Assembly: GCA_003222205.1 (NCBI GenBank)
Contig: QHVC01000051.1
Location: forward strand, 1 to 39,242
Source of the DNA: Gemmatimonadota bacterium
GTDB taxonomy: Bacteria > Gemmatimonadota > Gemmatimonadetes > Gemmatimonadales > GWC2-71-9
DNA length: 39,242 nt
Reading direction: 5' to 3'
The notes below the pieces were generated by a model, which was given only the letters and a program-made list of their open reading frames with translations, had not been told where the DNA came from and ran no database searches. The position numbers and the translations under genes are program-made. Below, piece by piece: positions 1 through 39,242 of the stretch (positions within the stretch are counted from its first letter, which is position 1; each line of letters opens with the position of its first letter).

Positions 1-1
1 C

Positions 2-2512
2 ACGGCCGCCGTAAACGTCGGACTGGGCGCCGCGGCGATCGCCCTGGCGCGGCCCATCCCGGCGCTCCCGGCCACGATTGACCCCGGGCGCGAGCCCGGG
101 GTACCGCGCCACCGGGACGCGCTCCACACCGTGGCGCTCGTGCTGCTCGGCTGCACCGCCTTCGCCTCCCTGCTCGACGAGATCGCCTGGACCCGCGTGC
201 TGGTAATGGTCGTGGGCGGATCCACCTACGCATTCACCCTGGTCCTCGTGGTGTTTCTGTTGGGAATCGGGCTGGGGAGCGCCCTGGTGGCCAGGCGCAG
301 CACTGAGCGCGCCGTGACGGCGGCGTCGGCCGGGCTCGCCCAAGGGGTGACGGCGGCGGGCGCCGCGGGGCTGTTCGTCTTCTTCTCGTGGCTGCCGCTG
401 TACATCCTCGCCGTGTTCCAGATCGACGGCCTCGGTCCCACGGCGCGGCTGCTGCTGATGGGACTCGCCGTCGGTGCCGTCGTGCTCGTGCCCGCGCTGG
501 GGATGGGGATGACGTTCCCCCTGCTCACCGATCTCGTCGCGCAGCCGGGCGAGGCGCGCGCGCGGGACGTCGGCGCCGCGTACGCGCTCAACACCGTCGG
601 CAGCATCATCGGCGCGGCGCTCACCGGCTTCGTTCTCGTGGTGGCGCTCGGCACCGACCGCACGCTGCGCCTGGGGCTGGCGATCAACGGGGTCGCGGCC
701 CTCGCCCTGGTGGCCCTGGCGGCGCGGGGCGTGCCGGAGGGCTCCCCGGAGCACCGCCGCCTGCGCCTGCGAGTGCTGGGCGGCGGCGTCCTCGGGGCGT
801 GCGGCTTGGTGGTGGCCCTCGTGGTGCCGCACTGGAGCAGCCGGTTCATCGATCTGGGGCCCACGATTTACGGCCGCGGGAAGATGTCGCCGGCGGAGCG
901 CCGCGGATTCCTGGATCATGCGGGCGGGCGGCAGTTGGCGTTCCGCGAGGGGTGGAACGCGACGGTGTCGGTCTGGGAGAGCGCGGCCGGCCGAACGCTC
1001 AAGGTGAACGGCAAGGCCGACGCGTCCGACCACGGAGACATGGATACGGAGATCCTCACCGGCCTCGCGCCCGCGGCAGCGCGGCCGAACGCCTCGTCCG
1101 CCCTCGTGATCGGCTTCGGGAGCGGGGTTTCCGCGCGCACGCTCGCCGATGTCCCGGGGATGCGACGCGTTCGCGTGATCGAGATCGAGCCGGCCGTGCT
1201 GCGGGTCGCCGGGCTCTTCGCGGGGGTCAACGACTCGGTGCTCGGCCGCCCTACGGTGACGGCCGTGGTCGACGACGCCCGCAGCGCGCTGCAGCTGGAT
1301 GGGGCGGCGTACGACGTCGTCGTCTCGGAGCCCAGCAACCCCTGGGTCGCGGGAGTGGCGACGCTGTATACCCCGGAGTTCTTCCGCATCGTCAGACGCC
1401 GGCTCGCCGACGATGGAGTGTTTTGTCAGTGGGTGCAGCTCTATCAGCTGCCGCTGCCGGTCGTCGCGACGATCGTCGCGAACGTGCGAGACGTGTTCCC
1501 GCACGCGGAGCTGTGGTACAGCTCGCCGTGGGACTTGATGGTCGTTGCCTCAGGGCGCCCGCTCCGCTACGATCGCGCATGGCTCGAGCGCCTGTTCGCG
1601 GATCCGCGCATCGGCGCATTGGGTCGGGAATACCTGAACGTGAACCGGCCGGAGCAGTACGTCGGCCACCTCGTGATGGGGGACGCCGGCACCGCCCGCC
1701 TTGCCGGCCGCGGCGCCATCCTGCACCGCGACGACCGGCCCCAGCTCGAGTTCGTCGCGGCCCGCAGCTTCCTGGACTCGGACAGCCCCGGCGAGGTGTT
1801 CGATTCCCTCGTGGCGATCGGTGCGGCCGCCGATGCCGCCGCGCCGCCCGAGGCGCTCGCGTGGGCGTTGAGTTCGCGCCGCGGCGACCCCGCCGGCCTG
1901 GAGTATGTGGAGGTGGCGCGGCGCGCGCATCCGCGCGACGACCGCTGGACCTTCCACGTCGCGGCGATGCGGATGTCGCTCGGCGACTCCTCACTCGCCG
2001 ACTCGGCCCTCCCGCGCCTCGCCCGCGCCGGCGACCCCGAGGCGTTGCTCCTCGCCGGCATCGTCGCAGCGAAGCGCGACCAGCGGGAGCGCGCTCGCCG
2101 ACTGCTGGGGCGGGCGATCGCCGCCGGGGCGTACGAGGCGGAAGCGCGAGCGGTGCTCGCGGCCCTGGCCGCCCGCGATCGACGGTGGGGGGAAGCCAGC
2201 GTCGAAGTGCGGCGCGCGCTCGCCGCTGTAGGGAGCACCTTCCGGCACCCGTACCCACGGGACTGGCTCGGGGAGGCCCTGACGGCGCTGTCCCTGGACG
2301 GCCCCGCACCGCGGGCAGACAGTCTTCTCACAATGGCGTTGGAGACTCGTCCCGGCTGGGCGTCGCTCTACGAGCTCGAAGGACTGGTGGAGCTCCGCCT
2401 GGGCCGCTGCACGGAGGCCGCCGAGCGGTTTCTGACCTTGCTGGATTTCGGTATGGCGCGGCCGGACGGGCCGGATCTCGTCGCCCGGTGTCGCCGCGGC
2501 CTCAGCCCTTAG
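2..2512 (+). CDS. Membrane-anchored spermidine-synthase-like protein with C-terminal TPR-like region (5' partial)
   Basis: The reading frame is open to the first base of the window, so the true start lies upstream. The GTG at 131 falls inside the membrane region and is not a convincing start. Visible are several hydrophobic segments of a major-facilitator-like half (to about base 830). A Rossmann-type aminopropyl/methyltransferase domain follows, with glycine motif VIGFGSGVSARTL (near 1105-1145), acidic VIEIEP, and the family hallmark SEPSNPWVAGVATLYTPEFF (near 1327-1383). An alanine-rich helical C-terminus resembles TPR repeats. This architecture is that of the fused MFS/spermidine synthase family, common in high-GC environmental bacteria and mostly uncharacterised. 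True polyamine synthesis cannot be claimed. It converges on the kinase gene, and the two stop codons share four bases (2509-2512). Confidence 0.8.
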   Translation, partial: TAAVNVGLGAAAIALARPIPALPATIDPGREPGVPRHRDALHTVALVLLGCTAFASLLDEIAWTRVLVMVVGGSTYAFTLVLVVFLLGIGLGSALVARRSTERAVTAASAGLAQGVTAAGAAGLFVFFSWLPLYILAVFQIDGLGPTARLLLMGLAVGAVVLVPALGMGMTFPLLTDLVAQPGEARARDVGAAYALNTVGSIIGAALTGFVLVVALGTDRTLRLGLAINGVAALALVALAARGVPEGSPEHRRLRLRVLGGGVLGACGLVVALVVPHWSSRFIDLGPTIYGRGKMSPAERRGFLDHAGGRQLAFREGWNATVSVWESAAGRTLKVNGKADASDHGDMDTEILTGLAPAAARPNASSALVIGFGSGVSARTLADVPGMRRVRVIEIEPAVLRVAGLFAGVNDSVLGRPTVTAVVDDARSALQLDGAAYDVVVSEPSNPWVAGVATLYTPEFFRIVRRRLADDGVFCQWVQLYQLPLPVVATIVANVRDVFPHAELWYSSPWDLMVVASGRPLRYDRAWLERLFADPRIGALGREYLNVNRPEQYVGHLVMGDAGTARLAGRGAILHRDDRPQLEFVAARSFLDSDSPGEVFDSLVAIGAAADAAAPPEALAWALSSRRGDPAGLEYVEVARRAHPRDDRWTFHVAAMRMSLGDSSLADSALPRLARAGDPEALLLAGIVAAKRDQRERARRLLGRAIAAGAYEAEARAVLAALAARDRRWGEASVEVRRALAAVGSTFRHPYPRDWLGEALTALSLDGPAPRADSLLTMALETRPGWASLYELEGLVELRLGRCTEAAERFLTLLDFGMARPDGPDLVARCRRGLSP

Positions 2513-4344
2513 GGCGCGGGGCGGTCTCCGAGAAGGTCGCGGATCTCCCCGGCCGCCGCGATAGCGTGGTCGACATCGCGCGACAGTGAGCGCGCTTGTT
2601 GCGTCGCGTGGGTCAAGTCGCTGAGCACGGCGGCGACTCCCGCCGACTTGAGCCGCAACAGGTCGAAGCGGACGTTCTGCATCGCGATCACGCACGAATC
2701 CAGCTGCTCCGCGACGCCGCGCCGCCGCGTCACCAGATCACCCAGCGCCTGTCGCTGTCGCTCGAGCATGCTCACCTGCCGGTCCCGCTCCAGGCTCTCG
2801 GGCTGCCGGCGGGCCCCTTCCAGCTTCTCGTCAATGCGCGCCAGCGCGGCGGGATCCACGTCCCCGGTCATTGTCGCCAGCATGCGGGCCAGCTCTTCGG
2901 CGCGGTGCACCAGCTTGTCGACCGTGTCCACCACGTCGGGCAGCAGCTTCCGCTCGGAGGAGGGCAGCCGGTCCATGATCTTGAGGATCGCCTGGCGGTC
3001 GAGCCGCACCTGGGTGACCGCCTCGAGGTGCCGGCCGAACTCTTCCGCCGTCGGCGGTGCCAGCTGGCCGCCCCGGCGGCCGCTCGTCCCGAGCCGCGCT
3101 ACGGCGCCGTCGGGCGCCACCGGACGATGCAGGATGTCGCGCCAGGAGTAGCCGGCCTCCCACAGCTTCCAGAACCGGGGGAGCACCCCGAACGCGCCCC
3201 AGATCGCGCAGCCGATCACGGCCCAGGACAGGTGCCCGGCGTTCAGCACGTCGAGGACAGCCACGCCGCTGAACACCGACGCCCAGGTGACGAAGGCGTG
3301 GCGCGTGCGGCGCACGATCTCCGGCTCCCCGCCTTGCCCGCGCGGGGCGAGGTCCCGCCGCTGCGAGCGGCGCGAGAGCTCGCGGTTCCGCGCGGCGGGG
3401 GGGAGTGGAGGTAGATCCTCCGGCATCCGCCGCAGGGCGGTACCCGGGCGGCTCGGCATCGAGCGGCGCGGGCGGTAGGGTGCCGCGCTCCGCGATTCCA
3501 GCGCCCGCCGCAGCGCGTCCGCGGTGGGCCAGCGGCTCTCCGGCTCCTTTTCGAGACAGCGCATCACACAGGCCGCCAGGTCTTCGGGACAATCGGGGCG
3601 CTTCTCGGTGATCATCGGCGCCGGCTCGGTGATGTGCTTCATGAGGATGCCGGGCACCGTCGGCGCGCGGAACGGCAGCTCGCCGACCAGCACTTGGTAG
3701 CCGACCACCCCTAGGCTGTAGATGTCCGACCGGCCGTCGATCTCCCGGTCGCCGGCGGCCTGCTCCGGGCTCATGAAATGCGGCGTCCCGATCGCCACCC
3801 CCGTGGCCGTCAGCGTTCCCCCGGTGGCCGAGGACAGCGCCTTGGCGATGCCGAAATCCGTCACGACCACCCGGCCGCGGCTTCCCTCGAGGAGGATGTT
3901 GTCCGGCTTGACGTCGCGGTGGATGATGCCGAGCGCATGGGCGGCGCTCAGCGCGTCGGCGGTTTCCGACAGGATGCGGCGGACCTCCTCCGGCGGGAGG
4001 CGGCCCCGGCGCTTCAGCCGCGCCGACAACGGCTCGCCGTCCACGTAGGCCATGACGAAGTACACGATGCCGTCCGGCCCTTCACCGACCGCGTGGATCG
4101 GCACGATGTTGGGGTGGGAGAGCCGAGCCGCCGTCTCGGCTTCGCGGAGAAACCGCGTCCGAATGCCCTCCTGGAACGCCAATTCCGGCGGCAGCACCTT
4201 GATGGCGACTCGCCGCTTGAGCCGTTCGTCTCGGGCGTTATAAACGACCCCCATGCCCCCGCGTCCGATCTCCCCCTCGACCGTATAGCTGGTCCCGAGG
4301 GCCTGGGTCAGACGCGCGATGAGTGATCGATCCGCTTCGTTCAC
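2509..4344 (-). CDS. Serine/threonine protein kinase, Pkn type, with two membrane helices and coiled-coil C-terminus
   Basis: A complete Hanks-type kinase domain fills residues about 20-285: glycine loop GEIGRGGMGVVY (24-35), catalytic lysine in VAIKV (Lys49), catalytic loop HRDVKPDN (142-149, Asp144), DFG (163-165) and SPE (192-194). It phosphorylates Ser/Thr on substrate proteins at the cytoplasmic membrane. Residues about 349-367 and 372-389 form two hydrophobic helices joined by a short turn, like the small 2TM domain found in such kinases. About 210 residues of charged, coiled-coil-prone sequence follow. There is no extracellular PASTA domain, so the sensor is probably the coiled coil or the membrane itself. 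The start is GTG at 4344, with no strong ribosome binding site visible. It is divergent from lon, 233 bases apart. Substrates are unknown. Confidence 0.88.
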   Translation of the reverse strand: MNEADRSLIARLTQALGTSYTVEGEIGRGGMGVVYNARDERLKRRVAIKVLPPELAFQEGIRTRFLREAETAARLSHPNIVPIHAVGEGPDGIVYFVMAYVDGEPLSARLKRRGRLPPEEVRRILSETADALSAAHALGIIHRDVKPDNILLEGSRGRVVVTDFGIAKALSSATGGTLTATGVAIGTPHFMSPEQAAGDREIDGRSDIYSLGVVGYQVLVGELPFRAPTVPGILMKHITEPAPMITEKRPDCPEDLAACVMRCLEKEPESRWPTADALRRALESRSAAPYRPRRSMPSRPGTALRRMPEDLPPLPPAARNRELSRRSQRRDLAPRGQGGEPEIVRRTRHAFVTWASVFSGVAVLDVLNAGHLSWAVIGCAIWGAFGVLPRFWKLWEAGYSWRDILHRPVAPDGAVARLGTSGRRGGQLAPPTAEEFGRHLEAVTQVRLDRQAILKIMDRLPSSERKLLPDVVDTVDKLVHRAEELARMLATMTGDVDPAALARIDEKLEGARRQPESLERDRQVSMLERQRQALGDLVTRRRGVAEQLDSCVIAMQNVRFDLLRLKSAGVAAVLSDLTHATQQARSLSRDVDHAIAAAGEIRDLLGDRPAP

Positions 4345-4577
4345 GAGATCCAGAGGGTTGATCGGCTCATAGATTTACGCACCCGACGGCACTCCGGCAA
4401 CTATCTCACCCGCCGAAACTTAGCGTTTGACCCTGGAAACTCCCGACGCTTTGACAGCCCCTGCCTTATTGACGCGGGCGCGACGGAACGTCCGTGCTTG
4501 CGAAGTCGTTTTATATGGTGGCACGCGAGATGCTGAAGCGTGGCTCGGAGTGACTCTTTTCTCGGAGACGATCCCGA
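4345..4577. promoter_or_regulatory. Divergent control region between the kinase gene and lon
   Basis: The 233 bases between the two divergent starts are clearly richer in A/T than the flanking genes and must hold both promoters. An AT-rich TTTATATGG (about 4510-4518) is the best plus-strand minus-10 candidate for lon, but no matching minus-35 box lies 16-18 bases upstream. TTGACA occurs at 4451-4456, without a good minus-10 partner. A GGAG (4564-4567) ten bases before the lon ATG is a plausible ribosome binding site. I saw no CIRCE inverted repeat and no CtsR-type direct repeat. The exact promoters are unresolved. Confidence 0.4.
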
Positions 4578-7004
4578 ATGTCTGAGCGGCTTACCCTCCC
4601 AGTCCTGCCGTTGCGGGACATGGTGCTGTTTCCCGGCGTGACCACCCCGGTCGGCGCGGGCCGCCCCGCCACCCTGCGGGCCATCGAGGCCGCGCTCAAG
4701 ACCGAGTCCCGGCTGATCTTCGCGGTCGCGCAGCGCGAAAACGTGGACTCGGTGTCCCCGGCCCTGTTGTACGGCATGGGCACGATCGCGCGGATCGGGC
4801 AGGTGCAGCGCGGGCTGGGCGGCGTGCAACTGGTCCTGCACGGCGAGAAGCGTGCTGCCGCGCTCCAGTACGCCGAGCGTGCCGGCCACATCGAAGCGGT
4901 CGTCGTGGAGGCGGTGGAACAGCCGCCGATCAAACCGGACGATCGCGCCTTCGTCGCGCTGTTCCGCGAGGCCCGCGAGCGCGCGGGTGAGCTGGGCGAG
5001 AAGTCCGGGCTCCCTGACGAGGTCGTCCGGCAGGTGCTGGAAGAGGTCGCCGACCAGCCCGGCCGCCTCGCCGATCTCGTGGCCGGCTACCTCGATATCC
5101 CGACGCCCGAGCGCCAAGGGCTGCTCGAGCTGCTCTCGGTCGAGGAGCGGCTGCGCCGGGTGCTGGTGCACGTGCAGCGGCAGATCGGCGTCCTCAACGC
5201 CCAGGAGGACATCAAGTCCCAGGTGCAGGAGGAGCTCGGCCAGCGCCAGCGCGAAATGATCCTCCGCGAGCAGTTGAAGGCGATCCACAAGGAGCTCGGC
5301 GAAGAGGACGAGGGCGGCGACGTCGAGGAGCTGCGCAAGCGCCTGGCGGCGCTCGGGCTGCCCGAGGCGGCCAAGAAGGAGGTCGAACGCGAGCTGTCGC
5401 GACTGGAGCGCGCCAGCCGCGACTCGATGGAAGCGCAGGTCATCCGCACCTACCTCGAGACCGTCGCCGAGCTGCCGTGGAACAAGCGGGCCGACGAGTC
5501 CCTCGATCTGAAGCGCGCGTCCGAGATCCTTGAGGAGGACCACTACGGCCTCAAGGACGTCAAGGACCAGGTACTGGAATTCCTCGCGGTGCGGCAGCTG
5601 CGGCAGCGAGCGCCCAAGGGGGAAGCCCCGGGGAACGAGGACGACAAGCAGGCGAAAGGCCTGATCCTGCTGTTCCTGGGTCCCCCGGGCGTGGGCAAGA
5701 CGTCGATCGCCAAGTCCATCGCCCGGGCCCTGGGCCGTCCCTACGTCCGCATCTCCCTGGGCGGCGCCCGGGACGAGGCCGACATCCGCGGCCACCGCCG
5801 CACTTACGTGGGCGCGATGCCGGGTCGCATCATCCAGGGCATGAAACAGGCGGGAGCCAAGAACCCCGTCTTCCTCCTCGATGAAGTGGACAAGCTGGGC
5901 GTGTCCTTCCAGGGGGACCCGGCGGCCGCGCTGCTCGAGGTCTTGGATCCGGCTCAGAACGACTCGTTCACCGACCACTACCTCGGCGTGCCGTTCGATC
6001 TCTCGGAGGTCTTCTTCATCGCGACGGCGAACTTCCTCCAGTCGATCCCCGGGCCGCTGCTCGACCGCATGGAGAAGGTCGAGTTCGCGGGGTACACCGA
6101 GCGGGAGAAGCTGGAGATCGCCAAGCGCTACCTGGTGCCCCGCCAGCTGCGCGAGAAGGGCCTCAGCCCCGAGCAGCTCACCATCGCCGACGAGGCCGTG
6201 AGCGCGATCATCGCGAGCTACACGCGCGAGGCGGGCGTCCGCCAGCTGGAGCGGGAGATCGGCAAACTTGCCCGCAAGGTGGCCCGCAGAATCGCGGCGG
6301 GTGAGGTGGAGCGTGTCACCGTCGCCGCGGCGGACGTGGACGACTTGCTCGGCCGCCCCACGGTCCACCCCGAGCGCAAGGCGGGCGAGGACCAGGTCGG
6401 CGTCGCTACCGGGATGTACTACACACCCGTGGGCGGCGACATCATGTTTGTCGAAGCCAGCGTCATGCGGGGGAAAGGCGAGTTGGTCTTGACCGGCCAG
6501 TTGGGCGACGTGATGAAGGAGTCCGCCCGGGCGGCGCTGACGTATGCCAAGTCGCACGCGGACCGCCTGGGGATTCCCGAGGACATACTGGCCGAGAGCG
6601 ACCTCCACATCCACGTCCCCGCCGGCGCCATCCCCAAGGACGGCCCGTCGGCGGGCGTGACGATGGCGACGGCACTCGTCTCGGCACTGTCCAAGCGGCC
6701 GGCCCGCCACGACATCGCGATGACGGGCGAGGTCACCCTCCGTGGCCGGGTACTGCCGATCGGGGGAGTGAAGGAGAAGGTCCTGGGGGCCGTGCGCGCG
6801 GGGATCCGGACGATCATCCTCCCCAAGGACAACGCCCCCGACCTCCAGGACATCGCCGAGGACGTGCGCAAGACGCTCGATGTCCACTTGGTCGAGGACC
6901 TGGGCGAAGTGCTGAGTCTCGCCCTGCGCGCCAGGTATGAAGACGGCCAGCTGGTATTTGACGGGGAAGCGCCGGTGGAGCCGCGGATGGTGGGGAAGAA
7001 ATAG
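4578..7004 (+). CDS. lon: ATP-dependent protease La (Lon)
   Basis: Full-length 808-residue LonA, a cytoplasmic hexameric AAA+ serine protease that degrades damaged and regulatory proteins. The order is the N-terminal substrate-binding domain (from LPVLPLRDMVLFPG), a coiled-coil region (about 190-300), the AAA+ module with Walker A GPPGVGKTS (368-376) and Walker B FLLDEVDK (432-439), then the proteolytic domain. The catalytic dyad is Ser691 in PKDGPSAGVTM and Lys732 in GGVKEKVLGA. Length and motifs are those of ordinary bacterial LonA, so it should be active. The start is ATG 4578 with GGAG ten bases upstream. The gene stands alone. A strong inverted-repeat structure follows its stop codon and may end the transcript. 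Confidence 0.97.
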   Translation: MSERLTLPVLPLRDMVLFPGVTTPVGAGRPATLRAIEAALKTESRLIFAVAQRENVDSVSPALLYGMGTIARIGQVQRGLGGVQLVLHGEKRAAALQYAERAGHIEAVVVEAVEQPPIKPDDRAFVALFREARERAGELGEKSGLPDEVVRQVLEEVADQPGRLADLVAGYLDIPTPERQGLLELLSVEERLRRVLVHVQRQIGVLNAQEDIKSQVQEELGQRQREMILREQLKAIHKELGEEDEGGDVEELRKRLAALGLPEAAKKEVERELSRLERASRDSMEAQVIRTYLETVAELPWNKRADESLDLKRASEILEEDHYGLKDVKDQVLEFLAVRQLRQRAPKGEAPGNEDDKQAKGLILLFLGPPGVGKTSIAKSIARALGRPYVRISLGGARDEADIRGHRRTYVGAMPGRIIQGMKQAGAKNPVFLLDEVDKLGVSFQGDPAAALLEVLDPAQNDSFTDHYLGVPFDLSEVFFIATANFLQSIPGPLLDRMEKVEFAGYTEREKLEIAKRYLVPRQLREKGLSPEQLTIADEAVSAIIASYTREAGVRQLEREIGKLARKVARRIAAGEVERVTVAAADVDDLLGRPTVHPERKAGEDQVGVATGMYYTPVGGDIMFVEASVMRGKGELVLTGQLGDVMKESARAALTYAKSHADRLGIPEDILAESDLHIHVPAGAIPKDGPSAGVTMATALVSALSKRPARHDIAMTGEVTLRGRVLPIGGVKEKVLGAVRAGIRTIILPKDNAPDLQDIAEDVRKTLDVHLVEDLGEVLSLALRARYEDGQLVFDGEAPVEPRMVGKK

Positions 7005-7007
7005 GAA

Positions 7008-7068
7008 GGTGCCGGGTTTCGGGTGTCGGGGGTGTGTCACCCCACGCCCGGCACCTGACACCCGACAC
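7008..7068. repeat. Inverted pair of heptamer arrays between lon and the TetR gene, possible two-way terminator
   Basis: The left arm is built of 7-bp units close to GGTGYCG (7008-7028: GGTGCCG, GGTTTCG, GGTGTCG). The right arm carries the same unit inverted (7049-7069: CGGCACC, TGACACC, CGACACC). CGGGTGTC (7020-7027) pairs exactly with GACACCCG (7057-7064), and GGTGCCGGG (7008-7016) with CCCGGCACC (7047-7055), so alternative long hairpins can form. The position between two convergent stop codons suits a bidirectional terminator, but no T-tract follows. The same heptamer (as GGCACCC) occurs inside lhr at 35768. Confidence 0.7.
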
Positions 7069-7662
7069 CTAAGAAGAACGCACTCCGTTCACGATCAGGC
7101 TCACGGCCCCTTCCTTCCACCGCTCCCGGAGGGCCGGCTCGTCGGCGCCGAGGACGGGGGCGCTGGCCGCGATCGCCGATTCCAGCTGCAGATACCCTAC
7201 GAGTAACACGAGGGCTTGCGCCGCTGTCAGGTGGGGATCGAGGTCGTCGCGCACCTGACCCAGACCCTGGCCCTCCGCCAAGAGCACTACCAGCCGCTTG
7301 ATCGCCGGCGCGAACGGCGCGAGGTCGGCGCGCCCGGCCTGCGCCAGCAGCGCCACCAGCTCGGGATGCTGCCAGAGATGGTCGCACTGAGCCTGGAGCA
7401 CGCGTTCCAGACGCTCCAGGGGGCGGCCTTCCGCTACGGGCAGTGCCGCCAGGGCGTGCTCGAGTTCCCCGGCGACCTGGCTGAGGACTGCGTGGAAAAG
7501 CCCGTGCTTGGAGTGATAGTAGTAGAATAGGAGCTGCTTGTTGACGCCGGCTCGCCGGGCGATGGCATCCACCCGCGCGCCATAAAAGCCGCGGCGAGCG
7601 AATTCTTGTCGCGCCGCGGTCATAATCTGTAACGCTCTGTTGTTGGCTAACTTAGGAGGCAA
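7069..7662 (-). CDS. TetR/AcrR-family transcriptional regulator
   Basis: A one-component repressor-type regulator of about 197 residues. The N-terminal DNA-binding domain is clear: TAARQEFARRGFYGARVDAI, then the recognition helix region ARRAGVNKQLLFYYYHSK. The remaining helical domain would bind an unknown ligand. The start is ambiguous. A TTG at 7662 has GAGGA at a good distance (8 nt). A TTG at 7677 would add five residues but lies inside a palindrome, and ATG 7623 would remove part of helix 1. The first codons overlap the 3' end of the hydrolase gene. A promoter-like pair and a 24-bp inverted repeat immediately upstream suggest autoregulation. Its likely targets are its own gene and the adjacent hydrolase cluster, which is inference. 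Confidence 0.88.
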   Translation of the reverse strand: MPPKLANNRALQIMTAARQEFARRGFYGARVDAIARRAGVNKQLLFYYYHSKHGLFHAVLSQVAGELEHALAALPVAEGRPLERLERVLQAQCDHLWQHPELVALLAQAGRADLAPFAPAIKRLVVLLAEGQGLGQVRDDLDPHLTAAQALVLLVGYLQLESAIAASAPVLGADEPALRERWKEGAVSLIVNGVRSS

Positions 7663-7663
7663 T

Positions 7664-8671
7664 TCACAATTCCTCAACCATGTGGTTGAGGAAATATAGC
7701 CTCTGAGCTGGTCCAGAGTAAATGCGAGTCGCCGCGAGGTTCTCGGGGACCGTGGGCAGTCCTTCCTTGAGAAACGTGAGCAGGAGGTGATTGACTGCGT
7801 CGGGCTGTTCCTCCGGCGCCGCGTGGCCGGCCCGGGGCACGAACACGAACGCCGCTCGCGGCAGTTCCGCCGCCATGCGCCGGCCCACCGACGGCGGAAT
7901 CAGCCGATCGTCAGTTCCCCACAGTAGGAGTGTGGGAACCTGAATCGCGCTCAGCTGGCCGCGCAGGGCGTCGAAGCGAAACTGTCGCAAGACCCCCTGC
8001 AACGCGCGTCCGTAGTCGGGCTCGGCGACGGGCGCGTAGTACTGGTCCACGTCCTGGGTCGTGACTTTCGTGGGATCGGCGTAGACCCCGCGGAGGATCC
8101 GGGCGGTGATCGCGCGGCCGCGCAGCCCGCTGGCGATGCCGCCGACGACCCGCCAACGCGCTGCCCGCAGCAGCAACGGCCAATGGACCTCCGTGCCGGC
8201 TGCGTCGATCAGCGCCAGGGCTCGCACGCGCTCGGGGTGGGCGAGCGCCACTTCGGCGGCGATTTCCCCGCCCATCGAGTGGCCGACCAGCACCGCGTCG
8301 GGGATGCGCAGCGAATCGAGCAGCGCGACGACGAGGTGGGCGTACGCGGCGTTCGTGTAGCCGCTGTCGGGTTTGTCCGAGAACCCGAAGCCGCGGTTGT
8401 CGAACGCCACCACCCGGTAGCCTGCCGCTGCGAGCGGGCCGATCGCGTAGCGCCACGAGTACATCGAGGCGCCGAAGCCGTGAATCAGCAGGACCGCCGG
8501 TCCCGCCCCCGCGTCGATGTAGCGGAGACGAGTGCCGTCCACAACGATCGCGCTGGCCCGGAAGGGCGTGCCGGCCGGCCAGCGGGCCTCGGGCGGTAGC
8601 GGTGCCGCCCGGCAGGCGGCGAGGAGCAGGGCAGGGAGGAGCAGGGCAGGGCGGAGGCAGCGAGCGCTCAC
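7664..8671 (-). CDS. Exported lipoprotein alpha/beta hydrolase
   Basis: A 335-residue alpha/beta-hydrolase-fold enzyme with a lipoprotein signal (hydrophobic core then LAAC, Cys20), so it is probably attached to a membrane facing the periplasm. The oxyanion region HGFGASMYSW is at 64-73, the nucleophile elbow GHSMGG at 130-135 (Ser132), the acid in WGTDDRLIP (Asp255) and the histidine in AGHAAPEE (His283). The fold covers esterases, epoxide hydrolases and haloperoxidases, and the substrate is not predictable. The GTG start at 8671 overlaps the regulator's stop by four bases (GTGA), with GGAG five bases upstream. The last 20 or so residues after FLKEG look like an extension that runs into the TetR operator. 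A 15-bp tandem duplication lies in the signal-peptide region. Confidence 0.85.
   Translation of the reverse strand: MSARCLRPALLLPALLLAACRAAPLPPEARWPAGTPFRASAIVVDGTRLRYIDAGAGPAVLLIHGFGASMYSWRYAIGPLAAAGYRVVAFDNRGFGFSDKPDSGYTNAAYAHLVVALLDSLRIPDAVLVGHSMGGEIAAEVALAHPERVRALALIDAAGTEVHWPLLLRAARWRVVGGIASGLRGRAITARILRGVYADPTKVTTQDVDQYYAPVAEPDYGRALQGVLRQFRFDALRGQLSAIQVPTLLLWGTDDRLIPPSVGRRMAAELPRAAFVFVPRAGHAAPEEQPDAVNHLLLTFLKEGLPTVPENLAATRIYSGPAQRLYFLNHMVEEL
7670..7693. promoter_or_regulatory. 24-bp inverted repeat, probable TetR operator
   Basis: Perfect arms TTCCTCAACCA and TGGTTGAGGAA are separated by TG. It lies directly downstream of a minus-strand TATATT hexamer and just before the TetR start, where a bound dimer would block transcription. 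Size and symmetry match typical TetR-family operators. It also encodes the last residues of the hydrolase. A terminator is unlikely because no T-run follows on either strand. Confidence 0.6.
7693..7722 (-). promoter_or_regulatory. Candidate promoter of the TetR gene
   Basis: Read on the minus strand, TTTACT (7722-7717) and TATATT (7698-7693) are separated by 18 bases. They match the sigma-70 consensus at four and five of six positions. The presumed transcription start falls within the adjoining inverted repeat, consistent with an autoregulated promoter. Confidence 0.45.
8621..8650. repeat. 15-bp perfect tandem duplication in the hydrolase signal peptide
   Basis: Two identical copies of a 15-base unit starting GAGGAGCAGG lie back to back. 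On the coding strand each copy encodes PALLL, so the duplication adds five residues to the hydrophobic core without changing frame. Confidence 0.85.
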
Positions 8672-9321
8672 CGGGACTCCCCAAGCGCGCGGCGCGCCAG
8701 CTCGACGATCAGTGGGTGAGAGCTCCACAGGGCCTGGAGCTGGTCGCCCGATCCAGTGGCGGTGATCGCGGAGCTGTCGTCCACGAGGAGAAGGGTCGGC
8801 GTCTCTGGCGCCACGGTTTCCGTGACGAGGCCGGCGGTGTCGGCCGCCTCGCCGGCCAGGCGCAAGTGCAGCGTGGCGCGGCTCGCGGCGCGCCGCCATG
8901 CCGGCAGCGTCGGCCGCCACAGCTCGGCGGCCAGCACGCCGCGCACCTCGCGCTCGGCGCGCGCCACGAACTGCTGGACCACGTTCGCCACCGCGCGAGC
9001 GCCGTCCACCGCGTGCGTCTCGGGCTCGGGGGGACGGGCGGCGGACTCGAGCGCACGGCTGAGGCGGTCGAGCGCCTCCCCCTGTCGGGCGGCCACTTGG
9101 GCGAGCAGCCCTTGGGGGTCGAGGGGGCGGAAGCGGATCGGTCGGCTACCCGACCGTATCGCCGCGCCACGGGTGACCAATCCTTCGAGGGCGGCGTAGG
9201 CATTGGCCCTCGCCAGCCGGGCCGTTCGCGCGACCTGGTAGCCGGTGGCCGGGCCCAACCCCAACAGCGTCCCGTACACACGGGACTCCGTCGCAGTGAA
9301 GCCAAAAGGAGTAAGATCGAT
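8668..9321 (-). CDS. TrmB-family transcriptional regulator (start codon uncertain)
   Basis: The N-terminus matches the TrmB winged-helix family: FGFTATESRVYGTLLGLGP followed by a second helix pair (TGYQVARTARLARANAYAAL). A helical linker and a C-terminal sensor-like region of about 130 residues follow. Such regulators often answer to sugars, but nothing here shows the ligand. No ATG, GTG or TTG precedes the homologous region in frame. The family-like N-terminus would need a rare ATC start at 9321. The first conventional start, GTG 9279 with CGGAG six bases upstream, would delete half of helix 1. The 3' end overlaps the hydrolase start (GTGA). The gene lies between the toroid-like protein and the hydrolase, and a symmetric 21-bp repeat sits before it. 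Confidence 0.7.
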   Translation of the reverse strand: MDLTPFGFTATESRVYGTLLGLGPATGYQVARTARLARANAYAALEGLVTRGAAIRSGSRPIRFRPLDPQGLLAQVAARQGEALDRLSRALESAARPPEPETHAVDGARAVANVVQQFVARAEREVRGVLAAELWRPTLPAWRRAASRATLHLRLAGEAADTAGLVTETVAPETPTLLLVDDSSAITATGSGDQLQALWSSHPLIVELARRALGESR

Positions 9322-9329
9322 GGCTTTCG

Positions 9330-9350
9330 TAGTAGTAAAAGCTACTACTA
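9330..9350. promoter_or_regulatory. 21-bp inverted repeat in front of the TrmB-type gene
   Basis: Perfect 8-bp arms TAGTAGTA and TACTACTA flank a 5-bp centre. The repeat fills the short gap between the stop codon of the upstream gene (9348-9350) and the regulator's coding start. It is a good candidate for the regulator's own operator. A role in ending upstream transcription is less likely, as no T-run follows. Confidence 0.5.
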
Positions 9351-10454
9351 AATGACTTCGATCGGCAACCCCATGAGGCGCGCGATCAGCGCGAGCCGGA
9401 AGGTCACGTCCGTTTGGCGTTGCGCCGGACTCTTGCCCGGACCCTCCAGCGGCCAATAGTGCGTGATCGCCGGATTGGTCGACCGCGGCATGGCGCGGAG
9501 GTTCTTGGGCGTCCACACGCCCTGATCGTCGCATTCGTTGAACAGGCGCGCGAGCACGCGCGAGGCGCTTGGCACCTGCCGTACCACGCCCAGCCGGGCA
9601 AGCAGCTCCAGCCAGTACACCGCGAAAGCCACGTCCGTCACACGGCCTTGGGCATCGCTGCGCAGCGGATCGCCGAGGATGACGAACAGCGGCTTCAGGA
9701 GCTTGCGGCCTGCCAACACCCAGAACGCGCGCCGCGGGGCCGGCGTGGAGAGGTAGTGTCCCAGCCGCTCGACAAACCCCGCGCGCTCGCGCTGTAGCAC
9801 GGGGAGAAACGCCAGCATCTCCATCGAGAACAGCGTGGGCGGGTAGGCGAGGGGATCGAGGACCGTCTTCCCCTGTGCCTTCCGGAACGGTTTCTCGACC
9901 AGCTCGCCCCGCAAGAACATGACGATGTCGCTGGCGATCCTGTGGGCGGCGCCCCGGAGGCGTGGGTCGTCGGCGTGCCCGGCGCGCGCGAGCGCCGCGG
10001 CCGCGGCTTCGCGAAACGTTTGCCGCACCCACAGCGCGAATCCCGGGTCTCCCTTGGCAGGGCGCTGGAACTCGACCAACAGCTCGGGCGACTCATCCCG
10101 CGAGAGCAGCCGGAACAGGAACCGCTCGGTGAGCCGGAACGGGCGCTGGTCCGGCGGCCACCCCAGCTCGAGGAGCCGGCGGTACTGGAAGACCGTGCCC
10201 GCCTCCTTCCAGCCGAACGCTTTGAGCGGTCCGGGCCCGATGAGGTTGCCCCCCCAAAGCCCGCTGTCCCGCTGCTTGCGCGCGATGGCGTGAGCGGGCT
10301 TGTAGTCGAAAACGGCCTGACGCAGGGTGGCGAGCAACTCGGGATCGCGCGCCGATTCCGGTGCCGCTTCGGCGAGCGCCCGGTATTGGATCGGGGGGCT
10401 GGCCGCTTCCAAGAGCCACGAGAGCGGCAGCCGATGCGAGGCGGGCAGCTCCAC
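9348..10454 (-). CDS. Conserved hypothetical protein, possible alpha/alpha-toroid fold
   Basis: 368 residues with no signal peptide and no membrane helix, so it should be cytoplasmic. Near the N-terminus, SPPIQYRALAE and later RKQRDSGLWGG resemble proteins in which helix pairs and a W-G motif recall the prenyltransferase/squalene-cyclase alpha/alpha toroid. I do not recognise a catalytic motif, and no DxDD acid cluster of cyclases is evident. The GTG start at 10454 is well supported by AGGAG seven bases upstream. It is the first gene of a four-gene minus-strand run (this gene, TrmB-type regulator, hydrolase, TetR), so it may be controlled with them. Function unknown. Confidence 0.75.
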   Translation of the reverse strand: MELPASHRLPLSWLLEAASPPIQYRALAEAAPESARDPELLATLRQAVFDYKPAHAIARKQRDSGLWGGNLIGPGPLKAFGWKEAGTVFQYRRLLELGWPPDQRPFRLTERFLFRLLSRDESPELLVEFQRPAKGDPGFALWVRQTFREAAAAALARAGHADDPRLRGAAHRIASDIVMFLRGELVEKPFRKAQGKTVLDPLAYPPTLFSMEMLAFLPVLQRERAGFVERLGHYLSTPAPRRAFWVLAGRKLLKPLFVILGDPLRSDAQGRVTDVAFAVYWLELLARLGVVRQVPSASRVLARLFNECDDQGVWTPKNLRAMPRSTNPAITHYWPLEGPGKSPAQRQTDVTFRLALIARLMGLPIEVI

Positions 10455-10543
10455 GAAATCGCTCCTGGGTTGGTAGCAGCCGGGGGACGGCGGATGAAAA
10501 CGGGCGCAAACTTACCCGCGGCCCGGCTGATAGGCAATGCCGG

Positions 10544-10559
10544 GTGCAAAGTCTTGCAC
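10544..10559. promoter_or_regulatory. Small dyad in the divergent region before the aconitase-family gene
   Basis: GTGCAA and TTGCAC are separated by AGTC, in the 152-base gap between the divergent starts at 10454 and 10607. It could be an operator for either gene. I found no convincing minus-35/minus-10 pair around it. Confidence 0.3.
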
Positions 10560-10606
10560 GACCGTCAGCCGTTGATCGACCCTCGGTAAGGGGTGATCTT
10601 AGCTGC

Positions 10607-12625
10607 ATGAAGGACGCCTTGACGGCCCGGCCCGTGGGCAAGCTCCCCGACAAGGTGCGGCTCAAGGGCCGCATCCTCTTTCTCACCGAAGACGCCGGCC
10701 TGGTCCGGCAACAGCTCGAGGGCCAGGATCTGGAGTGGCGTCCCGAGCAGAAGCTGCGTGACGACATCTCGACCGACGAAATCACCCCCGCCTATATCTG
10801 CTACTACTTCGACGACACGCTCGGGGAGTTCCCGTATCTGGGGCTCAAGTGCGGGACCGAGTTCCCAATCACGAAAGGGTCCGTGAAGCGCGGCGGGTAC
10901 GTGGCGTCGGTGTCGGGCAAGCGGCGCGGGAAGGGGTCGTCGCGTGAGCAATCCCCCTACGCCGAGATGTGTGCGGGCATCAAGCTCGTGATCGCCGAGA
11001 ATATCGAGCGCATCTACCGGGAGAATTGTCAGAACCTGGGGGTGCTCACGACGACCGATTTCTCGATCATCGAGAAGGTCCGGCGCGGCGACGAGCTGCC
11101 GTTGTCGGCGTTCACCGCCGGGGAGGGCGAGATCACCCGGGGGATCATCGAGTACGGCGGTCTGTTCAACTACAACGTCGCCCGGCTCCAGGGGAAAGTC
11201 GCCCCGGCCGCCCCGACCACGCCGCGGCGCCCGATGACCCTCGGCGAGAAGATCCTCGCGCGCCACTGGGTGGTGGATCTCGCCCACGGGACGGTCGGCG
11301 TGCCGGCGGTCAAGCCGGGGGACGAGGGGTTCGTGGGGACCGATATCCGGTTCAGCCACGAGTACGTGACCCCGATGGCGGCGATCTTCTTCGAACAGCT
11401 CGTGGGCCAGAGCGGCAAGGTCAACGATCCCGGCTCGGTGCTGTTCTTCCGCGATCACCTCACGTTCCTCGCCGAAGCGATGACGCCGGAGCGCGTCAAG
11501 GAAGGGCTGCTCGACGTCGCTAACCAGCTGGAGGTGAAGCAGCGGGAATTCGCGGTGGCGCAGGGCATCAAGCTGTACGGCGAACTGCGGCTCGGGGTGC
11601 ACGGCGCGGAGGCGATCTGCCACTCCAAGATTCTGGAGGCGCACGCGCTCCCGGGGCAGGTAATCATCGGCTCGGATTCCCACACCCCGCACGCCGGGGC
11701 CGTCGGCTGCGTGGCGTTCGGCGTCGGCACCACCGCGATCTTCAACTCGTGGATCACCAAGGATGTGCGGGTGAAGGTCCCGGAGACCGTGAAAGTCGTG
11801 GTCCGTGGCACGAAGCCCGACAACGTCACGGCGAAGGACTTCATGCTCGAGATCCTGCGCCACCCCTATATCAAGAGTGGCCAGGCGATCGGCAAACTGG
11901 TCGAGTACTGTGGTGAAGCTGTCGAGACGCTGTCGGTTGATGAGCGCGCCACCATGACGAACATGACCGCGGAAGTGGGCGGGTTCACCGGGTACGTCGC
12001 CCCCGATGAGAAGACGGTCGAGTACCTGATGGCGTACCGGGGGCTGTCCCAGGCCGAGGCCGAGCGGTTGTGTGCCGGGCTCGCCAGCGACCCCGGCGCT
12101 GAATACTGCGAGGTGCTGGAGTTCGACGCCTCACGGCTCAAGCCGATGGTGGCGCTGCCGGGTGATCCCGGCAACGGATTGCTGATCGGCGAGCTCGCCG
12201 ATCGCGTGAAGGTCGGCATCGCCTACGCGGGCTCCTGCACGGCTGGGAAAAAAGCGGATATGGACATGTACGCCCGCGTGCTGCAGGAAGCGGTGGACCG
12301 CGGGGATCGGGTCGCGCCCTGGGTGAAGTTCTTCATCCAGTGCGGCTCGCAGGACGTGAAGCGCTACTGCGCGGAGCGGGGGTACCTCGACGTCTTCAGC
12401 CGTGTGGGCGCGACGTTTCTGGAGCCGTCGTGCGGCGCGTGCATCAACGCGGGCCCGGGGGTGTCGCGCACCAAGGAGGAAGTGACGATCAGCGCCATCA
12501 ACCGCAACTTCCCGGGCCGCTCCGGGCCCGGCCAGCTCTACCTCGCCAACCCCTACACCGTCGCTGCCTCGGCGATCGCCGGCTACATCACGGAATGGGA
12601 GCCGGGGCGGGTCCTCACCACCTAG
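10607..12625 (+). CDS. Aconitase/3-isopropylmalate-dehydratase-family protein with the swivel domain first
   Basis: 672 residues. The small swivel domain comes first, with its substrate-loop motif KGSSREQSPYAE (about 107-118), and the iron-sulfur catalytic domains follow. The cluster ligands are Cys544 (AGSCTAGK) and Cys609/Cys612 (EPSCGACINAGPG), and the active-site stretch GSDSHTPHAGAVG is intact. It should be an active [4Fe-4S] hydro-lyase. This order is reversed relative to AcnA and resembles AcnB without its N-terminal HEAT domain, or a fused LeuD-LeuC. It could serve as aconitase in the TCA cycle or as an isopropylmalate or homoaconitate dehydratase, and the sequence alone does not decide. 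I chose ATG 10607, where homology begins and where AAGGGG lies upstream. The stop overlaps the convergent lipoprotein gene by four bases (CTAG). Confidence 0.88.
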   Translation: MKDALTARPVGKLPDKVRLKGRILFLTEDAGLVRQQLEGQDLEWRPEQKLRDDISTDEITPAYICYYFDDTLGEFPYLGLKCGTEFPITKGSVKRGGYVASVSGKRRGKGSSREQSPYAEMCAGIKLVIAENIERIYRENCQNLGVLTTTDFSIIEKVRRGDELPLSAFTAGEGEITRGIIEYGGLFNYNVARLQGKVAPAAPTTPRRPMTLGEKILARHWVVDLAHGTVGVPAVKPGDEGFVGTDIRFSHEYVTPMAAIFFEQLVGQSGKVNDPGSVLFFRDHLTFLAEAMTPERVKEGLLDVANQLEVKQREFAVAQGIKLYGELRLGVHGAEAICHSKILEAHALPGQVIIGSDSHTPHAGAVGCVAFGVGTTAIFNSWITKDVRVKVPETVKVVVRGTKPDNVTAKDFMLEILRHPYIKSGQAIGKLVEYCGEAVETLSVDERATMTNMTAEVGGFTGYVAPDEKTVEYLMAYRGLSQAEAERLCAGLASDPGAEYCEVLEFDASRLKPMVALPGDPGNGLLIGELADRVKVGIAYAGSCTAGKKADMDMYARVLQEAVDRGDRVAPWVKFFIQCGSQDVKRYCAERGYLDVFSRVGATFLEPSCGACINAGPGVSRTKEEVTISAINRNFPGRSGPGQLYLANPYTVAASAIAGYITEWEPGRVLTT

Positions 12626-13329
12626 GGAATCGTCCCTGTAATCCGGGTCTTCACCGCGCGGACGCCGGTCGAGAAGTTTGCCGCGCTCGAGTTGGCGGTC
12701 GTTGAGTCCGGAACGCTCAGGCCGCCGATGTGGTAGTCCCCCGCGAGGGAGCCGCGATACACCGTGATGGTCAGTCCATTTGCCGAATGCCTATCTCCGC
12801 TGCCATATGACGTCGTAGTTACGTGCAAGGCACCGGTGCGGGCCTTCCACGCCGTCACCGTGGAGTCGGGTGCCTCATGAATGATGAACCCCGTCCCCTC
12901 GCCCGCATTGGCGGGTGAGAAGCTGGGCTGGAGGGTGTCGCTGACTGGTGGGTTCAGGCCCGTTCCGATCACGAACGTCACTGAGTCCACGGTGTGCGTC
13001 GCGGGCGAGTAACCTCGCCAGGCGAGCACCCCGCTCAGTTGGGCCACGAAGGGTTGCGTGCCCTTCGTCGCATCGATGTCGAGCTGGAACCCGGCGATGC
13101 GGGTCTCGCCAGCGGCGTCGGTGACGTGCGAGGCGCGGTCCAGGAGTCCGAACACGATCGTTCGGAGGATAGCGTAGTTGCTGTCGTCCTTGAGCGCCGA
13201 GTCGAGCGACGTCCGGACCGCGGCCATCTCCGCGCCGTCGATGACATCGGGGTCTGGGGCGGTGGAGCTCTTGGAACAGGCGAGGGCCGCCGCGAGGGCG
13301 GCGCAGAGGATCGCGGTCAGACGCTTCAT
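12622..13329 (-). CDS. Putative lipoprotein of unknown function
   Basis: 235 residues starting with a lysine-arginine N-region, a short alanine-rich hydrophobic stretch and a lipobox-like LACSK (Cys18), followed by a Ser/Thr/Asp-rich linker. The mature part looks beta-rich and soluble, with many Thr and Ser and no recognisable domain or catalytic motif. The ATG start at 13329 has GGAG seven bases upstream. It is the last gene of the long minus-strand run, 32 bases below the DUF4015 gene, and may share its transcript. It meets the aconitase-family gene tail to tail. Confidence 0.75.
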   Translation of the reverse strand: MKRLTAILCAALAAALACSKSSTAPDPDVIDGAEMAAVRTSLDSALKDDSNYAILRTIVFGLLDRASHVTDAAGETRIAGFQLDIDATKGTQPFVAQLSGVLAWRGYSPATHTVDSVTFVIGTGLNPPVSDTLQPSFSPANAGEGTGFIIHEAPDSTVTAWKARTGALHVTTTSYGSGDRHSANGLTITVYRGSLAGDYHIGGLSVPDSTTANSSAANFSTGVRAVKTRITGTIP

Positions 13330-13361
13330 GAGTCGCTCCGGGTGATGCCGCAGTATCGCTG

Positions 13362-14582
13362 CTATTGCTCCTCGCCGGAAGGCGCCACCGCGGCCCGCAC
13401 CACGACCGGGTAGGGTCGCAGGGCGTCGCGGGGGTAGACGCTGCGGGGGTTCCACAGCACCCACGAGCGGATCCCCAGCTCCTCCGCCGCGCGGATCTGC
13501 TCGCGGATCTCGAACGGCGTGTACCGCGGCCGGCGGCGGCCCAGCGTGAACGCCTGGAGGTAGGGGCGGATCTGGGCGGTGCCGCCCGTGGCGAGGTTGC
13601 GCGCGATTGCTTCCCGCAGCGCGGCGCGCACGATGCGGTAGGGCTCCGCGTTGGGATGCGCGAAGCCAAACGCCCCGGGATAGTAGTGGCTCGGGTACAC
13701 CATCGGCAGCACGACGTCGCCCACGCCGGCGAAGTCCTCCCACACCTGCCCGATCCCGAGGTCGCCTTCGGCCGACGCGGTCAGGCCGAAGATGTCGAAG
13801 GTGACGGGCGCGCCGGTCGGCTCGAGGCGACGGCGCAGCAGCTCGATGTGGCGGCGTATCGAGGAACGCTGACTCTCGCCCGGGCGCCGCGCCGCGAAGA
13901 TCGCCGTGGCGAGGCGCTCCTTCGGCTCGTCGGGGAAGCGGACGTAGTCGAACTGCACCTCGGCGAAGCCGAGACGCACCGCCTCCGCGGCGAGCTGGGC
14001 GGCGTACACCCACACCGAATCGTTGTACGCGTCCACCCACGCGATGTCGATGCGGTCCCGCCAAAGGCCGCCGTTGGTGCTCTGCACCGACCACAGCGGC
14101 TTCCCCTCCGCGAGCAGCGGATCTTTGGCGACGACGATGCGCGCGATCGGATAAATCCCGTGCGCGAGGACGGTGTCGAGGCGCGCGCGGATGGTCTTCG
14201 TGCGCACGCACGTGTTGGCGCCGATCTCCTCGGCGATCCGCACCTGCGATGGATACAGCAGGCAGCCCGTGTCATCCTTCACGTCGACGACGAGGGCGTT
14301 GATCTCCGTGGAGTCGGCGAGACGCACCAGCTGCCACAGCTTGTTGGATCCGAACGCCCACGCGTTCACGTACAGCGCCTTGACCGTGCGCGGCGTCGTG
14401 AACACCAGCGGCTCGGGCTGCATGTAGCGGAGGTCCTGGGCCGTGAGCTTCCCGGGGAGCTGGTCGACCGGAATGGGCGTCAGCCGCGGCGGGCCGTCGG
14501 CGCCCACTCCCTGCGCAAAAAGGCCGCGATGGGAGATCGCGGCCCAGAGCAAGAGGGCGCCTGCCCGCCAGGCCATTCGCAT
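13362..14582 (-). CDS. DUF4015-type putative glycoside hydrolase, exported
   Basis: 406 residues with an N-terminal signal peptide (cleavage probably after LFAQ). The body matches the DUF4015/GH-like TIM-barrel family: KALYVNAWAFGS, INALVVDVKDDTG, a central VQFDYVRFPDEP with candidate acidic catalytic residues, and near the end VVLPMVYPSHYYPG and IRSWVLWNP. The family is assigned to polysaccharide or cell-envelope sugar hydrolysis by fold only, and the substrate is unknown. It should act outside the cytoplasm. Two ATG codons lie close together (14582 and 14576), and neither has a clear ribosome binding site. It sits 53 bases below the M14 peptidase gene and above the lipoprotein gene, among exported proteins. 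Confidence 0.82.
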   Translation of the reverse strand: MRMAWRAGALLLWAAISHRGLFAQGVGADGPPRLTPIPVDQLPGKLTAQDLRYMQPEPLVFTTPRTVKALYVNAWAFGSNKLWQLVRLADSTEINALVVDVKDDTGCLLYPSQVRIAEEIGANTCVRTKTIRARLDTVLAHGIYPIARIVVAKDPLLAEGKPLWSVQSTNGGLWRDRIDIAWVDAYNDSVWVYAAQLAAEAVRLGFAEVQFDYVRFPDEPKERLATAIFAARRPGESQRSSIRRHIELLRRRLEPTGAPVTFDIFGLTASAEGDLGIGQVWEDFAGVGDVVLPMVYPSHYYPGAFGFAHPNAEPYRIVRAALREAIARNLATGGTAQIRPYLQAFTLGRRRPRYTPFEIREQIRAAEELGIRSWVLWNPRSVYPRDALRPYPVVVRAAVAPSGEEQ

Positions 14583-14635
14583 AAAGGGGTACCACAATAG
14601 GAAACGGGCCCCGCCCGGGCAAGGGCGGACGTCAC

Positions 14636-16981
14636 CTATCGCAACTGCAAGCTGTTGAACAACAAGGGGTAAGTCGCCAGACTCTGGCCCCGAAACTGGG
14701 GCCGGAAGCCGAAGAGAATCGCCCGGCCCTGTCCCTGCCGGACTTCCAGGATCGCGGCCCGCCCGGCGACGCGGTCGGGGTGGAGCACCCAGCCGGACAA
14801 CAGCACCTGATCGGGGTCGTCCGGATAGCGGGCGATGATCCGCACCAGACTCGAATCCAGCACGTCGAAGGCGGGTCCGCTCTCGAACCAGGCGATGCTT
14901 TGCGACGGCATCCGCTTCGTCACGGCGTGCGTCGTGTCGAGCTCGATGCGGAAGATCGAGCCCGGAGCGTAGAAGTCGTCGTCGGAGAGTCCCTCCAGCA
15001 CATTGCGCACCGGCAGCAGCAGCGTCTGAATCGCGAAGCGACTGGCGTTGTTGAGCGCGACGAGGGTGCCGCCGTCGTCGACGAACTGCCGCAGTGCCTG
15101 CGCGCCGTCGTCGCCCAGGCCGCCCGCGTAGGGGGCAGGGTAGATGCGCGCGGCGAGTCCTTCGAGCAGCTCTCGGGGCGACTGATCCGGGAGGATGATG
15201 ACGTCGAACTTCTGCTTGAGCCGACCGGCGCGCACGACGGAATCCGCCAGCGACACATACGGCACCTTCCACGTGTCGAACACCCAGCGCGTCCAGCCCT
15301 CGTCCATCGACGCATCGTAGGAGCGATACAGCCCCACCCGGGGCGCTTCGCCCTGCCCGAAGCCAGGGTACCCTGGAGTCGCCCGCGGCGCGGCGACCGG
15401 CGCGGAGAGCGGGGCACGGATCGAGTCCTGGACCGGGAACGCGGTCACGCCCATCAGCAGCGGCAGCGTGTGGGCGGTGACGTCATAGGGCCGCTCCGGT
15501 GGGCCTCCGGGATACAGCCGGCGATCGGGGTAGTGTTGCACTTCGAGCAGGGCTTTCGCGAACGCCGCGTACGGCTGGCGCATGACCATCACGAAGCTGC
15601 CCGGGGCCACGCGCTCGCCGGCGGCTGTGAACGGCTGCAGGGCCGTGCGCACCTCGACCTGGCCGCGCTGCAGGATGCCGAGCAGCGTCGCCGTGGCGAT
15701 CGAGTCCTGACCCTTCGGGATCACATACGCATACGGCCAGCCGCGCCAGCCGCGGACCGCCCGCGACCCGACCGCCAGGAAGTTCGAGAGCCAGCGGGCG
15801 CGGTAGCGCGCGGCGTTGCCGAGCAGCGCGTAAGCCCCGTCGGTCTGATAGGTGACGATGTCGCGCAGGCTCCAGCGGCCCCCGGGCCACGGGTTCGTGA
15901 AATTCCACGAGCGCTCGAGGGGGTTGAACCCACGCGAGCGCGGGGTGAGCTGGTCGAAGGGGACCGTGACGGGCGTGGCGAGGTTGGCGCTCGCCGCTTC
16001 CGAAAGGATGCGCACCCCGCCGTGATAGTGCTGGTACGCGCGCGCCGGCGTCCACGCATCGTAGATGGCGTTGATGGCGATGCCGGTCTTGCCCTGGCCG
16101 GCCAGCTCCCAGGCCATCGCGGTACCCAGCGCGTTGTCTCCGTCCACCAGCAGCGGGTCGACGTTCGGCTCGATGGGATCCAAGTACGGCGGCAGGAACA
16201 ACCGCGACCCGGTGCGACCCTGCTGGTGGATGTCGTGGATGATCTGGGGGTGCCACACGTTGTAGAGCGAATCCACCGTGAGTCGCGTCTCGACTTGCGT
16301 GAACGCGTACCAATCGCGGTTGTCGTCGTGACCGGTGTAGTGGTGATAGAGCTCGGGGGGCTCGGTGCCCTCGGCGGCGGTGCCCAGCGTCCGATTGTAC
16401 CAGCGGGTGACGATGGTGACCCCGTCGGGGTTGAGGGACGGCACCAGCCAGAGAACGACGTTGTCGAGGATCTGCCGCGTCTCGGCGCTGGTATCGGTCG
16501 CGAGCCGGTAGGCGAGCAGAGCGGGAGTGAGATTGCCTCCGACCTCGGTCGAGTGGATCCCGCCGGTGATCAGCACGACTGCTTTGCCGTCGCGCAGCGC
16601 CTCGGTGGCGTCGCGGGTCGAGCCGAGCGTGCGCGGGTCCGCGAGCTTGGCGTTCAGCCGCCGGTAGACGTCGAGCCGGCGCAGGTTCTGGGGACTCGAT
16701 ATCACGAGCGCGACGAAGGGCGCCCCCAGGGTGGACTTGCCGAGCTCGCGGAAGTCCACGCGGTCGCTGGCCTGGGCGAGCGCCTGGTAGTAGCGGACCA
16801 GCGCGGGCCAGTCGGCGAGCTTGCGGTCCTCGCCGGGCTCGAATCCCAGGACGGACCGCGGCGTAGGAATGCGCGGCGCGGCGCGGGGCGCGGGCGCCAC
16901 CGGGCGGCGGGGACGTTGCGCCGCCACCGGGGTCGCGCACAGCGCCGCGCACACAATCGGGGCGAGACGGCGGAGGGTCAT
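14636..16981 (-). CDS. Exported M14-family zinc carboxypeptidase
   Basis: 781 residues with a signal peptide ending in VAAQ. The M14 catalytic domain has the zinc motif HSTE (His143, Glu146) within GGIHSTEVGGN, then NPDG (184-187), GHDDNRDWY (217-225) and the third zinc ligand in IHDIHQQG (His252 is the likely one). About 400 further residues include a glutamine-amidotransferase-like region (IILPDQSP, DDGGTLVALNN), as seen in large bacterial M14 proteins. It should be a periplasmic or secreted peptidase. It begins 13 bases after the S9 peptidase stop, so the two are very likely co-transcribed and may share peptide-scavenging work. No strong ribosome binding site precedes ATG 16981, which suggests translational coupling. 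Confidence 0.9.
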   Translation of the reverse strand: MTLRRLAPIVCAALCATPVAAQRPRRPVAPAPRAAPRIPTPRSVLGFEPGEDRKLADWPALVRYYQALAQASDRVDFRELGKSTLGAPFVALVISSPQNLRRLDVYRRLNAKLADPRTLGSTRDATEALRDGKAVVLITGGIHSTEVGGNLTPALLAYRLATDTSAETRQILDNVVLWLVPSLNPDGVTIVTRWYNRTLGTAAEGTEPPELYHHYTGHDDNRDWYAFTQVETRLTVDSLYNVWHPQIIHDIHQQGRTGSRLFLPPYLDPIEPNVDPLLVDGDNALGTAMAWELAGQGKTGIAINAIYDAWTPARAYQHYHGGVRILSEAASANLATPVTVPFDQLTPRSRGFNPLERSWNFTNPWPGGRWSLRDIVTYQTDGAYALLGNAARYRARWLSNFLAVGSRAVRGWRGWPYAYVIPKGQDSIATATLLGILQRGQVEVRTALQPFTAAGERVAPGSFVMVMRQPYAAFAKALLEVQHYPDRRLYPGGPPERPYDVTAHTLPLLMGVTAFPVQDSIRAPLSAPVAAPRATPGYPGFGQGEAPRVGLYRSYDASMDEGWTRWVFDTWKVPYVSLADSVVRAGRLKQKFDVIILPDQSPRELLEGLAARIYPAPYAGGLGDDGAQALRQFVDDGGTLVALNNASRFAIQTLLLPVRNVLEGLSDDDFYAPGSIFRIELDTTHAVTKRMPSQSIAWFESGPAFDVLDSSLVRIIARYPDDPDQVLLSGWVLHPDRVAGRAAILEVRQGQGRAILFGFRPQFRGQSLATYPLLFNSLQLR

Positions 16982-16994
16982 GGGGCGCGGGGCG

Positions 16995-19091
16995 TCAGCG
17001 CGTCGGCGCCCCGACGGCCCGGGCGGGCTCGGTCCCCGTCCCCAACCAGTGCGCGAACCAGGTGCGGATGCGTTCCAAGCGGTCCACGAGGAGCCACGGC
17101 GGTCCCGTGCGCGACAGGCCGTGGAAGGACCGCGGGTAGCGCACGAACTCGGCCGGGACGCCGCGCTCGCGCAGCGTCACGAACAGCTGTTCGGCGTTCG
17201 TGATCGGGGTGCGGCGGTCGTCCTCGCTGTGCACGATCAGCATCGGGGTGCGGATGTTCTTCGTGAACGTCATGGGCGACAGCGCGCGGTACAGCGAGTC
17301 GCTCCCCCAGGGCTCGCCCGCGAACTCGTAGTCGGTGAGGCCCTGCGCGTCCGACGAGCCGTACCACGAATACCAGTTGAAGATCGAGCGGTCGGTCTCC
17401 GCCACCGCGAAGCGGCTGGTGTGGCCGACGACCCAGTTGGTCATGAACCCGCCGTAGGAGCCTCCCAGCACCGCCAGGCGCGTCGTGTCCACGCCGCCGC
17501 GGGCTACGCTTGCGTCGACCGCCTGCATCAGGTCCTGATAATCCTCCATCCCCCAGCGGTTGCGTGTGGCATAGGTGAACGCGTGGCCGTAGCCCGACGA
17601 GCCCCGCGGATTGGTGAACAGCACCCAATAGCCTTGTCCGGCGAGCATCTGGAATTCGGGGAAGAAGATGTTGCCATAATTCGAATGCGGCCCGCCGTGG
17701 ATCGTCAGTACCAGGGGATACTTGCGGCCCGCCTGCCACCCATATGGCTTCATCAGCCAGCACTCGACCTTCAGCCCGCCGACGCCGCTCAGCCAGAACG
17801 TATCCGCGGGAATCGCGGCGACCTGTCCGAGCCAGGCGTCGTTGAACATCGTGAGCCGCTTCTCGGGGCCTCCTGAAGTCGGGGCCACGAACAGCTCCGC
17901 CGGGTGCGTGACGTCGCTCGCGGTGTACGCCAACGTCCTGCCGTCCCGGCTCAGCGAGAAGCCGCGCAAGGTGCGCTCGCCCTGGGTTACCTGCCGCACC
18001 GGCCCGCCGGCGGCGGGCACGGCGAACAGGTGCACGTTGCCGTGGGTTTCGGCCGAGAAGTAGACGGTCTTTCCGTCCGGCGACCAGGAGGGGTTCTGCG
18101 GGTCGAGCGCCCAGGTCGCGGTGAGGCTCCGGACCGCTCCGCCGGCGGTGGGAACGACGCACACGTCGTTCTCCTCGCCCCGGCCTTTCGAGCACACGAA
18201 GGCGAGCGTGCGGCCGTCGGGTGACCAGTCGGGCGCCTGATTCTCGACGAATCCGGTTTCGATCCGGCGGGCCGTCTTATCACCGATCGTGAGCACATAG
18301 AGCTGCGGGCGCACGTCGCGCCGGATCTCATCGGGCTCGGTCGAATCCTGCACGAACGCGACCTGCTTCCCGTCCGGTGACCAGGCGGGCTGCGTCTGGC
18401 TCAGGTCGCCGTCGGTGAGCTGCAGCGGCGTCCCGCCGTCAATCGCGACCGCGTACAGGTGCGCCGGCCGCCGCGTCTCGCGCGGCGGGATCAGGCCACG
18501 CTCGTCCGCGAGGAACGGGAGCGAGGTGTAGACCCGGCCGTCGAACCGCTTCGGGTCCGGGCCGCGGGTGACCGCGATCGGGGAGACGCGCTCGCGCCAG
18601 GGCTGCTGCTTCAGGCTGTCGGAGTCTTTGCCGCGCCACGCGTAGAGCAGCTGACGGCCGTCGGGCGAGAACGCCGGCAGCGCGTGGACGCCGGTCACCT
18701 GGTAGGCCTCGCCGCCGAACGGGCCGGTGCGCAGGAACCACACGTCGTCGTCGGCGCCCTCGCGGTGGCTGGTGAAGGCGAGCAGGGAGCCGTCCGGCGA
18801 CCAGGTCGGCCCGCCCGCTTCGAACGAGGGGCTCGTAAAGCGGTACGGCGGCGCGGAGCCATCGGTCGGCGCCATCCAAATCTCGGTGTGGCGGCGGTCC
18901 TTGTCTTCGACGACCGTCGTCACCGTGAACGCCGCGCGCCGGCCATCGGGGGAGAGCACCGGGTCGCCGACGAAGGTCATCCGGTAGTAGTCCGTCGCCT
19001 GGAAGGGGCGTGTTTGGGCGGTCAGGCGGTCGGGCGGTCGGGCGGTCGAGAGGCCGATCACGGCAGCGGGCAACAGCCAGCGAGAGTTCAT
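16995..19091 (-). CDS. S9-family prolyl oligopeptidase / acylaminoacyl-peptidase, exported
   Basis: 698 residues. A signal peptide is followed by a beta-propeller of WD40-like repeats with the recurring motif WSPDG/LSPDGR, then an alpha/beta-hydrolase peptidase domain. The nucleophile is Ser545 in GGSYGGFMTNW, the acid lies in HSEDDRRTP and the histidine in SFHGLSR, so the triad is complete. It cleaves short peptides, probably in the periplasm. The leader region is odd: residues 16-22 (ARPPDRL) are encoded by a run of 8-bp repeats (19017-19048), and the signal peptide looks interrupted by them. The gene starts at ATG 19091 and is followed immediately by the M14 gene. Confidence 0.9.
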   Translation of the reverse strand: MNSRWLLPAAVIGLSTARPPDRLTAQTRPFQATDYYRMTFVGDPVLSPDGRRAAFTVTTVVEDKDRRHTEIWMAPTDGSAPPYRFTSPSFEAGGPTWSPDGSLLAFTSHREGADDDVWFLRTGPFGGEAYQVTGVHALPAFSPDGRQLLYAWRGKDSDSLKQQPWRERVSPIAVTRGPDPKRFDGRVYTSLPFLADERGLIPPRETRRPAHLYAVAIDGGTPLQLTDGDLSQTQPAWSPDGKQVAFVQDSTEPDEIRRDVRPQLYVLTIGDKTARRIETGFVENQAPDWSPDGRTLAFVCSKGRGEENDVCVVPTAGGAVRSLTATWALDPQNPSWSPDGKTVYFSAETHGNVHLFAVPAAGGPVRQVTQGERTLRGFSLSRDGRTLAYTASDVTHPAELFVAPTSGGPEKRLTMFNDAWLGQVAAIPADTFWLSGVGGLKVECWLMKPYGWQAGRKYPLVLTIHGGPHSNYGNIFFPEFQMLAGQGYWVLFTNPRGSSGYGHAFTYATRNRWGMEDYQDLMQAVDASVARGGVDTTRLAVLGGSYGGFMTNWVVGHTSRFAVAETDRSIFNWYSWYGSSDAQGLTDYEFAGEPWGSDSLYRALSPMTFTKNIRTPMLIVHSEDDRRTPITNAEQLFVTLRERGVPAEFVRYPRSFHGLSRTGPPWLLVDRLERIRTWFAHWLGTGTEPARAVGAPTR
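19017..19048. repeat. Octamer tandem array GGCGGTCR inside the S9 signal-peptide region
   Basis: Four consecutive 8-bp units: one GGCGGTCA and three GGCGGTCG. They lie within the coding sequence of the S9 peptidase leader. The same unit recurs inverted at 19170-19201. Confidence 0.8.
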
Positions 19092-19148
19092 GGCGGTGGC
19101 TCAATGTCTCCGGGAAGCCGAAAACTATCTGGGAAGTCCCAACGACGC

Positions 19149-19182
19149 GACGGGCGGCCGGAGTGCCTTCCGACCGCCCGTC
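19149..19182. terminator. Hairpin between the first OmpA gene and the S9 gene
   Basis: Two 14-base arms (19149-19162 and 19169-19182, core GACGGGCGG with CCGCCCGTC) pair with one mismatch around a 6-base loop. It lies 22 bases after the OmpA stop on the minus strand, so it could attenuate read-through into the S9 gene. No T-run follows, and part of the arm belongs to the octamer array, so it may be only a by-product of the repeats. Confidence 0.4.
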
Positions 19183-19201
19183 CGCCGGACCGCCCGACCG
19201 G
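19170..19201. repeat. Inverted octamer array (CCGACCGC units)
   Basis: Four imperfect 8-bp units: CCGACCGC, CCGTCCGC, CGGACCGC and CCGACCGG. These are the reverse complement of the GGCGGTCG unit at 19017-19048. The two arrays face each other across the S9 start codon and leader. Confidence 0.7.
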
Positions 19202-19204
19202 CCG

Positions 19205-20803
19205 TTATTGCAGTTTGTGCAGCTCCACTCGCCTATTCTGCGCTCGGCCCGCCGCCGTCGCGTTCGGCGCGACGGGACTCGCGGGACCATAGCCCCGCGC
19301 GATCATGCGGTCGGGCCGCACGCCCTTGCGGGCGAGGTAGTGTTGCACGGCGAGCGCTCGGGCATTCGACAGCCGCGTGTTCACCGCCAACGAGCCGGTG
19401 GAGTCGGTGTAGCCCGCGATCTCGATGCGGATCTCGGGATTGGCGACCAGCGATCCGGCGACTTGATCGAGCACCACGTACGAGTCGAGCGTGAGCACCG
19501 ACCGCCCGGTCTGAAAGTGCACGCCCTGGAGAATGAGCGTGGGCCGTGGCGGCGGCGCACCCGGCGCGGCGCCCGGCGCGGGCGGAGCCACCCGCTCCTC
19601 GTGGAACAGGATGATGCACCCGTACTGATCGACCGCGGTGTTCGGCGGCGTGTTGGGGCACTTGTCCCGGTCGTCGGGAACGCCGTCGTGGTCCGAGTCC
19701 CGGACCTCCGCCAGCAGCGGGCACCCGTTCACGTCTACCTTCACGCCCGTCGGGGTGCCCGGGCACTTGTCGATGCCGTCCAGCACGCCATCGCCGTCCG
19801 TGTCGGCGGGGCAGCCCGCGGCGTTGACGGTGGCGCCGGGCGGCGTATTCGGGCACTGATCGAGGCCGTCGTACACCCCGTCGTGATCGGAATCCACCGG
19901 ACATCCCGTCGCGTCCACGACCGCGCCCGCCGGGGTGTCGGGGCACTTGTCCTTGGAGTCGTCGACGCCGTCCTTATCGGTGTCCACCGGGCAGCCCTTG
20001 GCGTCCACCGGGATGCCGGCGGGCGTGTCGGGGCACTGATCGATACCGTCGTACACCCCGTCCTTGTCCGAGTCGGCCGGGCAGCCTGTGGAGTCCACGG
20101 TCGCCCCCGCCGGCGTGTCGGCGCACTTGTCCAGCCCATCGAACACGCCGTCGTGATCCGCGTCAGAGGGGCAGCCGCGGGCGTCCACTGTGGCGCCGAT
20201 CGGCGTGTCGGGGCAGGCGTCCAAGCGGTCGATGACGCCGTCCTTGTCGCTGTCGGGCGGCTTCCAGCCGCCGTGGTCGAAGAACGAGAGGCCCACCGAG
20301 CCCACGAGGTGGGTCACCGCCCCCGAGGCGAAGGTCGCGGTGGTCTTGGAGGTGTAGATCATCCGCGCCTCGAGGCGCAGGGCGAGTTTCTGGCTCACGA
20401 ACACGTGGTCGCCGACGGCCCCGTGGATCCCACCGTCCACGAAGCGGTATGGCGAGGTGTTGCCGAAATCGAGACGCGAATAGCCGCCGAGCACGTAGAA
20501 CGCCATGCGATCGCCGGTGGGGATGTTGAAGATGAGGCTGGCCGCGCCGATCAGGGGTTCGGTCGTGGCGCTGGCCCCGACCGGGTAATCCGGCTGCAAC
20601 ACGACGTCGGCCTCGAGCCCGACGACCTCGCTGAAGAAGTAGCCGAACCGGGCGCCCCCACCCACCCGGTTCGCCAGGTTGAAGGCCTTGTCGTACTTGG
20701 TCCAGGCGCCGAAGGCGCTGAACTCGTAGGAGTGGGTGCGCTGCGCGGTGAGCGGTGCGACGCCCAGCGCGAGCGCGGCCCCCAACGTGACGAAGCGATG
20801 CAT
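19205..20803 (-). CDS. OmpA-family outer-membrane protein with seven thrombospondin type-3 repeats
   Basis: 532 residues: a signal peptide (to about LTAQ), an N-terminal beta-barrel-like domain of about 175 residues with alternating aromatic strands, seven calcium-binding-type repeats of about 30 residues (core DSDKDGVYDGIDQCPDTP, ending in GCP), a proline/alanine hinge, and a C-terminal OmpA domain. That domain carries the peptidoglycan-binding signature (IEIAGYTDSTGS, NTRLSNARALAVQHYL, GYGPASPVAPN, NRRVEL). It should tether the outer membrane to peptidoglycan. The ATG at 20803 has GAGGAG seven bases upstream. It lies 17 bases below a paralogue of the same architecture, so the pair arose by tandem duplication and is probably co-transcribed. 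Confidence 0.92.
   Translation of the reverse strand: MHRFVTLGAALALGVAPLTAQRTHSYEFSAFGAWTKYDKAFNLANRVGGGARFGYFFSEVVGLEADVVLQPDYPVGASATTEPLIGAASLIFNIPTGDRMAFYVLGGYSRLDFGNTSPYRFVDGGIHGAVGDHVFVSQKLALRLEARMIYTSKTTATFASGAVTHLVGSVGLSFFDHGGWKPPDSDKDGVIDRLDACPDTPIGATVDARGCPSDADHDGVFDGLDKCADTPAGATVDSTGCPADSDKDGVYDGIDQCPDTPAGIPVDAKGCPVDTDKDGVDDSKDKCPDTPAGAVVDATGCPVDSDHDGVYDGLDQCPNTPPGATVNAAGCPADTDGDGVLDGIDKCPGTPTGVKVDVNGCPLLAEVRDSDHDGVPDDRDKCPNTPPNTAVDQYGCIILFHEERVAPPAPGAAPGAPPPRPTLILQGVHFQTGRSVLTLDSYVVLDQVAGSLVANPEIRIEIAGYTDSTGSLAVNTRLSNARALAVQHYLARKGVRPDRMIARGYGPASPVAPNATAAGRAQNRRVELHKLQ
19616..20260 (-). repeat. Seven TSP3 repeat units, about 90 bp each
   Basis: The protein motif D-x-D-x-D-G-V-x-D-x-x-D-x-C recurs seven times, each followed by a TP..VD..GCP segment. 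The DNA period is about 90 bp. The aspartates are those that bind calcium in this repeat family. This is a coding repeat, not a CRISPR array. Confidence 0.85.
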
Positions 20804-20820
20804 CGACAGGCTCCTCTCCC

Positions 20821-22260
20821 TCACGGGAGCTGGTGCAGCTCGACGCGTCGATTCTGCGCGCGTCCCGCCGCGTTGGTATTGGTGGCCACCGGGTTGGAAG
20901 GTCCGTAGCCCCGGGCGACCATGCGCTCCAGCGCAACGCCCTTGTTCACCAGGTACGCGCGAACTGCTTCGGCCCGCGCCTGCGACAGCCGGGTGTTCAC
21001 CGCGGCGGTTCCGGTGTTGTCGGTGTAGCCCGCCACCTCGATGCGGATGTCCGGATTCCCGATGAGCGAGCCCGCCACGATGTCCAGCACCGTGTAGGAC
21101 TCCGGCTTGAGCGCCGATTTGCCCGTCTCGAACGTCACGCCGCGCAGGATGACCGGCGTGCGCTCGGGGGTAAAGAGGATGGGGCAGCCGCTCGCGTCCA
21201 CCCGGGTCCCCACGGTCGTGCCGGGGCATTTGTCCTTCGAGTCGTCGACGCCGTCGCCGTCGCTGTCCTTGCTGACCTGGCAACCGGAGGTATCCACTTC
21301 GGTGCCGGGCGGCGTGTTGGGGCACTTGTCGAGACCGTCGGGGACGCCGTCCTTGTCCGTGTCCACCGGGCAGCCGGTTGCGTCCACCACGGCGCCCGCC
21401 GGCGTGTTGGGACATTGGTCGACCCCGTCGGGGACTCCGTCCGCGTCGGCGTCGGTGGGGCAACCCTTGGCGTCCACTTTGGCGTTCGCGGGCGTGCCGG
21501 GGCACTGGTCGATGCCGTCGGACACGCCGTCCTGGTCCGCGTCCGAGGGACAGCCACGCGCGTCCACGTGCGCCCCCATCGGCGTGTTGGGGCAGGCGTC
21601 CAGTCCGTTGTAGACGCCGTCGCCGTCGGCGTCGGTGGGGCAGCCCTTGGCGTCCACGATCGCGCCCGCGGGTGTCCCGGGACAGGCATCTTTGCGGTCG
21701 GCGACGCCGTCGCCGTCGAGGTCACGCGCTTCGCCGCCCAGGAACGCCGACAGCCCCAGCGAGCCCACGATGTGACCGGCCCAGCTGGGGCCGAACGCGG
21801 CCTGGGTATTGGGCGCGTAGATGCCGCGCACCTCGAGCCGCAAGGCGACGCGGTCCGAGAGGAAGATCCGGTCGCCCAGGGCGCCGTGCACGGCGTTGTC
21901 CGTGAAGCGATAGGGCGCGGAGCGCTCGAAGTCGAGCCGCGAGTACCCGCCGAGGAGGTAGAAAAGATTGCGCTCGGTGCCGAAGTTGAGGACCAGGCTC
22001 GCGCTGCCGAAGCTCAGCTGCGCCGACCCGGGCCCGGTCTTCGCGCTCGGCGACTGATAGCCGGCGTCGAGCTCGACCCCGACGTGCTCGCCGAAGAAGT
22101 AGCCGAGACGGCCGCCGCCGCCGATCTGGTTTCCCAGATTGAAGGCGCGATCGTAACGGGTAAACGAGCCGAACGCTCCGAATTCGAACTGGTGCGACCG
22201 CTGCGCGGCCAGGGGGACCGCGGCGAGCGTCGCGAGTGCGAGGACAGTGCGTGCCTGCAT
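20821..22260 (-). CDS. OmpA-family outer-membrane protein with six thrombospondin type-3 repeats
   Basis: 479 residues, paralogous to the next gene downstream. It has a signal peptide (to about PLAAQ), a beta-barrel-like N-terminal domain (FGSFTRYDRAFNLGNQIGGG parallels the neighbour), six calcium-type repeats (such as DTDKDGVPDGLDKCPNTP), and a C-terminal OmpA peptidoglycan-binding domain (IEVAGYTDNTGT, NTRLSQARAEAVRAYL, NRRVEL). It has one repeat fewer than its neighbour and a shorter hinge. The start is well defined: ATG 22260 preceded by AGGAGGTGA, the strongest Shine-Dalgarno sequence in the window, which implies high expression. The role is structural, in the outer membrane and its link to peptidoglycan. 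Confidence 0.92.
   Translation of the reverse strand: MQARTVLALATLAAVPLAAQRSHQFEFGAFGSFTRYDRAFNLGNQIGGGGRLGYFFGEHVGVELDAGYQSPSAKTGPGSAQLSFGSASLVLNFGTERNLFYLLGGYSRLDFERSAPYRFTDNAVHGALGDRIFLSDRVALRLEVRGIYAPNTQAAFGPSWAGHIVGSLGLSAFLGGEARDLDGDGVADRKDACPGTPAGAIVDAKGCPTDADGDGVYNGLDACPNTPMGAHVDARGCPSDADQDGVSDGIDQCPGTPANAKVDAKGCPTDADADGVPDGVDQCPNTPAGAVVDATGCPVDTDKDGVPDGLDKCPNTPPGTEVDTSGCQVSKDSDGDGVDDSKDKCPGTTVGTRVDASGCPILFTPERTPVILRGVTFETGKSALKPESYTVLDIVAGSLIGNPDIRIEVAGYTDNTGTAAVNTRLSQARAEAVRAYLVNKGVALERMVARGYGPSNPVATNTNAAGRAQNRRVELHQLP
21186..21726 (-). repeat. Six TSP3 repeat units in the second OmpA paralogue
   Basis: The same D-x-D-x-D-G-V protein motif occurs six times with a DNA period of about 90 bp. 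The fifth-to-sixth spacing is a little longer (VSKDSDGDG). Unequal recombination between these units or with the neighbouring paralogue could change copy number. Confidence 0.85.
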
Positions 22261-22317
22261 GACGTCACCTCCTGCGACCGGTCCGGCTGTGTCGTACGCT
22301 AACGAAGCGTGAGCCGA

Positions 22318-23754
22318 TCAGAAACCCCAGACCCCAGCGGTGCGCAGGCGGGTACGCAGATTGAACCCGCCGAGCACCAGCCCGTGGGCGGTCCCGTCCG
22401 CGTCGCGCCAGGCGATCCCGGCCGGGCCCACCAGGATAGGCCCCCCGTTGGCCGAAATCGCCGTGACGCCCGACACGCCTGCGAAAGTCGCCAACGTGTC
22501 TCCCCGAATCGTCGCCGCCAGTGTCTCGGCGGTCCCGGCGGTGTCACCCGGGTAGCGGCCTCCCACCAGGAGCAGCTGGTCGCCGAGATCCAGCGTCGCG
22601 AACTGGGAGCGACCGTCGGGCAGGGCGGGGGCGGCGGGGGCCCAGCCTCCAGTGAGAAACCCTGAGAGGAGGCTGACGGCGGCGGTGTCGGCCGTGGCGA
22701 GACGCGCGGGGAGGCTGTCCAGCCCGCCTCCCGGGGGCGCGCTGTCCTGGAGCCCTCCGAAGACCACCGCGCGGTCGTCCAGCACCACGCCGCCGCCGTA
22801 CGCGCGGGCCACGGCGAGGGCGGGCTCCGTGTACCAGCCGTCGATTTCACCGTCCACGGCGATGCGACCGACATAGACGCCGCGCTGTGGCCGGCCGAGC
22901 GAGTCGGCGCCTCCGAACACGTAGATGCGGCCGCGACGCACCACGGCGATGGCGCCGGCGACGGGCGCGGGGAGCGGCTGGAGCGCTTCGAACGGCCTGA
23001 CAACCGCACCGCCGTCCACCGCCGCGCCGTACACGCCCGACTGGGCGCGGCCGGCGGGCCCGATGCCACCGAGCAGGTACAGCGCGCTGCCCGCGAAGCG
23101 CGAGTTGTAGCGGTTGGCGACCGCCGCGGCGGCGAACGCGCGGGGAATAGGGAGGTCCCGTTGGCGTACCCAGGCGCTCACCAAGCCGCCCGGCTGGACC
23201 GCGGAGGCGTACACGCCGCTATCGGGGAGGAAAGCGGAATCAATGCCCAGGGGCTCGGCGCCGCCGGCGGCGAACACGGTGATCGTGACCCCGGAGCCGG
23301 CGGGGACCGTGGCGGCCGCGAGCGCTACGCCGACCGGCGCGCGCGGGAACGGGACGGGGCGCGGCGTCCACACCAGCGTCGTCGGATCGAAGGCTGCCAC
23401 GGGGAGCACCCGCACCGCGGCCGGGAGCCGCTGCCCCTGGGCGGAGAGGACCGTGATCGCGCCGCTCGCCGCGCTGTCGGGGACGGTGGTCCGGATGGTC
23501 TGGTCGCTCCACGTGCTGTCGGCGACCGCGGCGCCAACCTGGCCGCCGCCCGCGCGCGGGAACGAGACGGTCCCCGGGGCGTCGCCGAAGCCGAAGCCCT
23601 CGATGACGACGCTCTGTCCGGCGTGCAGGATGGGCTCGATGGCGCCGTCGACGAAGTCGACCCGGGGGACGGACGGGGCGGGCTCGGAGGTCCCACCGCA
23701 GGCCAGGCCGAGGGCGGCGGCGAGGGCGACGCTAGCGACGGCCGTTCTCGCCAC
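22318..23754 (-). CDS. Kelch-like lipoprotein with an N-terminal IPT/TIG domain
   Basis: 478 residues. The N-terminus [21 protein letters not shown] is a lipoprotein signal (lipid-attached Cys in LACGG). An IPT/TIG-type immunoglobulin-like domain follows ([20 protein letters not shown]). Kelch-like propeller blades come next, with recurring [27 protein letters not shown] and LLLVGGRYP. It is probably surface- or periplasm-exposed and binds a protein or glycan. No catalytic residues are evident. I chose GTG 23754 because it opens the signal peptide. It overlaps the end of the chemoreceptor gene by 23 bases and has no good ribosome binding site, so translation may be coupled. Confidence 0.8.
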
Positions 23755-25846
23755 GCACGAAGCGGACGGCCTGGGAGAGACGGTCCGCCAGGGCGGAGAG
23801 TTCGCTTGCGCCGCGCGCGAGGTCTTCAATGGCTCGGAGTTGTTCGGCCGCCGCGGCGGCGACGGCTTCGGCTTCCCGGCTCGACGTGGACGCGGCGTCC
23901 CGCGCCTGTTCGAGCGCTTGCAGCATCCGGCCCGCCAGCTCGGCGTTGGCGCGCGCCACCTCGGCGACGCGCTTGCCGGCGCGGGCGGTGCCCGCCGCCG
24001 CCTCGGCGATGCGGTCCAGGTCTTGTACCCATGTGCCCGAGGTTTGCACCAGGTCGCCCAGGTCGGCGCGGACGTGCTCGAGCAGCTGGGCGGCGCGGTC
24101 CAGGGCCCGACGGGTGTCCTGCACCGACTTGCCGACGTTGCGGGCCTCGCGGCCGCTCTCCTCGGCGAGCTTGTGGACTTCGTCGGCGACGACCGCGAAA
24201 CCGCGCCCGTGGACGCCCGCCCGGGCCGCCTCGATCGTGGCGTTCAGGGCGAGAAGGTTCGTCTGGTTGGCGATGAAGCCGATGGTCTCGGAAAACTTCT
24301 CCACCTGGGCGGCGACGTCGCGCAGGCGACGCACCTCACCGGCGCTCTCTTCCGTCGTGCCGCCGAGCTCGCTGAGGCGCCGGAAGGCGCTCTGCGTCCC
24401 CGTGCGGACGCGGGCGGCGGTCTGCTCCATCTGGGCTCCGGCATCGCGCGTCTCGTCGCCCGCGGTGGCGGCCTGGTCCGCGCCGCGTTTGAACTCGGCT
24501 GCCTCGCGGCCAACGGAGGTCACGAGCTCGGCGGCGCGCGCGGCCCCCGTGCTTGCCCGCTGCGCCGAAGCCGCGACCTCCTGGCTCGACGCGTGGATCT
24601 CCTCCGACGTCGCCGTCAGGCTCTGCACGTACTGCGCGACCTGCTCGGAGGCCCCCACCACGGGCTGCACGGCGCCGTCGAGCGCGAGCATCAGAGCGAG
24701 TTGGGGAGCGAGCAGGTTGAGGATCTCGCCGTCCGACTCCCGGTACATCTGCGGGTTCGAATGCCGCACGCTCCACAGGCCCACCAGCTGGCCGGCGTGG
24801 TACAACGGCACGAGCACCTCGGACCCAGGTGTCTCCCCACTGGGGAGCACGACTTGGTCGCGCTCCAGCCGGTGCGCGACGACCGGCCGCCCGGCGCGCA
24901 CCGCCTCCCCGGTGAGCCCGGCGTCGGCGTCGAAGCGCAGCGCCCCCCGGCCCGCGGTGCCGGTGTCCACCAACAGCTCCATCTCGCGGCGCTGCGGGTC
25001 GTAGCGGGCGAAGCCCATCTGCTCCCACGGCACGAGACGGCGGGTCAACTCCTGGAGGCGCGGGAAGCTGCGGGCGACGTTGATGTCCGCCGCCAGCGCC
25101 TGCGACAGCCGTTGCACCAGGTCGAGCTCGTCGGCGCGCACGCCCATGCGGAGGACGTAAATGCTGCCCAGCGAGGTCGCGGCGAGGAGGACCGCCAGCG
25201 TCGCCATCGCCCCCGTGGGGAGCTCGGCGTGGGCGATGCCGAACCACCCGAGCGCCAGCGCCGCCGACCCCAGGTACACGATCGTCTCCCACCGTGCCGT
25301 GAGCCGCGCGTCCACCCACGCCAGCGAGCGCCCCAGCGCCAGCTCGAGGTAGAACGAGCCGTTGATCACCACGGGCAGCAGGATCAGCATGGCGACGAGC
25401 GGCACCAGATTCTCTCCCGAGAGCGCCGCGAGGCCCGTCATGCCGCCGAGCCGTCCGTACAGCCATCCCACGAGCGCGGAGCCGAAGGTCAGGTGCGCGG
25501 CGTTGGTGAGCGCGGCCCGGAGCGGGAGGTGGCGCAGGAACTTGTCTCCCACCCCCATCGCGAGCGGGGCGATGAGCACGGCGAACGGCCAGCCGCGGTC
25601 GAGGATAGCGTACGCGGAGACGCCGAGCACGTAGGAAGTGAATCCGTTCCCGGGGAGGGCGATCCCGTAGCGCCGCGAGACGGCGCCGGCGACGGCCAGG
25701 AGGACGACGCTCCAGACGAAGCTCGCATCGATCGGGAAGCGCCCCGTGCCGTAGCCCATGACGGTGATGGCGAAGACTCCGAGGGCGCCGACGGCGACGG
25801 CGCTGCGCACCAACAGGGCGGGAGAGGGAGCCAGGCGGGGGCTCAT
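23732..25846 (-). CDS. Methyl-accepting chemotaxis protein with a multi-pass membrane sensor and GAF-like domain
   Basis: About 704 residues. Six to eight hydrophobic helices fill residues 1-230, like an integral-membrane MASE-type sensor, with no large periplasmic loop. A GAF-like domain follows (about 250-400; [40 protein letters not shown]). A long cytoplasmic coiled coil carries the receptor hairpin tip ([20 protein letters not shown]). It should signal to CheA/CheW, but no che gene is in this window. No HAMP domain is visible between membrane and GAF. ATG 25846 is preferred over the upstream TTG 25888, and neither has a clear ribosome binding site. It is divergent from the selenoprotein gene, 62 bases apart, and overlaps the kelch lipoprotein downstream. 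Confidence 0.87.
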
Positions 25847-25895
25847 CGGGCTGCGGCGCAAGCTCGGGCGTGTGGCGCGTCGTGTCAAGCGCCGC

Positions 25896-25901
25896 TATCG
25901 T
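25896..25901 (+). promoter_or_regulatory. Candidate minus-10 hexamer TATCGT close to the selenoprotein start
   Basis: TATCGT ends seven bases before the ATG at 25909, and no Shine-Dalgarno sequence is present. This would place transcription start at or very near the ATG, giving a leaderless mRNA. There is no clear minus-35 box. Confidence 0.3.
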
Positions 25902-25908
25902 TGACGAC

Positions 25909-26142
25909 ATGCGTGTAACCATCGAATACTGCGTCGTTTGAAACTACGAACCCCGGGCCACCGGTCTGGCGGCCGAGATCCGCGGCGCCTTTCCGCACGC
26001 GGAGATCAAGTTCATCGAGTCCTCCGGCGGCGTCTTCGAGGTCGAGGTGGACGGCAAGCGCGTGTTCTCCAAGAAGGCACTCCGCCGTCACGCGGCAGCG
26101 GGCGAAATCGTCCGCCTCATCAAGGAATCCGCCGCGCGCTGA
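25909..26142 (+). CDS. SelW/Rdx-family selenoprotein (in-frame TGA = selenocysteine)
   Basis: A 77-residue protein read through TGA at 25939-25941. The N-terminus is MRVTIEYCVVUNYEPRAT, with the family's CxxU redox motif at Cys8-Sec11 on the first beta-alpha turn. The distal part FEVEVDGKRVFSKK matches the SelW/Rdx signature of a beta-hairpin ending in GK..xSKK, and the length is typical. Mammalian SelW has the same layout (YCGAUGY, then FEV..GK..HSKK). Family members are thioredoxin-like-fold thiol/selenol redox proteins, and the partner is unknown. A hairpin with loop GGUCU lies 21 nt after the TGA, as bacterial SECIS elements require. The ATG at 25909 lacks a Shine-Dalgarno sequence. The stop is one base before the pfkA GTG, so the two genes are surely co-transcribed. 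Expression requires selA, selB, selC and selD elsewhere in the genome. Confidence 0.88.
25956..25974 (+). promoter_or_regulatory. Bacterial SECIS element (SelB-binding hairpin)
   Basis: Arms GGCCACC (25956-25962) and GGCGGCC (25968-25974) pair with one A-C mismatch and enclose the five-base loop GGTCT (25963-25967). The loop starts 21 nt after the TGA. The E. coli fdhF SECIS has the same GGUCU loop core, about 18 nt after its UGA, and it is the part SelB contacts. The hairpin is inside the coding sequence, as is normal for bacteria. Confidence 0.75.
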
Positions 26143-26143
26143 C

Positions 26144-27211
26144 GTGAAGATCGCCATCTCGACCGGCGGCGGCGACGCGCCGGGGCTCAACGCCGTCATC
26201 CGCGGGGCCGTCCTCGCGGCCGTGCACCGCGGCTGGGAATGCGTCGGCATCCGCAAAGGCTACGACGGCCTCCTCGGGCAGGAGCAGCTCGTCCCGCTCG
26301 GTCCGGCCGAAGTCCGCGGCATCACCCACCTCGGCGGGACCATCCTCGGCACGACCAACCGCGGCGATCCGTTCCACTGGCGCGAGCGGCTGCCCGACGG
26401 CACCTGGGTGGAGCACGACCGCTCCGAGGAGCTGGTGCGCGCCTTCCGGGCCCACGGCATCGGCGCCCTGATCGCCATCGGCGGCGACGGCTCGCTGCGG
26501 ATCGCCCGCCACCTCCTCGATAAAGGCGTCGCGCTCGTCGGCGTCCCCAAGACGATCGACAACGACGTCGGCGGCACCGAGGCCACCTTCGGGTTCGACA
26601 CCGCCGTGCAGACTGCCACCGAGGCTATCGACAAGCTGCACTCGACCGCCGAGAGCCACGAGCGCGTGATGGTGGTCGAGGTGATGGGCCGGCACGCCGG
26701 CTTCATCGCTTTGAGCGCCGGACTCGCCGGCTCCGCCGACGTGATCCTCATTCCCGAGATTCCCTACGAGATGGATCGGGTGTGCAACAAGATCCGCCAG
26801 CGCGAAGCCGAAGGCCGGCACTTCAGCATGGTGGTCGTCGCCGAAGGAGCGGTGGCCAGGGGCGGCGAGGAGGTGTACCTCGACGCCGAGCGGCGACGGC
26901 TGGGCGGTGTCGGCGACCGGGTGGCCCGCGTCATCGAGCAGAAGACGGGCAAGGAGACCCGTACCCTGGTGCTCGGACACCTGCAGCGCGGCGGCAGCCC
27001 CACCACGTTCGACCGCCTGTTGGGTCTGCGGTTCGGCGCCGCAGCCGTGCGGCTGATCGCCGAGGGGAAGTTCGGGCACATGGTGGCGCTCGACCCGCCG
27101 ACGATCGTCTCCGTTCCGCTCGACGAGGCGCTGGCCGCGCCCAAGCGCGTGCCGCTGGACAGCGATTCGATCGCCACCGCCCGCGACCTGGGGATCTCGC
27201 TGGGGGACTAA
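26144..27211 (+). CDS. pfkA: 6-phosphofructokinase
   Basis: 355 residues. It phosphorylates fructose 6-phosphate to the 1,6-bisphosphate in glycolysis, in the cytoplasm. Motifs are STGGGDAPGLNAVIRG at the N-terminus, GGDGS (113-117), PKTIDND (135-141, catalytic Asp139), VEVMGRHAGF and the C-terminal LGHLQRGGSPTTFDR. The donor signature is mixed. Gly116 (E. coli Gly104) points to ATP, whereas Lys136 (E. coli Gly124) is the residue usual in the pyrophosphate and mixed-substrate clade, so the donor should be tested. The GTG start at 26144 is one base after the selenoprotein stop and has no close ribosome binding site, so its translation is probably coupled to read-through of that gene. Repeats follow the stop codon. 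Confidence 0.93.
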   Translation: MKIAISTGGGDAPGLNAVIRGAVLAAVHRGWECVGIRKGYDGLLGQEQLVPLGPAEVRGITHLGGTILGTTNRGDPFHWRERLPDGTWVEHDRSEELVRAFRAHGIGALIAIGGDGSLRIARHLLDKGVALVGVPKTIDNDVGGTEATFGFDTAVQTATEAIDKLHSTAESHERVMVVEVMGRHAGFIALSAGLAGSADVILIPEIPYEMDRVCNKIRQREAEGRHFSMVVVAEGAVARGGEEVYLDAERRRLGGVGDRVARVIEQKTGKETRTLVLGHLQRGGSPTTFDRLLGLRFGAAAVRLIAEGKFGHMVALDPPTIVSVPLDEALAAPKRVPLDSDSIATARDLGISLGD

Positions 27212-27214
27212 GAA

Positions 27215-27250
27215 ACTGTCGGACAGACGACTGTCGGACTGTCGGACAGT
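27215..27250. repeat. ACTGTCGG tandem/palindromic repeat after pfkA
   Basis: Three copies of ACTGTCGG (27215, 27230, 27238) are interspersed with ACAGACG and ACAGTGCC. CTGTC-G-GACAG forms a small palindrome twice. It begins four bases after the pfkA stop codon. It could act in transcript ending or stability, but it looks like another member of the short-array family seen elsewhere in the window. Confidence 0.7.
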
Positions 27251-27345
27251 GCCTGTCCCCGCCGGAGGACGATTCTGTCGGCAAACTCGACGCCTCCGGA
27301 TGCCTCAACCCTTGATCCGCCCGTCGCTTCCGTTACCGGCCTCCC

Positions 27346-27361
27346 TGGCACGGGTCTTTCT
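27346..27361 (+). promoter_or_regulatory. Near-match to a sigma-54 promoter before the small secreted-protein gene
   Basis: TGGCACG (27346-27352), four bases, then TTTC (27357-27360). The sigma-54 consensus is TGGCACG-N4-TTGC, so only the minus-12 G differs. It lies 31 bases before the ATG at 27392, a suitable distance. The lost G is important for sigma-54, so this is tentative. TATAAG at 27361 is an alternative minus-10, without a minus-35. Confidence 0.3.
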
Positions 27362-27391
27362 ATAAGGAAGCGCTGGGAGGTGACTGCCCTT

Positions 27392-27691
27392 ATGAAACGC
27401 ATGCTGGTGATGGTGGGCCTGCTGCTGGCGATCGGCGTGGGGGCCGCCGCCGCGCAGACACGCGTGAGCGTGTCCCTGGGCTTCGGCATCGGGAGGCCGT
27501 ACGCGGCGGGATATGTGATCGTGGGCCGGCCGGATCGGCCGTATCGATCGCTCTGGGGGTACCGGCGGCCGGCGCTGGTGATCGTGGAGCCGGCGCCGAT
27601 CTTCGTACGGCGCCCGTGGCGCTCCCGCCTCTATTACTACCGGCCGTACCACCGGTTCGGCGCGTGCTGGGATCACCGGTGCCGCTTCTGA
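27392..27691 (+). CDS. Small exported Tyr/Arg-rich protein of unknown function
   Basis: 99 residues: a classical signal peptide (MKRMLVMVGLLLAIGVGAAAAQ) with probable cleavage after AAAAQ or just before, then about 75 residues rich in Arg, Tyr, Pro and Gly (VIVGRPDRPYRSLWGYRRP, SRLYYYRPYHR), ending near two cysteines. Such low-complexity basic exported proteins occur in many environmental bacteria without known function. The start ATG 27392 is set by GGGAGGTGA eight bases upstream; the GTG at 27380 is part of that site. A strong terminator follows the stop, so the gene is probably monocistronic. Confidence 0.75.
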   Translation: MKRMLVMVGLLLAIGVGAAAAQTRVSVSLGFGIGRPYAAGYVIVGRPDRPYRSLWGYRRPALVIVEPAPIFVRRPWRSRLYYYRPYHRFGACWDHRCRF

Positions 27692-27726
27692 CGCCCTAGG
27701 TCGGTGCAGCGGCGTACGGTTCGGCA

Positions 27727-27764
27727 GGCGGGAGACCGCACGCGGGTCTCCCGCCTTCTTCTTA
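27727..27764 (+). terminator. Rho-independent terminator
   Basis: An 11-bp perfect stem, GGCGGGAGACC with GGTCTCCCGCC, has a 7-base loop and is followed by TTCTTCTTA. It lies 35 bases after the stop of the small secreted-protein gene. The T-rich tail exists only on the plus strand. Confidence 0.8.
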
Positions 27765-27771
27765 CGCTCGC

Positions 27772-28671
27772 TCAGCTCGCCGCCGGCGCTTCCTTCTTCT
27801 TGCCGAAGATCCGCTTGAAGAACGCCCCGATGGCCACGAGCGCCACGACGATGAGCTTCTTCAGCGCAATGATCCCCGCCAACAGCAGCTTGAAGAACCC
27901 GGCCTTGGCGGCGATCGAGCCGGCGATCAGCGCGGCGATCCCGTACTCCGCCACCTTGTCGGTTCCCGGCACGAAGTCCGCGTAGCGGTTCCCCTCGGCG
28001 AAGTCCACGAACGCGATCACTTTCCCCATGTCGCGCCGCACGGTGGCGAGCTGATCCATCGTGGCCACGGCGTTGAGCACCAGCACGCCGCGACGGCCCA
28101 GCACGCGGATGTTGTAGTTCAGGGTATGGACCGGCTCGGTGCCGAAGTGCAGGTCCTTCGCCCAGTACAGCTTGTGGGTCGCCGCATCGTAGCGCGGGGG
28201 CTCGGCCCACCCGACGAGATCGACCTCAGGGTATCCTTGCCGGCGCCGCTCCTCGTTCGCCTGGCGGATGCCCCGCTGCATCTTGCCGAGCAGATCGTTG
28301 TAGTTGATCGTCGCGGCGTCGTCGTCCTTGACGAAGCCGTCCTCGTCGTAGCTGATCACCACTGCCCACGACTCCCGGTCGAACACGCCCAGGCCGGCCG
28401 GCACGATCATCCCCAGGGTCTCGCTGTCCGGCGGGTTCCCCCAGGCGCGGATGACGAGACCGGTCTCGCGGGCGTCCAGATAGCGAAACTCGGGCGGCAG
28501 CTCGAGGGTCGCGAGGCCCCCGCGGAGCTTCACGTGCCCGGTTCGGTAGTGGAGCCGGGCTTCCATCTGCTCGGGGGTGAGGTTCTGCGGCGTCTCCTGC
28601 AGCTTCTGCGCGGAGAGCGCGGCGGCGGTGACGGGCAGCGCCGCGAGCAGCGTCAGCCAACGTGTGGTCAT
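27772..28671 (-). CDS. DUF2167-family membrane protein
   Basis: 299 residues: signal peptide (to about LSAQ), a soluble beta-rich DUF2167 domain, two or more hydrophobic helices near the C-terminus (AALIAGSIAAKAGFFKLLLA and KLIVVALVAIGAFF), and a lysine-rich tail (KRIFGKKKE). Family landmarks are the early GHVKLRGGLATLELP, the central YDEDGFVKDDDA, VGWAEPPRYDAATHKLYWAK and NYNIRVLGRRGVLVLNAVA. The domain is widespread in Gram-negative bacteria and uncharacterised; it should sit in the inner membrane with the domain outside. The ATG at 28671 has GGAGG six bases upstream. It is divergent from the DEAH helicase gene. Confidence 0.88.
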   Translation of the reverse strand: MTTRWLTLLAALPVTAAALSAQKLQETPQNLTPEQMEARLHYRTGHVKLRGGLATLELPPEFRYLDARETGLVIRAWGNPPDSETLGMIVPAGLGVFDRESWAVVISYDEDGFVKDDDAATINYNDLLGKMQRGIRQANEERRRQGYPEVDLVGWAEPPRYDAATHKLYWAKDLHFGTEPVHTLNYNIRVLGRRGVLVLNAVATMDQLATVRRDMGKVIAFVDFAEGNRYADFVPGTDKVAEYGIAALIAGSIAAKAGFFKLLLAGIIALKKLIVVALVAIGAFFKRIFGKKKEAPAAS

Positions 28672-28730
28672 GGGCGGCCTCCGGGCCGAGGCGGGCGCGG
28701 GGAACGGGCCAATCTACGTTACGGCCGTTC

Positions 28731-28736
28731 TATATT
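28731..28736 (+). promoter_or_regulatory. Candidate leaderless minus-10 (TATATT) of the DEAH helicase
   Basis: TATATT ends six bases before the GTG at 28743, with no Shine-Dalgarno sequence between. The local sequence TATATTGAAGCC-GTG closely resembles the lhr start region (CATATTGAATCC-ATG). Confidence 0.4.
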
Positions 28737-28742
28737 GAAGCC

Positions 28743-31298
28743 GTGCGGCTGACCCGAGATCATTTCGTCCCACCGGATCCCCAGGCCTTTCTCGCCGCCG
28801 AGCCACCCACCGGACGCGTCATCGTCATCGCCCCGACCCGTGCGGCGTGCGAGACCATCGAGCTGGCGCTGGGCCTGCACCTCGACACGCTCCTCGAGCG
28901 CGAGCACGGTGACGACATTCGGCGGCTCGCCGCCTCGGGGCACGGGTTCGGGATCGTGGCGGCGACGGGGACGGGCAAGACGCTCGCCGTCCGGCCGATC
29001 GCCGAGACCATCCTCCAGGCGCCGCTCCGGGTCGGCGTGGTGAATCGCGAGCGCGAAGCGACTCCGGAGACGCCCACCTGGAACGTGGTCATCGTGACCA
29101 CGGGCATCGCGCGGCGCTGGTTCGAGGACGGCCTGATTACGAAGAAGGACACGCTGGTGGTGGACGAGATTCACCAGACCTCTGCCGAGCTCGAGCTGTG
29201 CCTGGCGCTCGGCAAGCGCCCGGGGTGCCGCTTCATCTGGCTCTCGGCGACCGTGGACCCGACGTTTTACGCCGCATACCTGGGCGCCGCCGAAGTGCTG
29301 GAGACCCGGGCGTTCGATCCCGCCCGCGCCGCCCAGGTGAAGGTCCTGCCGCTGCGCCCGCACGAATTCTTGAGCGAGCGGTTCATGCAGCGGGTGATGA
29401 AAGAACGGCGCGGCGTGGCGGTGTTCGTCCCCACTCGCGCTGAGGTCGAGCAGCTCGCCCGCGACGTGGGCGACCGCTGGCAGCGGCTCGCCACGGCGTT
29501 CTATCACGGCGGCGAGCCGATCCGCGTGATCCGGCCGTACCTCGACGGGGCGGTGCGGCGGCCGTTCCTGCTCGCCATGACGGCCGCGGGGCAGTCGGCC
29601 CTCAATATCCGGGGGCTGGACACGGTGGTCATCTACGATGCCCGCTACGCCAACGTCGTCGAGCGCGGCCGCAACGTGCTCACGCGGCTGTACCTCGGCG
29701 CGAACGAGATCCTGCAGATGGCCGGCCGCGTGCACGGTCGCGTGGAGAGTGGGGAGGTCTACATCCTCAGCGACCGCGACCTGGTGTTCGCGGCGCTCAG
29801 CCCCGGACCGCCGGAATTCCAGCTCGCGGGTGACGCCGAGCGCGTCGCCATCACGTGCGCGGCGCTGGGCGTCGACGCCCAGGAGCTGGACCTCCCCGTG
29901 CCGCTCGATCGCCGCGCCTACCGCGAGGTCATGCAGCTGCTGAGCGACCGCGGTCTCATCGAGAACGGCCGGCTGACCCGCTACGGCCGCGACGTGGATG
30001 CGATGCCGGTCGAGCGTCCCTGGGGAGAGCTGCTCGTGCACGCCGACGTGGAGCTGGTCCCGTTCGTGGCGGTGGCGGCGAACATCGAATCGCTGCACCG
30101 CATGACGCGGGAGGAGCGCGACTTGAAGGGGCTCATCGTCCCGGGCAGTGATCACCTCACCGCCTACAACGTGTTCGCGGAAGCCGTCAACAAGCACGGC
30201 CGGCTGGGCGAGGTATACGGCCTCCCGCGACACCTGTTCGGCGAGGAGATTGACGCTTGGGGCGAAGCGCGCGGCGTGCTCGTGAAGGCGATCGAGGACG
30301 TGGCCCTGGGGACGGCATCGGTGTACCGCCAGCTCGACCTGCCGCTCCCTGGAAAACTCCCCTACGCCCGAGAGGAAACGCGCGCCGCCTTCGCCGAGCT
30401 GGTGGCGCGGATCATGCCGTTCGATCTCGTCATCGACGAAGAGACGGCCGACGGCCGCGAGGCCCGGGTGAGCAAGGGCTCGGTGTGCGGGAGTTGGGGC
30501 GCCGTGGCGGGCACGCTGCGCTACTTCGCGGACCGCTTCGGCGTGCCGCGCGCCAGCATCGAAGGCACGCAGCTCCCCGAGCGCGCCACGCGTCGCTACG
30601 CGCGCCGCAGTCCGCCCGAGGTGGTGTTCGAGCGCCACCGCCGGCGCGAGGAGCTGATGGTCGCGCGCCGCCTCGAGTACTTCGGGTTCGTGCTCGAGCG
30701 TGAGGTGGAGCCGTTGCGCGGCCACTGGCCGGACGCCCTGGCCCCGGCGGCGCGCGCGGCGCTCGTCGCGGCGCTGCTCGCCGGGGAAACGCCGCACCCG
30801 GACCAGGGACGGGTCCGTAAGGCGCTGGAGCGGTTCGGGCTCTATTGGCGGCGCTCGGGGGGACAGGTCGTCGAGGCCGCAGCCGACCGCGTCGCCGTGC
30901 GGCTCGCCGCCCAGCTCGCCGGCATCGCTTCCTGGGACGACTTCATCGGGACCCGTTTGTCCCTGGATGTGGACGCCGCCATCCCGGCCGACGTCCGCGC
31001 CCGCCTGGACGCGCTCCCGGCCTCTATCCACCTCTACGGGGACCGAGTCGCCGTCGACTACGACGTCGAGCAGGGAGTCGCGGTAGTCCGCCTGCAACTC
31101 AAGGAAGGGCAGGCCCGCCGTCTCAAGGTCGGCGACCTGCCGGCGTTCGACCGCCCCGTCCGGTTCACCGTCCTGCGCGGCAAGCGCACCGCGCTCCGCG
31201 GGGAGAGCCTCGAGGAACTGCGCGGGCAACTGGCCGGACTGGGCCGCGAGGAGCGGGTGCGGCTGGCGCGCGGAGGGCGCCGCCCCAGGAGGCGGTGA
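28743..31298 (+). CDS. Divergent DEAH-box helicase (HrpA/HrpB-like)
   Basis: 851 residues, a superfamily-2 NTP-dependent nucleic-acid helicase. Motif I is AATGTGKTLA (Lys79), motif II DEIH (141-144), motif III LSATVDP, a motif V-like AMTAAGQSALNIRGLDTVVI and motif VI QMAGRVHGR. A long C-terminal half has no domain I can name and ends in a basic GGRRPRRR tail. It differs from standard HrpB: only 62 residues separate motifs I and II, the first Arg of motif VI (QRxGRxGR) is replaced by Met, and the HrpB C-terminal block is not evident. The substrate (RNA or DNA) is undecided. GTG 28743 is chosen because homology begins just after it; the upstream in-frame stretch is arginine-rich and not protein-like. 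Confidence 0.82.
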   Translation: MRLTRDHFVPPDPQAFLAAEPPTGRVIVIAPTRAACETIELALGLHLDTLLEREHGDDIRRLAASGHGFGIVAATGTGKTLAVRPIAETILQAPLRVGVVNREREATPETPTWNVVIVTTGIARRWFEDGLITKKDTLVVDEIHQTSAELELCLALGKRPGCRFIWLSATVDPTFYAAYLGAAEVLETRAFDPARAAQVKVLPLRPHEFLSERFMQRVMKERRGVAVFVPTRAEVEQLARDVGDRWQRLATAFYHGGEPIRVIRPYLDGAVRRPFLLAMTAAGQSALNIRGLDTVVIYDARYANVVERGRNVLTRLYLGANEILQMAGRVHGRVESGEVYILSDRDLVFAALSPGPPEFQLAGDAERVAITCAALGVDAQELDLPVPLDRRAYREVMQLLSDRGLIENGRLTRYGRDVDAMPVERPWGELLVHADVELVPFVAVAANIESLHRMTREERDLKGLIVPGSDHLTAYNVFAEAVNKHGRLGEVYGLPRHLFGEEIDAWGEARGVLVKAIEDVALGTASVYRQLDLPLPGKLPYAREETRAAFAELVARIMPFDLVIDEETADGREARVSKGSVCGSWGAVAGTLRYFADRFGVPRASIEGTQLPERATRRYARRSPPEVVFERHRRREELMVARRLEYFGFVLEREVEPLRGHWPDALAPAARAALVAALLAGETPHPDQGRVRKALERFGLYWRRSGGQVVEAAADRVAVRLAAQLAGIASWDDFIGTRLSLDVDAAIPADVRARLDALPASIHLYGDRVAVDYDVEQGVAVVRLQLKEGQARRLKVGDLPAFDRPVRFTVLRGKRTALRGESLEELRGQLAGLGREERVRLARGGRRPRRR

Positions 31299-31373
31299 GC
31301 GTGACCTCCGCCGCGACGCGGGGTCTTACTGGGTGAAGCCTCAGCCCGCACCGGAATCCACCTGAGGGCGCCC

Positions 31374-31853
31374 ATGACGAGTCCGCGTATGCACACCCGC
31401 ACGCCGTCCCGTGACGTACCACCCACGACATTCGCTTTCGCCCCGATCGGCAAAGCCTTGATGGAGGCGCTCCCCGATGGGGTCGTCGTGTTCGATCCCT
31501 TCGGGCGAATGGTCTACGCCAATCAATCCGCCCGCAGTGCCGTCGAGGCAGTGGAGGAGCTGGACCGCCGTCCCGAAGAGGCCCGCAAGAAGATCCTCGC
31601 CTTGGGCGGTCGCTCCACGCGCCTCCGGCACGGGGCGATGGAGCTCGGCGAGGCGCTATTCCTGCCGGCCGGAGGGGCCGCCCCGATGAACGGCAGCACC
31701 CTCGCCGACCGGGAGCGCCAGGCGATCCTCGAGACCCTGCAGGCCACGCGCGGCCGTCTCGCCGAAGCGGCCCGCCGGCTGGGGATCAGTCGCACGACGT
31801 TGTGGCGGCGTCTCCGCGCGTACGGCGTGCGCGACTTTCGCACCGCGAAGTAG
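31374..31853 (+). CDS. Small PAS-like/Fis-type HTH regulator without an AAA+ domain
   Basis: 159 residues. The N-terminal half (IGKALMEALPDGVVVFDPFG, RMVYANQSAR) is a PAS-like start, as in sensor proteins. The C-terminal third is a Fis-type helix-turn-helix (RQAILETLQATRGRLAEAAR, then RRLGISRTTLWRRLRAYGV), the DNA-binding end of sigma-54 activators. The central AAA+ domain is absent, so it cannot drive sigma-54 open-complex formation itself. It may be a repressor, architectural regulator or response module. The ATG at 31374 has GAGGG six bases upstream. It is 19 bases before the thioesterase gene. Confidence 0.8.
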   Translation: MTSPRMHTRTPSRDVPPTTFAFAPIGKALMEALPDGVVVFDPFGRMVYANQSARSAVEAVEELDRRPEEARKKILALGGRSTRLRHGAMELGEALFLPAGGAAPMNGSTLADRERQAILETLQATRGRLAEAARRLGISRTTLWRRLRAYGVRDFRTAK

Positions 31854-31858
31854 TGGCC

Positions 31859-31864
31859 TAGCTT
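31859..31864 (+). promoter_or_regulatory. Candidate leaderless minus-10 (TAGCTT) of the thioesterase gene
   Basis: TAGCTT ends eight bases before the ATG at 31873. GGGG at 31868-31871 is too close to the start to be a normal ribosome binding site. It belongs to the TAnnTTGA pattern shared with other starts in this window. Confidence 0.3.
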
Positions 31865-31872
31865 GACGGGGC

Positions 31873-32331
31873 ATGCCCGCCCCGTACGTCATTGAAGAGT
31901 ACGTCCGCTGGTCCGACGTGGACTTCGCGGGCATCATCTTCTACGGCTCCTACGTGCGGTTCTTCGAGATCGCCGAGACGGAGCTGTTCCGCGCCGCCGG
32001 GCTCCCGCACCGCGAGTTCTTCGACCGCTTCGATATCTGGCTCCCCCGCAAGGCGGTGCACGCCGAGTTTTTCCGGCCCGCGCGGCTCGATGACCGGCTC
32101 CGCGTCGCGACCTACGTGGCGCGGCTGGGAACCAAGTCGCTGACGCTCAACTTCGACGTGGTGCACGATGACGGGCCGAAGCTGTCCGCGGCCGGATGGC
32201 AGGTGCTCGTGTGCGTGGACCGCCCGCGGCTCAAGTCACGCCCGCTCCCGGGCGAGCTGGTGCGCGCCCTGGCGCCGTACACGCTGGCGGCCGACGCGGC
32301 CCGCGTGGCCCTTGGGGTGACCCTCCCCTGA
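31873..32331 (+). CDS. Acyl-CoA thioesterase, 4HBT/YbgC type
   Basis: 152 residues, a single hot-dog fold. The catalytic motif is recognisable near the N-terminus: YVRWSDVDFAGIIFYGSYVR, with Asp17 in the position of the 4HBT nucleophile/base. It hydrolyses acyl-CoA thioesters in the cytoplasm, and chain length cannot be predicted. The rest (FDRFDIWLPRKAVHAEFFRP, TKSLTLNFDVVHDDG) fits the family, and length is typical. It is the first gene of a run in which the next genes overlap (32328-32331, 32813-32816) or abut (4 bases before ispH), so the cluster is likely one operon. Confidence 0.87.
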   Translation: MPAPYVIEEYVRWSDVDFAGIIFYGSYVRFFEIAETELFRAAGLPHREFFDRFDIWLPRKAVHAEFFRPARLDDRLRVATYVARLGTKSLTLNFDVVHDDGPKLSAAGWQVLVCVDRPRLKSRPLPGELVRALAPYTLAADAARVALGVTLP

Positions 32332-32816
32332 AGGCCCTGCTCCTGCTCATCCTGTGCGTCGCGTGCGGAGCGGCCCAGCAGCCGGGCGCCCGGCTGCGGG
32401 TCGCCGTGCGCAGGGCGGGGGTGGACTCCGCCCGCTTCGAGGCGGGGGCCACCGCGCGCCGCTGCGGCTCCGGTCGTGGCGTCGTGGTCGAGGGCGTGGA
32501 ACGCGGCAACGGTTTGCTGGTCTGGCTCCGGTTTCCTGATTCCCTGGGCGTCGGTTCGTACCAGCCGCTCGTGCGCGGCGACACGACCAGCCCGCGTGGC
32601 GCGGTGACCGTCGTGCGCTGGATGCAGGGCAGCGCCGCGCACGGAATGGTGCTCGACAGCGGCGCGGTGACCGTCACGCCCACCGCCGGGCACCTGACGG
32701 TGCGCGCCCAGGGATCGGGGCTCGAGTACGTCGGAGCGCGGCGCGCCAGCGTGGACGCAGTTATCGAGCAGGTGACGTTCGCGGCGGAGACGACGGGCTG
32801 CGGAGCGGCGCCGTGA
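32328..32816 (+). CDS. Small exported protein of unknown function, probable CTG start
   Basis: About 162 residues beginning LKALLLLILCVACGAAQQ, a signal peptide or imperfect lipoprotein signal (VACG). The mature part is beta-rich (SARFEAGATARRCG, GAVTVTPTAGHLTVRAQG) and resembles no family I can name. No ATG, GTG or TTG lies in frame at the start of the signal. The best start is CTG 32328, overlapping the thioesterase stop (CTGA), with GGGGTGA about eight bases upstream. In-frame starts upstream (ATG 32196) would prepend an arginine/proline-rich segment incompatible with export. The 3' end overlaps the next gene by four bases (GTGA). Confidence 0.65.
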   Translation: MKALLLLILCVACGAAQQPGARLRVAVRRAGVDSARFEAGATARRCGSGRGVVVEGVERGNGLLVWLRFPDSLGVGSYQPLVRGDTTSPRGAVTVVRWMQGSAAHGMVLDSGAVTVTPTAGHLTVRAQGSGLEYVGARRASVDAVIEQVTFAAETTGCGAAP

Positions 32817-33877
32817 CGATCCGCGTCGGGATCATCGGCGCCGGGTTCGCGCGGCGGGTGCAACTGCCGGGGCTGCGGCTCGTGCCCGGCGCCCTGGTGA
32901 CGGCGGTGGCGAGCGGGCATCGCGCCAACGCCGAGGCGACCGCGAAGGAATTCGGCATCAGGCGAGTGTACGACGACGGCGAGCAGGTGGCCCGCGCCCC
33001 GGACGTGGATCTCGTCATCGTCTCCTCCACCCCGGACTCCCACGCGCGGTTCGCGATCGCCGCGCTCGAGGCGGGCAAGCACGTGTTGTGCGAGAAGCCC
33101 ACCGCCCTGTCGGCGACCGAGGCGCAGCGCATGCTCGACGCGTCGGAGCGGCGGCCCCGGCAGATCGCGTGGATCGACCACGAGATCCGCTACGAGCCCA
33201 ACCGCCGCAAAGCCCGCGACTTGATCCACGCCGGAACGATCGGGGAGCTGCGGCACCTGGAGCTGGTCTTGCGGCCGTACTTGCGGGGCGATGGTCGCGT
33301 GCAGACCATTGCGGCGCCGTGGACGTGGTGGCTCGATGCGTCCCGCGGCGGCGGCATCCTCGGTGCAGTGGGATCACACCTCGTTGACCTGTGCCGCTTC
33401 TGGACCGGCAGCGAGATCGTCTCGGTCGCGGGCGGCGCCGCGACCTTCGACAAAGAGCGGGCGGACGAGGCCGGGCGGCCGCACCCGGTCACTGCGGACC
33501 AGTTCGCGAGCTTCGTGCTGCGGATGGCCAACGGCGTGGTCGCCACCGTTACGCTGTCGAGCGTGGCGTTCCACGGTCCGGGGCATTTCGCCCAGGTAAC
33601 GGGGACCGCGGGCTCGCTGGTCGCCACCGGCGAGACGCGGCTCGAGATCGGCAAGGCCGGCGCGCCGCTCGAGGACATCAGCGCCCCCGACGACCTCATG
33701 GGGAAACTGCCCGTCAACAACATGTGGGCGCGGTCGTTCGTGCGCCTGGCGCGCGACCTCGTGCACGTCATCGGGGGCGCGGCGCCCGAGGGCACACCCG
33801 CGACATTCCGCGACGGCTGGATCGTGCAGCGCGTGCTCGACGCCGTCCGCGCCGGGGTCGCCGCCCCGTTAGATTGA
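32813..33877 (+). CDS. Gfo/Idh/MocA-family NAD(P)-dependent oxidoreductase
   Basis: 354 residues. The N-terminal Rossmann fold has VGIIGAGFARRVQLPGLRL. The family signature CEKPTALS carries the conserved lysine, and the C-terminal domain has GGGILGAVGSHLVDLCRFW, where the catalytic histidine is retained in GSHLVD but the usual preceding Asp is replaced (GAVGSH). Members oxidise or reduce sugars, inositols or related compounds, and the substrate is unknown. The GTG start at 32813 overlaps the previous stop. The gene ends four bases before the ispH start, an operon-like arrangement without an obvious functional link to isoprenoid synthesis. Confidence 0.88.
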   Translation: MTIRVGIIGAGFARRVQLPGLRLVPGALVTAVASGHRANAEATAKEFGIRRVYDDGEQVARAPDVDLVIVSSTPDSHARFAIAALEAGKHVLCEKPTALSATEAQRMLDASERRPRQIAWIDHEIRYEPNRRKARDLIHAGTIGELRHLELVLRPYLRGDGRVQTIAAPWTWWLDASRGGGILGAVGSHLVDLCRFWTGSEIVSVAGGAATFDKERADEAGRPHPVTADQFASFVLRMANGVVATVTLSSVAFHGPGHFAQVTGTAGSLVATGETRLEIGKAGAPLEDISAPDDLMGKLPVNNMWARSFVRLARDLVHVIGGAAPEGTPATFRDGWIVQRVLDAVRAGVAAPLD

Positions 33878-33881
33878 CCCC

Positions 33882-35084
33882 GTGGAGCAGACCTACTTCC
33901 GCAAGGGATTCGGGCTCAAGGGCGCCATCGAAGGGGCCCTCGTCAGCGACTACCACAGCCGCGTGGTGGACGCCATCCGCGGCGCGGGGTACGCCCTCAC
34001 CGTCGGCGATGTGACCTTCCGGCTGGCGCGGGAGTTCGGGTTCTGCTACGGCGTCGACCGCGCCGTCGAGTATGCCTACGAGACCCACACCAAGTTCCCC
34101 GATCGCCGTCTTTTCCTCGTCGGCGAGATCATCCACAACCCGCACGTGAACGACAAGCTTCGCGCCATGGGCGTGGTGACGCTGCATCGTCCCGAGGGGG
34201 GAGAGTTCGACTTCACCGCCGTCCGTGCCGACGACGTCGTGATTCTGCCGGCGTTCGGCGTCACCGTCCGCGATTTCGAGCGGCTGCGCGGGATTGGTTG
34301 CGTGCTTGTGGATACGACTTGCGGGTCGGTGCTCAACGTCTGGAAGCGGGTTGACTCTTACGCGAAAGACGGCTTCACCGCCGTGATTCACGGCAAGGCG
34401 TATCACGAGGAGACCAAGGCGACGGCGAGCCAGGTAAATAAGTACCCTGGCGGCAAGTACGTCGTCGTGCGCGACATGGGCGAGGCGCGGGTGGTGTGCG
34501 AGTACATCGAGGGAGCGGGGAGCCGGGAGCGGTTCGTGGAGCTCTTCGCTTCCAAGAGCGCGCCGGGGTTCGACCCGGATCGGGATCTCGAGCGCGTGGG
34601 GGTGGCCAACCAGACGACGATGCTGTCGAACGAGTCGCTCGCGATCGCCGCGGAAGTCCGCTCCAGCATGGCGCGCCGCTACGGCGAGGCCGCCCTCGCC
34701 AACCACTTCCGCACGTTCGACACGATCTGCTCGGCGACGCAGGATCGCCAGGACGCGGTCCTGAAGTTGATTGCCGAGCCGCTCGACGTGATGGTGGTGA
34801 TCGGCGGCTACAACTCCAGCAACACCACGCACCTCGCGGCGATCTGCCAGGCCAAGGTCCCCACCTATCACATCGAGGACGCGACCTGCATCGACGCCAG
34901 GACCGGCGGGATCAGGTTCCAACCGGTCGGGTCGAGGACCGAGCAGCGTCGGGCGGAGTGGCTGGCCGCGGGCACCGTGACGGTCGGCATCACCGCGGGG
35001 GCTTCGACGCCCAACAACAAGATCGGGGAAACGATCGAGCGCATCGCGGCGATGCGGGGCTTGCAGCTCGACCAGGTACTCTAG
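33882..35084 (+). CDS. ispH: 4-hydroxy-3-methylbut-2-enyl diphosphate reductase
   Basis: 400 residues, the last enzyme of the MEP isoprenoid pathway, making IPP and DMAPP with a [4Fe-4S] cluster. The three cluster cysteines are Cys55 (FCYGVDRA), Cys147 (DTTCGSV) and Cys283 ([11 protein letters not shown]). Substrate-binding motifs HNP ([10 protein letters not shown]), HEET ([10 protein letters not shown]) and SSNTTHL are present. Length and the N-terminal extension ([10 protein letters not shown]) place it with the plant/cyanobacterial type, longer than the roughly 315-residue E. coli enzyme, so a ferredoxin-type electron donor is likely. The GTG start at 33882 follows the oxidoreductase stop by four bases, without a Shine-Dalgarno sequence. 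A weak terminator-like hairpin follows. Confidence 0.96.
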
Positions 35085-35100
35085 CCCTTCGGGTTTTCTT
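35083..35100 (+). terminator. Weak terminator-like hairpin after ispH
   Basis: AGCCC-TTC-GGGTT followed by TTCTT, starting in the ispH stop codon. The stem is only five pairs with one G-U, so efficiency would be low. It lies just upstream of the lhr start. Confidence 0.3.
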
Positions 35101-35104
35101 CGGC

Positions 35105-35110
35105 CATATT
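35105..35110 (+). promoter_or_regulatory. Candidate leaderless minus-10 (CATATT) of lhr
   Basis: CATATT ends six bases before ATG 35117, and no Shine-Dalgarno sequence is present. The surrounding 15 bases closely match the DEAH helicase start region. Confidence 0.4.
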
Positions 35111-35116
35111 GAATCC

Positions 35117-39242
<4,126 letters not shown>

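Follow-up and report, generated by a model that had tools for sequence, protein, structure and literature searches.

A probable SelW-like selenoprotein gene directly upstream of pfkA in a Gemmatimonadota genome

The locus lies in a window of 39,242 nucleotides, i.e. the whole stretch of DNA that was analysed, from a Gemmatimonadota bacterium. A forward-strand frame opens with ATG, passes an in-frame TGA at codon 11 and closes with a second TGA one base before the GTG start of pfkA (Table 1). Translation with the first TGA as selenocysteine (Sec) yields a product of 77 aa (MRVTIEYCVVUNYEPRATGLAAEIRGAFPHAEIKFIESSGGVFEVEVDGKRVFSKKALRRHAAAGEIVRLIKESAAR). Residues 8-11 form the motif CVVU, which is invariant in the alignment of relatives. 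A sequence-only reading of this DNA had proposed a read-through protein of 77 residues containing YCVVUNYEPRAT, in a frame that stays open up to the base before pfkA, and our translation agrees on both points. The same reading suspected that gene calling could pick a wrong antisense frame. Such a competing ORF, of 123 aa, is present on the minus strand at 25885-26256.

Table 1. Features at the selW-pfkA locus, with their positions in the window and the evidence for each.
Feature	Position	Strand	Evidence
selW-like gene (Rdx family), 77 aa, predicted Sec at residue 11	25909..26142	+	translation, PF10262 and NF041051, alignment of relatives, structure model
In-frame TGA, read as Sec	25939..25941	+	invariant in 51 loci; TGC in G151
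TGA, real stop of selW	26140..26142	+	sequence; frame of relatives ends nearby with TGA, TAA or TAG
pfkA, 6-phosphofructokinase, GTG start	26144..27211	+	PF00365 (351.6 bits), TIGR02483; one base after selW stop
Putative bacterial SECIS hairpin in coding sequence, GGCCACCGGUCUGGCGGCC	25956..25974	+	covariation, local fold, published constraints
Possible -10 element TATCGT	25896..25901	+	conserved block GTGTCAAGCGCGACTATC, ends 7 nt before ATG

By a simple count over the whole window, 21 frames that open with ATG and span 75 codons or more carry one TGA within their first 30 codons. Hence, geometry alone means little, because early-TGA frames are common in this GC-rich window; unlike geometry, protein homology raises the selW frame above chance. 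The product scored above the cut-offs of Pfam Rdx (PF10262; 69.3 bits, cut-off 22.6, E = 3e-19), of the NCBIfam model NF041051 'SelT/SelW/SelH family (seleno)protein' (100.4 bits, cut-off 88) and of TIGR02174 (58.7 bits, cut-off 34.2), and its sequence matches include SelW-like PDB entries. An AlphaFold2 model, built from an alignment of 28 relatives, has the thioredoxin-like SelW fold with a pLDDT of 94.9. The best PDB matches of this model were SelW-related bacterial proteins; the Cys-type Rdx structures 2FA8, 2OBK, 3DEX and 2P0G share its fold at TM 0.85-0.89, and mouse SelW (2NPB) at a lower TM of 0.76, all with 22-34% identity to the window protein. The proposed membership of the SelW/Rdx family is thus confirmed by the family models and by the fold.

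Bacterial SelW-like CxxU selenoproteins were described in 2005-2008 (PMC1088965, PMC1794560, PMC2398784), and are also listed in recent reviews. The window gene shares with these PF10262 proteins the family, the size, the CxxU motif, a UGA with a downstream bacterial SECIS (bSECIS) hairpin and the presence of SelD. It differs in its occurrence in Gemmatimonadota and in adjoining pfkA; a review gives further redox selenoproteins, Prx among them, as the reported operon partners (PMC13188914). For Campylobacter jejuni SelW, on CJnc60, a full-length product through the UGA was found by Ribo-seq and proteomics (PMC11955535). That protein comes from a different phylum, but it has a comparable length of 80-81 aa and a UGA read by tRNA-Sec, as predicted for the window SelW, whose best family model is NF041051 (SelTWH_Campy). 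That annotation can miss short selW genes was seen earlier in Epsilonproteobacteria (PMC4607533). Gemmatimonadota were not named in the reviews that we searched. A literature search for SelW with phosphofructokinase did not find the pairing described, which is no proof of novelty. Because bacterial CxxU SelW proteins have long been known and the Campylobacter SelW has been confirmed, the window protein is of a known kind; the unusual part is the conserved selW-pfkA pair in this Gemmatimonadota order.

Rdx matches were obtained in 48 of 61 genomes, comprising the window's genome and 60 others from its family and order. Every match listed from these 61 genomes contained TGA, and all but one had a single TGA. 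In the phylum set of 297 Gemmatimonadota genomes, 149 had an Rdx match; among the matches listed, about 146 genomes carried the TGA form, and Cys-only forms were found in G081, G151 and G212. We read out 51 selW loci (L052 and L147 being the same locus), and the TGA was invariant in all 51. Seen in one sequence only, an early stop could equally mark a decayed gene, with the TGA as a nonsense mutation or as a sequencing error in what was once a CxxC protein. However, the same TGA recurs in about 146 genomes among the matches listed, and the frame behind it is intact, conserved and under purifying selection (dN/dS 0.14-0.32 for codons 12-70 against near relatives). We therefore rejected a pseudogene or sequencing error, to which we assign a negligible probability. 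An eroded frame in relatives had been named as a sign against a selenoprotein; the TGA and the downstream frame are kept.

A few loci deviate in other ways. In G051 (L147/L052) the family sequence is lost after about residue 50 of selW, possibly by a frameshift, and in G017 (L149) SelW lacks a mid-protein part; the TGA and pfkA are retained in both. G030 has a second Rdx gene (L148; G030:C55, 623-862, plus strand) in which two in-frame TGA codons give a UxxU motif (EYUAEUEY). The hairpin-like stretch downstream of this motif is weak, with a fold z of -0.40. The UxxU form was seen in G030 alone among 395 genomes, and assembly contamination is possible because its contig measures 5.1 kb.

The window's genome, a 2.97-Mb assembly of 217 contigs that is 98.6% complete, was searched by family for the Sec machinery. 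A tRNA-Sec with anticodon TCA, SelA, SelB and SelD, whose presence the sequence-only reading had proposed to check, were all found. The selD gene of this genome (L018, minus strand, G000:C98) has an in-frame TGA as well, reading HGAGUACKLGP, and is probably a selenoprotein gene itself.

Tallies from two phylum match listings relate the TGA form to selA. Among the matches listed, selA was present in 139 of 146 TGA-form genomes versus 83 of 151 others (Fisher p about 1e-16, a value that is only indicative because the genomes are not independent). The seven TGA-bearing genomes in which selA was not found (G002, G008, G038, G138, G201, G220, G226) are mostly fragmented assemblies. In G151, whose assembly is one contig rated 100% complete, the selW-pfkA pair reads CVGC with TGC (L150). 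SelB scored below the cut-off in this one genome, which was also absent among the genomes with SelA. Cys homologues, another point raised beforehand, thus include a relative without detectable selA or selB. The Agrobacterium Rdx homologue has CTQC at the Sec site.

These data also bear on the idea that an ordinary amino acid is inserted at UGA codon 11, through a code change or near-cognate read-through. Any decoding of UGA would give the same open frame, but selW itself ends in TGA, the genome holds tRNA-Sec with SelA, SelB and SelD, the TGA form tracks selA, and the position of codon 11 is Cys in homologues. We rejected this idea as highly improbable, in view of the Sec genes and of the TGC form where those genes were not found. 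Separately, six relatives without selA (G034, G043, G045, G047, G057, G058) were also without an Rdx match, which suggests that Sec use and selW were lost jointly.

Downstream of the UGA, positions 25956-25963 can pair with 25967-25974 around a GUC loop that begins 22 nt past the UGA. The stem contains one A.C mismatch and has a local folding energy of -9.5 kcal/mol. Published constraints on bSECIS elements comprise a G in the first two loop positions, a loop 16-37 nt after the UGA, a stem of 4-16 bp and an energy at or below -7.5 kcal/mol (PMC13188914). Apart from the single mismatch in the window copy, the hairpin agrees with these constraints in loop, spacing and local energy, and the energy was at or below -7.5 kcal/mol in 50 of the 51 sequences. 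Across 50 sequences, 96.5% of cells show pairing between columns 18-25 after the UGA and columns 29-36. At pair 18/36 both partners are third codon positions; GC, AU, CG and UA all occur there, and 18 sequences differ on both sides, so that the compensatory changes fall on synonymous sites. The covariation score was not reached by any shuffle and was lost when the partners were slid. In the 57-nt fold of the window copy by itself, another structure was preferred and the hairpin was not the minimum-energy form (z +0.48). Support for the hairpin is therefore purely comparative, because the window copy is mismatched and its 57 nt prefer another fold. In the TGC form of G151 the hairpin is degraded, with two base pairs and the first G of the loop gone. 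A check for a SECIS element near the TGA had been proposed earlier; the hairpin there is bSECIS-like, is conserved and covaries across relatives.

A scan of the whole window with Rfam yielded no hit that reached the gathering score. ARAGORN called a tRNA-Arg (gcg) at 3325-3406, inside a minus-strand protein kinase ORF (2509-4344). This is probably a false call, because Rfam has no tRNA there at gathering score.

We consider it very likely, with a probability of roughly 0.95, that the locus is a genuine SelW-like selenoprotein gene with Sec at UGA codon 11, encoding a redox protein that is probably expressed with pfkA. SelA and SelD would make Sec-tRNA-Sec, which SelB would bring to UGA codon 11, aided by the hairpin just downstream. 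The resulting SelW would be a small redox protein of the thioredoxin fold whose active site is CxxU. TGA conservation, the Sec genes, the hairpin and homology uphold the earlier claim of a functional selenoprotein as far as the gene is concerned; from these same data we infer the actual Sec insertion at codon 11 and the redox function.

No PF00365 match other than pfkA was found in the window's genome. The pfkA gene comes next on the same strand in 44 of the 51 selW loci; of the seven where it is lacking, two stop near a contig end. Between the selW stop and the start of pfkA, 27 of the 44 linked loci show a distance of -10 to +4 nt (negative in 18), and the other 17 one of 11-98 nt. In another family of the class (f4), selW and pfkA are adjacent in four genomes too; the selW loci read from families f5, f7, f8 and f9 showed no pfkA within roughly 2 kb. 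Among 80 public pfkA loci (the best pfkA matches rather than a census, with flanks of up to 3 kb that are shorter at contig ends), a nearby Rdx gene was present in only three, all Gemmatimonadetes, and the linkage therefore looks lineage-specific. A plasmid collection returned two weak SelT/W/H homologues.

Since selW lies directly before pfkA, the redox protein and the phosphofructokinase are probably expressed together, and the arrangement may mean one shared mRNA with translational coupling. Of the co-translation claimed earlier, the conserved and often overlapping gene pair stands as observed, and coupling may go with it. The block GTGTCAAGCGCGACTATC with the possible -10 element occurs at the same distance from the ATG in L050, L034, L030 and L046 (altered) and farther upstream in L044; a consensus promoter scan of the region chose a different site. 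Close relatives carry a conserved TATCNT block just before the ATG, so the selW-pfkA mRNA may be leaderless or nearly so.

The close spacing raises the question of whether the Sec-UGA could act as a selenium-dependent valve, in which translation without Sec stops at codon 11 and less pfkA is translated. The short or negative gaps in 27 linked loci fit such a valve, as do the status of pfkA as sole PF00365 gene and the lack of an obvious ribosome-binding site close upstream of the GTG of pfkA in the window, where the sequence AAGGA lies about 17 nt away. However, ordinary co-expression through adjacency alone explains the pattern, the gaps in 17 linked loci are wider, switching off the sole phosphofructokinase at low selenium would be costly, and selW lies apart from pfkA in some selenium-using relatives. 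We regard the valve as unlikely. Even less likely is a direct action of SelW on PfkA, e.g. by reduction or selenylation of a cysteine. Besides the conserved neighbourhood, this idea draws on position 214 of PfkA, which is Cys in 42 of 43 selW-linked proteins versus 23 of 77 unlinked ones, a contrast that shared ancestry may explain because the linked PfkA proteins all come from one lineage. Taken in either form, UGA gating or redox control by SelW, the proposal that selenium supply controls the sole PF00365 phosphofructokinase via selW is unlikely, and any regulatory tie of selenium to glycolysis is conjectural. The reading that we prefer is a SelW-like selenoprotein probably expressed with pfkA.

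Ocean surveys found SelW-like proteins to be the most widespread selenoproteins (PMC2398784), and a 2026 review describes their exact function in bacteria as unknown (PMC13188914). A conserved glycolytic neighbour offers a concrete lead on this function, and relatives with the Cys form or without selW provide built-in comparisons. The locus also indicates that short selenoprotein genes of Gemmatimonadota are easily missed in routine gene calling. Selenium-dependent control of phosphofructokinase, tentative as it is, may now be put to the test in this phylum.
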